DNA from: Leucobacter sp. PH1c | Lineage (GTDB): Bacteria; Actinomycetota; Actinomycetes; Actinomycetales; Microbacteriaceae | Reading direction: 5' to 3' | Length of the DNA: 64,000 nucleotides | Assembly (NCBI RefSeq): GCF_000633415.1 | Contig: NZ_AYMV01000022.1 | Coordinates: 62,001 to 126,000, forward strand | Shown: in pieces, positions 1 through 64,000 of the stretch | How positions within the stretch are numbered: the first letter of the stretch is position 1 | Layout of the letters: every line of letters starts with the position of its first letter | Translations under genes and position numbers: made by a program | The notes under the pieces: model-generated | What the model was told of the DNA's origin: nothing | Databases searched by the model: none | What the model saw: the letters and a program-made list of their open reading frames with translations, nothing else

Positions 1-598
1 GGCTCGCCCCGGCCGTCCGAAGCGCCTGCTCGGGGCCGGGATCGATGTCCTCCATCGCCTCGGACCAGAGCTTCCCCATGACGCCCGTGTTGTGCGCGAT
101 GAGCGCGAGCACGCCGGCGAAGGGCCCGAGCCCCACGGCGGTGACGAAGATGAGCGCGAAGACAATGTCGGGAACGGCGCGGAAGAACGACAGGATCCCG
201 CGGGCCACCTGGTAGACGAACGCGTTCGGGGAGGTCGTGCGCGCACCGAGCACGGCGAGGAGCAGCGCGAGCGGCACCGAGACCGTCGTGCCGAGCAGGC
301 CGACCCAGAGCGTCGTGAGCGCGCCGGCGAGGCCCGCCCGCACGACGTCGGGGCTGAGATCCGGCGGGATGGCCTCGGCGAGGAAGTTCGCCATGCCCTG
401 CGCGCCCGTGACGAGCTTCTCGGGGCGGAAGTCGGTCGCCTGGAACGCGAGCAGGTGCAGCAGCACGAGCACGACGATGATCACGGACCACGAGCCGGCG
501 CGGTAGGGCACGCGGGGGTCGCGGGGCACACCGAGCGCGCGCGGGGCCGCGCCGCCGGAAGCGCCGGCGCCAGCGGCGCGGGTGAGGGTGTCGGTCAT
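1..598 (-). CDS. phnE: Phosphonate ABC transporter permease PhnE (3' end outside window)
   Basis: Partial CDS: the start (ATG at 598) is present and the C-terminus runs off the left edge. The product is an inner-membrane permease of a phosphonate/phosphate-ester ABC importer. After a basic, Ala-rich N-terminus there is a hydrophobic segment at about residues 38-52 (VIIVVLVLLHLLAF), then further segments, with the permease-type stretch FRAVPDIVFALIFVTAVGLG leading into the cytoplasmic coupling loop. It lies 17 bases downstream of phnC in the same operon. The phnCDE order and the neighbouring phosphonatase-like gene support phosphonate as substrate. A second permease may follow beyond the window. 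Confidence 0.88.
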   Translation of the reverse strand, partial: MTDTLTRAAGAGASGGAAPRALGVPRDPRVPYRAGSWSVIIVVLVLLHLLAFQATDFRPEKLVTGAQGMANFLAEAIPPDLSPDVVRAGLAGALTTLWVGLLGTTVSVPLALLLAVLGARTTSPNAFVYQVARGILSFFRAVPDIVFALIFVTAVGLGPFAGVLALIAHNTGVMGKLWSEAMEDIDPGPEQALRTAGAS

Positions 599-615
599 GA
601 GTGGCTCCTCGGGGC

Positions 616-1440
616 TCACAGGTAGAGGGACGCCAGCTGGGCGTCGTCGATGTCGGCGGTCGGCGCGTCGAAGACGAGCGCGCCGCCGCGGAGCCCGATC
701 ACCCGGTCCGCGTAGGCGCGGGCGAGGTGCGGCTGGTGGAGCACGGCAGCGACGCCGAGACCCTCGTTCACCGCGAGGTCGTGCAGCAGCTGCATCACGT
801 CGTCGGCGGCCTTGGGATCGAGCGCGGAGACCGGCTCGTCGGCCAGGATCATACGGGGCCGCTGGCAGAGGGCTCGGGCGATCGCGACACGCTGCTGCTG
901 CCCGCCGGAGAGACTGCCCGCGCGGTCGTGCGCGCGGTCGGCGAGGCCGACGCGGTCGAGGCAGGCCATCGCCTCCTCCTTCAGCTCCCGGCCGAAGAGC
1001 GGCGGGATCGAGCGCCAGCCCGGGAGGCGGGCGAAGCCGCCCGCGCAGACGTTCTGGAGCACGGTCCGACGCTGGACGAGGTGGATCTTCTGGAACACCG
1101 TCGCGGCGGTGCGCCGTGCCTCGGCCCGGCGCTGCGCGCTCGCCTCGGCGAGACGGACCCCGGCGATCGTGATGTCGCCCGAGTCCGCCTCGATCAGGCC
1201 GTTCACCGCACGCAGGGTGGTCGACTTGCCGGAGCCGTTGGCCCCGAGGAAGGCGACCATTTCGCCCGCGTGCACGCGCATGCTCATGTCCTGCAGCACG
1301 ACGCGATCCCCGAAGCTCTTGGAGATGGCCCGCACATCGAGCAGCACCTCCCGTTCCTCGGCCGCGGCCGTTCCCGCGGCCGAGGAGTGCGCGAGCGCGC
1401 CCCCGGCGGCGGGATCCCTGCGTGCGGTGACGGCGCTCAT
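616..1440 (-). CDS. phnC: Phosphonate ABC transporter ATP-binding protein PhnC
   Basis: 274-residue ABC ATPase that powers phosphonate import. Visible motifs are Walker A GANGSGKST (about residue 69), signature [15 protein letters not shown], Walker B MILADEPVSALDP and a switch His in VLHQPH. The first 30 residues are an Ala-rich extension before the ABC core starts at VLLDVRAISKSFG. Its ATG overlaps the phnD stop by one base (ATGA), and phnE follows after 17 bases, so the three are probably co-transcribed and translationally coupled. Family assignment is secure. Phosphonate specificity comes from the phnD-phnC-phnE order and the adjacent phosphonate genes. Confidence 0.92.
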   Translation of the reverse strand: MSAVTARRDPAAGGALAHSSAAGTAAAEEREVLLDVRAISKSFGDRVVLQDMSMRVHAGEMVAFLGANGSGKSTTLRAVNGLIEADSGDITIAGVRLAEASAQRRAEARRTAATVFQKIHLVQRRTVLQNVCAGGFARLPGWRSIPPLFGRELKEEAMACLDRVGLADRAHDRAGSLSGGQQQRVAIARALCQRPRMILADEPVSALDPKAADDVMQLLHDLAVNEGLGVAAVLHQPHLARAYADRVIGLRGGALVFDAPTADIDDAQLASLYL

Positions 1441-2348
1441 CAGACGTCCGCCTCGGTGAGGCCCATGGTCTTCGCGAGGTCGAAGAGCGGCTGGTAGTCC
1501 TTCGTGGTGGCGGGGATCAGCGGCCCCGCGGGGTCGACCCCGAGGAAGCCCGAGACCTCGGCGACGTCCTCCGCGTCGAGGCTGAGGAGCGCGTCCGAGA
1601 CGGCGTCCTTGAACTCCTGTGGCAGGTTGCCGCGCACGGTGATCGGGTCGTTCGGGATCGGATCCGACTCCCAGATCTGACGGAACTTGCTGGTGTCGAA
1701 GGTTCCCTCGGCCGTCGCCGTCGCGAGCGTCTGCGAGTTGATCTGCGCGGCGTCGACGGTGCCGTTCACGAGCGCCAGCAGCGCCTCGGGGTGTCCGCCC
1801 GCGTAGTCCGCGGTGACCTCGTCGGCGATGCCGGCGTCGGTGATGGCCGACATGGGGAGCGCGTCGCCCGAGGTCGAGCCGGGGCTGCCGAGCGCGAGCG
1901 TGTGCCCGGGGAGGTCCTCGATGGACTGGATCTTCGAGTCCTTCGGCACCCAGATGCCGCCCGTGTAGGTCGTCGGGTTGCCTTCGGCGTCGCCGAAGGA
2001 GGCGAGCGGTTCGGCCTGCGCGCGCTCGTTCGCGAACACGAAGCCGAGCGGGCCGAACTGCGCGATCTCGAGCTGGTCGTTCTCCATGGCGAGCACCTCG
2101 GCCGCGTAGTCCTCCGTGATCGAGACCTCGACCTCGCAGTCGAGCTTCTCGGACAGGGCCTTCGCAAGCACCTGGTAGGCGGGCTCGAGGCGCTCAGGGT
2201 CCTCGTACGGCAGGATCCCGAAGCGGATCTTGCCGTCGGGGCAGCTCGCCGAGGCGGCCGCGTTCTCCGCGCCTGCGGGCGCGCAGGCCGCGAGGCCGAG
2301 GGTGAGGGCGGCCAGCGCGGTGGCAGCGAGGGCAGCGTTCTTCTTCAC
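1440..2348 (-). CDS. phnD: Phosphonate-binding lipoprotein PhnD
   Basis: 302-residue periplasmic-binding-type protein exported as a lipoprotein: a basic N-terminus, a hydrophobic core and a lipobox LAAC at about residues 19-22. The mature part shows the PhnD-family layout (IRFGILPYEDPERL, then QFGPLGFVFANE, GGIWVPKDSKI and ALGSPGSTSGDALP). It binds phosphonates or phosphate-like ligands outside the membrane and delivers them to PhnE. The start is GTG at 2348 with an AAGGAG ribosome site five bases upstream. The stop overlaps the phnC start. The exact ligand (2-aminoethylphosphonate or a relative) is inferred from the FAD oxidase and hydrolase next door. Confidence 0.92.
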   Translation of the reverse strand: MKKNAALAATALAALTLGLAACAPAGAENAAASASCPDGKIRFGILPYEDPERLEPAYQVLAKALSEKLDCEVEVSITEDYAAEVLAMENDQLEIAQFGPLGFVFANERAQAEPLASFGDAEGNPTTYTGGIWVPKDSKIQSIEDLPGHTLALGSPGSTSGDALPMSAITDAGIADEVTADYAGGHPEALLALVNGTVDAAQINSQTLATATAEGTFDTSKFRQIWESDPIPNDPITVRGNLPQEFKDAVSDALLSLDAEDVAEVSGFLGVDPAGPLIPATTKDYQPLFDLAKTMGLTEADV

Positions 2349-2453
2349 GATTCTCCTTGTGTGGGTCCAGCGTCGGGTGTTCGGGGTGGGTCGGGGTGCG
2401 GGGAAGTGATGCGGAAAGTGATGCGGGAGCGCCGCGGGTCGGTGCGCAGCAGG

Positions 2454-3614
2454 TCAGTGCGTCGCGGGCTCGACGCCCTGCACGAGCGCGGCGATGGTGC
2501 GGGCGCCGAGGCCGAGGCCGACCGTCATACCGACGCCCGTGGTCAGGGTGACGATCGAGACGCCGGGCGCGGGGGCGGCCCGGCAGATGTCGCCGAGCTC
2601 GCTCGTCGCGTAGAGGCCCTGCCAGCGCTCGAGCACCTCGAGCTCCGGGGCTCCGAGCAGCGCGGCCACCTCGTCGAGCAGGATCCGGGACCAGCGCTCG
2701 TCGAGGAACGGGGGCGCCGCGTCATGGGCGGCATGCGTGTCACCCACGAGCAGCGTGCCGTCGGCCTGCTGCGTGAACATCACGTTCGCCGCGATCTCCG
2801 CGAACTCGGGGCGGGCCGCGAACAGCTCCGCGCGGAGGGCGTCGGCCGCGGGCCCGGCGAAGCGGCCGTAGCGCAGCATCGACGTGCCCGTGAGCACGGC
2901 CGGGCCGAGCCCCATGGCGTGGGGCGGGCGCACGCGGGCCATCTGGAGCGCGCACTCGCGCACGCCCGCGGCGGCCGCGACTTCCGGGAAGAGCCGGCCG
3001 AGGAGGTGCCCGGTCGCGACGATGATGTGATCGGCCTCGACAGTGCCGCGGTTCGTCTCGACGCGACCGGTATGGACAGCATGGACCGTCGTCGAGAAGC
3101 GCACCTCGCCCCGCTCGTGCGCACCGACCCAGGCGGCGATGCGGGCCACCGCGGTGCGCGGATCGGCAGTCACGTCGGCGGGGAACAGCAGGCCGGCCCG
3201 CACCGCCGCGGCGGCGCGGCTACCCGCTTCGAGAGCGAGCGCGGCGGCGGCCTCGGCGCCCGGCAGCAGCCGCGCCCCCTCGGGCGCACGCTCGGCGGCG
3301 ACCTCCTCGAGCACAGCGGCCTCGGCCGCGGATCGCGCCACCGCAAGGGTTCCGGAGCGGCGGGCGGTGACGCCGGCACGCTCGGCGAGGCTCAGCCAGA
3401 TCGGCAGGCTCGCGGCCGCGAGCTCGCCGAGCTCGCCGAACTGCACCGAGGCGCCCACGTGGCCGAAGTTGCGCACGCTTGCCGTCACGGCTGCGGCGTC
3501 CTGCTCCAGCACGGTGACGCGGAAGCCGGCGTCGAGCGCAGCGACGGCGTGGGCGAGGCCGATGATGCCCGCACCGACGATGGCGATGCGGGGGGCGGGG
3601 GTCTGCGATGTCAT
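2454..3614 (-). CDS. FAD-dependent oxidoreductase, TIGR03364-type (aminophosphonate oxidase candidate)
   Basis: 386-residue flavoprotein of the D-amino-acid-oxidase (DAO) family. The N-terminal Rossmann motif is IAIVGAGIIGLAHAVAALDAG (GxGxxG), followed by VTVLEQD. A second conserved part, HIIVATGHLLGRLFP, and the C-terminal TTGVGMTVGLGLG close the FAD fold. The family known as TIGR03364 is syntenic with phosphonatase-like hydrolases (TIGR03351) and phn transporters. It is thought to deaminate an aminophosphonate or its N-methyl or 1-hydroxy derivative to a phosphonoaldehyde. Here it heads the minus-strand operon, 105 bases before phnD, and the predicted substrate producer PhnW is absent. Enzyme class is secure; the substrate is inferred from context. 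Confidence 0.85.
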   Translation of the reverse strand: MTSQTPAPRIAIVGAGIIGLAHAVAALDAGFRVTVLEQDAAAVTASVRNFGHVGASVQFGELGELAAASLPIWLSLAERAGVTARRSGTLAVARSAAEAAVLEEVAAERAPEGARLLPGAEAAAALALEAGSRAAAAVRAGLLFPADVTADPRTAVARIAAWVGAHERGEVRFSTTVHAVHTGRVETNRGTVEADHIIVATGHLLGRLFPEVAAAAGVRECALQMARVRPPHAMGLGPAVLTGTSMLRYGRFAGPAADALRAELFAARPEFAEIAANVMFTQQADGTLLVGDTHAAHDAAPPFLDERWSRILLDEVAALLGAPELEVLERWQGLYATSELGDICRAAPAPGVSIVTLTTGVGMTVGLGLGARTIAALVQGVEPATH

Positions 3615-3638
3615 GCCTCGATCCTGAACCGCCGAAAG

Positions 3639-3653
3639 TAGTCAACACAACTT
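3639..3653. promoter_or_regulatory. Putative GntR operator copy 1
   Basis: The sequence TAGTCAACACAACTT lies 25 bases upstream of the FAD oxidoreductase start codon. It matches the element at 3751-3765 in 13 of 15 positions (TAGTCAnnACAACTT). The core is a degenerate inverted repeat (AGTyannACAACT against its complement), as expected for a GntR/HutC-type dimer. It is positioned to repress the minus-strand transport/oxidase operon. The assignment rests on the repeat and its location, with no experimental support. Confidence 0.55.
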
Positions 3654-3750
3654 CCGGCGCCGGTGTTCGCCGAGCGTTCACCGTGATCGCGCCGTCACCC
3701 CGAGATCGTCACCGAGCGTTCATGCGGCGGTCACCCGCGAACCGCTCAGC

Positions 3751-3765
3751 TAGTCATGACAACTT
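3751..3765. promoter_or_regulatory. Putative GntR operator copy 2
   Basis: The sequence TAGTCATGACAACTT contains the perfect palindrome GTCATGAC and shares 13 of 15 bases with the copy at 3639-3653. It sits immediately upstream of the TAGGCT -10 box and start codon of the GntR gene, so it is likely used for autoregulation. An ATG inside this element (3756) is in frame with the regulator but would place the operator inside the coding sequence. Confidence 0.55.
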
Positions 3766-3766
3766 G

Positions 3767-3772
3767 TAGGCT
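3767..3772 (+). promoter_or_regulatory. -10 box of leaderless GntR transcript
   Basis: TAGGCT fits the actinobacterial TANNNT -10 consensus and ends seven bases before the ATG at 3780. This is the spacing expected when transcription starts on the A of the start codon, and no ribosome-binding site is present between them. It supports 3780 rather than 3756 as the start. Confidence 0.5.
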
Positions 3773-3779
3773 GGCCCGC

Positions 3780-4625
3780 ATGACAACCTCCGCTCCCCTC
3801 CACGTGCAGCTGTACGAGGAGATGATCCGTCGCATCCGCACCGGCGCCTGGCAGCAGGGCGACAAGGTGCCGAGCGAGAAGTCGCTGATCGCGGAGTTCG
3901 GCACTTCGCGCGGCCCCGTGCGGCAGGCGCTCGCCGCGCTCCGCGCCGAGGGCATGATCGTGGGCGGCCGAGGGACGCCGCCGCGCGTGCAGCGCACGGC
4001 TCCCGTACAGTCGTTCGACACGTTCATGTCGTTCACCGAGTGGGCGCGCGATCTCGGCTACGTGCCCGGGCAGCGGGTCATCGAGGCGAGCCGCCGGCCC
4101 GCGACGGAGCGGATCGCGACCGAGCTGCGAATCGCGCCGGACGCCCCCATCGTGGAGATCATCCGCGTGCGCTCGCTCGACGGGAAGCCCGCCATGCTCG
4201 AGCGCTCGCTCTACCCCTATGAGATCGGCCGGCACCTGCTCTCGGCCGACCTCGACGGCGGCTCGATCTACCAGGCGCTCGCGGCCGCGGGCGTCGTGCC
4301 CGTTCGGGCCCGCCACGTGATCGACGCGATCGCGGCGCACCCGCTCGAGGTCGAGCAGCTCGGCGTCGCCCCCGGCTGCCCGCTGCTGCGCGTGCGCCGC
4401 GTCGCCACCAACGAATTCGGCGCGATCATCGAGACGGCGGACGACCGCTATCTCCCCTCGATGACGAACTTCGCCGTTGAGAACAGCGCCGAGCACCGGA
4501 TCCCGCTCACGCGGCAGGCCGTCACTGCGGCGCCGCTCGGCGAGCCGGCTGCCCCCGTATCGGCGCCCGCGACGGCAGCGGCGCCCGCGGCAGCACCCGC
4601 GCCCGCAGCGGCGCCCGCGCAGTAG
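3780..4625 (+). CDS. GntR-family transcriptional regulator with UTRA domain
   Basis: 281-residue regulator. Residues about 8-70 form the winged helix-turn-helix (YEEMIRRIRTGAWQQGDKVP, then EFGTSRGPVRQALAALRAEG). Residues about 85-245 form the UTRA ligand-binding domain, with the typical ERSLYPYEIG and GGSIYQAL segments. The C-terminus ends in an unusual Ala/Pro-rich tail of about 30 residues. It diverges from the FAD oxidase/phnDCE operon and precedes the phosphonatase-like gene by 31 bases, so it is the likely phosphonate-responsive repressor. The start at 3780 is chosen because it fits a leaderless promoter; an ATG 24 bases upstream falls in the putative operator. Confidence 0.88.
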   Translation: MTTSAPLHVQLYEEMIRRIRTGAWQQGDKVPSEKSLIAEFGTSRGPVRQALAALRAEGMIVGGRGTPPRVQRTAPVQSFDTFMSFTEWARDLGYVPGQRVIEASRRPATERIATELRIAPDAPIVEIIRVRSLDGKPAMLERSLYPYEIGRHLLSADLDGGSIYQALAAAGVVPVRARHVIDAIAAHPLEVEQLGVAPGCPLLRVRRVATNEFGAIIETADDRYLPSMTNFAVENSAEHRIPLTRQAVTAAPLGEPAAPVSAPATAAAPAAAPAPAAAPAQ

Positions 4626-4656
4626 CTTTCCCCACCCCACGTTTCAGGAGTTCCGA

Positions 4657-5421
4657 ATGATCACCCTCGCAGTATTCGACATGGCCGGCACGACGATCGA
4701 CGACGGCGGCGAGGTCTACCGCGCGCTCGAAGCCGCCGTGACCGAGACCGGCGCGACCGTCGCCCCGGCGGACCTCCAGACCTGGATGGGCACCGAGAAG
4801 CGCGCGGCCATCACGGCGCTCATGGAGCTCGGCGGTGGCGACCCCACCGCGCCCGGCGTGGTGGATCGCGCCTTCGCCCGCTTCCAGGAGATCCTCGCCG
4901 AGCGCTACGCGGCGGCGCCGCCCACCGCGCTCGCCGGGGTGCCCGAGGCAATCGCCGAGCTGCGGGCCTCGGGGATCCGCGTGGCGCTCACCACCGGGTT
5001 CTCGCGCGACGTGGCGGCGTCGATCCTCAGCCGTCTCCGCTGGACGATCGCCCCGCAGGCCGAGGCCGTGAGCGCTCCGGCTGCGCCCGTGCTGCCGGCG
5101 GGCACCGCCGACGCCGTCGTCGTCGACGCGCTCGTGTGCGGCGACGAGGTGCTCGCAGGGCGTCCCGCGCCCTACATGATCCAGCGGGCGATGGAGCGCA
5201 CGGGCACCCTCGACGTGCGCACCGTCATCGTTGCGGGCGACACGGCCGTCGACGTGCAGGCGGGTGCGCACTCGGGCGCCGCGCACTCGATCGGCGTGCT
5301 CACGGGCAAGCTCGAGCGCACCGACTTCCCCGCGGAGGCGACGGCGGTGCTCGCCGGGGTCGCGGAGATCCCCGCGTTCCTGGCCGCGGCCGGGCTGCGC
5401 TCCGCGGTCCGGCTCGGCTAG
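4657..5421 (+). CDS. Phosphonatase-like HAD hydrolase (TIGR03351-type)
   Basis: 254-residue HAD-superfamily enzyme that probably cleaves the C-P bond of a phosphonoaldehyde to phosphate and an aldehyde. Motif I is DMAGT (nucleophile Asp8, Ala in place of the usual second Asp). Lys48 in MGTEKRAAI aligns with the Schiff-base lysine of PhnX. Motif II is TTGFSR (112-117), Arg169 in AGRPAPYM replaces the usual HAD lysine, and motif IV is VAGDTAVDVQAG. These features are diagnostic of the phosphonatase group. A CAGGAG ribosome site precedes the ATG. It follows the GntR gene and faces away from the oxidase/transporter operon. Known relatives are never paired with PhnW, and none is seen here. Confidence 0.88.
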   Translation: MITLAVFDMAGTTIDDGGEVYRALEAAVTETGATVAPADLQTWMGTEKRAAITALMELGGGDPTAPGVVDRAFARFQEILAERYAAAPPTALAGVPEAIAELRASGIRVALTTGFSRDVAASILSRLRWTIAPQAEAVSAPAAPVLPAGTADAVVVDALVCGDEVLAGRPAPYMIQRAMERTGTLDVRTVIVAGDTAVDVQAGAHSGAAHSIGVLTGKLERTDFPAEATAVLAGVAEIPAFLAAAGLRSAVRLG

Positions 5422-5445
5422 CGCGGGCTCACCCGGGCCCGATTC

Positions 5446-6150
5446 TCAGACGAGCGCGGATTCCAGCCCGCTGCGGAGCTCGGCGCGCAGCTCCGCCGCG
5501 ACGAGGATCGGCAGGTGATCGGAGAGCCCCCGGCCGAGCGTCGACACGCTCGCGATGTCGAGGCCCGACGAGGTCGCGAAGTCGAAGTGCCCGCGGAACA
5601 TCTTGTAGCGCGTGTAGGTGCGCTTGTCGCTCAGGCTGAGCTCGTAGCCGTGATCCCGCATCTCGGTGTCGAGCCGCCCCTTGAACACGGGGTAGTTGTA
5701 GTCCCCCACCATGAGTGCGGGCAGTCCCGGGCCGAGCGCGCGGAGTTCGCCGAGCGCGGCGTGGATCTGGTGGCGACGGAGCGAGTTCAGCGCCGTGAGC
5801 GGTGCCGCGTGGAACGAGGCGACCACGAGGTCGCGCTCCGTCTCGCGGTCGTGGAGGCGCGCGCCCAGCAGACGCTCGTGCGCGGGGGCGAGGAGCCGGT
5901 CGTGCAGCGACTTCTTCAGCTGGAAGGTGTGCGCGGAGCGCGTCTCGAAGCGGTCGCCGCGCACGTACATCGCGAGGCCGAGCCGGTTGCGCTCGGTCGC
6001 GTGGACGAGGCGCAGTTCGCCGAGCTCGGAGGGCAGCGCCACGGCCTCAGCCTCCTGCAGGCAGAGCACGTCGACCTCGTGGTCCTCGGCCAGCGCTGAA
6101 ATCTCGCGGACCGCGCGGTTCTTCCGCAGGTTGTAGCTGATGACCTTCAT
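5446..6150 (-). CDS. Endonuclease/exonuclease/phosphatase family protein
   Basis: 234-residue EEP-fold metal-dependent hydrolase. Conserved pieces are SYNLRKN at the N-terminus, VLCLQEAE (metal-binding Glu), ASFHAAPL, VGDYNYPVFKGRLD (catalytic Asp/Asn) and GRGLSDHLPILV (catalytic Asp-His). It has no signal peptide, so it is probably cytosolic. Whether it hydrolyses DNA, a phospholipid or a small phosphodiester cannot be told from the sequence. It is transcribed away from LysR's 3' end. A small hairpin (6163-6179) lies just ahead of its ribosome site, and TAGGGT at 6196-6201 (minus) is a possible -10 box. Confidence 0.82.
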   Translation of the reverse strand: MKVISYNLRKNRAVREISALAEDHEVDVLCLQEAEAVALPSELGELRLVHATERNRLGLAMYVRGDRFETRSAHTFQLKKSLHDRLLAPAHERLLGARLHDRETERDLVVASFHAAPLTALNSLRRHQIHAALGELRALGPGLPALMVGDYNYPVFKGRLDTEMRDHGYELSLSDKRTYTRYKMFRGHFDFATSSGLDIASVSTLGRGLSDHLPILVAAELRAELRSGLESALV

Positions 6151-6241
6151 ACCGTGCCCTTCCCCGGTGGAGCACCGGGCCGTTCCGACAGCCCCACCCT
6201 ACGCTCGGAAAGCTGAGTGTCTGCAGCGGATCTCGATCGGG

Positions 6242-7150
6242 CTAGGCGAAGCTCAGCTCCGCGGCGACGGCGGCGAGCGCCGCGCGCACCGCGGCGAGCG
6301 CCGGGTGGTCGCCGCTCGCCGCGCGGGCCGCCGTGAACACCGTGCGGTGCGGGCGGTCGGGCAGGTCGAGCAGGCGCACGGGGCTCCGCGCGCCGACGAG
6401 CCCGGGGAGCAGGGCGACGGCGTTCCCCGAGGCGATGAGCCGGAGGTGCGCCTGGAGGTCCGCGGTCTCGTAGCGCACGTCGGGTTCGAAGCCCGCGAGG
6501 CGGCAGGCCTGCTCCGCCCAGTGGCGGGTGGCCGCGCCGTGTGGCTCCATCACCCAGGGAAGCTCGGCGAGGTCGGCGAAACCGGCGACGCGGTCGAAGC
6601 GCGGATCCCCCGCTCCGAGGGGCGGGAGCCCCAGCCGGATGGGATCCCGGGTGAGCGGCTCCCGGTCGAGTCCCTGGAAGTGCGGCGCCGAGTGGCCGGG
6701 GTACTGCTCGGCGACGACGAGGTCGAAGCCGCGCGCCCAGGTCTCGTGGAGCGCGGCGCCCGGCTCGACCTGCACCACCTCGACGCGCAGGGCGGGGTGC
6801 CGCTCGCGGAGCGCACGGAGCGCTTCGGGCATCACGGCGAGCATCGCGGTCTGGAACGCCGCGACCCGCACGGTTCCGGAGACCTCGTCGCGTGCGCGGT
6901 GCAGCGCCGATTCGGCGCGTTCGAGGCCCGCGAGCAGCGTCTCCGCCTCTGCGGCGAGCGCGGCTCCCGCTGGCGTGAGCTCGAGGGTGCGCCCGCTCTT
7001 GCGGAGGAGATCGACCCCGGCCTCGCGCTCCAGCAGGGCCAGCTGCTGGGACACGGCGGAGGGGCTGTAGTTCAGTGCGGCGGCCACGGCGGCGATGGTG
7101 CCGCGGGCGTGGAGCTCCCACAGGAGGCGCAGGCGTTTCATGTCGAGCAC
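6242..7150 (-). CDS. LysR-family transcriptional regulator, divergent from putA
   Basis: 302 residues from the GTG at 7150, chosen because GGAGGG lies ten bases upstream and because related actinobacterial regulators begin in the same way (MLDxKRLRLL). The N-terminal winged helix contains TIAAVAAALNYSPSAVSQQL. The C-terminal effector-binding domain spans about residues 85-300. Divergent placement 152 bases from putA, whose product has no DNA-binding domain of its own, suggests that it controls proline catabolism. This is inference from arrangement. An ATG nine bases downstream (7141) is an alternative start. Confidence 0.87.
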   Translation of the reverse strand: MLDMKRLRLLWELHARGTIAAVAAALNYSPSAVSQQLALLEREAGVDLLRKSGRTLELTPAGAALAAEAETLLAGLERAESALHRARDEVSGTVRVAAFQTAMLAVMPEALRALRERHPALRVEVVQVEPGAALHETWARGFDLVVAEQYPGHSAPHFQGLDREPLTRDPIRLGLPPLGAGDPRFDRVAGFADLAELPWVMEPHGAATRHWAEQACRLAGFEPDVRYETADLQAHLRLIASGNAVALLPGLVGARSPVRLLDLPDRPHRTVFTAARAASGDHPALAAVRAALAAVAAELSFA

Positions 7151-7302
7151 GGCGTCGACTCCCTCCGGGCACAAAGCGACAGTTTTTCTTCATGATATTC
7201 CATCGAAACAATCGCTGTACTTCACGCTTGCCGGGATCCACACTGGCACTACGGGCGCTCGCCGCCGAGCTCCGCCCGATCGACCCCCACGAAAGGCCCG
7301 CT

Positions 7303-10300
7303 GTGACCGTGCACGCCCCCACTCGCCCCCAGGACCTCGCCGCCGAGGCCATCGCGCTCGTCGAGCGCTGGATCCGGGAGGCCGCGGAGATTCCCGCCGA
7401 CCCCTCCGCCGCGCGGCTCGCCGGAGTGCTCCGCGACCCGAACGGCCTCGACTTCACGGTCGGCTTCGTCGACGGCGTCGTGCGCCCGGAGGATCTGCGC
7501 GCCGCGGCGAAGAAGCTCCAGGAGCTCACGCCCATCACCCCGAAGTTCCTGGCCGCGCCCCTCCGCGGTGCGATCGGACTCGGCGGCGCCTTCGCCGGTC
7601 CGCTCCCGGGCGTCGTCGTGCCCATCGCCCGCCGCGTGCTGCGGCAGATGGTGAGCCACCTCATCATCGACGCGAGCGATCAGAAGCTCGGCCGGGCGAT
7701 CGCGAAGATCCGGCAGGACGACGTCCGCCTGAACATCAACCTGCTCGGCGAGGCCATCCTCGGCGAGCACGAGGCCGAGCGGCGCCTCGCGGGCACGCAC
7801 CGCCTGCTCGACCGGCCCGACGTCGACTACGTCTCGATCAAGGTCTCCTCGACCGTGGCCCCGCACAACCACTGGGCGTTCGACGAGGCCGTCGGCCACA
7901 TCGAGGAGCAGCTCGTGCCGCTCTTCACCCGCGCGGCCGCGGCGTCGCCGCAGAAGTTCATCAACCTCGACATGGAGGAGTACAAGGACCTCGACCTCAC
8001 CCTCGCGGTGTTCACGAGCATCCTCGACCGCCCGGAGTTCCTCACGCTGGAGGCGGGCATCGTGCTCCAGGCCTACCTCCCGGACGCGCTCGGCGCCATG
8101 ATCCGCCTCCAGCAGTGGTCGGCGGGCCGCGTCGCCCGCGGGGGCGCGCCCATCAAGGTGCGCATCGTGAAGGGCGCGAACCTCCCCATGGAGCTCGTCG
8201 ACGCCGCGATCCACGGCTGGCCGGCCGCGACCTGGGATTCGAAGCAGGCCTCCGACACGAGTTACAAGGCCGTGATCGACTACGCGCTGCACCCGGATCG
8301 CGTGCGCAACGTGCGCATCGGCGTCGCGGGGCACAACCTCTTCGACGTGGCGCTCGCCTGGCTGCTCGCGAAGGCGCGCGGCGCCGAGTCCGGGATCGAG
8401 TTCGAGATGCTCCTCGGCATGGCGACGGGCCAGGCCGAGGCAGTGAAGCGCGAGGTCGGCTCGCTCCTGCTCTACACGCCGGTCGTGCACCCCGAGGAGT
8501 TCGACGTCGCGATCGCCTATCTGATCCGCCGTCTCGAGGAGGGCGCCAGCCAGGAGAACTTCATGTCCGCCGTCTTCGAGCTCGGCGAGAGCCGGCCGCT
8601 CTTCGAGCGCGAGCGGGACCGCTTCCTCGCTTCCCTCAACGCGCTCGACGCGATCACGGGCGACGGCACGGACGCGGGGCTGGCGGTGCCGCCGCCCAAC
8701 CGGCGCCAGGACCGCCGGGACGCCGATCCAGCGGGTGTCGAAGCGCGCGTGGAGGCGCGCGTCGAGGCCGGGCGGCGGGGCGAGTTCGCCAACGTGCCGG
8801 ACACCGATCCGGATCTCCCGGGCAACCGGGTCTGGGGGCTCGGGATCGCGGATCGCATGCCGGAGTCGCGTCTCGGCACCGAAGCCGTCGCCGCGGCCGT
8901 CGTCCCCGATGCCGCGGCGCTCGACGCGCGGATCGAGCAGGGCATCGCCGCAGCGGCGTCCTGGCAGGCGCTCAGCGCCGACGAGCGCGCGCGCATCCTG
9001 TTCCGCGCGGGCGAGCGGCTCGAGGCCCGGCGCGCGGAGCTGCTCGAGGTGATGGGCTCGGAGTGCGGCAAGACCCTCGACCAGGGCGACCCCGAGGTCT
9101 CCGAGGCGATCGACTTCGCGAACTACTACGCCATGCTCGGCCAGCTGCTCGAGCAGGTCGACGGCGCCGTGTACCGCCCCGTCGCGCTCACCGCTGTGAT
9201 CCCGCCGTGGAACTTCCCCGTCGCCATCCCCGCAGGCGGCGTCCTCGCTGCCCTCGCCGCGGGATCCGCCGTCATCATCAAGCCGGCGAGCAGCGCCGCC
9301 CGCTCGGGCGCCGTCATGGTCGAGGCGCTGTGGGAGGCGGGTGTGCCGCGCGAGGTGCTGCAGCTCGTGCAGTTCGCGGATCGTGAGCTCGGCTCCCGCC
9401 TCGTCGCGGATCCCCGCGTCGACCGGCTCATTCTCACGGGCGCCTACGAGACCGCGGTGCGCTTCCGCGAGCTCCGCCCGGATCTGCCGATCCTCGCCGA
9501 GACGAGCGGCAAGAACGCCATCATCGTGACGCCGAACGCGGATCTCGATCTCGCCGCGCGCGACGTCGCCCAGTCGGCCTTCGGGCACGCCGGGCAGAAG
9601 TGCTCGGCCGCCTCCCTCGTGATCCTGGTCGGCTCGGTCGCCACGTCCGAGCGCTTCCGCGGCCAGCTGCTCGACGCCGTGCGCTCGCTCCGCGTGGGCA
9701 CGCCGGAGCACCTCGGCACGCAGATGGGGCCGATCATCGCCCCGCCCGAGGGCAAGCTGCTCCGCGGGCTCACGACGCTCGGCGAGGGCGAGCGGTGGCT
9801 CATCGAGCCGCGGCCGCTCACGAGCCCGAGCCCCCTCGCGACCGACGCGACGGGCGCCGCGAAGCTTTGGAGCCCGGGGGTGCGCGACGGGGTGCGCCGC
9901 GGCTCCGAGTACCACCTGACCGAGTACTTCGGCCCGATCCTCGGCATCATGACCGCGGCGACGCTCGACGAGGCGATCGATCTCGTGAACGACATCGACT
10001 ACGGCCTCACGAGCGGGCTGCACTCACTCGACCGCGACGAGCTCGCCACCTGGCTCGCCCGCGTCGAGGCGGGGAACCTCTACGTCAACCGCGGGATCAC
10101 GGGCGCGATCGTGCGCCGGCAGTCGTTCGGCGGCTGGAAGAAATCGGCGATCGGCGCGGGCACGAAGGCCGGCGGCCCGAACTACCTGCACGGTCTCGGC
10201 TCGTGGGAGGACGCACCGGTCGAGGTATCGAGCCGCGCGCCCCGCCCCACGGCGGCCCCGCTCCTCGCGGCGGCCGAGCGCTCGGGCCTCGCGGCCGAAC

Positions 10301-10875
10301 CGCTCGCCTGGCTGCGCGCGGCGCTCGGCAGCGACGCCGCGGCCTGGGCCGAGGAGTTCGGGATCGCGCGCGACGCGTCCCAGCTCGGTGTCGAGCGCAA
10401 CCTGCTGCGCTACCACCCGATCAGCGCGACGATCCGGATCGCCGAGGACGCACCCCTCCACGAGGCGATCCGCGCGATCGCGGCAGGACTCGCCGTCGAC
10501 GCTGCCCCGGCGGCACTCCCCGTCGTGAGCTCGGCGGCGGAGCTGCCCGCGCCGGTCGCGACGGCGCTCGTGCAGGCCGGCGTGCGCGTGCACCGCGAGG
10601 ACGGGGCGGCGTGGGCCGCGCGCCTCAGCCGGATGGCCCAGCAGGAAGGGCCCGCGGCGGGCGGGCGCGTGCGACTCGTGGCGGGCGCCTCTCGCGCCGC
10701 TGAGGCGGCTGAGATCACCCGGGCCACGGCGGGATCCCCCGACATCGCGGTCTACGCGGGACCCGTGGTCTCGGCGGGGCGCGTGGAGCTGCTGCCGCAC
10801 CTCCGCGAGCAGGCCGTCTCGATCACCGCGCACCGCTTCGGTACGCCGAGCCACCTCTCCGACGGGCTGATCTAG
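7303..10875 (+). CDS. putA: Bifunctional proline dehydrogenase / L-glutamate gamma-semialdehyde dehydrogenase
   Basis: 1190-residue two-step enzyme that oxidises proline to glutamate. The N-terminal FAD/PRODH barrel (about residues 30-480) contains KVSSTVAPHNHWAFD, KGANLP and MLLGMATGQ. The aldehyde dehydrogenase part (about 540-1020) contains IPPWNFPVAIP, ETSGKNA (catalytic Glu region), FGHAGQKCSAAS (catalytic Cys) and EYFGP. A C-terminal extension of roughly 200 residues follows. No ribbon-helix-helix DNA-binding domain is present, so it cannot self-repress as enterobacterial PutA does; the divergent LysR may regulate it. The GTG start at 7303 is preceded by GAAAGG. The reading frame is open further upstream, but that part lacks a ribosome site. 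Confidence 0.95.
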   Translation: MTVHAPTRPQDLAAEAIALVERWIREAAEIPADPSAARLAGVLRDPNGLDFTVGFVDGVVRPEDLRAAAKKLQELTPITPKFLAAPLRGAIGLGGAFAGPLPGVVVPIARRVLRQMVSHLIIDASDQKLGRAIAKIRQDDVRLNINLLGEAILGEHEAERRLAGTHRLLDRPDVDYVSIKVSSTVAPHNHWAFDEAVGHIEEQLVPLFTRAAAASPQKFINLDMEEYKDLDLTLAVFTSILDRPEFLTLEAGIVLQAYLPDALGAMIRLQQWSAGRVARGGAPIKVRIVKGANLPMELVDAAIHGWPAATWDSKQASDTSYKAVIDYALHPDRVRNVRIGVAGHNLFDVALAWLLAKARGAESGIEFEMLLGMATGQAEAVKREVGSLLLYTPVVHPEEFDVAIAYLIRRLEEGASQENFMSAVFELGESRPLFERERDRFLASLNALDAITGDGTDAGLAVPPPNRRQDRRDADPAGVEARVEARVEAGRRGEFANVPDTDPDLPGNRVWGLGIADRMPESRLGTEAVAAAVVPDAAALDARIEQGIAAAASWQALSADERARILFRAGERLEARRAELLEVMGSECGKTLDQGDPEVSEAIDFANYYAMLGQLLEQVDGAVYRPVALTAVIPPWNFPVAIPAGGVLAALAAGSAVIIKPASSAARSGAVMVEALWEAGVPREVLQLVQFADRELGSRLVADPRVDRLILTGAYETAVRFRELRPDLPILAETSGKNAIIVTPNADLDLAARDVAQSAFGHAGQKCSAASLVILVGSVATSERFRGQLLDAVRSLRVGTPEHLGTQMGPIIAPPEGKLLRGLTTLGEGERWLIEPRPLTSPSPLATDATGAAKLWSPGVRDGVRRGSEYHLTEYFGPILGIMTAATLDEAIDLVNDIDYGLTSGLHSLDRDELATWLARVEAGNLYVNRGITGAIVRRQSFGGWKKSAIGAGTKAGGPNYLHGLGSWEDAPVEVSSRAPRPTAAPLLAAAERSGLAAEPLAWLRAALGSDAAAWAEEFGIARDASQLGVERNLLRYHPISATIRIAEDAPLHEAIRAIAAGLAVDAAPAALPVVSSAAELPAPVATALVQAGVRVHREDGAAWAARLSRMAQQEGPAAGGRVRLVAGASRAAEAAEITRATAGSPDIAVYAGPVVSAGRVELLPHLREQAVSITAHRFGTPSHLSDGLI

Positions 10876-10965
10876 GGGGCTCGCGCCCGACTCTTCTCTC
10901 TGTCCCCCTCTCCCCCTCCCTCTCCTGGCCCGCCCCGGCCCGTCCCTCTCCCCTCCCCTTCCCAA

Positions 10966-11022
10966 ATCGCATCGACTTTGATCCGGTATTCGTCCCGGAT
11001 AGTGGATCAAAGTCGATGCGAT
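10966..11022. repeat. Perfect 19-bp inverted repeat between convergent genes
   Basis: The arms ATCGCATCGACTTTGATCC (10966-10984) and its exact complement (11004-11022) enclose a 19-base loop. It sits in the 213-base gap between putA and the convergent FHA gene, after a C/T-rich stretch. The AT content of the arms is much higher than the surroundings. It may act as a bidirectional terminator, although there is no U-tract, or be one copy of a dispersed palindromic element or protein-binding site. No second copy was noticed in this window. Confidence 0.7.
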
Positions 11023-11088
11023 CTTGGCGTTGGGGTGGGGGCTGGCGGAGGGGGTGGCGGAGTCAGGGGCCCGGCCGGGCCGGGGGGG

Positions 11089-12588
11089 CTAGAGGCGGCG
11101 GAGGCGCACCTCGAGGGTGCCGAACACCATGTGCTCGGTCGCGGGGAACGCAAGGCCGGGCGGCAGCTGGGCGCGCTGCCCGTTGCTCGACACCAGCGTG
11201 AGGCCGTTCGTGGAGTTCAGATCCTCGACCGTCCACTCCCCGTCCGCGAGGCGGAGCCGCACGTGCGACTTCGAGACGGTTCGGGTCGGATCGGCAAGCA
11301 GCAGCGTGTCCGCGCCCTCGCTGCTCGTGGGCTTCCGCCCCGCGATCACGTGCGCACCCGGCAGTTCGAGCACGTCGCCGTCTGGGAGAACGAGACCCCA
11401 GCGCTCGGCAGCGGGTTCGGCGGCGGGCGCAGCGGGCGCAGCAGGCGCAGCAGGCGCAGCAGGCGCAGCAGGCGCGGCGGGCGCGGCGGGAGCAGCCACC
11501 TCGGGCCCGGCGGGAGCAGCCGCGGCGGGCGCAGCAGGCGCGGCGGGCGCCTCAGGCTCCGCGGGAGCCGCAAGCTCCTCGGGTTCCGCTGCGGGGACCG
11601 GCGCAGGAACCGCCGGGGCCGCAGGTGCCGCAGGGGCCGCAGGGGCCGGCCAGGCGAACGGCTCGGGGGCCGCGCGCACGCCGAGCGGCGTGGCGGGGCG
11701 CTCCCCGAGCTCCTCCGCCGCGAGGCGCTCGAAGTTGCCGATCGTGGTGCTGCTGAAACCCCAGTCGTTCATCGCGTGCGGATCCTGCACCGCGTGCGCA
11801 CGATCCGCCGCGGGCCCCGCACCCGCCGAGTGCGGTGCGACGGGCGCCACGGGCGCGGGCCGCAGGGGCTCGACCCGCTCGGTGTCCTGCTCGGCGGCCA
11901 TCTCGGCGAAGGCACGCTCGGACACGGGCGGGAGCCCCTGCCATGCAGCGGGTTCGAGAGCGGGCTCGACGGGCGGTTCGGGAGTGCCACCGGCGCCCAT
12001 CGCGGGCGCGGCGGAAGCACCGGGCGCGGCGGGAGTACCGGGCACAGCAGGAGCGCCGGGAAGGGGCGCGGCCGACGGAGCGACCGGCGCGGCACCAGGC
12101 GCCACCGGCGTCGCTGCGGGCGCGACGGGCGCTGCCGCGGGGGCGCTGGGGCCCGCGGGGGCGAGCGGCGGGAAGGCCGGGCCGCCGTCAGTCACGCGAG
12201 CCCCCGCGTACGCGCCGTCGCCGATGTGGCTCGCGAGGAGCATCGCCCAGATCGGAGGGAGGAACGCGCCGAGCACGGTGTAGGCCGCGCCCTTCCCGAA
12301 CTCGCGGTTCAGCCGGTGGATGGCGATGATGCTCACGACCACCACGACGAGCACGAGTCCCGGCACGAAGCCGAGCAGCACGAGCCAGCCGGGGAGACCC
12401 GCTCGGCCGATCAGACGCCACTGGTTCCAGACCGGGATCCAGCCGTCGCGGGCGGGGAGCCCGAGGTAGGGGAAGAGCTTCGACAGCGCCCACAGGTACC
12501 AGATGAAGAGCACGAGCGCGACGAGTCCCCAGATGCTGAGAATCGCGACGAGGACCGTGGCTCCGCCGCTCCCGAGGTCAAGACTCAT
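11089..12588 (-). CDS. Membrane protein with DUF5684-like N-terminus and C-terminal FHA domain
   Basis: 499 residues. Three hydrophobic segments in residues about 10-130 (VAILSIWGLVALVLFIWYLW, LVLLGFVPGLVLVVVVVSII and a third) anchor it in the membrane. They flank the WIPVWNQWRLIGRAGLPGW stretch typical of DUF5684-type proteins. A long Ala/Pro-rich linker (about 140-400) leads to a C-terminal forkhead-associated domain with all key residues: GRKP, SKSHVRL and STNGL. FHA domains bind phosphothreonine, so it is a likely target or reader of the kinase encoded at 24416-25534. It is separated by 136 bases from the upstream gene and may have its own promoter (TAGAAT at 12662-12667, minus). Confidence 0.82.
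   Translation of the reverse strand: MSLDLGSGGATVLVAILSIWGLVALVLFIWYLWALSKLFPYLGLPARDGWIPVWNQWRLIGRAGLPGWLVLLGFVPGLVLVVVVVSIIAIHRLNREFGKGAAYTVLGAFLPPIWAMLLASHIGDGAYAGARVTDGGPAFPPLAPAGPSAPAAAPVAPAATPVAPGAAPVAPSAAPLPGAPAVPGTPAAPGASAAPAMGAGGTPEPPVEPALEPAAWQGLPPVSERAFAEMAAEQDTERVEPLRPAPVAPVAPHSAGAGPAADRAHAVQDPHAMNDWGFSSTTIGNFERLAAEELGERPATPLGVRAAPEPFAWPAPAAPAAPAAPAVPAPVPAAEPEELAAPAEPEAPAAPAAPAAAAPAGPEVAAPAAPAAPAAPAAPAAPAAPAAPAAEPAAERWGLVLPDGDVLELPGAHVIAGRKPTSSEGADTLLLADPTRTVSKSHVRLRLADGEWTVEDLNSTNGLTLVSSNGQRAQLPPGLAFPATEHMVFGTLEVRLRRL
11421..11492. repeat. Nine-base tandem repeat in the FHA-protein linker
   Basis: About eight copies of a GCAGGCGCA-type unit in frame, coding for repeated Ala-Ala-Pro. 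Later copies diverge to GCGGGCGCG. The repeats fit a flexible, length-variable linker between the membrane part and the FHA domain, and copy number may vary between strains. Confidence 0.75.
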
Positions 12589-12661
12589 CGCTTCGTCACC
12601 GTTCCGTTCGTTCGAGGGCTGGGTACGGGCTCCGCCGCACCGCGAGTGTCCGCTGTACACC

Positions 12662-12667
12662 ATTCTA
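12662..12667 (-). promoter_or_regulatory. Possible -10 box for the FHA gene
   Basis: TAGAAT on the minus strand lies about 74 bases upstream of the FHA gene start, in the 136-base gap after the preceding gene. No convincing -35 element is visible, so this is tentative. Confidence 0.3.
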
Positions 12668-12724
12668 GGCGGCGCCCACATCCCTCAGGGGAGTCACCGC
12701 CCGCGGAGTGCGGCCGCTCAGGGC

Positions 12725-13303
12725 TCAGCCGAGCAGCGCGGCGCAGATCGCCCAGATTCCCGCTGCCGCCCCCACGAGTACGAGCGGACCGCCCACGAGC
12801 ACGAGCGTGCGGAACCGCGCGTTCTGCCGGGCAATCGAGGGCAGTGCCGCGCGGCGCGCGGCGGCCTCCGCCACGGGATCGGACTCGGGGCCGGACGCAC
12901 CTCGGGGCCCCGACCCGCCGCGACTCGCGGCTGCGGCCGGGGCGGGATCAGCCGGGTCCGCGTCGAGCGGGGTGGGCCGGGCGCCGTACACGACGGGGAG
13001 CTCGGGGCGGGTGCCCGCGCGGGCGGGCGAGGGCTCGCCCCCGGGGGCCTCCGGCAGCCGCCGCGCGGGATCGAGCTCGGGTTTGAACATGAGCGCCGCG
13101 AGATCGCGGGCCGAGCGCTCGTCGGTCGGCTCGGGAACTGGCGGAGCGGGAGTACCGGTCGTCGCACCGGTCGTCGTCCCTGCGATCGCGCCGGGAGCGC
13201 CCGGCTCCGGGGCGCGTGCTCCGGCGCCGTCCTGCCCGCGCCCGCGGGAGCCGCCTTCTGCGCGATCACCCGCGCGATCACCCGCGCGATCCTGCTCGCT
13301 CAT
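12725..13303 (-). CDS. Hypothetical single-pass membrane protein
   Basis: 192 residues, no recognised family. The N-terminal two thirds are polar, rich in Ala, Gly, Pro, Arg and Asp, and look disordered. A basic patch (ARQNARFRT) precedes one C-terminal hydrophobic segment (about residues 165-190, LVLVGGPLVLVGAAAGIWAI). That makes it a tail-anchored protein with most of its mass in the cytoplasm. The ATG overlaps the stop of the transglutaminase-like gene by four bases (ATGA), so translation is coupled. The N-terminus contains three DRAG-type repeats. Being part of the MoxR/DUF58/transglutaminase operon suggests a role in that system, but nothing more specific can be said. Confidence 0.7.
   Translation of the reverse strand: MSEQDRAGDRAGDRAEGGSRGRGQDGAGARAPEPGAPGAIAGTTTGATTGTPAPPVPEPTDERSARDLAALMFKPELDPARRLPEAPGGEPSPARAGTRPELPVVYGARPTPLDADPADPAPAAAASRGGSGPRGASGPESDPVAEAAARRAALPSIARQNARFRTLVLVGGPLVLVGAAAGIWAICAALLG
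13261..13290. repeat. Twelve-base tandem repeat (2.5 copies)
   Basis: CGCGATCACCCG is repeated in frame near the start of the small membrane-protein gene and codes for repeated Asp-Arg-Ala-Gly. It looks like simple repeat expansion with no sign of function. Confidence 0.7.
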
Positions 13304-15855
13304 CGTGCTCCTCCGCTCTTCCGGACCCCGCCCGCGCCGCCACGAATGCCGCCGCCGCCACGGACGCCGCCGCGCCGAGCGATCCCGAACGAGGCGAGCG
13401 ACCACCGCGCGCGCAGCCGCGCGCCCCGCGTCCCCGCCCCCGCGAGCCGTTCCCGGGCCCGGTCCACCTCGGCCCAGAGCGCGTCGGCCTCGGCGTCGGT
13501 GAGGCCGTCGCGGGAGAACACGGCGCGATCGACCTGCGCCGCGAACGCCGCCCCGCCGGGGATCGATGCCCCGAGCATGGCCCGGGTGGCCGGCGCCCCG
13601 GGGCCCGGTGCTCCGGGGCCCGTCGCCGCGGGAGGCAGCGCCCCCGCGTCAGTGTGCAGGGCGACGAGTTCCTCCCAGGCGCCGAGTGCGCGGAGCTCCG
13701 GACTCGCTGCCCGGCGCCGGCTGCGCGCCCGGAGCGCCTTCACCGCGGGGACGAAGAGCAGCACGAGCGCGAGCAGCGCGAGCGCCGCGATCCCCAGCCC
13801 GATGGCCCGCAGCACGGGACCGATCGCCAGGGTCGACGCGGGCTCCGGTCCCGGCTCGGCGCTGCTGTCGCCCGCGCCGGCGCCGAGCTCGGGGTCGCTC
13901 TCGTGCGCGTCGCGCTCCTCGGGCACCGTGGGGTGCTCGGGCAGTCGCTCGCCCTCGGTGATCGCCGCGGGCGGCGTGGCCACCTGCGGGGTGACATCGA
14001 GCGGCGCCCACACGCCGTCGGCGCCCCGGGCCTCGACCCACGCGCCGATGTTCCGGCCGGCGCAGACCTCCGCGCACGCGGGCACGCCGGGCACCTCACC
14101 ATCGCTCTCGGGGTCGAGCCGCACACCGAGCACGACGCGCGCGTCGTAGCCGAACGCCTCGGCCAGCCGCGCGGCCGCCACGGCGAACTGCTCGTCGTCG
14201 CCGATGCCCGCGACGAGCTCGGCGGCCGCCGCGTCGGACCCGGCGGCGGTCTCCCGATCGGCGAGCTGCGCGAAGAGCTCCTCGATCCGGGCGTTCGAGT
14301 GGCCGCCCGCGCTCGCCACGAAGCGCGTGCCGTGCGCCTCGGCAAGCTCATCGAGCCACGCCCGCTCGCCCGGCTCGGCGCTCAGCGCGTGGCTCAGGTA
14401 GCCGCGATCGCGGAGCCGCTCGATCGCTTCCGCGAGACCCGCCCCGGTCGCCGGCAGACGCTGCATGCGCACCCAGCGATCGAGCTGCGGGAAGGCGGTT
14501 CGGTCGATCTGCGGGGTCGCGTGGGCTGGCGCGGGATCGAGCTCGGCATCCGCTCCGCCCCCGGCCTCGGCCTCGAAGCCGTCACCCGCCCGGAGGCCCG
14601 CAGCGGTCGGCACGGCGATGCCGGCTCCGGTCTCCCGGTCGAGGTAGAACCCGTCGCGCAGTTCGGCGGCGCGCGGCCCGGTGAAGCGCGGCGGCCCCGT
14701 GAGCGCTGCGGGCAGCGGCACCCAGATCCCCGGCGCCGCGGAGCGAAGCTCGACGGCGACGCGGCTCGGATCCTGCGCCGCGGTGCCGCTCGGGAAGCGC
14801 GTGAACGTGCCGGGCTCCGCGGTGACCGCGAAGTCGACGCCGTTCTCGTCGTCGAGCACGGCGAGGCGGAGGCGCTCGGGCAGCGCGGCACCGTCGAGCG
14901 GCGATACGGCGAAGATCGGGGCGTCGAGAGCGGCGTCGCGCTTCCAGACCCGGTACCCCGAGAGGGGGCTGCTCTGCGCGCGGACGATCAGCACGGGATC
15001 GACCCGGTCGCGGGGCAGCGTCCGCGGCGCGGTCGCCGCGGCGGGGGCGAGCACCGCGCCCGCCGCGAGCGCGACGACGAGGAGCCCGGCGCCGAGCCCG
15101 CCGCGCAGCGCGCGCCGGAGCGAGACGGGGGCGGCGCCACCCAGCCGGAGGGCCGCGCGCCGGGCCCGGCCCGAGCTCCAGCCGATCCAGGCGGCCACGA
15201 TCACAGCGGTGGCGCACCAGAGCGCGAGCTCGCGCGGAGCGGCGATCTCGACCGCGCCGAGCACGATCGCTTCGCTCGGCGTCGCGGGCCCGAGCACGGT
15301 GCCGAAGAGGAGCGGCGCGAGGAGCGGGAGCGCCGCGCACGCGTGGGCACGGGCACCGCCCGCGGCAAGGCGCACCGCGATCGCGGCTGCCACCATGACG
15401 GTGACAAGGAGCGGCACGAGCACCGTCTGGTAGGTGCCGAGCGGAAGCACCAGGGTGAGGATCTGCTTCCACCCGAGCGCCACGGCGGCGAGCCCGTCGC
15501 CGAGCGCGCTGAGGAGCGACCGGGGGCTGCCCCCGAGCGCGGACGGCACGGCGACGGGGACCACGAGGGCCGCAAAGAGGAGGCCGAGGGCGAGCACGGT
15601 GCCGGCGCCCCAGCGCCACCGCACCCCCGCCCGCACCGCGAGGAATGCGGCGACGGCGCCCGCGGCGGCGACCACCGCGATCCAGGGGTCCGCGTAGATG
15701 GGCCAGGCCGAGCAGATCGCGAGGAGCGCGACGGCGAGCGCGAGCACCGCGCCGCCGCCGGCTCCCCCCGCGCGCGGGGGATGCGGCGCACCCGACTCCC
15801 CCGGAACGCCAGAGCCGAGCGACGCCGCTCTCGCTGCCCCTCCCGCCGCCGTCAT
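13300..15855 (-). CDS. Transglutaminase-like (TgpA-type) membrane protein with degenerate active site
   Basis: 851 residues. The N-terminal third carries several hydrophobic segments (from about residue 33, VLALAVALLAICSAW). An extracellular region with a transglutaminase-like core follows, then a further membrane segment near 660-680 (IGLGIAALALLALVLLFVP) and a cytoplasmic tail. In the core the usual G-x-C-x-x-FA motif reads GDDEQFA, with Asp554 in the Cys position. The usual HAWVEV reads IGAWVEAR, with Gly604 in the His position; only Asp620 (PLDVTP) of the triad remains. It is therefore probably non-catalytic and may bind peptide or glycan. It is coupled by ATGA overlaps to the DUF58 gene before it and the small membrane protein after it. 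Confidence 0.85.
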   Translation of the reverse strand: MTAAGGAARAASLGSGVPGESGAPHPPRAGGAGGGAVLALAVALLAICSAWPIYADPWIAVVAAAGAVAAFLAVRAGVRWRWGAGTVLALGLLFAALVVPVAVPSALGGSPRSLLSALGDGLAAVALGWKQILTLVLPLGTYQTVLVPLLVTVMVAAAIAVRLAAGGARAHACAALPLLAPLLFGTVLGPATPSEAIVLGAVEIAAPRELALWCATAVIVAAWIGWSSGRARRAALRLGGAAPVSLRRALRGGLGAGLLVVALAAGAVLAPAAATAPRTLPRDRVDPVLIVRAQSSPLSGYRVWKRDAALDAPIFAVSPLDGAALPERLRLAVLDDENGVDFAVTAEPGTFTRFPSGTAAQDPSRVAVELRSAAPGIWVPLPAALTGPPRFTGPRAAELRDGFYLDRETGAGIAVPTAAGLRAGDGFEAEAGGGADAELDPAPAHATPQIDRTAFPQLDRWVRMQRLPATGAGLAEAIERLRDRGYLSHALSAEPGERAWLDELAEAHGTRFVASAGGHSNARIEELFAQLADRETAAGSDAAAAELVAGIGDDEQFAVAAARLAEAFGYDARVVLGVRLDPESDGEVPGVPACAEVCAGRNIGAWVEARGADGVWAPLDVTPQVATPPAAITEGERLPEHPTVPEERDAHESDPELGAGAGDSSAEPGPEPASTLAIGPVLRAIGLGIAALALLALVLLFVPAVKALRARSRRRAASPELRALGAWEELVALHTDAGALPPAATGPGAPGPGAPATRAMLGASIPGGAAFAAQVDRAVFSRDGLTDAEADALWAEVDRARERLAGAGTRGARLRARWSLASFGIARRGGVRGGGGIRGGAGGVRKSGGAR

Positions 15856-17114
15856 GCGCGCTCCCGCCGCATGAGCAGCTGCGGTGCGTCCTGCAGGGCG
15901 CCGACCGTGAGCAAGGCGCCGCGGTCTCTCCGGTGCACCGCGGGATCGGCGAGCCGCTCACAGCGGACCGTGAGCACCGCGACGTCGCCCGCGAAGGGCA
16001 TCGCCGCGCGGGCGAGCCGCTGGGGGTCGGGTCGCGAGCCCGTCACGAGGACCACGAGGGACAGCTCGCGCCCGGACTCCGCGAGGCCGCGGGCGAGCTG
16101 CTCGATCCGTACCCCCGACTCAGCGGCGCGGAGTTCCGACCAGGCATCGAGGAGCTGCGGGATCGTGCCGCTCGGGAGCTCGCTGAGGCCGGCGACCGCG
16201 GCCCGCGGGCGGCCGGCCGCCCACTGGCTCCCGATGAGGCGCTCGCGTCCCTCGCGCACCGCGTGCAGGGCGAAGGAGGCGGCCACGCTCACCCCGAGTT
16301 CGAATTCCTCGGCGCTCGCGTACTCGTCGGCGCGACCGTCGAAGAGCACCGCGATGCGCGCGGTCTGCGACTCCTCGTACTGGCGCACCATGAGCGTTCC
16401 CGTCTTCGCGGTCGAGCGCCAGTGGATGTGCCGGCGCGCATCGCCCGCGGCGTACTCGCGCACGGCGTGGAAGGAGAGATCGGCGTCGCTCAGCCGGCGG
16501 CTCGCGCTGCCCTCCAGATCTCGCACGAGCCCCGCGCTGCTCGGCGGCAGCGGGGTGGTCACGGGGTGCACGTGGATGCGGGTGCGGTCGGGCCAGCTGA
16601 GCTCGCGCCGCAGTAGCCCGAGCGGATCGCGCCGCGTGAGGGCGAGCGGGCCGACCTCGATCACTCCGCGCTCCGGCGTCGGCACGGCGAGCGGCAGCGC
16701 GACCGCGCCCCCGGGGGCGAGGAGCGGAACCGGGAGCTCGCGGAGAGCGGGGCCGACGGGGAGCTCGGCCGTCGCGGGGAGCGCGGGGGTGCGGCTCGCG
16801 TTGGCCACCTCGACGCTCAGCTCCACCGAGCCGCCCGCGACGACCCGCGAGCGCGGCGCCTGCAGCTCGACCCGGTAGGCCCGGCCCCCGAGGAGGAACG
16901 GCAGCGCGACGAGCAGCAGCACGGCAGCGGCGATCGCGAGCGTCCACGCCTCGACCCAGCCGAGCGCCAGCCCGAGCGCCGCGGCGGCCGCGCCGCCGAG
17001 CAGCACGAAGCGACCGGCGGGCGTGGTCGCCCGCGCGGCACGCACGGCGGCCGCGCGCACGGCGGTCGCCGCGCGGGCGGGCGCGCTCGGAGCGGGGTCG
17101 GTGGGAAGGGTCAC
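15852..17114 (-). CDS. DUF58 domain-containing membrane protein
   Basis: 420 residues. Two hydrophobic segments at about residues 35-75 (VLLGGAAAAALGLALGWVEA and AAAVLLLVALPFLLGG) form the anchor. A beta-rich middle follows, then the DUF58 signature at about 220-245 (VREYAAGDARRHIHWRSTAK, then GTLMVRQYEES). DUF58 proteins are von Willebrand A-like partners encoded with MoxR ATPases and transglutaminase-like proteins. GTG start at 17114; GTGA overlap with the MoxR stop and ATGA overlap with the next gene's start. The exact role of the family in actinobacteria is not established. Confidence 0.88.
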   Translation of the reverse strand: MTLPTDPAPSAPARAATAVRAAAVRAARATTPAGRFVLLGGAAAAALGLALGWVEAWTLAIAAAVLLLVALPFLLGGRAYRVELQAPRSRVVAGGSVELSVEVANASRTPALPATAELPVGPALRELPVPLLAPGGAVALPLAVPTPERGVIEVGPLALTRRDPLGLLRRELSWPDRTRIHVHPVTTPLPPSSAGLVRDLEGSASRRLSDADLSFHAVREYAAGDARRHIHWRSTAKTGTLMVRQYEESQTARIAVLFDGRADEYASAEEFELGVSVAASFALHAVREGRERLIGSQWAAGRPRAAVAGLSELPSGTIPQLLDAWSELRAAESGVRIEQLARGLAESGRELSLVVLVTGSRPDPQRLARAAMPFAGDVAVLTVRCERLADPAVHRRDRGALLTVGALQDAPQLLMRRERA

Positions 17115-18268
17115 GCGGTGCCGTTCTCCTGCGGGACGGGGACGTCGAGGAGCACCTGGCCGACCACCTGCTCTGCGGTCACGCCGTCGAACTCCGCCTC
17201 GGGCTCGAGCACGAGACGGTGGGCGAGAACGGGCAGCGCGAGGTCGCGCACGTCGTCGGGGGTGACGTAGTTGCGCCCGGCCGCGGCGGCCCAGGCGGTC
17301 GCGAGGCGCACGAGCGCGAGGGCGCCGCGCACACTCGCCCCGAGGCGCACCTCGCGGGCGCGGCGGGTGGCCTCGACGAGCTGCACCGCGTAGTCGGCGA
17401 CGAGCGGGCTCACGTGCACCCGGTCGACGAGCGCCTGCGCCTGCGCCACCATCGCCGTCGTCACGACGGGCTCAAGCGGGGCCTGCGCGCCCCGGTGCTG
17501 CTGCAGGATCCGCAGCATCGCCGCCGCGTCCGGGTACCCGATCGACGTCTTGATCATAAAGCGGTCGAGCTGCGCCTCGGGCAGCCGGTAGGTGCCGGCC
17601 TGCTCGACGGGGTTCTGCGTCGCGATCACGAGGAACGGGGAGCCCACATCGTGGGAGACGCCGTCGATCGTCACGCGCGATTCCTCCATCACCTCGAGCA
17701 GCGCGGACTGCGTCTTCGGGCTCGCGCGGTTGATCTCGTCCGCGAGCACGACGTTCGCGAAGATCGGGCCAGCGTGGAACTCGAAGACGCCCGCGCGCTG
17801 GTCGAACACGGAGATGCCCGTCACGTCGCCCGGGAGGAGGTCGGGGGTGAACTGGATCCGCGAGGACGTGCCCTGGATCGCTGCGGCGAGCGCCCGCGCG
17901 AGGGCGGTCTTCCCGGTGCCCGGCACGTCTTCGAGGAGCACGTGCCCGCCCGCGAATGCGCTCGCGAGCACGAGCTCGATGACGCGGCGCTTGCCCTGGA
18001 TCACTCCGCCGAGCGCGTCGGCGCAGGCGTGGAACACCTGCTGCACCCAGCGGGCCTGCTCCGGACGGAGCGCGTCGGCGCCGGCCGGAACGGTCGCCGC
18101 GCCGGGAGCCGGGAGCGCCCCGGTTCCCGCGGGTGCAGCCGTCGCTCCCGGTGCTCCGGGCGCCGCGGAGGCTGCAGGCGCCGCGGCGGCTGCAGGCGTC
18201 GCCGGAACGAGCGTCGGATCGTCGTCGGCGACGGGGCCGGGCTGCGGGTCCTGGGGCGAAGCGTTCAT
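17111..18268 (-). CDS. MoxR-family AAA+ ATPase
   Basis: 385-residue AAA+ chaperone-like ATPase. A low-complexity Ala/Pro N-terminus (about 75 residues) precedes the ATPase core: Walker A DVPGTGKTALARAL, Walker B VVLADEINRASPKTQSALLE and sensor 1 VIATQNPVEQAGTYRLPEAQ. MoxR proteins remodel or activate partner proteins, often the VWA/DUF58 proteins encoded next to them, and the DUF58 gene overlaps it by four bases here. It begins 62 bases after the giant Ig-like gene and belongs to the same minus-strand cluster. Family certain, client unknown. Confidence 0.93.
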   Translation of the reverse strand: MNASPQDPQPGPVADDDPTLVPATPAAAAAPAASAAPGAPGATAAPAGTGALPAPGAATVPAGADALRPEQARWVQQVFHACADALGGVIQGKRRVIELVLASAFAGGHVLLEDVPGTGKTALARALAAAIQGTSSRIQFTPDLLPGDVTGISVFDQRAGVFEFHAGPIFANVVLADEINRASPKTQSALLEVMEESRVTIDGVSHDVGSPFLVIATQNPVEQAGTYRLPEAQLDRFMIKTSIGYPDAAAMLRILQQHRGAQAPLEPVVTTAMVAQAQALVDRVHVSPLVADYAVQLVEATRRAREVRLGASVRGALALVRLATAWAAAAGRNYVTPDDVRDLALPVLAHRLVLEPEAEFDGVTAEQVVGQVLLDVPVPQENGTA

Positions 18269-18329
18269 GAGTCCTCGATGGGTCGGAGCGGGCGGATGGG
18301 GGTGAGCGGGCGGAGCTGTGGGGGCGGGA

Positions 18330-21300
18330 TCACGGGCTGCACACCGGCACCTGGAGCGTTGCCGGGGCGAGTCCGCCGAAGTCCCCGCTCCAGCTCACCG
18401 TGAGCGGCACGGTTCCCCCGTCAGGCGCGCCGAGCGCGAAGCCCGCGCTCCCGGCGGCGGCGCCCGAAACGGTCACCGCGCGCGCTCCGGCCCCGGGATC
18501 GCCGAGCGCTGCGGGGTCGACGCAGCTGCCGTTCGCGGTGACGAGCACGGGGCGCGGGGCACCGCTCCACGCGACGGGCACCGCGGCCGAGCACTGCTCG
18601 CCGAGGCACTGCTGCACGGTGATGGGGGTCCCGTCGTTCGGGTCGGCGGGCAGCTCTGCCGTGCCGCCGGGCTGGTAGCGGAGGGTGGCCCCACTCAGCT
18701 GCCCCTCCACGGCGGGCGCACCGAGGAGCTCGTAGCTCGCCCGGCCGGCGTCGCCGCTCGGCGCGGTCGCGACCGCGTAGCTCACGCGGGGAGCGGGGAT
18801 GGCCCCGCCGATCTGGATCTCGTCGGACACCGCCGAGCTCACGCCGTACTCGCTGCGCGCGCAGGCCGCTCCGCGGAACCAGGCGCCGCGCGTCAGGCCG
18901 CTGAACTCCGCGCTCGCGGATCCCCCGCTCACGCAGTCGGGCGCGGATCCGCGCGGGGCGACGGCGTAGCTCAGTGTGACGGCCTCGCCGGCGTGCGCGC
19001 CCGCGCCGAGCGCGGTCACGGTCGCGCTCGTCGACCCCTCGGCGCTCGCGAGGCTCGCACCGCTCAGCGGCGGCGCTCCGATCACGCGGGCGTCCGTGCG
19101 GGCGGAGGCGCCGGTCGCCGAGCCGCCGGGAACGGGTGGCAGCTCGTGCGCCGTCACCGGCGTCACCGTCACCGTCGCACCGCCGACGGGAAGGCCGCGC
19201 AGGTCGACGGAGCCGCGGGAGCCGGAGATCACGCCGGCGTCCGCGCCGCCGACGCTCACCCGGAGTTCGCGAGTGTCGGCGGAGCCCGCCGCGGTGACGC
19301 GCAGCCCGCCGCGCGCCTGGTCCGTGTTCGCCGCGTCGGGCAGCGAGACGGCGCTGATGGTCGGCTGCTCGGGGGCGCGGTACGCCCACGCCGTGATCGC
19401 ACTCGACGGGCTCGACTCGCCGACCGCGTTGCGCGCGCGGGCCGTGAAGCTGTGCCGCTCACCGCTCGTGAGCCCCGTGACCTCGCAGTCGAACGCGGCG
19501 GCACCCGCGGGAGCGCAGCGGGGCGCCCCGGCGCCCTGCACCTCGACGCCCGTCACCTCGGGGTGGGCCTGCCGTCCCCCGAGGACCACGCGGAACGAGG
19601 CGCTCGTCGCGGTGAAGCCGGTCTGGGTGATGCTCGCGGGTGCGTCCGGGAGGCCCTGCGCATCGAGGGCGATCGTGCCGGAGCCGATCCTGCCCTGCGC
19701 GTCGCGCACCGTGAAGCCGACCGAGCAGGTACCGCCGGGGCCGCCCGAGCCCGGCCAGCTCACCGTCGCGCGGCGCTCTCCGGCGACCGCGAAACGGGCG
19801 AGCGTGCATGCGCCGCCGTCGATCGCGGTCACCGTGAGGCCGCCGCCGGGCTTCCCGGCGAAGGGATCGTATTCGCCGCCGACGCCGACGAGATCCGCCG
19901 CGCAGGCCTCGCCGACCGTGCAGCGCAGCGCGACCGTCGCGCCGCGCGGGAGGTCCCGGGGGCTCTCGCCCACCTGCAGTGTGAGCGGCGCGCGGCTCTC
20001 CCCCGCGCCGGTCGCGGTGACCGTGACCGTCTCCTGGGCACCGGCGCGGGCATCGGCGCGGGCGGTGACGCGCACGCGCGCGCCGTCCGCGGCGACCTCG
20101 AAGGTCTCGCCCCCGCCCGCGACGGCGAAGCGGAGCTCGGGGCGCGCACCCGTCGCGCCCTGCCAGTCGACCATGTCGGCGAGCTCGATCGTCGCGGTCG
20201 CGCCCGGGGCGACGGTCCGGGCGAGGGGGCGCAGCTCCGCCGTCGGCTCGCTCGGCACGACGCGCACCGGCACGGGCAGGGTGGTCCAGCGCTCCTGGCC
20301 CTCGAGCCGCACCTCGATGCGGCACGTGTCCGCCCAGGGGCCGCCGCGGCCGGCGTCGTAGCGGATCGTGCGCGCACCGTCCGCGGCGCAGCTTGCCCCG
20401 GAGCGGCCGGTCGCGAAGGTCCCCTGCCGCAGCTCGACGCGGTCCTCGCGCCCGGCGCTCACGAGATCGCCGAGCTCCGCCGTGACGCGGCCGCCCTCGT
20501 CGACCACGAGCGGGCTGAGATCGGCGCGGAGCGTGAGCCGGAGCTCGTCGAGCGGGGGGATCACGAGGAAGCCGTAGCTCGACACGTCGGTTCCGTTCGC
20601 GTCGGTTCCGCTCACGCGGAACACGACGAGCCCGCCGTCCGGGTCGTAGTCGCCGCTGATCCGGGATCCGGACACACGGTACTCGCCGCGCTGCCCGTCC
20701 CAGAGGGAGAGCGTGAGCGCTGCGGGGTCCCCGCCGGGCCAGCGCACCTTGCCCGAGAGCACGTCGACGCCACCGCCGCTGAATTCCGCCCGGTCCTGTG
20801 CGCTGAGCACGGTGTCGCGGACGGCCGGGGCCTGCGCCCCGACGCGCTCCGAGGTCTGCACCACGATGAGCCCCTCAGCCGTGCTCGAGCTGAGCTTCGA
20901 GCGCACGGTGTAGCGGTAGGAGACGGTGCCGAGCTCCTCGCCCGCGCTGATCCCGATCCGGCCGCGGCGCAGCTCCGAGTCATCGATCGCCGCCGCGAGT
21001 GCACGGTACTCGGCGCTCTCAGGGGCCGCCGTCGTGTTCGGCACGACGGATTCGAGCACGAGCTCGCCGCCCGCGGGGTCCACGTCGTTGTCGAGCGGCT
21101 GGATCACGGTGGATCCGCCAGGCACGAGGCGCACCTGATCCGTCATCGCGGTGGGCGGGCCGCCCGCCTCGCCCGTCACGACGACGTGGAGCGTCCCCGC
21201 TCCGACCCCGCCACGGCCATCGCTCACCTCGTAGCTGACGCGGCTCGTGCCGGGCTCGGCCGCCGCCGACGCACGGACCTCGAACCCCGTGCCGCTCGGG

Positions 21301-24300
21301 TCGAGCGTGACGGCGATGCGCGGGTCCGCGCCGGGGTCGACGCTGCGGAGGCGCACGCGGTCGCCGTCCGGATCGACGCCCGTGAGCGGCACCCGCACGG
21401 TCGTGGACCCGCCGGGGGCGACACGCGCCGTCACCGCACCGGGCTGGGGATCCCGGTTCGGTCCGGCAGCCACGACCGTGATGACCGCCTCGCCGGAGTC
21501 GCTGAGCTCGGGGGCGCTCGCCGCGTAGGCGGTGTAGCCGACCCGGTAGGTGCCCGGCTCGCGCGGGGCGACGTAGCGGAGCGTGCCGCCCGCGGCGAAC
21601 GCGAGCTCCCCCGGAGCCCCGGAGGAGGTGACTTCCGGATCGAGCAGGAGGCGTTCGCCGGGCGGTGCGACGTCGTTGTCGAGCACCCGGATGTCGACCG
21701 TCGAGCCCGCGCGCACCGTCGCGGCGTCGCCCACGGCGATCACCCCCGAACCGCTCGTCTCGGGCACCTGGAACACCGTGAGCCTGCCTCGCGCGGTCGC
21801 CGAGCCGTCGGAGACCGCGATCTCGGCGGCGCCGATGCGGCCGGGAGCCCCGTCGGCCGTGCTGCCCGCGACGCGGACGCGGGAGTGCTCGACGACCTCG
21901 GCGCGCAGATCCCCGTCGACGACCGCCGCGCTGCGCACGGCGAGCGCCTGCGCCGCGGCGCCCGGGATCGCGTCGAGCACCTCGACCGTCGAGTCCGCGA
22001 GCGGGCGCACGTACGCGCGGAGCGGCGGGAGAACGAGTTCGGGCCCGCCCGCGACGGCAGTGACCCGCAGCGTGCCAGTCGTCTCGAGGCCGGTCACCGC
22101 GTCGCGCACCGTGACCGCGAAGTTCGAGACGCCCGGCTCGGTCGCGGTGACCTCGATCGTGCCGGCGACGGGGTGCGGTACGGCGACGGCGGAGCCGCCG
22201 AGCGGGGCGGCGTCGACGAGGGTGAACGCACCGGATCCCCCGGCGACCCGGTCGAGCGGGCGCAGCGTCGCAGCTGCGTCGACCCCGATCGTCGCAGCCG
22301 TCCCCGTCACGACGGGGGCGGCGTCGGCCCGCACCGGGAGCACGAGCTCCCGCTCCGCCTCGGCGCCGCGGCTGTCGCGCACCGTCACGCGCAGCGCGAT
22401 GTCGGCGGGGCCGGCGTTCGCGTCCGTGTGCCGCACCGCAAGGCTGCCGTCGGCGGTGACGATGGCGCGCACCGGGTCCTCCGCGCGCACCGGCGCGACA
22501 CCCGCGAGGGTCATCACGTCGCCCTCCGGATCGACCCAGCCCTCGAGCAGCGGCGCGACGAGCGTGCCGCCCGGCACGATCGCGGGGACGCCCCACTCGC
22601 GCTGGCACCCCTCGACCGGGCACCAGGCGGGCGGCTCGTTCTCAGCGTCGTCGGCGATGCGGATCGTGACGGTCGCGGCGGCGGACTCGAGCGCACCATC
22701 GGTGATGCGGTAGGTGAACGAGGCGCTGCCGTGCGCGCCGGGCGCGGGCTGCAGCACGAGCGATTGGCGATCCGGCAGCAGTTCGACCGTGCCGAAGGAT
22801 TCGGGCAGCGGCGCATCGGCGAGCGACTGCGGCACGATCGTGAGGACGTCGCGCACGTTCGCGTCGAAGTCGTTGAGCAGGACGGGGAGCGGCGTGGGCG
22901 CTCCCGGGCGGGCGCCGAACGAGATGTCGACGGCCGTGGGCGGCACCTGCTCGGTGACCTCCTCGACCGCGACGGCGCCGCGCTGCTCCTGCGGCGGATC
23001 GGCGAGGCTCCACTGCGAGAGCGGGATCAGCGCGCCGTCCGGCAGCGTCCAAAGCATGCCCGTGCGCGGTTCGCTGAGCACCGCGCGGGAACCGTTGCTC
23101 TGGATCACCGGCGCGAGATCGCTGGCCTCGCCCACGGCGTCGTCGAACTGGAGGGGCAGCATCTCGCCGCTCCCGCTGCGCCAGAGCGCACCCGAGCCCT
23201 GGCCGAGCCAGGCGGCATAGCGCTCACCCGCGACCTGGGCGGGGCGCACCGGGGTGCCCTCGGTGCTCGCGATCCGCTCGGGCTCCCCTCCCGGAGCGAC
23301 CGCGAGGAGCCCACCCTGGTCCGCGATGAGCGCCGCATCGCGCGCAACCGCGCCTGCGGCGGATCCGGTTCCCGCGACCGCGCGGTCGGTGCTGCTCGAC
23401 TGCAGGAGCGGCGCCCCCTCGGCCTCGATCGTCACGGGCGCGGCGCCGGCACGGAGGAGCCTGCCGTCGGCGGCATCGAGCAGCACCCAGTCTGCGCCAA
23501 CGAGCGCGAGCTGCGGCGCGGCGGCCGCCTCGCCGGGGAGCTCCGCCGCGGCGCCGCGTTCCGTTCCGCGGACGACGTCGAAGCGGCGCACGGTGTGCGT
23601 GCCCGCCGAGTACACGGCGAGCGTGCCGTCCTCGGCGAGCGCGATGGCCGCCGCGTCGAGCGCGCGGGCGCCGTCGTTGCCCCCGTCGGCGGATCCGGCG
23701 CCCTCGGGATCGCTCGCGTCAGATGCGCCGGATTCGTCCGATCCGTCCGCCGCGTCCGTTCCGTCCGCCCCGGGAGCATCCGCTCCCACGGGAGCGAGCG
23801 CGGCAATGCGCCGTTCGAGCTCCTCGGTGTCGGGCACCGCTCCGAGCGCCTCGCCCGTCAGCTCCCCCGCGAGTACGGCCCCACGCTCGGTGCGGACGGC
23901 GATGAAGCGCCCGGCCGTGACCACTTCGCGCGCACCCTCGGGCATGCGGACTCCGCTGCTCGCGTCTCCGCCGGCCCCCGCGCCCGTGTCCACGGCGGCT
24001 TCCGCGTCGCCCGCCGCGCCCCCGTCCGCATCCGCAGCGGCGTCCTGCGCTCCGGTGCCGCGCTCACGACCCCCGAGGTCGCGCGGCGACGCGGGATCCA
24101 CCGCCCAGGCCTCGCCCGTGCCGTTCGTGAGCACGACCGCGCTCGCACCGGCCTGCACCACGCCGCTCGGCTCGACCGCCGAGCGCACCGTGTCGAGCTC
24201 GCCCGTGTCCGTATTCACCCGGCCGTACTGTCCCGTGTCGCGCGCGACCCACACGCCCGGCTCCACGCGCGGCACGTCGCGCGCGTCGTAGCCGCCCGAA

Positions 24301-24419
24301 ACGATCGCCACGGTCGCGATGAGCGCCGTCGCGACGCCGGCGGCGCCCCACGCCCACCAGCGCCGACGCGACACGCGATGCCCCTGCCGCGTCTGCCACC
24401 CCCGCCTCGCGGCGGTCAC
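18330..24419 (-). CDS. Giant single-pass membrane protein with Ig-like and fibronectin type III domains
   Basis: 2029 residues. A basic stretch (VSRRRWW) precedes one transmembrane helix at about residues 22-42, so the rest is expected outside the cell. Residues about 45-470 look like a repeat or propeller-type beta region. Residues about 470-1310 hold repeated cadherin/Ig-like modules with VDPDGD-type calcium-loop signatures. A fibronectin type III module lies at about 1585-1685 (LTSGERHSFTARARNAVGES), with more beta-rich modules after it. No C-terminal anchor is present. The GTG start overlaps the kinase stop by four bases (GTGA), so the two proteins are made together. It is probably a surface adhesion, sensing or scaffold protein linked to the kinase. 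Function unknown. Confidence 0.85.
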   Translation of the reverse strand: MTAARRGWQTRQGHRVSRRRWWAWGAAGVATALIATVAIVSGGYDARDVPRVEPGVWVARDTGQYGRVNTDTGELDTVRSAVEPSGVVQAGASAVVLTNGTGEAWAVDPASPRDLGGRERGTGAQDAAADADGGAAGDAEAAVDTGAGAGGDASSGVRMPEGAREVVTAGRFIAVRTERGAVLAGELTGEALGAVPDTEELERRIAALAPVGADAPGADGTDAADGSDESGASDASDPEGAGSADGGNDGARALDAAAIALAEDGTLAVYSAGTHTVRRFDVVRGTERGAAAELPGEAAAAPQLALVGADWVLLDAADGRLLRAGAAPVTIEAEGAPLLQSSSTDRAVAGTGSAAGAVARDAALIADQGGLLAVAPGGEPERIASTEGTPVRPAQVAGERYAAWLGQGSGALWRSGSGEMLPLQFDDAVGEASDLAPVIQSNGSRAVLSEPRTGMLWTLPDGALIPLSQWSLADPPQEQRGAVAVEEVTEQVPPTAVDISFGARPGAPTPLPVLLNDFDANVRDVLTIVPQSLADAPLPESFGTVELLPDRQSLVLQPAPGAHGSASFTYRITDGALESAAATVTIRIADDAENEPPAWCPVEGCQREWGVPAIVPGGTLVAPLLEGWVDPEGDVMTLAGVAPVRAEDPVRAIVTADGSLAVRHTDANAGPADIALRVTVRDSRGAEAERELVLPVRADAAPVVTGTAATIGVDAAATLRPLDRVAGGSGAFTLVDAAPLGGSAVAVPHPVAGTIEVTATEPGVSNFAVTVRDAVTGLETTGTLRVTAVAGGPELVLPPLRAYVRPLADSTVEVLDAIPGAAAQALAVRSAAVVDGDLRAEVVEHSRVRVAGSTADGAPGRIGAAEIAVSDGSATARGRLTVFQVPETSGSGVIAVGDAATVRAGSTVDIRVLDNDVAPPGERLLLDPEVTSSGAPGELAFAAGGTLRYVAPREPGTYRVGYTAYAASAPELSDSGEAVITVVAAGPNRDPQPGAVTARVAPGGSTTVRVPLTGVDPDGDRVRLRSVDPGADPRIAVTLDPSGTGFEVRASAAAEPGTSRVSYEVSDGRGGVGAGTLHVVVTGEAGGPPTAMTDQVRLVPGGSTVIQPLDNDVDPAGGELVLESVVPNTTAAPESAEYRALAAAIDDSELRRGRIGISAGEELGTVSYRYTVRSKLSSSTAEGLIVVQTSERVGAQAPAVRDTVLSAQDRAEFSGGGVDVLSGKVRWPGGDPAALTLSLWDGQRGEYRVSGSRISGDYDPDGGLVVFRVSGTDANGTDVSSYGFLVIPPLDELRLTLRADLSPLVVDEGGRVTAELGDLVSAGREDRVELRQGTFATGRSGASCAADGARTIRYDAGRGGPWADTCRIEVRLEGQERWTTLPVPVRVVPSEPTAELRPLARTVAPGATATIELADMVDWQGATGARPELRFAVAGGGETFEVAADGARVRVTARADARAGAQETVTVTATGAGESRAPLTLQVGESPRDLPRGATVALRCTVGEACAADLVGVGGEYDPFAGKPGGGLTVTAIDGGACTLARFAVAGERRATVSWPGSGGPGGTCSVGFTVRDAQGRIGSGTIALDAQGLPDAPASITQTGFTATSASFRVVLGGRQAHPEVTGVEVQGAGAPRCAPAGAAAFDCEVTGLTSGERHSFTARARNAVGESSPSSAITAWAYRAPEQPTISAVSLPDAANTDQARGGLRVTAAGSADTRELRVSVGGADAGVISGSRGSVDLRGLPVGGATVTVTPVTAHELPPVPGGSATGASARTDARVIGAPPLSGASLASAEGSTSATVTALGAGAHAGEAVTLSYAVAPRGSAPDCVSGGSASAEFSGLTRGAWFRGAACARSEYGVSSAVSDEIQIGGAIPAPRVSYAVATAPSGDAGRASYELLGAPAVEGQLSGATLRYQPGGTAELPADPNDGTPITVQQCLGEQCSAAVPVAWSGAPRPVLVTANGSCVDPAALGDPGAGARAVTVSGAAAGSAGFALGAPDGGTVPLTVSWSGDFGGLAPATLQVPVCSP

Positions 24420-25534
24420 CCGCCGCCGCCCAGCCAGGCCCAGAGCCCGCCGGCCACCACCGCGACGGCTGCGAGGGCTACGCCCGCGCCGATGAGGGCG
24501 GCTCGCCGCGTGGAGTGCACGCGCTCCACGACGACGCCGTCGGAATCGGCGTCGCGCAGCTCGGCCCGCGTGCGGCGGCTCGGCACCGCGCTCACCACGG
24601 GCCCGCGCACGCCGACGGGAATGGCACCTGTCTCGGGGGTCCAGGCCTGCGCGACCACCTCGAGCGGCGTCACGTCGTAGCCGTAGCCGCGCTGCACCTC
24701 CTGCAGCGCGGCGCCGAACTCGGCCATCGTGGGGAAGCGCTCGGCCGGGTTCCGCCGCATCGCGCGCGCGAGCACGGCGTCGAACGGCTCGTAGCCCTGC
24801 GCGCCCGGAATGGGGCGCACCCGCGCCCGGCTGATGCGCTCGATGAGCAGCGTGCGGGTGTTGCGCTCCCGTACGTCGTCCTCGAACGGGGAGATGCCCG
24901 CCGCGAACGAGAACAGCGTTGCGCCGAGCGCCCAGACCTCGCTCGCCACGCTGCCCCGGGTCTCGAGCCCCACGACCTCAGGCGCGGACCACGGCACGGA
25001 CATCGCGACCTCGTCTGCGGGGACGGGCCCCGTGGGTACTCCCTCGCCGAGGGCCGCGTGGCCGCCCGCGATCCCGAAGTCCGAGAGGGCGGGCTTCCCG
25101 AGCGAGGTGAGGAGCACGTTCGCCGGTTTGATGTCGCGGTGCAGCACACCGGCGCGGTGCGCCGTCTCCAGCGCGCCCGCGAGCCGCACGCCCGCGTCGA
25201 GCACCTCGTGGAGCTGTGCCGGGCGCCGCTTCGTGAGTGCGCCGAGCGAGGCCGGGCAGAACTCCATCACGAGGAACGGCTGCCCCGCGAGCGAGACGCC
25301 CGCCTGGAAGATCGACACGATGGACGGGTGGCTGCTGAGCGCGGCCATGGCATCCGCCTCGCGCTCGAACGAGGCGCGCTGCGCCGGCGCGGCGTCGAGC
25401 ACCTTCACGGCGACCTCGCGCCGCGGGAAGTCCTGCTCGTAGAGGTAGACCTGGGCGAAGCCGCCCGAACCGAGCGGACGCACGTAGCTGAACCCCGGGA
25501 TCACCGGTCGGGTGGGCGTGCGCTCACCGGCCAC
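24416..25534 (-). CDS. Ser/Thr protein kinase, single C-terminal membrane anchor
   Basis: 372 residues. The kinase domain (about 15-275) is complete: glycine loop LGSGGFAQVYLYE, lysine in VAVKVL, catalytic loop HRDIKPANVLL, LSDFG, activation segment ending WSAPEV, and the conserved Asp/Trp region VASEVWALGATLF. A basic stretch (HSTRRAA) and one hydrophobic helix (about 347-368) follow, leaving only about five residues outside. It has no PASTA or other sensor domain, so sensing must come from a partner; the giant Ig-like protein is translationally coupled to it. The GTG at 25534 begins two bases after the stop of a 15-codon leader ORF. A downstream FHA protein could read its phosphorylation. 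Confidence 0.93.
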   Translation of the reverse strand: MAGERTPTRPVIPGFSYVRPLGSGGFAQVYLYEQDFPRREVAVKVLDAAPAQRASFEREADAMAALSSHPSIVSIFQAGVSLAGQPFLVMEFCPASLGALTKRRPAQLHEVLDAGVRLAGALETAHRAGVLHRDIKPANVLLTSLGKPALSDFGIAGGHAALGEGVPTGPVPADEVAMSVPWSAPEVVGLETRGSVASEVWALGATLFSFAAGISPFEDDVRERNTRTLLIERISRARVRPIPGAQGYEPFDAVLARAMRRNPAERFPTMAEFGAALQEVQRGYGYDVTPLEVVAQAWTPETGAIPVGVRGPVVSAVPSRRTRAELRDADSDGVVVERVHSTRRAALIGAGVALAAVAVVAGGLWAWLGGGG

Positions 25535-25536
25535 GG

Positions 25537-25584
25537 CTATCCCCGGGCCCCGGAGAGGGGGTGCTGCGCCGGGGTGCTCGTCAT
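25537..25584 (-). CDS. Possible leaderless 15-residue leader peptide before the kinase
   Basis: ATG at 25584 followed by 14 sense codons (MTSTPAQHPLSGARG) and TAG at 25537-25539, two bases before the kinase GTG and in a different frame. The -10-like TATCAT lies exactly seven bases upstream of the ATG, as for the leaderless genes elsewhere in the window. The kinase GTG has no clear ribosome site of its own, so reinitiation after this small ORF could drive kinase translation. The peptide itself may have no function. Conservation in relatives would be needed to confirm it. Confidence 0.4.
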   Translation of the reverse strand: MTSTPAQHPLSGARG

Positions 25585-25591
25585 GCCCTCA

Positions 25592-25597
25592 ATGATA
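25592..25597 (-). promoter_or_regulatory. Possible -10 box for kinase operon
   Basis: TATCAT on the minus strand ends seven bases before the leader-peptide ATG at 25584, which places the transcription start on or next to that ATG. The -35 region is not convincing. Confidence 0.45.
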
Positions 25598-25626
25598 GAA
25601 GATCCGAGCGGAACACCCCCAAACGA

Positions 25627-25662
25627 CGCACACCCCCGCTCCGAACGGAGCGGGGGTGTGCG
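25627..25662 (-). terminator. Terminator downstream of rplA
   Basis: Perfect 17-bp stem (CGCACACCCCCGCTCCG and its complement) with a two-base AA gap, 36 bases after the rplA stop. On the minus strand it is followed by TCGTTTG. It separates the ribosomal-protein unit from the kinase operon, which reads in the same direction. Confidence 0.8.
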
Positions 25663-25697
25663 GAAGGCCGACGCGGAGCGCCGACCGGCGTACGGGC

Positions 25698-26387
25698 TTA
25701 GAGGCCCGAGACGTCCAGCGGGATGCCGGGACCGAAGGTCGTCGAGACGGCGCCCTTGATCACGTACTTGCCCTTGGCCGACGACGGCTTGAGACGCGAG
25801 ATCTCGTCGAGCACGGACGTGATGTTGTCCGAGAGCTGCTCAGCCGTGAAGGAGGCCTTGCCAACGATGAAGTGCACGTTGGCGTGCTTGTCGACGCGGA
25901 ACTCGATCTTGCCGCCCTTGATGTCGGTCACGGCCTTGGCCGGGTCCGGGGTGACGGTGCCGGTCTTCGGGTTGGGCATGAGGCCACGGGGACCGAGCAC
26001 CTTACCGAGACGGCCGACCTTGCCCATGAGCTCGGGGGTCGACACGGCCGAATCGAAGTCGGTGTAGCCTGCGGCCACCTTCTCAATCAGCTCGTCGCCG
26101 CCGACCTCGTCGGCGCCGGCAGCGATCGCTGCCTCGGCCGCGGGGCCCACTGCGAACACGATGACGCGGGCGGTCTTGCCCGTGCCGTGGGGCAGGCTGA
26201 CGGTGCCGCGCACCATCTGGTCTGCCTTGCGGGGATCCACACCGAGCTTGACGGCGACCTCAACGGTCGAGTCGGTCTTGGTGGAACCGGTCTCCTTCGC
26301 CAGGGCGACTGCCTCGGCGGGAGCGTAGAACTTGTCTGCCTGGATCTTCTCGGCAGCGGCGCGGTACGCCTTCGACTTCTGTGCCAT
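25698..26387 (-). CDS. rplA: 50S ribosomal protein L1
   Basis: 229 residues, the usual length. It starts [15 protein letters not shown] and contains the conserved L1 stretch [20 protein letters not shown] and the C-terminal [16 protein letters not shown]1 binds 23S rRNA at the L1 stalk (E site) and in many bacteria represses translation of its own operon mRNA. It follows rplK by 11 bases, in the conserved secE-nusG-rplK-rplA order. Confidence 0.98.
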
Positions 26388-26398
26388 CTTCAGTACCC

Positions 26399-26827
26399 TT
26401 ACTCGACCGTGATGCCCATGGAGCGAGCGGTGCCCGCGATGATCTTCGACGCAGCGTCGAGGTCGTTCGCGTTGAGATCAGCCTGCTTCTGCTCGGCGAT
26501 CTGGCGAACCTGCTCAGCCGTCACCTTCGCCACCTTGACGGTGTGCGGGGTGCCGGAGCCCTTCTGCACGCCAGCAGCCTTCTTGAGGAGCTCGGCGGCG
26601 GGCGGGGTCTTCAGGACGAAGGTGAACGAGCGGTCCTCGTACACGGTGATCTCCACCGGGACGATGTTGCCGCGCTGGGACTCCGTTGCAGCGTTGTACG
26701 CCTTGCAGAATTCCATGATGTTGACGCCGTGCTGACCCAGCGCGGGACCCACGGGGGGTGCCGGGTTGGCGGCGCCGGCAGCGATCTGAAGCTTGATCAG
26801 ACCGGTAACCTTCTTGGCCTTTGCCAT
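26399..26827 (-). CDS. rplK: 50S ribosomal protein L11
   Basis: 142 residues, typical length. The conserved [15 protein letters not shown] segment is near the N-terminus and the RNA-binding C-terminal domain includes [15 protein letters not shown]11 forms the GTPase-associated centre of the 50S subunit and is required for RelA-type stringent signalling. A strong ribosome site (AGGAAAGG) precedes the ATG. A terminator-like hairpin lies between it and nusG, so rplK-rplA probably has its own promoter. Confidence 0.98.
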
Positions 26828-26922
26828 GATTGTTTCCTTTCCTACGAACGGGTTGCCCCGCTCTCCCGCAGTTCCGGCCGATCCGGACGCGGTGTGGCTA
26901 TGCGCGAACGCACAACTTCACA

Positions 26923-26928
26923 ATCGTA
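26923..26928 (-). promoter_or_regulatory. Possible -10 box for rplK-rplA
   Basis: TACGAT on the minus strand, 95 bases before rplK and downstream of the nusG terminator. TGCAGA, 16 bases upstream, is a weak -35. Its position fits a separate rplK-rplA transcript. Confidence 0.4.
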
Positions 26929-26966
26929 CCCCACGCGCGAGGATTCTGCACGCGGGGAGAACGAAA

Positions 26967-26998
26967 AACGGGCCCCGCGCCGAAGCGCGGGGCCCGTT
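26967..26998 (-). terminator. Terminator downstream of nusG
   Basis: 14-bp perfect stem (AACGGGCCCCGCGC and complement) with a CGAA loop, followed on the minus strand by TTTTCGTTC. It begins about 19 bases after the nusG stop and is a good intrinsic terminator. Confidence 0.82.
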
Positions 26999-27016
26999 CT
27001 CGATCCGGGAGCCGGA

Positions 27017-27838
27017 TCAGACCATCTTGGTGACCTGGTCGAAGCCGAGCTCGACCGGCGTCTCGCGCTCGAAGAGCGAGACGAGGACGGTGAGCTTGCC
27101 CGCGGCCGGGTTGATCTCGCTGATCGTGCCGGGAAGCCCCTCGAAGGAGCCGGACTTGATCGTGATCGTCTCGCCGATCTCGAAGTCGATCTCGACGTTG
27201 CCCTGCGCGGCGGCGTTCGCGGCGGCCTTGCCCTTGGCGGTCGCGGCCGGCTCGAGCTCGACGGTGCTCTTCAGCATCTCGAACGCCTCGTTGATGCGCA
27301 GCGGCACCGGGTTGTGGGCGTTGCCCACGAAGCCAGTCACGCCGGGGGTGTGGCGCACGACGGACCAGGTGGTCTCGGTGAGGTTCATGCGAACGAGCAC
27401 GTAGCCGGGGATGCGCACGCGCGTCACCATCTTGCGCTGACCGTTCTTGACCTCCATGACCTCTTCCATGGGGACCTGGATCTCGTAGATGTCGTCGACC
27501 GCGCCCATCGTCTCGCGACGGTTCCACAGGTTCGACTTCACCTTGCGCTCGTAGCCCGCGTAGGTGTGGATCACGAACCACTTGCCCGGGCGGCGACGCA
27601 GGTCCTTCTTGAAGGCCTTGTAGGGATCCTCGGCGGTCTCCGCCTCGGCGTCCTCGGCAGCGCCGTCCTCGGTCTCCTCGTCGACGATCGCGGAAGCGGC
27701 CGCCTCGGCCTCCTCCACGGAGTCGATGTCGAGGGCGTCCTCTACGGCTGCGTCGACGACGGGGTCGGCGGTGTGCGCCAGCGCATCGAGGGCCGCGTCG
27801 AGGTCGGCCTCGGGGGTGTTGCTCGTCTCGCTCGTCAT
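27017..27838 (-). CDS. nusG: Transcription termination/antitermination protein NusG
   Basis: 273 residues. The first ~85 are an acidic, Ala/Glu/Asp-rich extension common in actinobacteria. The NGN domain starts at about 95 (KWFVIHTYAGYERKVKSNL) and includes VRMNLTETTWSVVRHTPGV. The C-terminal KOW domain (about 215-273) contains GETITIKSGSFEGLPGTI. NusG binds RNA polymerase and couples it to Rho or ribosomes. Encoded 60 bases after secE and before rplK, the conserved order. Confidence 0.97.
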   Translation of the reverse strand: MTSETSNTPEADLDAALDALAHTADPVVDAAVEDALDIDSVEEAEAAASAIVDEETEDGAAEDAEAETAEDPYKAFKKDLRRRPGKWFVIHTYAGYERKVKSNLWNRRETMGAVDDIYEIQVPMEEVMEVKNGQRKMVTRVRIPGYVLVRMNLTETTWSVVRHTPGVTGFVGNAHNPVPLRINEAFEMLKSTVELEPAATAKGKAAANAAAQGNVEIDFEIGETITIKSGSFEGLPGTISEINPAAGKLTVLVSLFERETPVELGFDQVTKMV

Positions 27839-27898
27839 CTGCTGCTCTTGCTTTCTGTACTGACCAAATCGGGGCCGGGAGTAGCGCGTCTCGCGCGA

Positions 27899-28171
27899 CT
27901 AGCCGAGCGGCGTCCCGAAGATAAAGACGGTGATGAAGCCGAAGACCTGATCCAGGGCCCACACCAGCGCCATCATGATGACCACGAAGGCGATCACGAC
28001 GATCGTGAAGTTGACGAGCTCCTTGCGGGTCGGCGTCACGACCTTCTTCAGCTCGGCGATGACCTGCTGGATGAAGAGCACGATCCGGCTGAACCAGTTG
28101 CGCTTGGCAGCGCGGTCGCTGGTAGCGCGCTCGGCTGCGCCGCCGCTCTCCTCAACTTCACTGGTGCTCAC
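27899..28171 (-). CDS. secE: Preprotein translocase subunit SecE
   Basis: 90 residues. A polar N-terminus is followed by the SecE signature (RIVLFIQQVIAELKKVVTPT) and a single transmembrane helix (about 57-80, FTIVVIAFVVIMMALVWALD). It is an essential component of the SecYEG channel. The GTG start has a GAAAGGAACG ribosome site. It lies between tRNA-Trp and nusG, the standard bacterial arrangement. Confidence 0.96.
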   Translation of the reverse strand: MSTSEVEESGGAAERATSDRAAKRNWFSRIVLFIQQVIAELKKVVTPTRKELVNFTIVVIAFVVIMMALVWALDQVFGFITVFIFGTPLG

Positions 28172-28190
28172 TCGCCGTTCCTTTCAATAG

Positions 28191-28220
28191 ACTCGTCCGG
28201 CGCCGAAGCGCCGGACGAGT
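28191..28220 (-). other. Stem-loop between tRNA-Trp and secE
   Basis: 13-bp stem (ACTCGTCCGGCGC with its complement) and a CGAA loop, beginning five bases after the tRNA 3' end and ending about 20 bases before the secE start codon. No U-tract follows. It may mark the tRNA 3' processing junction, attenuate read-through or protect the secE mRNA end. Confidence 0.6.
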
Positions 28221-28224
28221 GCGG

Positions 28225-28297
28225 CAGGGCGGACAGGACTCGAACCTGCAACCTGCGGTTTTGGAGACCGCTGCTCTACCAATTGAGCCACCGCCCT
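28225..28297 (-). tRNA. tRNA-Trp (anticodon CCA)
   Basis: 73-nt cloverleaf: acceptor AGGGCGG/CCGCCCT, D arm GCTC/GAGC, anticodon stem GCGGT/ACCGC with loop CTCCAAA (anticodon CCA), and T arm GCAGG-TTCGAGT-CCTGT. The discriminator is G, and the 3' CCA is not encoded. Location next to secE is standard in bacteria. Confidence 0.97.
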
Positions 28298-28346
28298 ATG
28301 GAAACTGACTTGCCGAACTTCCATTCCCGAGAGGCCGAAACCTTCA

Positions 28347-28373
28347 GGCATAGGAAAGTATGGCAGAAGTCAA
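28347..28373 (-). promoter_or_regulatory. Possible tRNA-Trp promoter
   Basis: TTGACT (28368-28373, minus) and TATGCC (28347-28352, minus) separated by 15 bases, about 50 bases upstream of the mature tRNA. The spacer is short, so the -10 assignment is uncertain. Confidence 0.35.
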
Positions 28374-28420
28374 CTACCGAGGACCACCTTACGGGATCCC
28401 GGGCGGGTTGTCGAACTGGG

Positions 28421-28462
28421 GCCGCGGCGTTCCGGCGCGCCCGGGCTCCGGAACGCCGCGGC
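28421..28462 (-). terminator. Stem-loop downstream of the metallophosphoesterase gene
   Basis: 15-bp perfect stem GCCGCGGCGTTCCGG with a 12-base C/G loop, starting ten bases past the gene's stop on the minus strand. No U-tract follows, so it is a GC-rich terminator-like hairpin or mRNA 3' stabiliser. Confidence 0.6.
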
Positions 28463-28471
28463 AGCGGGGCG

Positions 28472-30883
28472 CTACGCCCGGCGCTTCCGCAGCCGGAGCC
28501 CGAGGGCCGCGGCGCCCGCGAGGAGCAGCGCGCAGGCGACGGCGAGCGCGGGCGCCCCGGAGGCGCCGGTCTGCGCGAGCGCGGCCGTGGCCGCGGAACC
28601 CGCGGATCCCGAGCCGCCGGAGTCGCTCGATCCCCCCGTGCCGCCGGGCTCACCCGTCCCGTCGGTGCCGCCCGTATCACCGGGCCCACCCGTGCCGGGC
28701 TGCTCACCGCCATCAGCGTCCTGCCAGGCGGCGAGGGCGGTGCGCAGGTCGGCGGTTGCGGTATCGAGCTGCGCCTGCGGCACGTTCAGGGTGTCGCGGA
28801 GCTCCCTGGCCTCCCCCAGCTCGACGCGGAGCGCGCGCTCGGCGCCCGCGGCGCCCCCGGCCTCCGCGGCACCCGCTCGCTCCGTCCGCTCCGCCCGCTC
28901 CGCCGGGAGCGCGGCCTCGACCTCGCCGATCGCAGCCCGGAGGGGCCCGCGGTCGACGGCGATCAGCTGCTGCTCGACCTCGGCCGCACCGTCCGCGAGA
29001 GCCCACGCGAGTTCGTCCACGGCGTCCTGCGTGGCCGGTTCGCTCTCCAGCTGCGCTCGGAGCGCCGCGGCGGCGGCCTCGGCCGCCGCCCGATCCGCAA
29101 TCGCCACGGCGTAGTCCTCGTCCTCAGCAGGCGCGGTCGCGCCGAGCACCCGGTCCAGCTGCGCCAGCACCGCCTCGGCGCGGCTCTCGGCAGCCGCCAG
29201 GGCGCGCTCGTCCAGGGCGCCTGCGACGAAGCGGAAGCTCAGCGGCGCGCTCCGGTTCTGATACGAGTCGTAGGCGACGAGCACCGCCTCGTACTCGCGC
29301 CCGAGGGTGAGCGTCCGGTCGATCGGCCGCCCCACTGCGTTGCCCGCGCGCACCGCGAGCGGGATGTCGAGCACCGCCGGCTTCGGCGCCACGACGTAGT
29401 CCGAGTAGATGCGCCCGTTCGCGGGGACCAGCTCGGTGACCTGCCCGGTCTCCACGTCGGTCACGGTGAGCGTGTACTCCGCGGTGAACTGGTCGTCCCC
29501 CGCCTGCGGCAGGCGCAGCACGGGACCGTCCTCGGTCTGGCGCACGCTCGGCGGCTCCTCACCCCACTCAGGCGCCACCGCATTGCGGTTCGCCTGAGTG
29601 TAGGTGAACCGCGCCTTCGTCTCCGCGGGGGTCGCGCCGCGCGCGATCACCCAGCTCGGTCCGGCGAGCGAGCCGGAGGACGCGAACGGCGGGTTCTCCT
29701 GGAAGGCCCACGCCCCGTCGTCCGTGTACGTCCGCCCGGGGTCCGCCGCGTAGTTGATCCGGTCGATCTCGATCCGATCGCCGTACACGTCGACCACCAC
29801 GGACTGCGCGGTCGGGATGGTGGCGTCGCGCGCGAGCCCGGGCCCGAAGATCTGGAACTTCCCGTCGTTCTCGCCGTAGGACATGGACCCCTCGTTCACG
29901 GAGGTGAAGTCCTGCTGGTGGATCGAGCGCTCGTCGGTGATGTTCAGGTGCGAGTGGCCCGAGAAGTAGACGACCTGCGGGAAGTCGCTGAGGCTCGACT
30001 TCAGGCCGCCGTTCGACGCCTGCGCCCCGTCCCACACCGTCGCGGGGATCGGGCGGTGCCCGAAGACGAAGACGGGCAGGCCCTCCGTGGCCGGGTCGGC
30101 GCTCAGCGCCGCGAGCCTGCCGTACAGCCACTCCGCCTGCGTCGCGTTCCAGGCCTCCGTGTTGACGACGAACGCGGGGAACTCGCCGATGGTCGACTCG
30201 TAGTACCCCGTCGTGCCGGGGAACCAGTCGTCCGGATACTGCTCGGCCATGCGCGTCACGTAGTCGTCGTGGTTGCCGAACGACAGCATCACCTGCGTGT
30301 CCGTCATCCCGGTGCGCGCGAGGTTCCGCTCGAGCATCGCGCGGGGGAACTGGTGGTCCGCCGCCGAGTTAAAGAAGTTGTCGTTGATCTGGTCGCCGTT
30401 CGAGATGAGCGCGTCCGGCCGCGGCGCGATCCGCCGCAGCGTGTCGAAGTACCCGTCCCACTTCGCCATCGCGGGGCCCGTCCCCGTGGAGAGGTGGATG
30501 TCGCTCATCACGGCGAACTGGGCGAGCGGCTCCTCCGCTGTCTTGACAAGAATCCCGCGGATCAGCGGGAGGCTCTCGGCGCGGTCGGTGAACGCCACCG
30601 CGGTGAGGTTCGCGGTCCGCTCGACCAGGATCGGGCCCGTCGCGAGCGCGCTGCTGCGCGTCGGGTGCGTGCCGTCGAGCGTGTAGCGGATCTCGGTCCC
30701 CTCGGCGGCGGCCAGCGTCACGGCCTGCGGGCCGACGTAGCGGCCGCTCTCGTGGCTCGCGGTGGGCGGCGCGAGCTCGGTCCGCGGGGCGGCGTGGGCC
30801 GCGACGGCGGGCGGGAGTACCGCCTGCGCGCCGAGCAGTGCGACGCCGCCCAGCGCGAGCGCGACGATCCTTCTCTTGGACAT
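28472..30883 (-). CDS. Cell-wall-anchored metallophosphoesterase with LAQTG sorting signal
   Basis: 803 residues from the ATG at 30883, preceded by GGAGGAGAGG. A signal peptide (about 1-30) is followed by a chitobiase/CHB_HEX-type domain (about 45-95). The calcineurin-like phosphoesterase domain (about 120-400) has metal ligands in VMSDIHL, SNGDQIND, FGNHDDY, FGHRP and SGHSH. A helical Ala/Glu-rich region precedes a Gly/Ser/Thr-rich wall-spanning linker and the C-terminal LAQTG, hydrophobic helix and RKRRA tail. LAxTG is the signal of class E sortases in high-GC Gram-positives, so the enzyme should end up on peptidoglycan. Likely substrates are extracellular phosphate esters or nucleotides. 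Confidence 0.87.
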   Translation of the reverse strand: MSKRRIVALALGGVALLGAQAVLPPAVAAHAAPRTELAPPTASHESGRYVGPQAVTLAAAEGTEIRYTLDGTHPTRSSALATGPILVERTANLTAVAFTDRAESLPLIRGILVKTAEEPLAQFAVMSDIHLSTGTGPAMAKWDGYFDTLRRIAPRPDALISNGDQINDNFFNSAADHQFPRAMLERNLARTGMTDTQVMLSFGNHDDYVTRMAEQYPDDWFPGTTGYYESTIGEFPAFVVNTEAWNATQAEWLYGRLAALSADPATEGLPVFVFGHRPIPATVWDGAQASNGGLKSSLSDFPQVVYFSGHSHLNITDERSIHQQDFTSVNEGSMSYGENDGKFQIFGPGLARDATIPTAQSVVVDVYGDRIEIDRINYAADPGRTYTDDGAWAFQENPPFASSGSLAGPSWVIARGATPAETKARFTYTQANRNAVAPEWGEEPPSVRQTEDGPVLRLPQAGDDQFTAEYTLTVTDVETGQVTELVPANGRIYSDYVVAPKPAVLDIPLAVRAGNAVGRPIDRTLTLGREYEAVLVAYDSYQNRSAPLSFRFVAGALDERALAAAESRAEAVLAQLDRVLGATAPAEDEDYAVAIADRAAAEAAAAALRAQLESEPATQDAVDELAWALADGAAEVEQQLIAVDRGPLRAAIGEVEAALPAERAERTERAGAAEAGGAAGAERALRVELGEARELRDTLNVPQAQLDTATADLRTALAAWQDADGGEQPGTGGPGDTGGTDGTGEPGGTGGSSDSGGSGSAGSAATAALAQTGASGAPALAVACALLLAGAAALGLRLRKRRA

Positions 30884-31044
30884 GGATTCCTCTCCTCCGG
30901 TGCCCGAGATAGGCACGCCTCAGCCCAAGTTGTCGATACAGGATGACGGCGCTTTGGCGGCGGCGTGAAAGCTGCATGAACTCCGCTTCACTCCGGATTC
31001 ACTCGTCGGCTCGCGCGCATTCCCCGAGGGACCGCTGCACGGCC

Positions 31045-31050
31045 TAGACT
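31045..31050 (+). promoter_or_regulatory. -10 box of leaderless aminotransferase transcript
   Basis: TAGACT ends seven bases before the GTG at 31058, with no ribosome site between. It has the same geometry as the GntR and Maf promoters in this window. Confidence 0.5.
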
Positions 31051-31057
31051 GGTGCGC

Positions 31058-32260
31058 GTGACCACCAACTCTCGTCTGTCAAAGAAGCTCGCCGCCATCG
31101 CCGAGTCTGCCACGCTCAAGGTCGACGCCAAGGCGAAGGCACTCCAGGCCGAGGGCCGCCCCGTCATCAGCTACGCCGCGGGCGAGCCTGATTTCGCGAC
31201 CCCCTCGCACATCGTCGACGCGGCGCGCGCCGCCCTCGACGATCCCAAGAATTTCCGCTACACCGCGGCGGCCGGTCTGCCCGAGCTGAAGCAGGCCATC
31301 GCCGCAAAGACCGCGCGCGATTCGGGCTGGGCGATCGATCCCTCGCAGGTGATCGTCACGAACGGCGGCAAGCAGGCCGTCTACCAGGCCTTCCAGGCGC
31401 TCCTCGATCCGGGCGACGAAGTGCTGCTCCCCGCCCCCTACTGGACCACGTACCCCGAGGCAATCCAGCTCGCGGACGGCGTGCCCGTCGAGGTCTTCGC
31501 CGGCTCCGAGCAGGGCTACAAGGTGACCGTCGAGCAGCTCGAGGCCGCCCGCACCGAGCGCACGAAGGTGCTGCTCTTCGTTTCGCCCTCGAACCCGACG
31601 GGCGCGGTGTACACCCCGGAGGAGACGCAGGCGATCGGCGATTGGGCCGAAGCCAACGGCCTGTGGGTCATCGCCGACGAGATCTACCAGAACCTCACCT
31701 ACGACGGGGTCCGCGCGGTCTCGATCGTCGAGGCGACCCCCGCCCTGCAGGATCGTGCGATCCTCGTGAACGGCGTGGCCAAGACGTACGCGATGACCGG
31801 CTGGCGCCTCGGCTGGATGCTCGGCCCCGCCGACGTCATCAAGGGTGCCGCCAACCTCCAGTCGCACCTCACCTCGAACATCAACAACATCGCGCAGCGC
31901 GCGGCCATCGCGGCGCTCACGGGCCCGCAGGAGCCGATCGAGGAGATGCGTCTCGCGTTCGATCGCCGCCGCAAGCTCATCGTCGGCGAGCTGAACAAGG
32001 TTCCCGGCTTCGTGTGCCCCACCCCCGAGGGCGCCTTCTACGCGTACGTCGACGTCACCGCGGCGCTCGGCAAGCCCGTCCGCGGCGTGACCCCGACCAC
32101 CTCGCTCGAGCTCGCGGACCTGATCCTCGAGCACGCGGAGGTCGCGGCGGTCCCCGGCGAGGCGTTCGGCCCCTCCGGCTACCTGCGCTTCAGCTACGCG
32201 CTCGGCGACGACGCGATCCTCGAGGGCGTGCAGCGGATCCAGGCGCTGCTCTCCGAGTAG
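31058..32260 (+). CDS. PLP-dependent aminotransferase (aspartate aminotransferase-like)
   Basis: 400-residue fold-type I aminotransferase. It shows AAGEPDF (N-terminal substrate-binding loop), [12 protein letters not shown], the [11 protein letters not shown] motif, the PLP lysine in [16 protein letters not shown] and FSYAL near the end (carboxylate-binding Arg in LRFSY). These features match class Ib aspartate/prephenate-type aminotransferases. It probably transfers amino groups between aspartate or aromatic donors and 2-oxoglutarate. Chosen start is GTG 31058; another GTG six bases upstream is possible. It stands alone and ends at a strong bidirectional hairpin. Confidence 0.93.
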
Positions 32261-32280
32261 GCGCGCGGCTCAGCACGACG

Positions 32281-32320
32281 ACAGCGGCGGCGGTTCCCTC
32301 CCGGGAGCCGCCGCCGCTGT
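32281..32320. terminator. Bidirectional terminator between aminotransferase and TetR gene
   Basis: 13-bp perfect outer stem ACAGCGGCGGCGG plus about five inner pairs around a TCCC loop. It lies between two convergent genes, 20 bases after the aminotransferase stop and eight bases before the TetR stop. Confidence 0.82.
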
Positions 32321-32327
32321 CATTCGC

Positions 32328-32888
32328 TCAGAAGGCGACGAGCACCTGGTCGAGCACGAGCTCGACGGGCTGGTCCTTCCGGAAGAGCAACCAGTCGAGG
32401 CAGGCGCCCGCGAGCGCGCCGAAGAACGCGGCGCCCGCAGTCTCGGTGGTCTCCGCCGCAGCGGGATCGCCGTTCGCCTCGCGCGCGGCGCGCAGCACGT
32501 CGCGGAATCGCACGGTGACCGAGCCCCGGGCGAGCGTCATGGTGTCGGCCCAGGGGCGATCCGTGCGGAACACCTCGGAGGCCATGAGCTTCGCGAGATC
32601 GAGATTGCTGCGCAGCGTCTCGAGCGTCGCCGCGGCGACGGCGCGCGGCGCCTCGGCCGCGGGGACAGAGTCCCGCGCCTCGTCGATCGCGGCGGCGAGA
32701 CGGGCGAAGCCGTCGCGGATCACCTCTTCGAAGATCGCGTCCTTCGAGGCGAAGTTGTAGTACAGGCTGCCCTTCGCGACGCCCGCGGCCTCCGCGATCT
32801 GATCCATGGATGCACCGCTGATCCCGTGCTGCGCGGCGACGCGGACCGCGGCCTCGGTGATGAGCAGTTTGGTGTTGACGCGGGCCAT
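32328..32888 (-). CDS. TetR-family transcriptional regulator
   Basis: 186 residues. The N-terminal helix-turn-helix (about 10-55) contains AAVRVAAQHGISGASMDQIA and KGSLYYNFASKDAIFEEVI, the classic TetR pattern. The C-terminal ligand domain is generic. The ATG is preceded by GGAGG. It follows the AsnC gene by 14 bases in the same direction. A 14-bp palindrome over the YhgE/ATPase promoter at 39.8 kb looks like a TetR site and no other TetR is nearby, so this protein could control it. That link is inference. Confidence 0.88.
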   Translation of the reverse strand: MARVNTKLLITEAAVRVAAQHGISGASMDQIAEAAGVAKGSLYYNFASKDAIFEEVIRDGFARLAAAIDEARDSVPAAEAPRAVAAATLETLRSNLDLAKLMASEVFRTDRPWADTMTLARGSVTVRFRDVLRAAREANGDPAAAETTETAGAAFFGALAGACLDWLLFRKDQPVELVLDQVLVAF

Positions 32889-32902
32889 ACCTCCATCTTC
32901 CC

Positions 32903-33952
32903 CTACTCGGGCCCTGCGTGCCCCCACGAGGGCGCGATCACCTCGCCCGTGGCGCGGCCGCCGTCGCCCAGCAGCCAGCCGACGCGCTTCACGATGCGTA
33001 GCGCGATCGCGCTCTCGCGGATCACCAGCCCGGGCACGGCGCCCACGAGCGCTTCCTCCACGCGCGGCACCTCGGCGACGGAGCGGAGCCAGACCGCGAT
33101 GAGGATGTTCGTGCGGCCCGTCGTCGAGGCGCAGAGCCGCACCCCGGGGATCTGGGCCACGCGGCGAGCGAGCTCCTCGTGCTCGGTCGCCGGGACTGAG
33201 GCGAACCACTGCGCGGTCACGGGGGTGCCGGTGACGCCCTGGGCGAGCTCGCAGCGGAAGTGGATGAGCCCGTGCTCGATCGCCGCGCGGATCTGACGGC
33301 GCACCGTCGGCTCGCTCATGCCGAGGCCACGCGCGATGTCGGCGGCCGAGGCGCGGCCGTCGAGCGCGAGCGCGCGCAGCACGGCGCGGCTCACTCGCGG
33401 GGGCGTGCCGTCCGGGCGGGGTCGCGGGTGCAGCTGCGCGACGCGGCGCGCCTGCTCAGCGCTGAGCGCGCGCATGGACCAGCTGTCCGCGATCACGTGC
33501 ATCCGGGTGCTGAACGCGGTCTCCATGTGCTCGACCCCGGGCACCGCCGCGATCTGGGCGAGCGTGTGCTCGGTGAGCTGCGCGAGCGACGCGGCCGAGA
33601 CAGTGAGGAGCAGGTCGCGGTGCCGCGCGGAGATGTCGAGGGAGACGACGTCGGGGATCGCCGAGAGCTCGCGGATCACGGCCTCGCGCTCGGACATGGC
33701 GCAGAGCACCTCGATGAACGCGGTCACGGGGCAGAGCCGCGTGGCGAGCGGGTGGGCCGCGATCCAGGCGATCCCCGCCTCGCTCAGACGTCGCCAGCGG
33801 GCCGCGAGCGTCGTGCTGTGCACACCGAGGATCGGGGCCAGGCTCGTCCACGAGGCACGGGGCGCGAGTTGCAGCGCGTGCACGAGCCGCAGGTCCTCGT
33901 CGTCGAGGAGGGAGGGATCATGGAGATGATCGATTCCTGTAATTTCCCGCAT
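32903..33952 (-). CDS. Lrp/AsnC-family regulator, tandem-domain form
   Basis: 349 residues, twice the usual Lrp length. It has two helix-turn-helix units: about 15-60 (LGVHSTTLAARWRRLSEAG) and about 185-230 (IARGLGMSEPTVRRQIRAAI). Two RAM/AsnC ligand-binding domains (about 70-150 and 250-320) are also present. This duplicated layout is common in actinobacteria. It diverges from the M20 hydrolase and MFS genes across a 108-base gap and is their probable regulator, responding to an amino acid or N-acyl amino acid. The start at 33952 was chosen because it is the ATG closest to the domain; the frame is open far upstream without a ribosome site. Confidence 0.85.
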   Translation of the reverse strand: MREITGIDHLHDPSLLDDEDLRLVHALQLAPRASWTSLAPILGVHSTTLAARWRRLSEAGIAWIAAHPLATRLCPVTAFIEVLCAMSEREAVIRELSAIPDVVSLDISARHRDLLLTVSAASLAQLTEHTLAQIAAVPGVEHMETAFSTRMHVIADSWSMRALSAEQARRVAQLHPRPRPDGTPPRVSRAVLRALALDGRASAADIARGLGMSEPTVRRQIRAAIEHGLIHFRCELAQGVTGTPVTAQWFASVPATEHEELARRVAQIPGVRLCASTTGRTNILIAVWLRSVAEVPRVEEALVGAVPGLVIRESAIALRIVKRVGWLLGDGGRATGEVIAPSWGHAGPE

Positions 33953-34060
33953 TCCTTGATTGAAACCTGCTTTTTCTGCGGGCGCAAGTGTCGAACGATC
34001 AGACTGACTGCGATGCGGCTGCGTACCGAGCGGCCGCCGCCCTGCTGCAATGGAGCACGA

Positions 34061-35293
34061 ATGACCCACGTTGATCAGGCCGCCCTTGTCCGGCTGCGCC
34101 GTGAGCTGCACGCCGAGCCCGAGATCGGCCTCGCGCTGCCGCGCACCCAGCGCCGCCTGCTCGATGAGATCGCGGACCTCCCCCTCGAGGTCTCCCTCGG
34201 CGCGGCGAGCTCTTCGATCACCGCCGTGCTCCGCGGCACGCACCCCGAGCGGCCGGCGCAGGCGCCCGCCGTGCTCCTCCGCGCGGACATGGACGCGCTC
34301 CCCGTGAGCGAGGACCCCGCGGCGGATCCCCGCTCGGCCGTGCCCGGTGCGATGCACGCCTGCGGCCACGACCTCCACATGGCGATGCTCGTCGGCGCGG
34401 TCCGGGAGCTGAGCGCTCGGCGCGACGAGCTGCGCGGCGACGTCGTGCTCATGTTCCAGCCCGGCGAGGAGGGCTGGGGTGGCGCCCGCCTGATGCTCGA
34501 CGAGGGGGTCCTCGACGCCGCGGGTCCCCGCGTCGGAGCCGCCTTCGCCCTGCACGTGTTCACCGGCGACCCGCGCCCCGCTCGTTTCGGCGTCCGCTCC
34601 GGCACCGCGATGGCCGCGGCCGCGGCGCTCAGCGTCCGCGTCGTCGGGCGGGGCGGCCACGGCTCCGCCCCGCAGCTGGCGAGCGACCCTGTGCCGACGG
34701 CCGCCGAGACGATCCTGGCGCTCCAGAGCGCCACGACGCGCCGCTTCGACGCGCTCGACCCCGTCGTCGTCACGATCGGCGAGGTGCACGCCGGCACGGC
34801 ACGGAACATCATCCCGGACAGCGCGGAGCTCCACGCGACCGTGCGCAGCTTCTCGCACGCCGGCCAGGCCCGCGCGGCCGAGGTGCTCCCCGCCGTCGCA
34901 CGCGGCGTGGCCGCCGCGCACGGGCAGGAGGCCGAGGTCGAGTTCCGCACCGAGTTCCCGCCGCTCGTGAACGATGCGGAGAACACGGCGACCGCGATCG
35001 CCGCAGCCCGCGCCCGCTTCGGCGCCGACGCGATCGAGGAGCTGCCCCACCCGAAGACCGCCTCGGAGGACTTCGCCGAGGTGCTCGCCGAGGTGCCCGG
35101 CGTCTTCGTCTTCGTCGATGCGACCCCCGCTGCGGGGAGCGGCTACAACCACTCCCCGCAGGCCGCGTACGACGACGCCGTGCTCGGCGACGGCGCCGCG
35201 CTCGCGGCGGAGTTCGCGCTCCGCCGCCTCGCCGAGCTGAGCGGCGCCGACGGCGCGCCCACCCACCCGCTCACGCGCAACGACCGCGCGTGA
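34061..35293 (+). CDS. M20-family amidohydrolase (N-acyl amino acid / IAA-amino acid hydrolase type)
   Basis: 410-residue metallopeptidase-fold amidohydrolase. It shows LRRELHAEPEIG at the N-terminus, metal and catalytic residues in RADMDALP and HACGHDLHMAML, the catalytic Glu pair in QPGEEGWGGA, the dimerisation-domain His in GGHGSAPQ and late ligands in KTASEDFAEV. Such enzymes hydrolyse N-acyl amino acids or amino acid conjugates. The stop overlaps or abuts the MFS gene, so uptake carrier and hydrolase are co-expressed. The divergent tandem AsnC gene is the likely regulator. The natural conjugate is unknown. Confidence 0.9.
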   Translation: MTHVDQAALVRLRRELHAEPEIGLALPRTQRRLLDEIADLPLEVSLGAASSSITAVLRGTHPERPAQAPAVLLRADMDALPVSEDPAADPRSAVPGAMHACGHDLHMAMLVGAVRELSARRDELRGDVVLMFQPGEEGWGGARLMLDEGVLDAAGPRVGAAFALHVFTGDPRPARFGVRSGTAMAAAAALSVRVVGRGGHGSAPQLASDPVPTAAETILALQSATTRRFDALDPVVVTIGEVHAGTARNIIPDSAELHATVRSFSHAGQARAAEVLPAVARGVAAAHGQEAEVEFRTEFPPLVNDAENTATAIAAARARFGADAIEELPHPKTASEDFAEVLAEVPGVFVFVDATPAAGSGYNHSPQAAYDDAVLGDGAALAAEFALRRLAELSGADGAPTHPLTRNDRA

Positions 35294-35310
35294 CCTCACC
35301 GAAGGACACC

Positions 35311-36600
35311 ATGACCACCACGACATCCGCGCCGCGGGTCGCACCGCAGCGATCCCAATTCCGCACCGTCTTCGCCACGAGCTTCGGCAACGCGCTCGAG
35401 TGGTTCGACTGGCAGATCTACGCCACGTTCGCACCGTTCATCGCCGCGCAGCTCTTCGACGCGGAGAACCCGATCTCCTCGCTCCTGCAGACCTTCGCGA
35501 TCTTCGCGGTCGGCTTCCTCGCGCGCCCCCTCGGCGGGCTGCTGTTCGGCCTGATCTCGGACCGCTCGGGCCGGAAGACCTCGCTCATCCTCGCGGTCGG
35601 CGCCGCCTCGCTCGGTAGCCTCCTCATCGGCCTCATCCCGACGCACGCCGCGATCGGCGCCTGGTCGGCCGCGCTGCTCCTGCTCGCCCGGCTCGTGCAG
35701 GGCCTCGCGCACGGCGGCGAGATGCCCGCGGCGCAGACCTACCTCTCCGAGATCGCCGCACCGCGCAAGCGCGGTCTCTGGTCCTCGCTGATTTACGTCT
35801 CCGGAACGACGGGCATCCTCTGCGCCACGCTCTTCGGCGCCGTGCTCACGGGCGTGATGAGCCCCGAGGCGATGCAGGCGTGGGGCTGGCGCGTGCCGTT
35901 CATCGTCGCGGCCGCGATGGGGCTCTTCGTCCTCGTCATGCGGATCGGCATGCACGAGACCGAGTCCTTCGAGACCGGCCGCGTGCAGACCCTCACCGCG
36001 ACGCGCCCCGAGCCGCTCCTCCCGCCGCGGCGGGCGGCGCTGCTCGTGATCCTCCTCACCCTGGGCGCGACCGTCTCCTTCTACGTCTGGGGCGTCACCG
36101 CGCCCGCCGTGGCCACCGCGACGCTCGGCATGGATCCGAGCGCCGCGCTCTGGGCCGGCGCCGGCGGCATCATCGTCTTCATCGCCGTGCTGCCGCTCTG
36201 GGGCAGGCTCTCCGACCGGATCGGCCGGAAGCGGGTGCTCGCGATCAGCCTGCTCGGAACGGCCGCGCTGTACTTCCCGATGCAGGGGCTCATGTCGGCG
36301 GAGCCGTGGACGCTGTTCGTCTCGACGGCCGTCGTGCTCGTCTTCCTCGCCGGCACCATGTCGATCCTGCCTGCCGTGTTCGCGGAGCTCTTCCCCACGC
36401 ACATCCGCACCGTCGGCACCGCCGTGCCCTACAGCATCGCGGTCGCCCTCTTCGGCGGGACGGCGCCCTATCTGCAGACCTGGTTCGGCGCGGAGCTCGG
36501 GCAGCCGTGGCTGTTCTCGCTCTACAGCGTCGTCCTGCTCCTCATCTCCGCGGCGACCGCCATCTTCCTGCTCCCCGAGACGAAGGGGCGCGAGCTCTAG
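35311..36600 (+). CDS. MFS transporter, metabolite:H+ symporter type
   Basis: 429 residues from the ATG at 35311 (GAAGGA just upstream). A GTG at 35290 overlapping the hydrolase stop (GTGA) is the alternative. About 12 transmembrane segments. MHS-type signatures are visible: FATSFGNALEWFDWQIYATF near the start, GLISDRSGRKTSLI (loop 2-3), LVQGLAHGGEMPAAQTYLSE and GRLSDRIGRKRVL in the second half. MHS carriers import organic acids or zwitterions with protons. Coupling to the M20 hydrolase suggests that it brings in that enzyme's acyl-amino acid substrate. Confidence 0.88.
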   Translation: MTTTTSAPRVAPQRSQFRTVFATSFGNALEWFDWQIYATFAPFIAAQLFDAENPISSLLQTFAIFAVGFLARPLGGLLFGLISDRSGRKTSLILAVGAASLGSLLIGLIPTHAAIGAWSAALLLLARLVQGLAHGGEMPAAQTYLSEIAAPRKRGLWSSLIYVSGTTGILCATLFGAVLTGVMSPEAMQAWGWRVPFIVAAAMGLFVLVMRIGMHETESFETGRVQTLTATRPEPLLPPRRAALLVILLTLGATVSFYVWGVTAPAVATATLGMDPSAALWAGAGGIIVFIAVLPLWGRLSDRIGRKRVLAISLLGTAALYFPMQGLMSAEPWTLFVSTAVVLVFLAGTMSILPAVFAELFPTHIRTVGTAVPYSIAVALFGGTAPYLQTWFGAELGQPWLFSLYSVVLLLISAATAIFLLPETKGREL

Positions 36601-36620
36601 GCTGACCGCACCCACGCAAC

Positions 36621-36661
36621 GCGGGCGGCGCCCCGGACGAGGAGTCCGGGGCGCCGCCCGC
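36621..36661. terminator. Bidirectional terminator between MFS and YhgE genes
   Basis: 18-bp perfect stem GCGGGCGGCGCCCCGGAC with loop GAGGA, between convergent genes, 20 bases after the MFS stop and 18 bases beyond the YhgE/Pip stop. Confidence 0.85.
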
Positions 36662-36679
36662 GTCGTGTCGAGCTCGCAG

Positions 36680-39037
36680 TCAGATCGCGAGGCTCGGGTG
36701 GAGCCGGGAGATGGTCCAGACCTTCTGCCGCCGCGCGGCGATCGCGCTGATGGCGAGGGAGACGACGAACACCGCGGCCATCACCGCGAGCGCCGCCCAG
36801 AAGCGCCCGTCGATGCCCCCGCCGATCAGCTGCCGCAGCCCGTCGACCACGTAGGAGGCCGGCATGAACGGGTGCAGGATCTGGAAGAACTTCGGCGTGG
36901 TCTCGACGGGGTACGTGCCGCCCGAGGAGGAGAGCTGCAGCATGAGGAGCACGAGGCTCACCACGCGGCCCGCGGCCGTTCCCAGCACGGCGATGAACAT
37001 CTGCTGCAGCGCGAGGAACGCGAGGGTGACGAGCAGCATGAACGCCGCCATCCCCACCCAGTGCGCGGGCTGCATGCCGATGCCGTAGACCAGCACGAGC
37101 ATCATGATGACCACCTGGCCGAGCCCGATGAGGGCCGCCGGCCAGAAGCCTGCGAGCACGGAGCGGAGGCCCGAGACGTTCGAGGCGAGCGGGCGCCGCG
37201 GCAGCGGGCGCAGGATCAGCCAGGTGATGAGCGCCCCGACGAAGGAGGCGAGCGCGATGAAGAAGGGGGCGAAGCCCTCGCCGAAGCCCTGCACCGCGTT
37301 CTCGGTCGACTCGTCGAGCGCGACGGGCTTGGCCATCGTCTCGGCGATCTTCACGGTCTGCCCGTCGCTGAACTCGGGGGCCTCCGCCGCGCCCTCGGCG
37401 AGGGCGTCCGCGAAGGTGCCCGATCCCTCGGTGACCCGCTTCGCGCCCGTCGCAAGCTCGCCCGACTTCGAGCTCGCCTCCTGTGCGCCGTCGTTCAGCT
37501 GCGTCGCGCCCGCGGCGAGCTGTCCGGCACCGTCCGCGAGGCGGTTCGCGCCGTCCGCGGCCTGCGCGACGCCCGCGGCGAGCTCGGAGCTCCCGGTCGC
37601 GGCGGTCTGCGTGCCGTCGGCGAGCGTGCCGAGGCCCGCGGCCAGCTGTCCGCCGCCGTCGCGCGCGACGGCCGACTTCTCGGCGAGCGTGCCCGCGCCG
37701 GAGGAGATGAGCGCGGTGCTGTCGCGCAGCGTCACCGTCTTGTCGGCGAGCGTGTGCGCACCGCCCGCGAGCTCGCCGCTCTTCCCAGCGAGGGTCTGCG
37801 CCCCGGTGTCCGCTCCCGCGATGCCGGCCGAGAGCTGGCCCGCCCCCTCGGCGAGCTGCCCGGCGCCGGCCGACACCTGCTGCGCCGCGGCGGAGACCGC
37901 CGCGAGCGAGGTGCCGTTCTGCGCGAGCGCCGCTTCGAGGTCTGCGATCGTGGCGTCCGGGTGCGCCGCGGCGAAGCCTGCGATGGCGCCGAGGCCACCC
38001 GAGACCTGGGCCGAGCCGGAGGCGAGCGCCCCGGCGTTCTCGGCGAGGCTCGCTGCGCCCTGAGACGCGGTGGCCGTGCCCGCCGCGAGCTGGCCCGCGC
38101 CGGCCGCGAGCGCGTCAGCGCCAGCGGCGAGGTCACCCGCACCGCTGCTCAGCGCGACCGTTCCATCGCTCAGCTGTTCGAGGCTCGCGGAGAGCTCGCC
38201 CGCGCCGGCGCTGAGCTGTCCCAGGCCGGCGCTCAGCTGGCCGGACTTCTCCGCGGCTTCCCCGGCGCCCGCGGCGAGCGCCGCGTTGCCGTCGGCGAGC
38301 GCGGCGCTGCCGGTGCGCGCGGTACCGAGTCCGCCGGCCAGCTGCTGCGTCCCGCTCACGAGCTCGGGCGACTTCTCGACGATCTGCGCCGTCCCGTCGG
38401 CCAGCTCGCCAAGCCCGGCGCTCAGCTTCTGCGTGCCCTCGGAGACCTGCTTCGTGCCCGATTCGAGGGTGGCTGCGGCGTCCGCGGCATCGCGCGTGCC
38501 GTCGCTCAGCTTCTCGACGCCGACGAGCACCTGCTCGGCCGCGGTCCGCGTGGTCGTCTCGGCGACCGCGTCGCGGAGCTGCACCATGGCCTGCTTCCCG
38601 AGGGTCGAGGCGAGGAAGGAGTTGTTGTCGTTGTACTGCACCTCGAGGGTGCCCGCGCGCGGGTCGTCCTGCAGCCCCGCGAGCGTCCTCGAGAAGTCGC
38701 TCGGGATCGTGACCGAGAAGTACACGTCGCCGTCGGCAACGGCGGTCGCGGCGTCCTCCGCCCCGAGCGGCTTCCAGTCGAGATCCTTCCCGGCCTGCAG
38801 CTCGTCGAGCACGTCGTCTCCCGCGGTGAGCAGCTCGCCGTCCGGCTTCTCGGCAGGCTCGTCGAGGTTCACGACCGCGACGGGCAGGTGGTTCATGTTG
38901 TCGGTCGGCGCCCAGAACGCCCAGAGGTAGAGGGCGCCGTAGATGAGCGGGATGACCAGGAGGACGGCCAGGGAGATCTTCGGCAGCATCCCCCGGCGGA
39001 ATCGTTGCAGCTCGGTGCCGCGGGTGAACAGTGACAT
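36680..39037 (-). CDS. YhgE/Pip domain membrane protein
   Basis: 785 residues. One N-terminal transmembrane helix (about 18-40, ISLAVLLVIPLIYGALYLWA) is followed by the conserved LPVAVVNLDEPA and YFSVTIPSDFS segments. A long extracellular helical region (about 180-540) with dozens of short Leu/Gly/Ala repeats (LADG, LAAGA, LSAG) leads to a C-terminal block of about six transmembrane helices. YhgE/Pip proteins include phage-infection proteins and are linked to ABC-2-type export. The gene follows the ABC-like ATPase by 38 bases. Its DNA is repeat-rich because of the peptide repeats. Substrate unknown. Confidence 0.9.
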   Translation of the reverse strand: MSLFTRGTELQRFRRGMLPKISLAVLLVIPLIYGALYLWAFWAPTDNMNHLPVAVVNLDEPAEKPDGELLTAGDDVLDELQAGKDLDWKPLGAEDAATAVADGDVYFSVTIPSDFSRTLAGLQDDPRAGTLEVQYNDNNSFLASTLGKQAMVQLRDAVAETTTRTAAEQVLVGVEKLSDGTRDAADAAATLESGTKQVSEGTQKLSAGLGELADGTAQIVEKSPELVSGTQQLAGGLGTARTGSAALADGNAALAAGAGEAAEKSGQLSAGLGQLSAGAGELSASLEQLSDGTVALSSGAGDLAAGADALAAGAGQLAAGTATASQGAASLAENAGALASGSAQVSGGLGAIAGFAAAHPDATIADLEAALAQNGTSLAAVSAAAQQVSAGAGQLAEGAGQLSAGIAGADTGAQTLAGKSGELAGGAHTLADKTVTLRDSTALISSGAGTLAEKSAVARDGGGQLAAGLGTLADGTQTAATGSSELAAGVAQAADGANRLADGAGQLAAGATQLNDGAQEASSKSGELATGAKRVTEGSGTFADALAEGAAEAPEFSDGQTVKIAETMAKPVALDESTENAVQGFGEGFAPFFIALASFVGALITWLILRPLPRRPLASNVSGLRSVLAGFWPAALIGLGQVVIMMLVLVYGIGMQPAHWVGMAAFMLLVTLAFLALQQMFIAVLGTAAGRVVSLVLLMLQLSSSGGTYPVETTPKFFQILHPFMPASYVVDGLRQLIGGGIDGRFWAALAVMAAVFVVSLAISAIAARRQKVWTISRLHPSLAI

Positions 39038-39075
39038 GGTTCGGTCTTCGTTCTCTTCGTGTGTGTCGGTGAGGC

Positions 39076-39780
39076 TTAGAGGGCGATCACGGCGGGATCG
39101 AGGGCCGCGAAGCGCTCGATGTCGCCGGGGTCGCTCGTTGCGAGCACGCTCCGGATGCCGCGCTCGGCGAGGGCGAGGAGCCGCTCGGCGACGAGGTCGC
39201 GGTCCGCGGGATCGCGGAGCGCGTCGAAGTCGTCGAGCACGAGCAGCTCGGGCTCCTCGAGGAGGGCGAGGCCGATCCGGAGCAGCTGCTCCGAGGCAGT
39301 GTCGAGGTCGCGGACGAGCGTGCCGATGGGCGGCAGCTGGAGCGCCCCGAAGGCGGGCTCGAGCAGGTCCTCGGCGAGGTCCTGCGTGATCCGCGGCACG
39401 CGCCGGTACCAGGGCAGCGCCCACGAGAGCCGCTCCCGGAGGATGTCGCCGACGGTCACGGCGGGCTCGAGCGCGTCGATCGCCTCGAAGCCGGCGATCC
39501 CGGAGCGGCGCCGGATCTCAGCGAGCCGCTCGGAGCCGAGCGTCTCGACGCGCCCCTCGTGGAGGCGCATGCGCCCGGACAGGCTGAGGAGCAGGGAGGT
39601 GCGGCCGCTGCCGCGCACGCCGAGGATCACGGTGATGGGCCGATCGCTCGACGCGGTGAGCGGCCCGAACACCGGCCCGTGCTCGCCCTTCACCAGGGCG
39701 TCGCGGAGCACCACGACGGGCGGGCGGCTCGCGCCGGGGGCGCCGATCGCTGAGGTGGGGGCGGCGTGCTGTGTGGTCAC
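39076..39780 (-). CDS. ABC-like ATPase with altered Walker A, partner of YhgE/Pip protein
   Basis: 234 residues from the GTG at 39780, with GAAGGAAG upstream; an ATG at 39795 overlapping that ribosome site is the alternative. The P-loop reads GVRGSGRTS, with Arg in place of the invariant Lys. The signature region reads DTASEQLLRIGLALLEEPE instead of LSGGQ, and Walker B is LLVLDDFDAL. It resembles ABC ATPases paired with YhgE proteins in actinobacteria and may hydrolyse ATP poorly or only bind it. It is the first gene of a two-gene operon behind a strong promoter with a TetR-type palindrome. Confidence 0.78.
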   Translation of the reverse strand: MTTQHAAPTSAIGAPGASRPPVVVLRDALVKGEHGPVFGPLTASSDRPITVILGVRGSGRTSLLLSLSGRMRLHEGRVETLGSERLAEIRRRSGIAGFEAIDALEPAVTVGDILRERLSWALPWYRRVPRITQDLAEDLLEPAFGALQLPPIGTLVRDLDTASEQLLRIGLALLEEPELLVLDDFDALRDPADRDLVAERLLALAERGIRSVLATSDPGDIERFAALDPAVIAL

Positions 39781-39801
39781 GGTCTTCCTTCGCATTTCTA
39801 A

Positions 39802-39815
39802 ACTGACTAGTCAGT
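39802..39815. promoter_or_regulatory. TetR-type operator palindrome
   Basis: Perfect 14-bp palindrome ACTGACTAGTCAGT, overlapping the downstream end of the -10 box of the ATPase/YhgE promoter. This position would block RNA polymerase. The sequence style fits TetR-family sites, and no regulator gene is adjacent. Confidence 0.65.
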
Positions 39816-39841
39816 CTAAATCGAGAAATGGGAATCGTCAA
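39813..39841 (-). promoter_or_regulatory. Promoter of the ATPase-YhgE operon
   Basis: TTGACG (39836-39841) and TAGACT (39813-39818) on the minus strand, exactly 17 bases apart, about 33 bases before the start codon. It is the best sigma-70-like promoter seen in the window. Confidence 0.65.
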
Positions 39842-39874
39842 CTCGGGAATAGATCCCGGCGGCCCGTGTTACAT

Positions 39875-39894
39875 TTACATGCAAGCGCATATAA
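39875..39894. promoter_or_regulatory. MarR-type operator upstream of the luciferase-like gene
   Basis: TTACATGCAAGCGCATATAA is an imperfect palindrome (TTAnATGC, four bases, GCATnTAA; seven of eight arm positions pair). It overlaps TATAAC, a possible -10 box, and lies 15 bases before the start codon. The MarR regulator in the same operon is the obvious candidate to bind it. Confidence 0.5.
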
Positions 39895-39909
39895 CTGGAG
39901 GCAGGCATC

Positions 39910-41094
39910 ATGGAATTTGGGATCTTCTCGGTCAGCGACGTCACCCGCGACCCCGTCAGCGGCACGACGCCGAGCGAGGCAGAGCGCATCGACGGCCTCG
40001 CCCAGATCGCCGTCCACGCCGAAGCGGTCGGCTTCGACGTCTTCGCGGTGGGCGAGCACCACAACCCGCCGTTCTTCTCCTCGAGCCCCACCACCTTCCT
40101 CGCGTACATCGCTGCGCAGACGACAACACTGAAGCTCTCGACGAGCACGACGCTCATCACCACGAACGACCCCGTGCGCATCGCCGAGGAGTACGCGATG
40201 CTGCAGCACCTCGCGAAGGGCCGCATGGACCTCATGCTCGGCCGCGGCAACACCGCGCCCGTGTACCCCTGGTTCGGCAAGGACATCCGTTCGGCGCTCC
40301 CCCTCGCGCTCGAGAACTACAACCTGCTCCACCGCCTCTGGCGCGAGGACGTGGTTGACTTCGAGGGCAACTTCCGCACCCCGCTGCAGGGCTTCACGTC
40401 GACGCCCCGCCCCCTCGACGACGTGCCCCCCTTCGTGTGGCACGGCTCGATCCGCACCCCCGAGATCGCCGAGCAGGCCGCCTACTACGGCGACGGCTTC
40501 TTCGCGAACCACCTCTTCGCCCCGTCGGAGCACTTCCTCCGCCTCGTGCGCTTCTACCGGGAGCGCTTCGAGCACTACGGCCACGGCACGCAGAAGCAGG
40601 CGATCGTCGGCCTCGGCGGCCAGGCCTTCGTCGCGAAGAATTCGCAGGACGCCGCGGCGCAGTTCCGCCCCTACTTCAACGAGGCCCCCGTGTACGGCCA
40701 CGGCCCGAGCATGGAGGACTTCACGCAGCAGACCCCGCTCACGGTCGGTAGCCCGCAGGAGATCATCGACAAGACGCTCTCCTTCCGCGAGACGTTCGGC
40801 GACTACCAGCGCCAGATGTTCCTCGTCGACCACGCCGGCCTGCCGCTCAAGACCGTGCTCGAGCAGCTCGATCTGCTCGGCTCGGAGGTGCTCCCCGTGC
40901 TCCGCGCCGAGACGGCCGCCCGCCGGGATCCCGAGGTGCCCGAGTCGCCGAGCCACGAGAGCCTCGTGCGCGCGAAGTACGGCGACGCCGAGCCCCGTCA
41001 GCCCCGGCCCAACGCGAACCGCGGCGACAACGTCACGGGCGGCTCGCCCTACCAGGACTCGGCCGCGAAGCCCGGCTCTGCCTTCGGCCTCTAG
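39910..41094 (+). CDS. Luciferase-like FMN-dependent monooxygenase (CE1758 family)
   Basis: 394 residues, LLM-class TIM barrel. The N-terminus MEFGIFSVSD, the conserved AVGEHHNPPFFSSSP and LMLGRGNTAPVYPWFG, and the C-terminal Pro/Asn-rich tail fit the CE1758 family. It uses reduced FMN and O2 to oxidise an unknown organic substrate. A TGGAGG ribosome site precedes the ATG. It is followed by a MarR gene and an FMN reductase (CE1759 family), which would supply FMNH2. The trio is conserved in actinobacteria; its substrate is not known. Confidence 0.9.
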   Translation: MEFGIFSVSDVTRDPVSGTTPSEAERIDGLAQIAVHAEAVGFDVFAVGEHHNPPFFSSSPTTFLAYIAAQTTTLKLSTSTTLITTNDPVRIAEEYAMLQHLAKGRMDLMLGRGNTAPVYPWFGKDIRSALPLALENYNLLHRLWREDVVDFEGNFRTPLQGFTSTPRPLDDVPPFVWHGSIRTPEIAEQAAYYGDGFFANHLFAPSEHFLRLVRFYRERFEHYGHGTQKQAIVGLGGQAFVAKNSQDAAAQFRPYFNEAPVYGHGPSMEDFTQQTPLTVGSPQEIIDKTLSFRETFGDYQRQMFLVDHAGLPLKTVLEQLDLLGSEVLPVLRAETAARRDPEVPESPSHESLVRAKYGDAEPRQPRPNANRGDNVTGGSPYQDSAAKPGSAFGL

Positions 41095-41159
41095 GCTGGG
41101 GGCCGCCGCCCAGGCCCGACCCGCCACTCCCACTCACCCCATCACGAAAGAGCAGCCCG

Positions 41160-41612
41160 ATGAGCACCGCACCCCGCGCAGACATCCGACTCAGCAATGA
41201 GACCTGGGAGGCACTGATGACGGCGCACGCCACGCTCATGGGCCGCTTCGGGGCCGAGAGCATCTGGGAGGAGGCGAGTGTCCGCGAGTACGACGTGCTC
41301 TACACGCTCGCGAAGCACGGTGAGCCGATGCGGATCTGCGAGATTCAGAGCAACGTGCTGCTGAGCCAGCCCGCGCTCTCGCGCATGATCGATCGGCTCA
41401 CCGGCCGGGGGCTCCTCGCGCGCGCCGCCGACGAGCAGGACGGCCGCGCCGTGCGGGTCTCCCTCACCGCGGACGGTGCTCGCGTGCAGCGCGAGATCGG
41501 CCGCGCCCACGCGAAGAGCGTCGCCCGCGAGGTGGGCGCCCGACTCACCCCGGACGAGATGCACGAGCTCGCGCGCCTCACGCGCAAGCTCGTCGCCCCG
41601 CCGGCCGCCTGA
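41160..41612 (+). CDS. MarR-family transcriptional regulator
   Basis: 150 residues with a winged helix-turn-helix: IQSNVLLSQPALSRMIDRLT (recognition helix), then the wing RAADEQDGRAVRVSLT. Dimerisation helices flank it. It sits between the monooxygenase and its FMN reductase partner, so it probably autoregulates the operon through the palindrome at 39875-39894 in response to an electrophile, phenolic compound or oxidant. Confidence 0.9.
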   Translation: MSTAPRADIRLSNETWEALMTAHATLMGRFGAESIWEEASVREYDVLYTLAKHGEPMRICEIQSNVLLSQPALSRMIDRLTGRGLLARAADEQDGRAVRVSLTADGARVQREIGRAHAKSVAREVGARLTPDEMHELARLTRKLVAPPAA

Positions 41613-41655
41613 CCGCGGCACCACACCCCCACAGACCCGAAAGGAACGCACGACC

Positions 41656-42348
41656 ATGAACGCCCCCTTCGACGGCGGAACCCCCGCCGCCCGCACCGCG
41701 TCGATCGCGATCGTCAGCGCCGGCACGAGCGACCCGTCCACCACGACGATGCTCGCGCGCCGCGTCGCCGACAAGGCCGCAGCGCTCGCCGAGCGGCAGG
41801 GGATCGCCGTGCAGATCCGCATGGTCGACCTGCGTGTCCTCGCGGCCGACGTCACCACGGCGATGGTCTCCCAGCACATCTCGCCCGCCCTCCAGGAGGC
41901 GAGCGACATCATGCGCGACGCCGACGCGATCATCGCGTCGACCCCCGTCTACAAGGCCGGGGCGAGCGGGCTGTTCACGAGCTTCTTCCAGGTGCTCGAC
42001 AACGACCTGCTGATCGGCACGCCGGTCGTGCTCGCGGCGACCGCGGGCAGCGCGCGCCACGCCCTCGTGGTCGACGACCAGATGCGCGGCCTGTTCGCCT
42101 ACCTGCGCACGGTGACCGTGCCCACCGCGCTCTTCGCCGCTCCCGACGACTGGAACCACAGTGATTTCGGCACCCGGATCGAGCGCGCCGCAGCCGAGCT
42201 CGTCGCCCTCGTGGCCGGGGGCTTCCGCACCGCCGTCCGCGAGGAGACGTGGAACGCGTACCAGCACTCCTACGGCAGCGCCGGCGGCACCGAGCTCGGG
42301 ATCACCCTCGACTCGGATCTGATGCGGCTCGCCACGGGCGGACGGTAG
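41656..42348 (+). CDS. NADPH-dependent FMN reductase (CE1759 family)
   Basis: 230 residues, flavodoxin-like fold. The phosphate-binding loop is at SAGTSDPSTTTMLA, and the second flavin-contacting stretch is IIASTPVYKAGASGLFTSFF. It supplies reduced FMN to the luciferase-like enzyme encoded two genes upstream. AAGGAA precedes the ATG. It ends only 11 bases from the convergent SDR gene, with no separate terminator visible. Confidence 0.9.
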   Translation: MNAPFDGGTPAARTASIAIVSAGTSDPSTTTMLARRVADKAAALAERQGIAVQIRMVDLRVLAADVTTAMVSQHISPALQEASDIMRDADAIIASTPVYKAGASGLFTSFFQVLDNDLLIGTPVVLAATAGSARHALVVDDQMRGLFAYLRTVTVPTALFAAPDDWNHSDFGTRIERAAAELVALVAGGFRTAVREETWNAYQHSYGSAGGTELGITLDSDLMRLATGGR

Positions 42349-42359
42349 CGGGGCCCGAT

Positions 42360-43124
42360 CTACCCGAGCGGGCGCAGCCGGAGACCCTGCATGCCCCCGT
42401 CCACCGCGATGGCCGCGCCGGTCGTGGAGCCCGCGAGCGGACTCGCGAGGTAGACGATCGCCTCGGCCACTTCCTCCGGCGCGACGAGCCGCCCGTGCGG
42501 CTGCCGCCGCTCGAGCGCGGCGCGCTCGGCAACGGGATCCGCCGCCGAGCCGAGCAGCCGCTGCACCCAGGGGGTGTCCGCGGTCCCCGGGTTCACACAG
42601 TTCACCCGGATCCCCTCGCGCAGGTGGTCGGCCGCCATCTGCAGCGACAGGGCCTGCACCGCCCCCTTCGTCGCGCCGTACAGCGCGCGGTCCGGCAGCC
42701 CGGCAGTCGCCGCGATCGACCCCACGTTGACGATCGCGGCGGCGGGCGACTCGCGCAGCCAGGGCAGTGCCGCACGCGAGACGCGCACGAGCCCGAGCAC
42801 GTTGATGTCGTAGACGCGATGCCACTCGGCGTCGTCGTTCGTCTCGATCGTGCCCTGCGCACCGGCGCCGGCATTGTTGATCACGATATCGATCCGCCCG
42901 AAGCGCTCGGCGACCGCGGCGATTCCTGCGCGGACGCTCGCGTCGTCGCCGATGTCCACCGCGCAGCCCAGCACGGGCTCCGCGACCGCATCGATGCGGA
43001 GGTCGAACACGGCAACGCTCGCCCCCGCGTCGACAAGTCGGCGCACCACGGCTGCTCCGATGCCCGATCCGCCGCCCGTGACGATCGCGACGAGGCCCGC
43101 GAAGGGCAGACCCTGGCCGCTCAC
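42360..43124 (-). CDS. SDR-family dehydrogenase (2-keto-3-deoxy-sugar-acid dehydrogenase candidate)
   Basis: 254-residue classical short-chain dehydrogenase: cofactor loop VTGGGSGIG, NNAG, catalytic Ser in VGSIAAT and YGATK (Tyr/Lys). The GTG start overlaps the stop of the preceding FAH gene (GTGA). Pairing of an SDR with a FAH-type hydrolase is characteristic of the non-phosphorylative L-fucose/L-rhamnose route. There the dehydrogenase makes a 2,4-diketo-3-deoxy acid that the FAH enzyme splits to pyruvate and a hydroxy acid. The last gene of the 42-53 kb cluster; the exact sugar acid is unknown. Confidence 0.85.
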   Translation of the reverse strand: MSGQGLPFAGLVAIVTGGGSGIGAAVVRRLVDAGASVAVFDLRIDAVAEPVLGCAVDIGDDASVRAGIAAVAERFGRIDIVINNAGAGAQGTIETNDDAEWHRVYDINVLGLVRVSRAALPWLRESPAAAIVNVGSIAATAGLPDRALYGATKGAVQALSLQMAADHLREGIRVNCVNPGTADTPWVQRLLGSAADPVAERAALERRQPHGRLVAPEEVAEAIVYLASPLAGSTTGAAIAVDGGMQGLRLRPLG

Positions 43125-44044
43125 GATGCGGCCCCGTTCGCCTCGGCAGCGTCCGCACGGTCGGCGTCAGCACGGTCGGCGTCCGCGGTGGTCCCGCCGT
43201 AGGCGACGCAGCGCTGGCGCTGCGAGCCCAGCCCCGCGATCTCGAGGTCGATCACGTCGCCCGCGCGGAGGTACGGGAAGTTGCCCGAGAGCGCGACGCC
43301 CTGCGGCGTGCCCGTGAGGACGAGATCTCCCGGCTCGAGGACGAGGTACTGGCTCAGATCGTGCACGATCGTCGCGACGTCGAAGATCATGTCCGCCGTG
43401 CTCGAGTCCTGCCGGGGCTCGCCGTTCACGAAGCTGCGCAGTCGGAGGGCTCCGGGGTCGACCGCGTCGGCCGGCACCAGCCAGGGACCGGTCGGAGAGA
43501 ACCCGGGGCCGGACTTACCCTTGCCCCACTGTCCGCCCGACTCCTCGATCTGCCAGCTGCGCTCGGAGAGGTCGTTCACGAGCACGTAGCCCGCGATGTG
43601 CGCGGCGGCCGCCGCGCGATCCGGGAGGTAGCTCGCACGTTTCCCGATGACGATCCCGAGCTCCACCTCCCAGTCCGTCTTCTCGCTGCCGGGCGGGATC
43701 GTGACGTCGTCGTATGGCCCGACCACCGTGTTCGGCGTCTTCTGGAACATCACGATGCGCTCGGGCGGGGCCGAGCCCGATTCTGCGGCGTGCGCCGCGT
43801 AGTTCATGCCAACGCAGATCACGGCGCTCGGGCGGGCGATCGGGGCGCCGACGCGCAGCGCGTCCGCGTCCGCGAGCACGGGGAGCTCACCCGCCGCGTG
43901 GGCCGCCGCCGCCGCCGCGAGGCCGCCCGCCTCCAGGAACGCTCCGGTGATCGCCGGGGTGAGCCCCCGGAGGTCGTAGCTGGCCTCGTCGTCCACGAGG
44001 ACCGGGATCTCGGCGCCGACCGGGCCGAGGTGTGCAAACTTCAT
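43121..44044 (-). CDS. Fumarylacetoacetate hydrolase family protein (2,4-diketo-3-deoxy-acid hydrolase candidate)
   Basis: 307 residues. The FAH core includes ICVGMNYAAHA, the metal ligand Glu in DWEVELGIVIG, YVLVNDLSERSWQ, SPTGPWLVP and LTGTPQGVAL. This subfamily (about 280-300 residues) includes 2,4-diketo-3-deoxy-L-fuconate and rhamnonate hydrolases and acylpyruvases. It is coupled to the SDR gene after it. The last ~20 residues contain an Asp-Arg-Ala repeat encoded by a direct DNA repeat at about 43149-43190. A GAAGGAGAG ribosome site precedes the ATG. Confidence 0.87.
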   Translation of the reverse strand: MKFAHLGPVGAEIPVLVDDEASYDLRGLTPAITGAFLEAGGLAAAAAAHAAGELPVLADADALRVGAPIARPSAVICVGMNYAAHAAESGSAPPERIVMFQKTPNTVVGPYDDVTIPPGSEKTDWEVELGIVIGKRASYLPDRAAAAAHIAGYVLVNDLSERSWQIEESGGQWGKGKSGPGFSPTGPWLVPADAVDPGALRLRSFVNGEPRQDSSTADMIFDVATIVHDLSQYLVLEPGDLVLTGTPQGVALSGNFPYLRAGDVIDLEIAGLGSQRQRCVAYGGTTADADRADADRADAAEANGAAS

Positions 44045-44141
44045 CGTTCTCTCTCCTTCAATCGTTCAGTGAGCGTGCTCATGCGGTGAGCGGACCGGCA
44101 GGGACGCTGCCGGTCTCGGGTCGGGCCGACGGCCGCGCGAC

Positions 44142-45356
44142 TCAGCGCGCCGCCGCCGATTCCCGGCGCTCGGCGCGTGCGCGGTCGATCCGCTGCTGGC
44201 CCTGGATGTGTTCGCGGATGCCCCAGGTCCAAGGGGCAAGCTCGTCCATGCGGCGCACCGTGTTGAGCAGTGTGCCGAGCTGCGGGCTCGAGATGCGCAC
44301 CCGGTCGCCGTAGGCGTGGGTGAAGCCGAGCCCCGCTTCGCCACGGTCCTCCGTCGGTGCGAAGAGCGTGCCCGTGAACAGCACGAAGCCGTCGGGGTAC
44401 TGGTGGTGCTCCCCGTGCGTCGCAGCGACGAGCTCCTCGAAGGGCCGGCTGATCCGCCCGACCGAGTTCACCCCGGTCATGACGTATCCGTCCGCCCCCT
44501 CGACGCGGAGCGAGATCTCCTCGTCCCGGACCGATTCCAGCGTAAAGTGCGCGTCGAAGAGCCGCACGAACGGCCCGATCGCGCTCGAGGCGTTGTTGTC
44601 CTTGGCCTTCCCGAGCAGCAGCGCGCTGCGCCCCTCGACGTCACGCAGATTCACGTCGTTGCCGAGGGTCGCGCCGCGGATCTCGCCGCGCGAGTCGACC
44701 ACGAGCACGAGCTCCGGCTCCGGGTTGTTCCAGGAGGAGAACTCGGGCACCCCGACCGCGGCGCCGTAGCCGACGGAGGCGAGAACCGGCGCCTTGGAGA
44801 ACACCTCGGGGTCCGGTCCGATCCCCACCTCGAGGTAGGCCGACCAGATGCCCTGCTCCGTGAGCACCGCCTTCGCCTCGGCCGCGGCGGGGGACCCCGG
44901 CTGGAGCTCGGCGAGGCTGCCGCCGATCGCGGAGGTGACGCGCTCGCGCATCTCCGCCGCACGATCCGGGTTCCCGGCGCAGCGCTCCTCGATCAGCCGC
45001 TCGATCATCGAGTCGACGAAGGTGACGCCGCACGCCTTCACGACCTGCAGATCGACGGGGGCGAGCAGGTGCGGTGCGTGCGGCCCGGCGTCGTCGGTGC
45101 TCGTGGCGACCACGGCGTCAAGGTCCCAGCTCAGCGCTTCGGGGTCGGCCACAGCAGCGCGCACGAGCTCCCGGGCGTCCGGGCGGTCGATGAGCGTGGC
45201 GAGCGAGTCCACCCGCTCGCTCAGATCGACGAGCCGCGCCCCGTGCACCGCGACGACGCGGGCGGCGCGCACCTCCGGATCCCAGATCCGGCCGATGAGC
45301 GTCGCCCGTTCGGCGTCGTCCGGGAGCAGCGCGGCTGCGGGAGCGTGTGCGTTCAT
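44142..45356 (-). CDS. Fumarylacetoacetate hydrolase family protein, long form (possible keto-deoxy-acid dehydratase)
   Basis: 404 residues with an N-terminal domain of about 110 residues before the FAH core. The core shows KACGVTFVDSM, the metal ligands in PEPELVLVVDSRGEI, LGNDVNLRDVEG and FTGTLFAPTEDRG. Longer FAH-fold enzymes include 2-keto-3-deoxy-arabinonate dehydratases, so it may dehydrate or hydrolyse a keto-deoxy sugar acid. It lies between the KDG-type kinase and the shorter FAH gene. GGAAGGAG precedes the ATG. Its function is less certain than that of its neighbours. Confidence 0.82.
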   Translation of the reverse strand: MNAHAPAAALLPDDAERATLIGRIWDPEVRAARVVAVHGARLVDLSERVDSLATLIDRPDARELVRAAVADPEALSWDLDAVVATSTDDAGPHAPHLLAPVDLQVVKACGVTFVDSMIERLIEERCAGNPDRAAEMRERVTSAIGGSLAELQPGSPAAAEAKAVLTEQGIWSAYLEVGIGPDPEVFSKAPVLASVGYGAAVGVPEFSSWNNPEPELVLVVDSRGEIRGATLGNDVNLRDVEGRSALLLGKAKDNNASSAIGPFVRLFDAHFTLESVRDEEISLRVEGADGYVMTGVNSVGRISRPFEELVAATHGEHHQYPDGFVLFTGTLFAPTEDRGEAGLGFTHAYGDRVRISSPQLGTLLNTVRRMDELAPWTWGIREHIQGQQRIDRARAERRESAAAR

Positions 45357-45402
45357 GTGTGTTCTCCTTCCGTGCGCGGGCGGCCGATGCCGACCCGCGC
45401 GG

Positions 45403-46353
45403 TTACCGTTCGACCGGGTCGCCCCCGCCGCGCAGCTGGCGCAGCTGGTCGCGATTCGGCATGGCCTCCCAGTCGCCGGTGCGCAGGCAGGCTGCGGCAC
45501 CGCTCGCGCTGGCCGCGGCCATGCGCTCCGCGAGCGAGGCGCCGCGCATGCGCGCCGTCAGGTAGGCGCCAACGAAGGCGTCGCCCGCCCCGACCGTGTC
45601 GACGGCGCGCACGGGCACCGCCGGCTCGACGTGCACGGCGCCGTCGACGAGCGCGTAGGCGCCGCGCTCTCCGCGCTTTACGATGACCTCGCGGGGCCCG
45701 AGCGCCGCGAGCCGGGCGGCGAGTTCGGGAACCGTCCCCCGCCCCACGAGGATCTCGGCTTCGTCCTCGCCGGCGAAGACGATGTCCGCGGCGGCCGCGA
45801 GCGCGCGATAGCTCGCCGCCGCATCCGCGGCGTCCCAGAGCTTGCTCCGGTGGTTGACGTCGAAGGACACGGCCGCATCCGCGGATCGCGCGGCGGCGAC
45901 GGCCGCGCGCACCGTCTCGTGCGAACTGTCGCTCAGCCCGGCCGAGATCCCCGTGACATGCAGCACGCTCGCCGCTGCGAGGAGTGCTCCGGGAAGATCC
46001 GCCGGAGTGATCCCGCTGCCCGCGGCGCCGTGACGAAGGTAGCTCACCCGGGTGGCGCCCGCTCCGGTGCGCTCCTTGAGCATCATCGCGGTGAAGCGAC
46101 TCGGGTCGCGCACGGCGTGCACCTCGACGCCCTCGCCGCGGAGCGTGCGCACGATGCGATCGCCGAACGGGTCCTCGCCGATCCGGCCGACCCAGGCGAC
46201 GCGCGCCCCCTGCCGGCTCGCGCAGATCGCGACGTTCCCCTCCGCGCCGCCGAAGCTGATCTCCGCCTGCGTGCCGTAGGCGAGCCCGCCTGCGCCGACT
46301 CCGCTCACCAGGCCGAGGCACTCGCCGACCGTCACGAGGAGCGGCGCGCTCAT
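45403..46353 (-). CDS. PfkB-family sugar kinase (2-keto-3-deoxygluconate kinase-like)
   Basis: 316-residue ribokinase-fold kinase. The N-terminal VTVGECLGLVSG, the substrate loop FGGAEGNVAI and the C-terminal ATP-binding signature VDTVGAGDAFVGAYL (catalytic Asp in GAGD) are all present. Together with the KDPG-type aldolase whose stop overlaps its ATG by four bases, it forms an Entner-Doudoroff-type branch: keto-deoxy acid to phospho-keto-deoxy acid, then cleavage. 2-Keto-3-deoxygluconate is the likely substrate, but galactonate or other epimers are possible. Confidence 0.88.
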   Translation of the reverse strand: MSAPLLVTVGECLGLVSGVGAGGLAYGTQAEISFGGAEGNVAICASRQGARVAWVGRIGEDPFGDRIVRTLRGEGVEVHAVRDPSRFTAMMLKERTGAGATRVSYLRHGAAGSGITPADLPGALLAAASVLHVTGISAGLSDSSHETVRAAVAAARSADAAVSFDVNHRSKLWDAADAAASYRALAAAADIVFAGEDEAEILVGRGTVPELAARLAALGPREVIVKRGERGAYALVDGAVHVEPAVPVRAVDTVGAGDAFVGAYLTARMRGASLAERMAAASASGAAACLRTGDWEAMPNRDQLRQLRGGGDPVER

Positions 46354-46970
46354 CGCGCTGCCTCGTCGACGGTCGCGGCGGCGCGGCGCGCGGCGGCGGC
46401 GACGGCGGCCGCACCGCCCGCGAGCACGCGCTCCGAGGTGATCCAGCTGCCGCTCACGGCGGCGACCGCGGGGTGCGCGAGGTACTCCGCGAGCGTGTCC
46501 TGCGAGACCCCGCCGCTCGGCACGAAGCGCACGTCGGGGAACACGGCGTGGAAGGCGTCGAGGGCGGCGAGTCCCCCGAGGAGGTGCGCGGGGAACAGCT
46601 TCACGACGCGCACGCCGAGATCGACCGCGCGCATGATGTCGCTCGCCGAGGCCACCCCCGGGATGATCGGCAGGTCGAGCTCGGCCGCGCGGCGCACGAC
46701 GTCCGCGGAGAGGCCGGGCGAGACGAGGAAGGCGGCCCCCGCCAAGGCGGCGGCGTCCGCCTGCGCCGCCGAGCGCACCGTCCCGGCGCCCACGAGGAGG
46801 CGTCCGTCGGCGGCAAGGCCGCGCACGGCGTCGAGCGCCGCCGGGTGCCGCAGGCCGATCTCGACGGCTCCGATGCCGCCGGCAGAGAGCCCCGTGCCAA
46901 GCGCGTCGACCTCGGCCGGCGTCTCCGGCACGGCGAGCGGGATGATCCGCTGCTCCGAGAGCGGTGTCAT
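46350..46970 (-). CDS. KDPG/KDPGal-type class I aldolase
   Basis: 206 residues, the normal length of bifunctional 4-hydroxy-2-oxoglutarate / KDPG aldolase. Visible: GAVEIGLRHPAAL (catalytic Glu, phosphate-site Arg), LVGAGTV, PGVASASDIM and the Schiff-base lysine in VKLFPAHLLGG, then PSGGV (phosphate loop). It cleaves a phospho-keto-deoxy acid to pyruvate and glyceraldehyde 3-phosphate. ATGA overlaps with both the SDR before it and the kinase after it give tight coupling. The start at 46970 is chosen to fit the overlap. Confidence 0.9.
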   Translation of the reverse strand: MTPLSEQRIIPLAVPETPAEVDALGTGLSAGGIGAVEIGLRHPAALDAVRGLAADGRLLVGAGTVRSAAQADAAALAGAAFLVSPGLSADVVRRAAELDLPIIPGVASASDIMRAVDLGVRVVKLFPAHLLGGLAALDAFHAVFPDVRFVPSGGVSQDTLAEYLAHPAVAAVSGSWITSERVLAGGAAAVAAAARRAAATVDEAAR

Positions 46971-47716
46971 CGCGCGAGCCATCCGCCGTCGACGGGGAGG
47001 ATCGTCCCCGAGACGTAGGCCGCGGCCGGGCTCGCGAGGAACACCGCGGCGCCGCCGAGATCGGCCGGCGTCCCCCAGCGGCCAGCCGGAATGCGCTCGA
47101 GGATGGCGCGCGAGCGCTCGGGGTCCTCCCGCAGCGCCTCGGTGTTGTCCGTGGCGATGTAGCCGGGCGCGATGCCGTTGACGGTGACGCCACGCCCCAC
47201 CCACTCGTTACTCAGGGCGGCGACGAGGCCCGCCACCCCGGATTTCGCCGCGGTATAGCCCGGAACGTTGATGCCGCCCTGGAAGCTCAGCAGGCTCGCG
47301 GTAAAGATCACCCGGCCCGCGCCGCGCTCCAGCATGCCGCGGCCCACGATCTGGCTCAGCAGGAACTGCGCCGAGAGATTCACCTGGATCACTTCGTCCC
47401 ACCACTCGACGGGGTGCTCCGCGGCGGGAGCGCGGCGGATCGTCCCGGCGTTGTTCACGAGGATGTCTGCTCCGGCCACCGTCTCGCCGAACTCGCGCAC
47501 TGCGGTACGGTCCGTGAAGTCGACGGCGTGCCCGGTGAAGCTGCGGCCGAGCGCGCGCACCGCGTCGCCGACCGCACCGCCTCCCGATTCCTGCTGGCTC
47601 GACGCCGCGATGATGTCGGCGCCGGCCGCCGCGAGCGCTTCAGCGATGCCGCGCCCGATCCCGCGCCGCGCTCCGGTGACGACGGCAACGGTGCCGCTCA
47701 GATCAAAGGGGTTCAT
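46967..47716 (-). CDS. SDR-family oxidoreductase, KduD-like (2-dehydro-3-deoxy-gluconate 5-dehydrogenase)
   Basis: 249-residue classical SDR: VTGARRGIGRGIAEAL, VNNAGTIRRAPA, catalytic Ser region TASLLSFQGG, YTAAKSG and GIAPGYIATDNTEAL. The last two segments closely resemble KduD/2-deoxy-D-gluconate 3-dehydrogenase. It would interconvert a 5-keto (or 3-keto) deoxyhexonate with the KDG pool, feeding the kinase and aldolase encoded next. ATGA overlap with the aldolase gene. Confidence 0.87.
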   Translation of the reverse strand: MNPFDLSGTVAVVTGARRGIGRGIAEALAAAGADIIAASSQQESGGGAVGDAVRALGRSFTGHAVDFTDRTAVREFGETVAGADILVNNAGTIRRAPAAEHPVEWWDEVIQVNLSAQFLLSQIVGRGMLERGAGRVIFTASLLSFQGGINVPGYTAAKSGVAGLVAALSNEWVGRGVTVNGIAPGYIATDNTEALREDPERSRAILERIPAGRWGTPADLGGAAVFLASPAAAYVSGTILPVDGGWLAR

Positions 47717-47744
47717 GTCAGTTCTCTCCTGTGGTGGTGTGCCG

Positions 47745-48761
47745 CTACTCGGCGACCGCGACGAGCAGCTTCATCGCATCTGCGCGCTCGAGGCGCTCAA
47801 AGGCCTGCTGCACGCGCTCGAGCGGGATGATCTCGGTGATGAGTGTGTCGACGGGCATCTCCCCCGCCGTGAGGAGGGCGGCGGCCCGCTCGAAGTCCGC
47901 TCGCTCGTACACGCGTGCGCCGAGGATCTCGAGTTCGCGCCAGAACATGCGGTGCAGGTTCATCGGCACGGGGTTCGGGTGGATGGCGACGATGACGATC
48001 CGGCCACGCACCCGGGCGAACTCGACGCTCTGGAGAGCCGTCGGTGCGACACCGGCCACTTCGAAGACGACGTCGGCCCCCGCTCCGCCGGTGCGCTCCT
48101 CGACGAGAGCGACGGGATCGAGCGCGAGCGGGTCGACGGCCTCGATGCCGAGCTCTGCGGATACCGCGCGCCGCTCAGCGTTGGGCTCGAAGAGCACGAC
48201 GCGGGCGCCCGTCGCCTGGGCGACGAGGGCGATGAGCTGCCCGATGGGGCCGCCGCCGATGATCACCGCGAACTCCCCGGAGGCGAGTCGCGCGCGACGC
48301 ACGTCGTGGCACGCGACGGCGAGCGGCTCGATGAGCGCGGCGTGCGCCAGCGAGAGCGACGGGTCGAGCGGGACGACCGCGTGCGCGGGCACGGTCCAGA
48401 GCTCCTGCAGCGCGCCGGGCGTCTCGATCCCGATGAAGTCGAGGTTCTGGCAGATGTGGGAGTGGCCAGCGCGGCAGGCCGGGCAATCGTTGCAGGGCGC
48501 GAGCGGCATCACCGTCACCGGCTGTCCGATCACGAGCCCAGTGACGCCGTCGCCGAGTGCGGCGACCGTGCCGCTCATCTCGTGTCCGATGGCCTGCGGG
48601 GCGGTCACCCGGGCATCCATGTGGCCGTGGAAGATGTGGAGATCGGTGCCGCAGATGCCGGCGTACGCGACCCTGATCTGCACCTCGCCCGCAGCGGGTG
48701 CCGCCGCTTCGATTTCCTCGACACGGAAGTCCCGTGCCCCCTGATAGCGCGCTGAACGCAT
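47745..48761 (-). CDS. Zinc-dependent sugar alcohol/sugar acid dehydrogenase (MDR family)
   Basis: 338 residues. Catalytic zinc ligands lie in AGICGTDLHIFHG and IGHEMSG. The structural zinc site has four cysteines in PCNDCPACRAGHSHIC. The NAD-binding fold is at VIIGGGPIGQLIAL. It resembles sorbitol, threonine and L-idonate 5-dehydrogenases, so it probably oxidises a hydroxyl of the imported sugar acid. It lies 28 bases before the KduD-like gene and just after a pair of strong hairpins, and may head its own transcript or a processed one. Confidence 0.88.
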   Translation of the reverse strand: MRSARYQGARDFRVEEIEAAAPAAGEVQIRVAYAGICGTDLHIFHGHMDARVTAPQAIGHEMSGTVAALGDGVTGLVIGQPVTVMPLAPCNDCPACRAGHSHICQNLDFIGIETPGALQELWTVPAHAVVPLDPSLSLAHAALIEPLAVACHDVRRARLASGEFAVIIGGGPIGQLIALVAQATGARVVLFEPNAERRAVSAELGIEAVDPLALDPVALVEERTGGAGADVVFEVAGVAPTALQSVEFARVRGRIVIVAIHPNPVPMNLHRMFWRELEILGARVYERADFERAAALLTAGEMPVDTLITEIIPLERVQQAFERLERADAMKLLVAVAE

Positions 48762-48797
48762 GCGTGTTCTCCTTTGTGGTGCAGTGTCTGGTGTCTC

Positions 48798-48851
48798 ACG
48801 GGAACCGGCCGCGGTTCCCGTCGTGCGGGGCGAGCCCCCGGTCGGGGCTCG
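48798..48851 (-). other. Tandem stem-loops between the aldolase and Zn-dehydrogenase genes
   Basis: Two adjacent perfect hairpins: stem ACGGGAACCG with a four-base loop (48798-48821), and stem CGAGCCCC with a five-base loop (48831-48851). They fill the 104-base gap in the middle of an otherwise tightly packed operon and lie 15 bases after the HpcH aldolase stop. They could terminate, partly terminate or be processing/stability sites, dividing the transporter part from the sugar-acid part. Confidence 0.65.
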
Positions 48852-48865
48852 GGCGCCCTCGGCGC

Positions 48866-49606
48866 TCAGGCGCCCGCCCGAGCCGCGGTGAGCTCGCTCC
48901 GGAGGCCCGAGCGGAGCGCGAGCAGATCGGTGGCCGCGGTGACGAACGTGAAGCCCTCGCGTGCGCGCCGGGCCGCCGTGCTGCCGTCGGCGCAGTGGAT
49001 CCCGGCGATCTTGCCGCGGGTCTCCGCCGCGACGCGGATCCGCTCGATCGCCGCGTCGAGCGCGGGCAGGATCGCGTCCTCGAACGGTGCGCTCGCGCCG
49101 AGCGCGAGCGAGAGGTCGTACGGTCCGACGTAGACGCCGTCCACGCCCGGGACGTCGAGGATCGTCTCGACCTCCGCGAGCGCGGCGCGGGTCTCGATCA
49201 TCACGAGCAGCGTCACGCCGCCATCGATGCGCGCGGGGCTACCCGTGGCGTGCTCCCCCGCCCGCGCCGGCCCCCAGGAGCGACCGCCCCCGGAGACCGG
49301 GTAGCGCGCTGCGCGGACCGCGGCTTCGGCGTCGGCGACGCTGTCGATGAGCGGGACGATGATCCCGCGCGCGCCCGCATCGAGCATGCGCCCGATCTCC
49401 TCGGCCCGGTTCGCGACGACACGCACGAACGGGGTGCCCCCGCCCGCGGTGATCGCGACGAGCGCGTCACGCGTCTCCGCGTAGCCGAGGAGGCCGTGCT
49501 GCCCGTCGATGCAGACGTAGTCAAACGCCTCTCGCGCGATCTGCTCCGCGGCGATCGCCGAGGGGAGCGCGATCCACGCGCCGAATCGGGGGGCCGTCGT
49601 CGTCAT
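48866..49606 (-). CDS. HpcH/HpaI-family class II aldolase
   Basis: 246 residues. Conserved FDYVCIDGQHG (catalytic His), DAGARGIIVPLIDS, LLVMIETRAALAEV (metal Glu) and GVYVGPYDLSLALG (metal Asp). These metal-dependent aldolases cleave 2-keto-3-deoxy acids such as KDR, KDGlucarate or 4-hydroxy-2-ketoheptanedioate to pyruvate plus an aldehyde. It is an alternative retro-aldol exit in the same locus that also has a KDPG-type aldolase and FAH hydrolases. The ATG at 49606 has GAGGA upstream; a GTG 12 bases earlier is possible. Confidence 0.88.
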   Translation of the reverse strand: MTTTAPRFGAWIALPSAIAAEQIAREAFDYVCIDGQHGLLGYAETRDALVAITAGGGTPFVRVVANRAEEIGRMLDAGARGIIVPLIDSVADAEAAVRAARYPVSGGGRSWGPARAGEHATGSPARIDGGVTLLVMIETRAALAEVETILDVPGVDGVYVGPYDLSLALGASAPFEDAILPALDAAIERIRVAAETRGKIAGIHCADGSTAARRAREGFTFVTAATDLLALRSGLRSELTAARAGA

Positions 49607-49693
49607 GTTCGTCCTCACTTCGTTGTGGTGGTGCGCGCCCGGAGCCGGGCGCTGGCGCTCCGCCCCGGGGCCGGAGCGGGAGGAGTTCGGTCG

Positions 49694-50446
49694 CTATAGG
49701 ACCTGGCTCAGGAAGGTGCGGAGCCGATGCGTGCGGGGCCGGTCGAAGATCTCCTCGGGCGTGCCTTCCTCGACGACGACGCCCTTGTCCATGAAGACGA
49801 CGCGATCGGCCACCGTGCGAGCGAAACCCATCTCGTGGGTCACGACGACCATCGTCATCCCCGATTCGGCGAGCGACGTCATGAGCGCGAGAACGCCCTT
49901 CACGAGCTCGGGATCGAGCGCGCTCGTTGCCTCGTCGAACAGCATCACCTCGGGCTCCATGGCGAGCGCGCGGGCGATCGCGACGCGCTGCTTCTGCCCG
50001 CCGGAGAGGCTCGCCGGGCGCGCGTCCGCGCGCTCCCGGAGCCCGACGTCGGCGAGACGCGCGAGCGCGAGCTCGGTGGCCTCGGCCTTCCCCATCCGCC
50101 GCACCTGGCGCAGCGGGAGCACGATGTTGTCGAGGACCGACTTGTGCGGGAAGAGGTTGAAGTGCTGGAACACCATGCCGACGCGGCGGCGGAGCTGGTC
50201 GACGTTGCCGCCCGATACGTCCTCGCCCTGGAGCTTCACGACACCGCCGCTCGGCTCTTCGAGCCGGTTCATGCAGCGCAGCACGGTCGATTTCCCACTG
50301 CCCGACGGGCCGATGATGCAGACGGTCTCGCCGGGGCGGACCCCGAGGTTGATGTCGGTGAGCACCTCGACGTGCCCGAAGCTCTTCTGCAGCCCGACGA
50401 GCTCGATCGCGAGATCGTTCGGGGCGGTGGTGGTGCGCGCGTTCAT
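49694..50446 (-). CDS. Amino-acid-type ABC transporter ATP-binding protein
   Basis: 250-residue ABC ATPase of the polar amino acid uptake (PAAT/GlnQ) group: Walker [17 protein letters not shown]-loop FQHFNLFPH, signature [15 protein letters not shown], Walker [15 protein letters not shown] and the H-switch VVTHEMGFA. It energises the permease whose stop overlaps its ATG by four bases. Membership of a sugar-acid catabolic cluster suggests that its ligand is an amino sugar acid or an amino acid metabolised with it. Confidence 0.93.
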
Positions 50447-51216
50447 CGAACGGGCTCCTCTCCCTTGATGTCGACGGCGGCGGTGCGGAGATCCTGCTCG
50501 GGATCGAGGACCTTCTTGGCGGGCTTTCCATTCCGGAGCCGATGATCGATGAAGTTCACGAGGTGGGTGAGCGGGACCGTGATCACCAGGTAGAACAGCC
50601 CCGCGAGCACGAGCGGAGACAGGTTGCCGGTCTGCACCGCGGTGTCCTGCCCTACCCGGAACAGGTCGCGCTGGGTGGTGATGAGGCCGAGGATGTAGAC
50701 GAGCGAGGTGTCCTTGACGATCGAGATGAACTGGTTCACGAGGCTCGGCAGGACCTGGCGCGCGGCCTGCGGGACGACGACGAGCCGCATGGAGGCACCG
50801 TAGGACATGCCGAGCGCGCGGCTCGCCTCCATCTGGCCCTTGTCGATCGCGAGGATGCCGCCGCGGAAGATCTCGCCGATGTAGGCGCCCGCGATGAGGC
50901 TGAGCGCGAAGATCGCGAGGAAGTACGGGTTGCCGCCCGTGACTCCGCGGAGCGGGGCGGCGAGGCTGAGGCCGACGAGCAGGATCGTGAGGATCGCCGG
51001 CAGACCGCGCAGCACATCGGTGTAGACCCGCGCGATCGCGCGGAGGATCCAGCTGCGGCTCACGCCGAACACCGCGAGCACGAGGCCGATGACGACGCCG
51101 ATCGCGGTCGAGGTGAGGGCGAGGATGAGGGTGTTCCACAGCCCGTACGCGAGGATCGACGGCAGCGCGGTGAAGATCACCTCGCTGTTGAAGAATGAGT
51201 CGATGAAGTCGTTCAT
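50443..51216 (-). CDS. Amino-acid-type ABC transporter permease
   Basis: 257 residues with five to six transmembrane helices. The HisM/GlnP-type start ([20 protein letters not shown]), [13 protein letters not shown] and the EAA-like coupling loop ([35 protein letters not shown]) are clear. Only one permease is encoded, so it probably acts as a homodimer. It is coupled to the ATPase by ATGA and separated from the binding-protein gene by a strong stem-loop. Confidence 0.92.
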
Positions 51217-51239
51217 GATTCCTCCTGGAATCGGTCGGT

Positions 51240-51275
51240 CCGGGTGACGACGGGCGCGGGCCCGCCGTCACCCGG
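51240..51275 (-). other. Stem-loop between binding-protein and permease genes
   Basis: 16-position inverted repeat with one mismatch (CCGGGTGACG on the left, its complement on the right), starting about nine bases after the binding-protein stop. Hairpins at this place in ABC operons commonly stabilise the binding-protein mRNA and reduce downstream expression. No U-tract is present. Confidence 0.6.
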
Positions 51276-51283
51276 CGCCCGGA

Positions 51284-52108
51284 CTACGGCTGGAACTTCT
51301 CCGCGAGCGGCTGACCGGGGAAGTACTGCTCGAAGAGCTCCTGATACGTCCCGTCCGCGATCGCCTCGGCGAGCGCGGTGTTGAGCGCCTCGCGCAGTGC
51401 GTCGTTGCCCTTCTTCACGGGGAAGCCGTGGGGCGAGTCCTCGGCCGGGACGTCGAAGGCGAGCTCGAGCTCCATGCCCGGGTTCTCCGCGATGTAGTCG
51501 TTCGCGACGGCGAGATCGAAGAACTGGGCATCGATCGTGCCGTTCTTCAGCGCGGCGAAGGTGAGGTTGTGATCCGTGAACCGGACGATCTCGGCGCCCG
51601 TAAAGTGCTCGGTCGCCCACTTGTCCTGGAACGTGCCCTGGAGCACGCCGACTTTCTTCCCCGCGAGCGACGCCTGGTCGGTGATCCCCGTGCCGGGGGT
51701 CGTCATGACGGTGTAGTACGCGATGAAGTAGCCGTCGCTGAAGTCGACGGTCTTCTTGCGCTCCTCGTTGATCGACACGGCGGACGACACCGTATCGAGC
51801 TGCCCGTTGACGACGTTGGGGAGCAGCGATGCGAACTCCATGCCGACGAACTCAGGGGTGAGGTCGAGCGATTCGGCCATGTGGGTCATGAGCTCGACAT
51901 CGAAGCCCTTGAACTCGTCGCCCTCGGCGTAGGCGAACGGCTTCGACACCGTGTCCATGCCGATCCGAAGCTCGCCCGGGGTGAGCAGGTTGAGCTCGTT
52001 GCCCGCAGCGGCATCGCCCGAGCCGCCGCCGGCGTTCGAGCAGCCGATGAGGCCGAGCGCGGCGGCGGCGACGATGCCGATCGCTGCGATCATCTTCCGA
52101 TTCTTCAT
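51284..52108 (-). CDS. Amino-acid-type ABC transporter substrate-binding lipoprotein
   Basis: 274 residues. Lipoprotein signal with lipobox LIGC (about residues 20-23), then a type-3 solute-binding fold: GELRIGMDTVSKPFAY, FKGFDVELMTHMAESL, TVSSAVSINEERKKTVDFSD and KKVGVLQGTFQDKWA. The ligand-contact Arg expected after SISITxxR in many amino acid receptors is less clear here: the motif reads SINEERKKTVDFS. The ligand is therefore probably amino-acid-like but uncertain. It precedes the permease and follows an aminotransferase gene. Confidence 0.9.
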   Translation of the reverse strand: MKNRKMIAAIGIVAAAALGLIGCSNAGGGSGDAAAGNELNLLTPGELRIGMDTVSKPFAYAEGDEFKGFDVELMTHMAESLDLTPEFVGMEFASLLPNVVNGQLDTVSSAVSINEERKKTVDFSDGYFIAYYTVMTTPGTGITDQASLAGKKVGVLQGTFQDKWATEHFTGAEIVRFTDHNLTFAALKNGTIDAQFFDLAVANDYIAENPGMELELAFDVPAEDSPHGFPVKKGNDALREALNTALAEAIADGTYQELFEQYFPGQPLAEKFQP

Positions 52109-52177
52109 GTGTGTTCTCTTTTCTGGTGTGCGCGCTCTCCGATGAGCGCGTGCTGGATGGGAGTGAAAAGCTGCGGG

Positions 52178-53347
52178 CTAGCCGAGTTCGGCGGCGTACG
52201 CGCCGATGCCCGCGAGCGCGTCCTGGATGGTCGCCTCGTTCGCCGCGAAGGAGATCCGGATGAACCCTTCGCCGCTCTCACCGAACGCGGTGCCGGGGAT
52301 GACCGCGACGCGCTGCTCTTCGAGCAGCCCGTTCGCGAACTCGTCGCTCCCGCGGCCGGTGCCCCGGATATCGGCGAAGAGGTAGAACGCGCCCTCGGGA
52401 ACGATGCAGTCGAGCCCCGGAGTCGCCCGGATGCCCGCGACCACCAGATCGCGGCGGCGCTCGTACGCGTCGACCATCCGCTGCGTGGCCGACTCCGGCC
52501 CCTCGAGCGCCGCGATCCCGGCGCGCTGGATGAACACCGGGAGGCACGAGGTGATGCCCTCCTGCATGCGCGGCATCGGCTCGATGAGCGACGCGGGGCC
52601 GACGACGAAGCCGCTGCGCCACCCGGTCATCGCGAAGCTCTTCGAGAGCGAGTTCACGATGAGGAAGCGGTCGAACGCCGGATCGATCGCCGCAACCGAG
52701 AGGTGACGGCGCCCGTCGTAGACGATCCGGTCGTAGACCTCGTCCGAGATGAGCACGAAGTTCCGCTCGTCCGCGAGGCGGGCGAGCGCGCGGAGCTCGT
52801 CCTCGGCGATCATCACCCCGAGGGGGTTCGACGGGGAGTTGACGAGCACCGCGCGGGTGTTCGGGGTCAGCCGGGCCTCGACGTCCGCTGCGGTGAGGCG
52901 GAAGCCCGCGGCAGCGGAGAGCGGGACCCGGATGGCGCGCGCGCCGAGCATGTGGATCTGGCCGTGGTAGTTCGGGTACGCCGGATCCGGGACGAGGATG
53001 TCGTCGCCGCGGTCGAGGACGACGCTGAGCGCGAGGAGGAGCGCCTCCATCCCGCCGACCGCAACCATGACGTTGCGCTCGTCGAGCTCGCGGCCCCAGC
53101 GTTCCCCGTAGTGACGGGCGATGGCCGAGCGGAACTCCGGGATCCCCGCGTTCGCGCTGTAGCGGGTCTCGCCGGCGCGGAGCGAAGCGATGGCCGCCTC
53201 GACGATGTGCTCGGGAGTGTCGAAGTCGGGCTCGCCGACGGTGAGCTTCGTCACGCCGTCGTACGCAGCGACGCGCTCGAACATCGCGCGGATGGCGGAC
53301 GCAGGATAGTCGCGAGCAAGCTTCGACATTGACCACTCTGATGACAT
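52178..53347 (-). CDS. PLP-dependent aminotransferase (class I/II)
   Basis: 389-residue fold-type I aminotransferase: TVGEPDFDTP, VGGMEALLLAL, DPAYPNYHGQI, SPSNPLGVMI, the DEVYDRIVYDG segment and the PLP lysine in NSLSKSFAMTGWRSGF, with Arg in FIRISFA. It heads the cluster that contains the amino-acid-type ABC importer and sugar-acid enzymes, so it may remove the amino group of the imported compound. An ATG six codons in (53329) is an alternative start. The upstream palindrome at 53369-53382 is the likely IclR site. Confidence 0.92.
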   Translation of the reverse strand: MSSEWSMSKLARDYPASAIRAMFERVAAYDGVTKLTVGEPDFDTPEHIVEAAIASLRAGETRYSANAGIPEFRSAIARHYGERWGRELDERNVMVAVGGMEALLLALSVVLDRGDDILVPDPAYPNYHGQIHMLGARAIRVPLSAAAGFRLTAADVEARLTPNTRAVLVNSPSNPLGVMIAEDELRALARLADERNFVLISDEVYDRIVYDGRRHLSVAAIDPAFDRFLIVNSLSKSFAMTGWRSGFVVGPASLIEPMPRMQEGITSCLPVFIQRAGIAALEGPESATQRMVDAYERRRDLVVAGIRATPGLDCIVPEGAFYLFADIRGTGRGSDEFANGLLEEQRVAVIPGTAFGESGEGFIRISFAANEATIQDALAGIGAYAAELG

Positions 53348-53368
53348 GGAACGGAGACCCCTTTGTTT

Positions 53369-53382
53369 CGTTCTGCAAAACG
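53369..53382. promoter_or_regulatory. Putative IclR operator
   Basis: CGTTCTGCAAAACG pairs at 12 of 14 positions (CGTTnTGCAnAACG). It lies 22 bases upstream of the aminotransferase start, between the divergent aminotransferase and IclR genes, in a locally AT-rich stretch. It suits control of the whole minus-strand cluster. Confidence 0.5.
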
Positions 53383-53435
53383 CTCGTTTCGTCTAGCGAT
53401 AGTGTACACACACATCTCAGTTATCGTGCAAACTG

Positions 53436-53447
53436 GTTCCAAGGAAC
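53436..53447. promoter_or_regulatory. Second palindrome in the IclR intergenic region
   Basis: GTTCC-AA-GGAAC, perfect five-base arms, about 95 bases before the iclR-type start. It may be a second regulator site or part of the iclR promoter region. Short, so tentative. Confidence 0.35.
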
Positions 53448-53541
53448 GTTTCACGATGCGCAATAGCCGCTTCGGAGAGCGCACGCCACGCCCCTCCGAG
53501 CGCGCGGCACTGCGCACGAGCACCTACGAGGAGCGACGCGA

Positions 53542-54342
53542 ATGACCAAGCAGCAGCCCGACCGCCGGGCGAACACCGAGCTCGAGCTCCCCGCACTGAA
53601 CGACGGCCCGAGCCCGATCCTCAGCGTCGATCGCGCGCTGCGCGTGCTCACCTGCCTCGCGGACTTCGACACGGGGGGCGAGGCCCTCGGCGTGATCGCC
53701 GCGCGGTTGGGCGAGGACAAGGCGAGCGTGCACCGCTCCCTCAACGCGCTGAAGCACCGCTTCTTCGCGGTGCAGGACCCGGACACGGGGAACTACGCGC
53801 TCGGCCCCGCAGCGCTCGGCATCGCGGACACCTTCATCTCACGCGACGGGATGCGCCCGATGCTCCATCGCGCGCTCCTCACAGTGTGCACCGAGGTCAA
53901 CGAGACGGCGCACGCCGCGATCCCCGAGGGGCGGTTCGTGCGCTACATCGACAAGGTCGAGCCCGACCGGGACATGCGAGTGAGCTCCTACATCGGTGCG
54001 CGCTACGAGATGCGGAGGACGGCGCTCGGGCGCGCGATCCTGAGCGTCGACTGCCAGGGGCCGGAGGAGCTCGGCCGCTTCCTCGGGGACGACCCCTCCG
54101 CGCTCTGGCCCCGGATCTCCGAGGCCGCCGCGCGCGGCTACGCGGTGGAGCACGAGGAGAACGAGCCGGGAATCACCTGCGTGTCCGTTCCCGTGCTCTT
54201 CGCCGGACGCGCCATCGCTGCCGTGAGCGTCTCCGCACCGAGTTCGCGCATGGTGGGGCGACTCGACGAGATCGGCCGCGTCATCCGCGAGGCCCTCACC
54301 GACGAGCTCACCGCGGGCTTCAGCCTCCCCGACCCGCGCTAG
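53542..54342 (+). CDS. IclR-family transcriptional regulator
   Basis: 266 residues. The N-terminal winged helix (about 25-85) includes LGVIAARLGEDKASVHRSLNAL. The IclR effector domain (about 100-260) contains RYIDKVEPD, RTALGRAIL and GITCVSVPV. It is divergent from the twelve-gene catabolic cluster and is its probable regulator, sensing a pathway intermediate. GAGGAG precedes the ATG. Its stop is four bases from the convergent MFS stop. Confidence 0.9.
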   Translation: MTKQQPDRRANTELELPALNDGPSPILSVDRALRVLTCLADFDTGGEALGVIAARLGEDKASVHRSLNALKHRFFAVQDPDTGNYALGPAALGIADTFISRDGMRPMLHRALLTVCTEVNETAHAAIPEGRFVRYIDKVEPDRDMRVSSYIGARYEMRRTALGRAILSVDCQGPEELGRFLGDDPSALWPRISEAAARGYAVEHEENEPGITCVSVPVLFAGRAIAAVSVSAPSSRMVGRLDEIGRVIREALTDELTAGFSLPDPR

Positions 54343-54346
54343 GCGC

Positions 54347-55573
54347 CTACGCGTCGCCCGCGGTGATGGCCGCGGCCTCCCCCGCTGCCGTCTCGTGCGG
54401 GCGGCCGATGTGCGCGAGCGCGCGCCCGCCGATGAGCAGCGCGACGATGGCGAGCACCACGGCGGCGGCGCCCACGTAGTAGGGCACGGGGGCGCCGAAT
54501 GCCGCGGCGAGGGGACCGGCGATGGCCGGGGCGATCGCGCCGCCCATGAAGCGCACGCCCGAGTAGGTCGACGAGGCCACGTTCCGCGGCAGCTCCGTCG
54601 CCTCCATGACCGCCTCCGTGAGCGCCGTGTTCATCACACCGAGCAGCAGGCCGCTCACCACGATGACGGTGACGAGGCCGGGCACCGAGTCGATGAGGAC
54701 ACCGAGCAGGATCAGGCAGACCGTGAGGCCTCCGAGCATCGCGAAGAGCACGGGGCGCAGACCGAGCCGCCGCGTGAGCACGGGTGCCACGAGCACCGAG
54801 GTGATCGCGAGGGCGAGACCCCAGCCGAAGAACACGAGGCCGAGCTCGCTCGCGCCGAACTCACTGCCGCTCGCGTGCGCAGCCGCTTCGAGCGGGTACG
54901 GGCTGTAGGCGAGCAGCATGAAGAAGCCGAAGTTGTAGCAGAGCGCCACGAGCGACAGCGCCAGGAGCGCCGGCGTGCGCAGTGCGCGGAAGCTCGCGAG
55001 AATCGACACCTTCGCGACCGGCTCGGCACCGGCCCCCGCCGCGGGCCGCGGGCTGCGGAGCAGGACGAGGATCGCGAGAAGCGCGATCGCCATGAGCGTC
55101 GCCGTGCCGAAGAACGGGCCGCGCCACGAGACCGAGCCGAGGGCCCCGCCGATCAGCGGGCCCGTGGCGAGCCCGATCCCGAGCGCCGCCTCGTAGAGCA
55201 CGATCGCCTGGCGCGCGCCGCCCGCCGCCGCACCCACGATCGCCGCGAGCGCCGTCGAGATGAAGAGCGCGTTGCCGAGCCCCCAGCCCGCGCGGAAGCC
55301 GATGATCGCGTCGACCGACCCCGCCGCTCCGGCGAGGGCGGCGAACACCACCACGAGCACGAGGCCCGCGAGGAGCGTGCGCTTCACCCCGATCCGGCTC
55401 GACACCCAGCTCGTGAAGAACATCGCGATGCCCGTAATGAACAGGTAGCTCGTGAAGAGCAGCATCGTCTCGCTCGGCGTCGCGCCGAGCTCCCGACTGA
55501 TCGCGGGAAGGATGGGATCGACGAGTCCGATCCCCATGAACGACACGGCGCAGGCGAAGGCGATCGCCCACAC
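54347..55573 (-). CDS. MFS transporter, drug/metabolite exporter type
   Basis: 408 residues from the GTG at 55573, about 12 transmembrane helices. It shows FMGIGLVDPILPAIS at helix 1, the A-like loop SSRIGVKRTLL and YEAALGIGLATGPLIGG (motif C of drug:H+ antiporters). The start is problematic: this GTG has no ribosome site and begins directly at helix 1. A perfect AAAGGAG (55655-55661, minus) lies six bases before an in-frame ACG at 55646-55648, with no ATG, GTG or TTG in between. An ACG start or a recent base change is therefore possible (25 extra residues). It forms an operon with the upstream MarR gene. Confidence 0.85.
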   Translation of the reverse strand: MWAIAFACAVSFMGIGLVDPILPAISRELGATPSETMLLFTSYLFITGIAMFFTSWVSSRIGVKRTLLAGLVLVVVFAALAGAAGSVDAIIGFRAGWGLGNALFISTALAAIVGAAAGGARQAIVLYEAALGIGLATGPLIGGALGSVSWRGPFFGTATLMAIALLAILVLLRSPRPAAGAGAEPVAKVSILASFRALRTPALLALSLVALCYNFGFFMLLAYSPYPLEAAAHASGSEFGASELGLVFFGWGLALAITSVLVAPVLTRRLGLRPVLFAMLGGLTVCLILLGVLIDSVPGLVTVIVVSGLLLGVMNTALTEAVMEATELPRNVASSTYSGVRFMGGAIAPAIAGPLAAAFGAPVPYYVGAAAVVLAIVALLIGGRALAHIGRPHETAAGEAAAITAGDA

Positions 55574-55693
55574 CGCGGTGGGCTGCTTCAGGATCGAGGG
55601 GCGCGGGACGGAAGCCTGCGCGGTCTGGGGTGCGGCCTGAGTGGACGTGGGAGTCTCCTTTACGGAATCGGTGGGGCTGGTCTCGCGACGACG

Positions 55694-56179
55694 TCAGCGA
55701 GCGGCGGCGTCGATGCGGTCGCTGAGCTGCTGGAGCAGCTCGGCGGCGCGCAGAAGCGTGGCGCGGTCGAAGTCGGAGAGCTGCGCGAGGTGCGGGTCGA
55801 CCGCCGCCGCAGCGGTCGCGCGGTACTCGGCGAGAGCCGCCCGTCCCGCGTCGGTCACGGACACGAGCGTGGCGCGGCCGTCCTCGGGATCGGGGCCGCG
55901 CGTGAGCCACCCCTCCCCCTCGAGGCGCTGCACGAGCGCCGTCATGGTGGGCTGCGCCACGCGCTGCTGCTGAGCGAGCGCGCTCACGCGGGTGGGGGTG
56001 CGGCTCACCTCGCCGAGCACGCGCCACGCCACCGTCGAGTGGTGCACTCCGGGCACGCGGCCGAGGGTCCGCGTGAATCGGCTGGTGGCGAGCAGGAGTT
56101 CCAGAGCCTCACGATCTTTCCCGGAGGCGATTGCACTGCATTCTTCACTCACAGCACCACAGCGTAGCACAATATCCAT
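55694..56179 (-). CDS. MarR-family transcriptional regulator
   Basis: 161 residues with a winged helix: LAQQQRVAQPTMTALVQRLE and the wing TRGPDPEDGRATLVSVTDAG. It is encoded immediately upstream of the MFS exporter in the same direction and probably represses both. The ATG at 56179 lies inside a CATAG/CTATG palindrome, so autorepression would act at the start codon. Confidence 0.9.
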   Translation of the reverse strand: MDIVLRCGAVSEECSAIASGKDREALELLLATSRFTRTLGRVPGVHHSTVAWRVLGEVSRTPTRVSALAQQQRVAQPTMTALVQRLEGEGWLTRGPDPEDGRATLVSVTDAGRAALAEYRATAAAAVDPHLAQLSDFDRATLLRAAELLQQLSDRIDAAAR

Positions 56180-56191
56180 AGTGGCCCTATG
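56177..56191. promoter_or_regulatory. Putative MarR operator overlapping its start codon
   Basis: CATAG-TGGCC-CTATG, with partial symmetry continuing outwards (three of four further positions pair). It covers the MarR start codon and the bases where a leaderless or short-leader transcript would begin. Confidence 0.45.
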
Positions 56192-56219
56192 TACATGCAC
56201 GCGATGCGTCCCGGAAATG

Positions 56220-56260
56220 CCGCAGGGCCGGACCCCCGAAACGGGGATCCGGCCCTGCGG
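56220..56260 (-). terminator. Terminator downstream of the omega-aminotransferase gene
   Basis: 13-bp stem CCGCAGGGCCGGA continued, after one mismatch, by four G-C pairs around a GAAAC loop. On the minus strand it is followed by CATTTCC. It begins 11 bases after the aminotransferase stop. Confidence 0.78.
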
Positions 56261-56271
56261 GACCCGAGCGA

Positions 56272-57660
56272 TTACGCCGTGACGTAGCCGTCCGCGACGT
56301 CGAGCGCCGCGTCGATGATCTCGAGACCGGCGATGAGGTCGTCCTCGGAGATGATCAGCGGGGGCGCCACCTGCAGGCGGTTGCCCGCGGCGAAGGGCCA
56401 CAGGCCGGCCGACTTGCACGCCGCGACAACCGCGTTGAACGGAGCCGCAGCCTCGCCCGCCGCATTGAACGGAACGAGCGGCTCGCGCGTCTCGCCGTTC
56501 TTCACGAGCTCGATCGCCCAGAAGAGGCCGGTGCCGCGCACCTCGCCGACCGACGGGTGCTTCGCAGCCATCGCCTCGAGCCGGGGGCGCACGACGCGCT
56601 CACCCAGATCGCGCACGCGCTCCAGGATCCCCTCCTCCTCGAAGATATCGAAGGTGGCAACGCCGGCGGCGCACGCGAGCGGATGCCCCGAGTACGTGAG
56701 GCCGCCGGGGAACGAGCGCTCTTCGAACGTGGCGTGGATCGCCTCGCTGATCACGACGCCGCCGAGCGGCACGTACCCCGAGTTGACGCCCTTCGCGAAG
56801 GTCACGAGGTCCGGGTTCACGCCGAACGCCTGGTACGCGAACCACTCGCCCGTGCGGCCGAAGCCCGCCATGACCTCATCGCAGACCATGACGATGCCGA
56901 ACTCGTCGCAGAGCGCGCGGACGCCCTCGAGGTAGCCGGGCGGCGGAACGAGGATGCCGTTCGTGCCGGTCACGGACTCGAGGATGATCGCGGCGATCGT
57001 GCCGGGGCCCTCGAGCTCGATCGTCTGGCGCAGGTGCGCGAGCGCGCGCTCCGACTCCTGCTCCGGGGTCTCGGCGTAGAACGCCGAGCGGTAGGCGTAG
57101 GGTCCGATGAAGTGGACCACGCCGGCGTCGAGCGTGCCGTTGGCCCAGCGGCGCGGCTCACCCGTGAGGGTGATCGCGGTGCCGGTGGAGCCGTGGTACG
57201 AGCGGTAGCGCGAGAGCACCTTCTGGCGCCCCGTGTGGTGACGCGCCATGCGGACGGCGTACTCGATCGCGTCGGCGCCGCCGTTGGTGAAGAACACCGA
57301 GCGGGCCCCCTCGAAGGAGTGCTCGACGATGCGCTTCGCGAGCTCGCCGCGCACATCGTTCGCGAGCGCGGGCTGGATCGTCGCAAGACGGCCCGCCTGC
57401 TCCTGGATCGCGCGGACGAGGCCCGGGTGCTGGTGCCCCAGGTTCAGGTTCACGAGCTGCGACGAGAAGTCGAGATACTCGGTGCCGTCGTAGTCCCAGA
57501 ACCGCACGCCCTCGCCCTTCGCGATGGGCAGGGGGTTGATGGCCCCCTGCGCCGACCACGAGTGGAAGACGTACTGGCGATCGTTCGCGCGCACCTCGCG
57601 CTGCGCCTCGGTGTCCCCGAACTGCTGCTCGGCGCCGTTCAGATCGATGTAGTCAGCCAT
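56272..57660 (-). CDS. Class III omega-aminotransferase (beta-alanine/GABA-type)
   Basis: 462-residue PLP enzyme of the class III family. It has the PLP/phosphate-binding SVFFTNGGADAIEYAVRMAR, RSYHGSTGTA, VMVCDEVMAGFGRTGEWFA, the catalytic lysine in VTFAKGVNSGYVPLGGVV and FPGGLTYSGHPLACAAG. It transfers the terminal amino group of an omega-amino acid to pyruvate or 2-oxoglutarate. The next gene encodes a CoA-acylating semialdehyde dehydrogenase, so beta-alanine or 3-aminoisobutyrate is the favoured substrate. GABA is possible but would usually come with a succinate-semialdehyde dehydrogenase. Confidence 0.9.
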   Translation of the reverse strand: MADYIDLNGAEQQFGDTEAQREVRANDRQYVFHSWSAQGAINPLPIAKGEGVRFWDYDGTEYLDFSSQLVNLNLGHQHPGLVRAIQEQAGRLATIQPALANDVRGELAKRIVEHSFEGARSVFFTNGGADAIEYAVRMARHHTGRQKVLSRYRSYHGSTGTAITLTGEPRRWANGTLDAGVVHFIGPYAYRSAFYAETPEQESERALAHLRQTIELEGPGTIAAIILESVTGTNGILVPPPGYLEGVRALCDEFGIVMVCDEVMAGFGRTGEWFAYQAFGVNPDLVTFAKGVNSGYVPLGGVVISEAIHATFEERSFPGGLTYSGHPLACAAGVATFDIFEEEGILERVRDLGERVVRPRLEAMAAKHPSVGEVRGTGLFWAIELVKNGETREPLVPFNAAGEAAAPFNAVVAACKSAGLWPFAAGNRLQVAPPLIISEDDLIAGLEIIDAALDVADGYVTA

Positions 57661-57684
57661 GACTCAGTCTCCTTCGATTCCGTC

Positions 57685-59169
57685 TTAGCTGTTGCTCGGG
57701 AAGCCGAGGTCGACCTTCGACTGGTCCGGGTTCGGCCAGCGGGTGGTGACGACCTTCGAGCGGGTGTAGAAGTGGACCGACTCGGGGCCGTAGATGTGCG
57801 CGTCGCCGAAGAGCGAGTCCTTCCAGCCGCCGAACGAGAACGAGCCGACGGGAACGGGGATCGGCACGTTGATGCCGACCATGCCGGCCTCGACCTCGAA
57901 CTCGAACTGGCGGGCGAGGCCGCCGTCGCGCGTGAAGATCGCGGTGCCGTTGCCGAACTGGTGCTCGTTGATGAGCTTGACGCCCTCCTCGTAGGTGTCC
58001 ACGCGGACGACGGCGAGCACGGGGCCGAAGATCTCCTCGCGGTAGACCTTCGAGTCGGTCTTCACGTGATCGATGAGCGAGACGCCGGTGAAGAAGCCGT
58101 TGCCCTCGAACTGGGTCTCGCGGCCGTCGACGACGACGGTCGCGCCCTCGGCCGCGGCGCCCGCGACGTAGGACTCGACGCGCTCCTTGGCCTCCTTCGT
58201 GATGAGCGGGCCCATCTCCGAAGCGGGGTCGGTGCCGTCGCCGATCTTCAGGTCCTTCATGCGATCGGCGATCTTCTGGACGAGCTCGTCGCCCACGTTG
58301 CCGACGGCGACGACCACGGAGACGGCCATGCAGCGCTCGCCCGCCGAGCCGTACGCGGCGGAGACCGCGGCGTCGGCCGACATGTTGAGGTCGGCGTCGG
58401 GCATGACGATCATGTGGTTCTTCGCGCCGCCGAGGGCCTGGACGCGCTTGCCGTTCGCCGCTGCGCGCTCGTAGATGTACTTCGCGATGGGGGTCGAGCC
58501 GACGAAGCTGATCGCCTTGACGGAGGGGCTGTCGAGCAGGGTGTCGACCGCGACCTTGTCGCCGTGCACGACGTTGAGCACGCCGTCGGGCAGGCCGGCC
58601 TCGCGGAAGAGGTCGGCGATGAAGACCGAGGCGGAGGGGTCGCGCTCGGAGGGCTTCAGGACGACGGTGTTGCCGCAGGCGATCGCCGACGCGATCATCC
58701 ACAGCGGAACCATGACCGGGAAGTTGAAGGGGGTGATCGCCGCGACGACGCCGACGGGCTGCTTCACCGAGTGCACGTCGACACCGGTCGAGACCTGCTC
58801 GTCGCGCTCGCCCTTGAGGAGGTGGAGGAGGCCCGAGGCGAACTCAACGTTCTCCAGGCCGCGCGCGATCTCGCCCGCGGCGTCGGAGAGCACCTTGCCG
58901 TGCTCGCTCGTGACGATCGCCGCGAGCTCGGGGGTGCGCTGCTTGAGCAGCTGGCGCAGGTTGAAGAAGACGTCGGCGCGCTTCGTGAGGCTCGTCTTGC
59001 GCCACATCGGGAGTGCGGCCTGCGCGGCGGCGATCGCCTGCTCGACCGTCTCGACCGAAGCGATGCCGAGCTCGTGCTGCTGCTCGCCCGTGGCCGGGTT
59101 GAAGACTGCCTGGGTGCGCTCGCCTGCGTCGACCTTCTCGCCGCCGATGACGTGGGGAATACGTGCCAT
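57685..59169 (-). CDS. mmsA: CoA-acylating methylmalonate-semialdehyde dehydrogenase
   Basis: 494-residue aldehyde dehydrogenase of the MMSDH group: ITPFNFPVMVPLWM, FVGSTPIAKYIYERA, the catalytic Cys in GSAGERCMAVSVVVAVG, EIFGPVLAVVRV and GGWKDSLFGD. MMSDH lacks the general-base Glu of other ALDHs and here the equivalent region reads LGGAKNHMIV, as expected. It converts malonate or methylmalonate semialdehyde to acetyl- or propionyl-CoA. It lies 24 bases upstream of the aminotransferase gene. Start at 59169 with AGAGGG upstream; an ATG eight codons earlier is possible. Confidence 0.92.
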   Translation of the reverse strand: MARIPHVIGGEKVDAGERTQAVFNPATGEQQHELGIASVETVEQAIAAAQAALPMWRKTSLTKRADVFFNLRQLLKQRTPELAAIVTSEHGKVLSDAAGEIARGLENVEFASGLLHLLKGERDEQVSTGVDVHSVKQPVGVVAAITPFNFPVMVPLWMIASAIACGNTVVLKPSERDPSASVFIADLFREAGLPDGVLNVVHGDKVAVDTLLDSPSVKAISFVGSTPIAKYIYERAAANGKRVQALGGAKNHMIVMPDADLNMSADAAVSAAYGSAGERCMAVSVVVAVGNVGDELVQKIADRMKDLKIGDGTDPASEMGPLITKEAKERVESYVAGAAAEGATVVVDGRETQFEGNGFFTGVSLIDHVKTDSKVYREEIFGPVLAVVRVDTYEEGVKLINEHQFGNGTAIFTRDGGLARQFEFEVEAGMVGINVPIPVPVGSFSFGGWKDSLFGDAHIYGPESVHFYTRSKVVTTRWPNPDQSKVDLGFPSNS

Positions 59170-59325
59170 GCTGTTCGCCCTCTGACTTTCCATCTCGTGG
59201 GTTCGGTGCACCGCCCGGGCCATTCCGGGCAATGTGTTCGGAGCTCTCGGCCCCGGTGAGACCAGTGTGACAGCGACCACTCCGCAGCACGACCGACAAA
59301 GCATCGCAGAATCGCCCGAAAACCG

Positions 59326-59331
59326 TACAAT
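59326..59331 (+). promoter_or_regulatory. Likely -10 box of the PucR gene
   Basis: TACAAT directly abuts the ATG at 59332, so that ATG would lie at or before the transcription start. The ATG nine bases further (59341) fits a leaderless mRNA better. Confidence 0.4.
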
Positions 59332-59340
59332 ATGACTGAC

Positions 59341-61089
59341 ATGCAGAATCCCGCCCCCGAATTCATCCCCATCACGGTCGCCGACGTGCTCGCGCTCCCC
59401 GAGCTGCGCGCGGGCGACCCGGAGCTCGTCGCGGGCGCGAACGGCCTGTCGCGCAGCCTGCGCTGGGCCCACGTCGTGGCCGGCACGGGCGCGCTCGATC
59501 TGCTCGACGGCGACGAACTGATCCTCACCACCGGTGCCGGGTGGCCGACGGATCGCGCCGCTCTCGACGAGCTCGCCCGCAAGCTCGTCGGCGCGAACCC
59601 CGCGGCGGTCGTGTTCGAGCTCGGCACCCACTTCGCGCGCGCCCCCGAGGCGCTGTCCGGGGTCTGCGAGCAGCGCGGGATCCCGCTCATCGTGCTCCAC
59701 GACGAGGTGCGCTTCGTGCAGATCACGCAGCGGATCCACCAGCTCGTGCTCGCGGCGCAGACGGAGGCGCTCTCCGCCCGCGCCGAGGTGCACACCATGC
59801 TCACGGAGCTCGGGCTCAACCGCAGCCCCGTCGACTACGTGATCGAGCGCCTCGCCGAGACGCTCGACGCCCCCGTCGTGCTCGAAGACTCGGCGGAGCA
59901 CGTGATCGCGTGGGCCGCGCCGGACCGGGATCCCGAGCGGGTGCTGCGCCCCTGGGCCGCCGGGCAGCCCGCAGCCGCGGGCGGCGCGACCGCCGACGGC
60001 GGCGCGACCGCCGACGGCGGCGCGACCGCCGACGGCGGCTCGATCATCGACGGCGGCATCGCGCTCCCCGCGGGCTCGGAGCGCGTCACCGTCGAGGCGC
60101 AGGAGCGCCGCTGGGGCCGGCTCTCCGCACTCCCCGGCCCGCCGCACCCGGCCGGGCGGCGCACCGTGCTCGAGCTCGGGGCCTTCGCGCTCGCGCTCGG
60201 CAGGCTCGCCGATGCGAGCGGTGAGCAGTGGCTGCGCCTCAGCTCGAAGCAGCTCTTCGACACGCTGCTGAGCGGGCGCTTCCGGAGCGACACCGACCTC
60301 GCGACGCAGCTCACCGCGGCGGGACTGCCGGTCGCCGAGCGCGTGCTCATCGGCGCGACGCTCCGCGGCACGGGCGACTTCGGCGCGCACGAGTCGCTCG
60401 AACGGGCCGTGCTCGAGACCGGGCTGCGCCGCGCCGTCGCCCCCGAGGGGCGGGTGATCCTCGTGCCCGACGACGAGACGGCATCGGGCCACGCCGCGCT
60501 GATCGCGATCCTCTCGTTCCCGCAGGACGATCCGCGCGTGGCCCCGCCCAACGGGGACGCCGCGCCGCCGCTCGCCGCCCGCCTCGCCCGCGAGCTCGAC
60601 ATGCTGCTGCCCTCGACCACCCCCGCGTCCTGGCGGGCCCACCTCGGCCTCGGCGCGGCGAGCCGGGGCGTGCGCGGCCTCACGACCTCGCTCGAGCGCG
60701 TGCGCGCGGCCGGGCAGCTGCGCCCGTCGGGAGCGGTGGGGCGGGTCACGGCGCAGCAGGCGGAGCGGCAGGCGCTCGCCTACCTCGTGCGCGGCCTCTC
60801 GGCGGCCCCCGAGGTGCAGGAGTACGCCGCGCAGACGCTCGGCCCGCTCCTCGCCCACGACGCCGCGAGCGGCCCCGGGCACACGGGCGACCTCGTCGCG
60901 GTGCTCCGCGCGTACCTCGACCACCCCACGAACCGCTCGCTCGCCGCCCAGCGGGCGCGGCTCTCCCGCTCGGTGTTCTACCAGCGGCTCGCGCTCATCG
61001 AGGAGCTGCTCGACGTCGACCTCGCGGACGGCACGACGATCGCCACGCTCGCGGTGGCGCTGCTGGCCCGCGGGGACGGGGAGGGCTAG
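59341..61089 (+). CDS. PucR-family transcriptional regulator
   Basis: 582 residues. An N-terminal PucR ligand-binding domain (about 8-125, ITVADVLALPELRAGDPELV) is followed by a middle region and the C-terminal helix-turn-helix (about 525-575: YLDHPTNRSLAAQRARLSRS, VFYQRLALIEELLDVDL). It is divergent from mmsA and the omega-aminotransferase gene and probably regulates them, as PucR-type proteins do for nitrogen-compound catabolism. The start was set at 59341 from the -10 position; ATG 59332 is the alternative. The middle contains three in-frame copies of an 18-base repeat. Confidence 0.88.
   Translation: MQNPAPEFIPITVADVLALPELRAGDPELVAGANGLSRSLRWAHVVAGTGALDLLDGDELILTTGAGWPTDRAALDELARKLVGANPAAVVFELGTHFARAPEALSGVCEQRGIPLIVLHDEVRFVQITQRIHQLVLAAQTEALSARAEVHTMLTELGLNRSPVDYVIERLAETLDAPVVLEDSAEHVIAWAAPDRDPERVLRPWAAGQPAAAGGATADGGATADGGATADGGSIIDGGIALPAGSERVTVEAQERRWGRLSALPGPPHPAGRRTVLELGAFALALGRLADASGEQWLRLSSKQLFDTLLSGRFRSDTDLATQLTAAGLPVAERVLIGATLRGTGDFGAHESLERAVLETGLRRAVAPEGRVILVPDDETASGHAALIAILSFPQDDPRVAPPNGDAAPPLAARLARELDMLLPSTTPASWRAHLGLGAASRGVRGLTTSLERVRAAGQLRPSGAVGRVTAQQAERQALAYLVRGLSAAPEVQEYAAQTLGPLLAHDAASGPGHTGDLVAVLRAYLDHPTNRSLAAQRARLSRSVFYQRLALIEELLDVDLADGTTIATLAVALLARGDGEG
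59980..60033. repeat. Three tandem 18-base repeats inside the PucR gene
   Basis: Three identical copies of GGCGGCGCGACCGCCGAC followed by a partial fourth, coding for repeated Gly-Gly-Ala-Thr-Ala-Asp at about residues 214-231. The frame is kept, so the copy number could vary without breaking the protein. Confidence 0.8.
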
Positions 61090-61095
61090 GCGCCC

Positions 61096-61797
61096 CTAGG
61101 CTCGCGCCGTCCAGAGCGCGGGGTAGTCGTGCCCCAGCTCGCGCACGAGCTCGCGCAGCTTCGGCAGCGAGAGCCCGATCACGCAGCTGGGCGCGCCCTC
61201 GATGCGCTCGATGAACGCCCCCGCGAGGCCGTCGATCGCGAAGCCGCCCGCGAGCTCGAGCGGCTCCCCCGTCGCCACGTAGGCGGCGAGCTCGTCGTCG
61301 GTGAGGTCCGCGGAGAGCGTCACGCTCGCGGTGTCGACCCCGCCGACCGCGGGAAGGCCCGCGGCTCCCGCGTCCGAGTCGGCACCGTCGCCGTCGCCCG
61401 AGCCGGCGCCCGCCGCCGTGCAGTCGATGAGCCAGTGCCCCGAGTGCAGCACGCCCGTGCGCCCGCGGTGCTGCCGCGCTCGCGCGAGGGCCACCTCGGG
61501 GCGGTGTGGCTTCCCGAGGATCTCCCCGTCGAGGAGGAACATCGAGTCGCCGCCGAGCACGAGCCCGCCGCCGAGCTCCGCGATCTCCGCACCGTGCCGC
61601 CGCACGACGTCCTCGGCTTTCAGCCGGCCGAGGTACTCCGTGAGCTCGGGCGCCGAGAGCGCGCGGCCGAGTTCGGCCTCGCGCGCCGCCACCGCGGCGT
61701 CCTCGTCAACCTCGGGGGCGAAGCACACGGGCTCGATTCCGGCGCCGCGGAGCACGAAGAGGCGGGCGGGGGACGTCGAGGCGAGGATGAGGCGCAT
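61096..61797 (-). CDS. Maf family nucleoside-triphosphate pyrophosphatase
   Basis: 233 residues. The N-terminal LILASTSPARLFVLRGAGI is the Maf signature with the S.R motif. LVLGGDSMFLLDG (catalytic Asp), GKPHRPEVA, the late GGFAIDGLAGAFIERIEG and the terminal SLPKLRELV are all present. These enzymes hydrolyse dTTP/UTP or modified nucleotides and affect septum formation. A Gly/Asp/Ala-rich insertion at about 130-160 is unusual. The ATG is preceded by TAGGCT at seven bases, indicating a leaderless mRNA. It converges on the PucR gene with a six-base gap. Confidence 0.92.
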   Translation of the reverse strand: MRLILASTSPARLFVLRGAGIEPVCFAPEVDEDAAVAAREAELGRALSAPELTEYLGRLKAEDVVRRHGAEIAELGGGLVLGGDSMFLLDGEILGKPHRPEVALARARQHRGRTGVLHSGHWLIDCTAAGAGSGDGDGADSDAGAAGLPAVGGVDTASVTLSADLTDDELAAYVATGEPLELAGGFAIDGLAGAFIERIEGAPSCVIGLSLPKLRELVRELGHDYPALWTARA

Positions 61798-61804
61798 GCC
61801 TGCA

Positions 61805-61810
61805 AGCCTA
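61805..61810 (-). promoter_or_regulatory. -10 box of leaderless maf transcript
   Basis: TAGGCT on the minus strand, seven bases before the ATG at 61797. It is identical in sequence and spacing to the box in front of the GntR gene at 3767. Confidence 0.5.
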
Positions 61811-61899
61811 TGCAGAGGCGGGGCCGCTGCGCACCCGGTGCCCGCCCCGCCGACCCCGCCCATTCGACCCGATCCCGAGCGCGCGCGGCGTCTGCCCGC

Positions 61900-61905
61900 T
61901 ACCGT
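61900..61905 (+). promoter_or_regulatory. -10 box of leaderless lipoprotein transcript
   Basis: TACCGT ends six bases before the ATG at 61912, and no ribosome site lies between. Confidence 0.45.
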
Positions 61906-61911
61906 TGACAC

Positions 61912-62724
61912 ATGAAGATCTCAGCGAAGACCACCTTCACCGCCGCCCTGCTCCTCGCGGGCGGCCTCGCACTGACCGGCTGCGGCGGCCCCGCGGCCTC
62001 GCCCGCGACGGGCGGCGCGTCGTCCTCCGAGTCGGCGAAACAGGCGGCCCCCTCCGGCCCGCTCACCGAGGACAACTTCATCGACCGGATCTCCGCCGCC
62101 CAGCTCGACGCGGGCACGGTGCACCTCTCCATGAACATGGGCGACAGCGTCGAGGGCTCGGTCGAGTCCGATCAGGAGTTCAGCACGGACCCCCAGAAGA
62201 CCCGCATGCACATGACCATGTCGGCGAGCGGCGTCGACAGCGAGATCATCCTCGTCGACGGGAAGCTCTTCATGAACCTCGGCGCGATGTCGCAGAACAA
62301 GTTCATCGACATGTCGGCGGATCCCGCCTCGGCCGCGAGCGTCGACGCGATGATCGACCAGGTGAACCCCGAGACCCAGCTCGCGGGCTTCCGCGCCGCG
62401 CTCACCGAGTTCGTGGCCAACCCGAGCACCACCACGATCGACGGCGTCGAGACCACGCAGCTCACGCTCACGCTCGACACGAAGCGGATGTTCGAGGCGA
62501 GCATGCCCGAGGACATGCCGGTCGACAGCCTGATCGAAACGCTCGGCGAGTCGGTCGTCTACGAGATGTTCATCGGGCCCGATGATCTGCCCCGCCGGAT
62601 CGTCATGCCCAACACGGCGGGCCTCGGCACCGCGACGCAGGAGTACACGAAGTGGGGCGAGCCCGTCTCGATCGAGGCGCCCGCTGCGGACCAGATCATC
62701 GACCCGGCGAAGCTCCAGGGCTGA
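61912..62724 (+). CDS. Lipoprotein of the LppX/LprAFG-like or DUF6612-like fold
   Basis: 270 residues. Lipoprotein signal with lipobox LTGC (about residues 20-23), then a Ser/Ala linker and a mature domain with the antiparallel-beta pattern of LprG/LppX-type proteins. Segments such as GTVHLSMNMGDSVEG, SEIILVDGKLFMNLG and TTQLTLTLDTKRMFEA alternate short strands and contain repeated Met residues. Related proteins bind lipids or act as cell-envelope carriers. It is transcribed divergently from maf across 114 bases and followed after 83 bases by the RNA methyltransferase gene. Precise function unknown. Confidence 0.82.
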   Translation: MKISAKTTFTAALLLAGGLALTGCGGPAASPATGGASSSESAKQAAPSGPLTEDNFIDRISAAQLDAGTVHLSMNMGDSVEGSVESDQEFSTDPQKTRMHMTMSASGVDSEIILVDGKLFMNLGAMSQNKFIDMSADPASAASVDAMIDQVNPETQLAGFRAALTEFVANPSTTTIDGVETTQLTLTLDTKRMFEASMPEDMPVDSLIETLGESVVYEMFIGPDDLPRRIVMPNTAGLGTATQEYTKWGEPVSIEAPAADQIIDPAKLQG

Positions 62725-62795
62725 GCCGCGCCGCGGGGCGGCGGGTTCCGCCCTCCGCCCCGCGGTGCCGTCGCCCGAGCGCGTCGGCACCGTGG

Positions 62796-62801
62796 GAGAA
62801 T
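62796..62801 (+). promoter_or_regulatory. Possible -10 box of leaderless methyltransferase transcript
   Basis: GAGAAT ends six bases before the ATG at 62808. It deviates from TANNNT at the first base, so support is weaker than for the other cases. Confidence 0.35.
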
Positions 62802-62807
62802 GGGCGC

Positions 62808-64000
62808 ATGGCTTTCCCTGATACCCCCGCCGGCGCGCCCCTCGAGGTCGGCGCCGAGATCGAGCTCGACGTGACCGGCATCGCCCACGGCGGCGTGAGC
62901 GTCGCGCGCCACGAGGGCCGCGTGGTCTTCGTCGCCGATGCGATCCCCGGCGAGCGCGTGCGCGCCCGCGTGACCGAGGCGAAGAAGAAGTCGTTCGCCC
63001 GCGCCGTGACGGTCGAGGCGGTCGAGGCCTCCGAGGATCGCCGCCCCCACGTCTGGGATGCGGCGGCGATCGAGCGCGCGCCCGAGGACCGGGCGGGCGG
63101 CGCCGAGTTCGGCCACATCGCGCTCGAGCGGCAGCGCGCGCTCAAGGCCGAGGTGCTCACCGACGCGATGCAGCGCTTCGGCGGCGTCGAGTTCGCCGCC
63201 GAGGACGGCGAGGATCTCGCGGAGACGCTCGCCGAGCTCGTCGAGGCGGCGCCCGGCGACGACGAGACGAACGGCCTCGGCTACCGCAGCCGCGTGCGCC
63301 TCCACGTCGATCCCGAGACCGGCGTCGTCGGCCCCTACGCGGCGCGCAGCCGCCGGGTGATCCCCGTCGGCTCGCTGCCGCTCGCGAACGACGGTATCGC
63401 GCAGATCGCCCCGCTCGGCGATGTCATGCCCGATGTCGCGACGGTCGACCTCGTCGCCCCGTCCGCGGACGATCCCCGCATGCTGCTCGGCATGATCGGC
63501 GAGAAGACCCGCGCGGGTGCGCGGGACGCCGTGCAGGAGCTCGTCGAGGACCGCGGATTCCTCGTGCGCGCGGGCGGTTTCTGGCAGGTGCACCGCGAGG
63601 CGCCCGCGCTGCTCTTCTCCGCCGTGCGCGACGCGATCTCCGAGCTGATCGAGGACGGCCGCTTCGACCCCGCCGCTGGCAACCTCGACCTCTACGGCGG
63701 TGCGGGGCTGCTCGCCGCCGCGATGGCGGAGGCCGCGGGCCCCGGCGTCAAGGTGACCACGGTCGAGGCCGAGGAGGCCGCGACCGACGATGCCGCAGAG
63801 AACCTCGCCGAGCTCGTCGGCGCGCTCGCGCTGACCGCACGCGTCGACCGGCACCTGGCCGAGTTGCTGCAGGCCCCGGCCTCGGTGCGCGATCGGCTGC
63901 GCCGCGGCACGGTCGTGCTGGACCCCCCGCGCTCCGGCGCGGGCGGTGCCGTCACGGGCCAGCTCGTCGAGCTCGCGCCCGCAAACATCGTCTACGTGGC
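62808..64000 (+). CDS. TRAM-domain class I SAM-dependent RNA methyltransferase (C-terminus outside window)
   Basis: At least 397 residues are present; the frame is open to the right edge. The N-terminal TRAM domain (about 10-70) shows EIELDVTGIAHGGVSVARHE and VVFVADAIPGERVRARVTE. The C-terminal methyltransferase domain has the SAM loop LDLYGGAGLLAAAMAEAA, acidic VEAEEAATDDAAENL and the motif IV-like VVLDPPRSGAG. This is the RlmD/TrmA (uracil-C5) arrangement. The catalytic Cys and Glu should lie just beyond the window. The [4Fe-4S] cysteines of RlmD are not evident in the part seen, so RNA position is uncertain. Confidence 0.9.
   Translation, partial: MAFPDTPAGAPLEVGAEIELDVTGIAHGGVSVARHEGRVVFVADAIPGERVRARVTEAKKKSFARAVTVEAVEASEDRRPHVWDAAAIERAPEDRAGGAEFGHIALERQRALKAEVLTDAMQRFGGVEFAAEDGEDLAETLAELVEAAPGDDETNGLGYRSRVRLHVDPETGVVGPYAARSRRVIPVGSLPLANDGIAQIAPLGDVMPDVATVDLVAPSADDPRMLLGMIGEKTRAGARDAVQELVEDRGFLVRAGGFWQVHREAPALLFSAVRDAISELIEDGRFDPAAGNLDLYGGAGLLAAAMAEAAGPGVKVTTVEAEEAATDDAAENLAELVGALALTARVDRHLAELLQAPASVRDRLRRGTVVLDPPRSGAGGAVTGQLVELAPANIVYV

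Follow-up and report, generated by a model that had tools for sequence, protein, structure and literature searches.

A putative leaderless small ORF with its stop at the start of a serine/threonine kinase gene in Leucobacter

Do leaderless small ORFs drive the genes that follow them, or do they merely precede them? One locus of Leucobacter sp. PH1c bears on this question. In the 64,000-nucleotide stretch of DNA analysed here (hereafter the window), an earlier reading of the sequence alone had picked out, ahead of a protein kinase gene, a TATCAT hexamer, seven nucleotides, an ATG, 15 codons, a TAG, two nucleotides and the GTG of the kinase, and had proposed that synthesis of the kinase depends on ribosomes that terminate on the small ORF and then reinitiate. 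Direct reading of the minus strand returned exactly this series (Table 1). How much of the proposal follows from it was examined through the spacing of leaderless starts in the same genome, the conservation of the locus in the genus, and the possible ribosome site ahead of the kinase.

The small ORF, its promoter and the operon behind it

The spacer that separates the TATCAT box from the ATG of the small ORF (25584-25582, minus strand) reads TGAGGGC, i.e., 7 nt, and the ORF closes with a TAG at 25539-25537 in a reading frame different from that of the kinase. The kinase frame itself holds no alternative ATG, GTG or TTG between the GTG at 25534 and an in-frame TGA at 25591-25589 (stop at -57). 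The folding of the first 111 nt of the RNA is ordinary (z 0.36).

Table 1. Features of the kinase locus and its neighbours in the window
Feature	Position	Strand	Basis
-10 box TATCAT	25592..25597	minus	sequence and spacing statistics
Putative leaderless small ORF, ATG + 14 codons + TAG, MTSTPAQHPLSGARG	25537..25584	minus	sequence
Gap CC, 2 nt, between small-ORF stop and kinase GTG	25535..25536	minus	sequence
Serine/threonine protein kinase, GTG start, 372 aa	24416..25534	minus	Pfam PF00069 (Pkinase), E 1.6e-31
GTGA stop/start overlap, kinase to Ig-repeat protein	24416..24419	minus	sequence
Second cistron, 2029-aa bacterial Ig-repeat (Big_9) protein	18330..24419	minus	Pfam
MoxR-type AAA ATPase	17111..18268	minus	Pfam AAA_3, E 9.5e-62
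DUF58 protein, GTGA overlap with MoxR gene	15852..17114	minus	Pfam and sequence
Transglutaminase-core protein, ATGA overlap with DUF58 gene	13300..15855	minus	Pfam and sequence
14-bp GC-rich hairpin, GTTC loop, between rplA and promoter	25629..25660	minus	sequence
rplA (ribosomal protein L1), upstream neighbour, same direction	25698..26387	minus	Pfam

The distance between box and start codon was set against that at other starts in 81 pieces of the same genome, window included (1,620,307 bases), in which every TANNNT followed by RTG at a spacing of 2-13 nt was collected. Such sites are most numerous at spacings 6 (244) and 7 (132), every other spacing having 49-77. At spacings 6 and 7 combined, 254 of 376 sites (68%) open a long CDS directly (70% at 6 and 64% at 7), as against 37 of 238 (16%) at spacings 2-5 (p 1.3e-38), where the individual shares are 10-18%; the share is intermediate at 8 and 9 (33-34%) and amounts to 16-25% at 10-13. 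When the hexamer was scrambled in six ways, 7-21% of the sites at spacing 6-7 opened a long CDS directly. On these statistics a gap of 6-7 nt is the mark of leaderless genes in this genome, and leaderless starts are abundant in it. The 7 nt ahead of the small ORF falls within this signature, in agreement with the earlier suggestion that its spacing is that of other leaderless genes here. Transcription is predicted to begin at the A of the small-ORF ATG (25584), a start that the spacing statistics support, short of proof.

The kinase, which shows a single C-terminal hydrophobic stretch by eye, has its nearest named relatives in Leucobacter chromiireducens strains (84% identity). It heads one run of genes on the minus strand (11089-25534) that continues with the Ig-repeat giant, the MoxR, DUF58 and transglutaminase genes and, further on, an FHA-domain protein; several of the junctions are 4-nt overlaps, and a gap of 61 nt lies between the Ig-repeat and MoxR genes. 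A 2120-aa open frame on the plus strand (18318-24680), antisense to the Ig-repeat gene, is most likely spurious, a consequence of high GC content. Upstream of the promoter, rplA is preceded by an ORF that by eye is rplK, and the hairpin that follows rplA was assigned, also by eye, as the rplKA terminator. The hairpin was absent from the output of a terminator scan, and no good T run lies 3' of it.

A conserved geometry around a drifting peptide

The kinase was matched in all 54 Leucobacter genomes compared. Each locus was anchored on kinase residue 10, and TANNNT, 5-8 nt and RTG were sought in the 160 nt upstream; six loci (L005-L010) that duplicate others were left out of the counts. A coupled geometry, i.e., a -10 box and RTG opening an ORF that is out of frame with the kinase and stops within -4 to +8 of the kinase start, is present in 42 of the 54 genomes, that of the window included, the small ORFs being 12-36 codons long. 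Measured from the kinase start, the end of the stop falls at -4 in 2 genomes, -2 in 7, -1 in 1, +4 in 5 and +8 in 27; the 2-nt gap, the window's type, thus marks 7 of the 54 genomes, all in one clade. In 6 others (L074, L079, L081, L082, L083 and L092) the same type of promoter opens the kinase directly and in frame, and a -10 box at leaderless spacing stands in 48 of the 54 genomes. The remaining 6 (L062, L063, L066, L089, L093 and L094) are neither coupled nor direct by the rule; by eye, L062 has the small ORF with a 10-nt spacing, and L066 has an out-of-frame GTG ORF that ends at an ATGA and has no recognisable -10. Beside the coupled and direct loci, five -10/RTG matches were set aside (two with TACCGT and one each with TATTTT, TAAGCT and TAAGGT).

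Dinucleotide shuffles of the same 42 segments gave a stop in the -4 to +8 range, which had been chosen after inspection of the data, in a mean of 2.6 of 42 (maximum 10 over 1000 runs), and the other non-kinase frame, taken as a control, in 6 of 42. The start nearest the stop was used throughout, a single candidate start being present in 20 of the 42 loci, and the 42 coupled loci are not 42 independent cases because the rows share descent. On a kinase tree made by a quick method, in which 20 of 51 inner branches are weak, coupled loci lie on both sides of the midpoint root, and the geometry takes seven states with 12 changes by parsimony. The sequence-only reading had staked itself on conservation of the small ORF in close relatives, and there the coupled ORF was found, at many times the shuffled frequency. 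The arrangement was correctly described, and it lies far beyond chance expectation.

The 27 loci in which the stop lies 8 nt inside the kinase frame are the most informative about the sequence that is kept. In these, kinase codon 2 always ends in T (NNT) and codon 3 opens with GA, AA or AG, as the overlapping stop demands, although codon 2 may stand for any of seven residues (A, P, S, G, V, T or H) and all three stop codons, TGA, TAA and TAG, occur. T is otherwise a rare third base: it closes 4.7% of the NCN codons of ten genes of the window and 7.4% of those among kinase codons 3-100. The N-terminal residues of the kinase do not force this pattern, since only 5 of the 27 other genomes show it in a count by eye (L044, L057, L058, L062 and L082).

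The peptide encoded by the small ORF behaves differently from these positions. By eye, the 42 peptides are similar only among close relatives, and no residue common across clades was seen. Led by A, R, P, G and S, they contain 21 cysteines in 764 residues. GC content by codon position (0.75/0.675/0.708 for the small ORFs vs 0.68/0.514/0.878 for the kinases) reveals no coding bias or codon periodicity in the small ORFs. Between close relatives, the six pairs whose ORFs match in length are separated by 8 synonymous and 15 nonsynonymous codon changes, two further pairs being of unequal length. Stop codons are likewise mixed across the 42 loci (TGA 24, TAG 12 and TAA 6). From the overlap pattern, the variable peptides and the lack of coding bias, what is kept is the leaderless start together with the placing of the stop at the start of the kinase; these two positions, rather than the product, seem to be under selection.

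How ribosomes may reach the kinase start

In the window, pairing with the anti-Shine-Dalgarno (anti-SD) sequence upstream of the kinase GTG has an energy of -5.7 kcal/mol. The 42 coupled loci have a median of -5.8 kcal/mol, compared with -5.15 for shuffled bases of the same stretches (p 0.22), -3.25 for coding windows, than which the kinase starts are stronger (p 3e-5), and -6.5 for 45 rplA starts, than which they are not clearly weaker (p 0.16). At nine of the 42 kinase starts the pairing is weaker than -3 kcal/mol, a good SD is present in some species (L044 and L056), and no conserved SD beyond G-rich composition was found in the 42 loci by comparison with the shuffles. The earlier remark that the kinase has no clear ribosome site was thus a fair one, for the window and for the set. 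Help from an SD, in the window as elsewhere, or ordinary initiation at the kinase is possible.

The best explanation of the locus, to which a probability of roughly 0.6 is given, is leaderless initiation on the small ORF followed by termination-reinitiation on the kinase. The promoter would start transcription at or beside the A of the ATG, and a ribosome would initiate on the 5'-terminal AUG without a leader, read 15 codons that are unimportant in themselves and stop at the TAG. It would then stay on the mRNA, shift 2 nt to the kinase GTG and restart; in other species the shift would be 1-4 nt forward or 4-8 nt back. The small ORF would act as a sequence-independent ribosome feeder, by which a leaderless promoter may express a kinase that has no conserved SD, and the kinase may in turn hand ribosomes on to the Ig-repeat protein through the GTGA overlap, in a chain that may continue. 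Small ORFs without fixed content at a predicted mRNA start suggest this kind of entry, through a mini-gene and then a restart on the kinase. The conserved -10/RTG and stop/start geometry, the unconserved peptide and the missing conserved SD all favour the reinitiation link that had been proposed, whereas an outright dependence of the kinase on it would go further than the comparison does, and 6 genomes start the kinase directly. Because these genomes begin the kinase at a leaderless codon, evolution can dispense with the small ORF; that they do so from the same promoter type suggests that it tunes output and is not indispensable. The additional idea of the earlier reading, a tie between kinase output and translation conditions that favour leaderless mRNAs, is speculative.

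The main competing reading accepts translation of the small ORF and reverses its effect: the ORF would divert the 5'-terminal ribosome out of frame, so that a fraction reaches the kinase and its level is kept low. Such a throttle is rather unlikely. It gains from the six direct starts, where the ORF is evidently unneeded for expression, and from the 8-nt overlap, which requires backward movement and, together with the nine weakly pairing starts, should make restarting inefficient; a mere decoy, however, has no need of a stop so close (8 nt or less) to where the kinase begins, and a later stop would repress better. That the small ORF is irrelevant, with 30S subunits initiating independently at the kinase start through a weak SD on a short-leader mRNA, is improbable. 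The pairing energies, in the window and over the set, are indeed not clearly unlike those of rplA starts, but they are no better than shuffles and fall below -3 kcal/mol in strength at the nine loci, and irrelevance would leave unaccounted for a stop/start geometry preserved while the intervening sequence changes. Still less probable is read-through from rplKA as the source of most kinase mRNA, the start at 25584 being minor and the kinase leadered. The direction of rplA and the intervening hairpin without a good T run would allow it, whereas the -10 box at leaderless spacing recurs in all but six genomes, at a spacing that tracks real gene starts in the genome sample.

Two further readings give the small ORF a role through its product or its frame. 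A peptide-dependent attenuator or a functional microprotein has precedent in mycobacteria, where leaderless small ORFs have been proposed as attenuating peptides (Shell et al., 2015, PMC4633059; reportedly also Canestrari et al., 2020), but the drifting peptides of 12-36 codons, the absence of codon periodicity, the A-, R-, P-, G- and S-led composition and the ordinary structure of the first 111 nt make it very improbable here, and it was rejected on the lack of peptide conservation. A programmed frameshift joining the small ORF to the kinase is hardly credible: stops 8 nt inside the kinase ORF in 27 of the 54 genomes would suit it, yet no single frameshift fits, because both non-kinase frames are used (30 and 12 of 42) and 10 of the 42 ORFs stop before the kinase start.

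Termination-reinitiation from the leaderless small ORF, if it operates here, may be part of a wider arrangement, which is put forward tentatively and probably claims too much as a whole. This would be a "feeder cistron" used throughout the genus, an expendable leaderless ORF of which only the 5'-terminal start and the stop position are kept, loading leader-naive ribosomes into a coupled chain (the kinase, the Ig-repeat protein and, after the gap, MoxR, DUF58 and transglutaminase), so that translation of a signalling module is set by leaderless initiation; at least one further Leucobacter gene would be preceded by the same arrangement. The locus offers a ready comparative test, in that a drifting peptide with fixed start and stop in 42 of 54 species is accompanied by 6 natural direct-start species. 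Additionally, it places before a signalling operon a conserved and probably translated element of a kind that is skipped in gene finding when a minimum length is imposed.

Related arrangements and known systems

The genome sample contains 45 leaderless small ORFs of 8-50 codons; in 13 of them the end lies no more than 12 nt from the point where a longer CDS starts, compared with 91 of 982 when the -10 hexamer is scrambled in six ways (p 2.6e-4), and chance alone would account for about four of the 13. In a smaller sample of 443,527 bases, the ORF of the window was the one coupled case among 8 small ORFs. Of the 12 other coupled candidates, five were followed across the genus, the genome of the window being included in the locus counts. 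Ahead of a glycosyltransferase-like gene, whose match is weaker than the Pfam cut-off, a leaderless ORF of 11-12 codons with a stop/start overlap was found in 13 of the 18 closest loci (the best 18 of 30; 14 of 18 if a spacing of 8 is allowed), the other 12 of the 30, at 39-47% identity, lying outside the count. The copy in the genome of the window, though outside the window itself (G000:C22:16186-16224; L183), is a 12-codon ORF with TAGGAT-N7-ATG and a GTGA overlap, and its peptide varies between loci.

Coupled leaderless ORFs also precede a leuS-like gene (11 of 30 loci fetched; 53 genomes matched), a pstS-like gene (8 of 30; 54 genomes matched) and an amino-acid permease-like gene (2 of 30; 42 genomes matched), these three names being assigned by eye; in 4, 9 and 2 loci of these sets, respectively, the ORF was counted as in frame with the gene. 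The permease-like coupling is probably due to chance. At the leuS-like gene (L153:13305-13355, minus strand), the peptide of the leaderless ORF begins with MCR and ends with RSRCV in the seven closest loci, and there the peptide may matter, since these residues are kept. An MFS transporter gene is coupled in 2 of 2 loci; its leaderless ORF of 10 codons (L149:14342-14374) joins the transporter through an ATGA and is kept in the one other genome of the genus that matches at E 1e-150.

In other genera of the family, matches to the kinase were found in 202 genomes (208 less 6 of the genus), many of the lower of which may be other kinases. By the rule, 0 of the 24 kinase loci listed (the best 24 of the 202 genomes) carry a -10/RTG ORF that ends at -4 to +8. 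At the closest of them (L095, 66% identity), a 13-codon GTG ORF ends by eye in the same ATGGCTGA overlap, with no TANNNT at 4-9 nt, and a related arrangement is possible there. None of the 24 has rplA within the 1.5 kb fetched, and an SD is seen by eye in many. At L099 and L104, where rplA is likewise absent from the 1.5 kb, the sequence just upstream of the kinase is FHA-like by eye. This comparison suggests that the head of the operon was rearranged in Leucobacter.

Among open-access titles and the opening parts of abstracts, no report of leaderless coupling in Leucobacter or its family was found. The locus resembles known termination-reinitiation pairs (Huber et al., 2019, PMC6728339; reviewed in PMC12548453) in that stop and start overlap or adjoin; unlike in those pairs of annotated genes, the first partner here is a leaderless ORF of about 15 codons. 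It also shares a leaderless small ORF ahead of other genes with the attenuators of Canestrari et al. (2020), but those ORFs are reported to be poly-cysteine and to rely on their cysteine codons, whereas cysteine is scarce in the peptides of Leucobacter (see above).

Closer is the class mapped by Shell et al. (2015, PMC4633059) in Mycobacterium tuberculosis, where transcript starts and translation were measured and 23 of 220 leaderless small ORFs were joined to the next gene by RTGA, a junction that 32 of 1000 random sites also had. The ORF in the window shares with this class a length of 15 codons, inside the 5-50 of the class, and a stop at a downstream start, and its RTG is predicted, from TATCAT-N7-ATG and the spacing, to lie at the 5' end of the mRNA. 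Additionally, the same paper gives an example in which leaderless initiation and coupling are conserved and the peptide is not, which is also the case here. Unlike in the strict class, the RTGA tetramer is missing; the window reads TAG-CC-GTG, and 27 of the 42 loci use the 8-nt overlap (5 have +4), so the window is a variant and not a member of the strict class. The evidence also differs in kind, being conservation in 42 of 54 genomes here and measurements there.

A further parallel is the synthetic leaderless bicistronic design built in Corynebacterium glutamicum (Liu et al., 2023, PMC10367133), which likewise places a leaderless promoter and a short fore-cistron ahead of a coupled gene. In that study, mutation of the fore-cistron ATG lowered output; a strong SD within the fore-cistron was required, the gain being lost on its mutation, and the junction was TAATG. 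Unlike that design, the Leucobacter locus is natural, and no SD conserved beyond base composition was found over its 42 coupled versions, nine of which pair more weakly than -3 kcal/mol; in the window, at -5.7 kcal/mol, an SD may contribute. By analogy, the design supports the mechanism favoured here, initiation on a leaderless small cistron followed by a restart on its neighbour, as one that can work in an actinobacterium.
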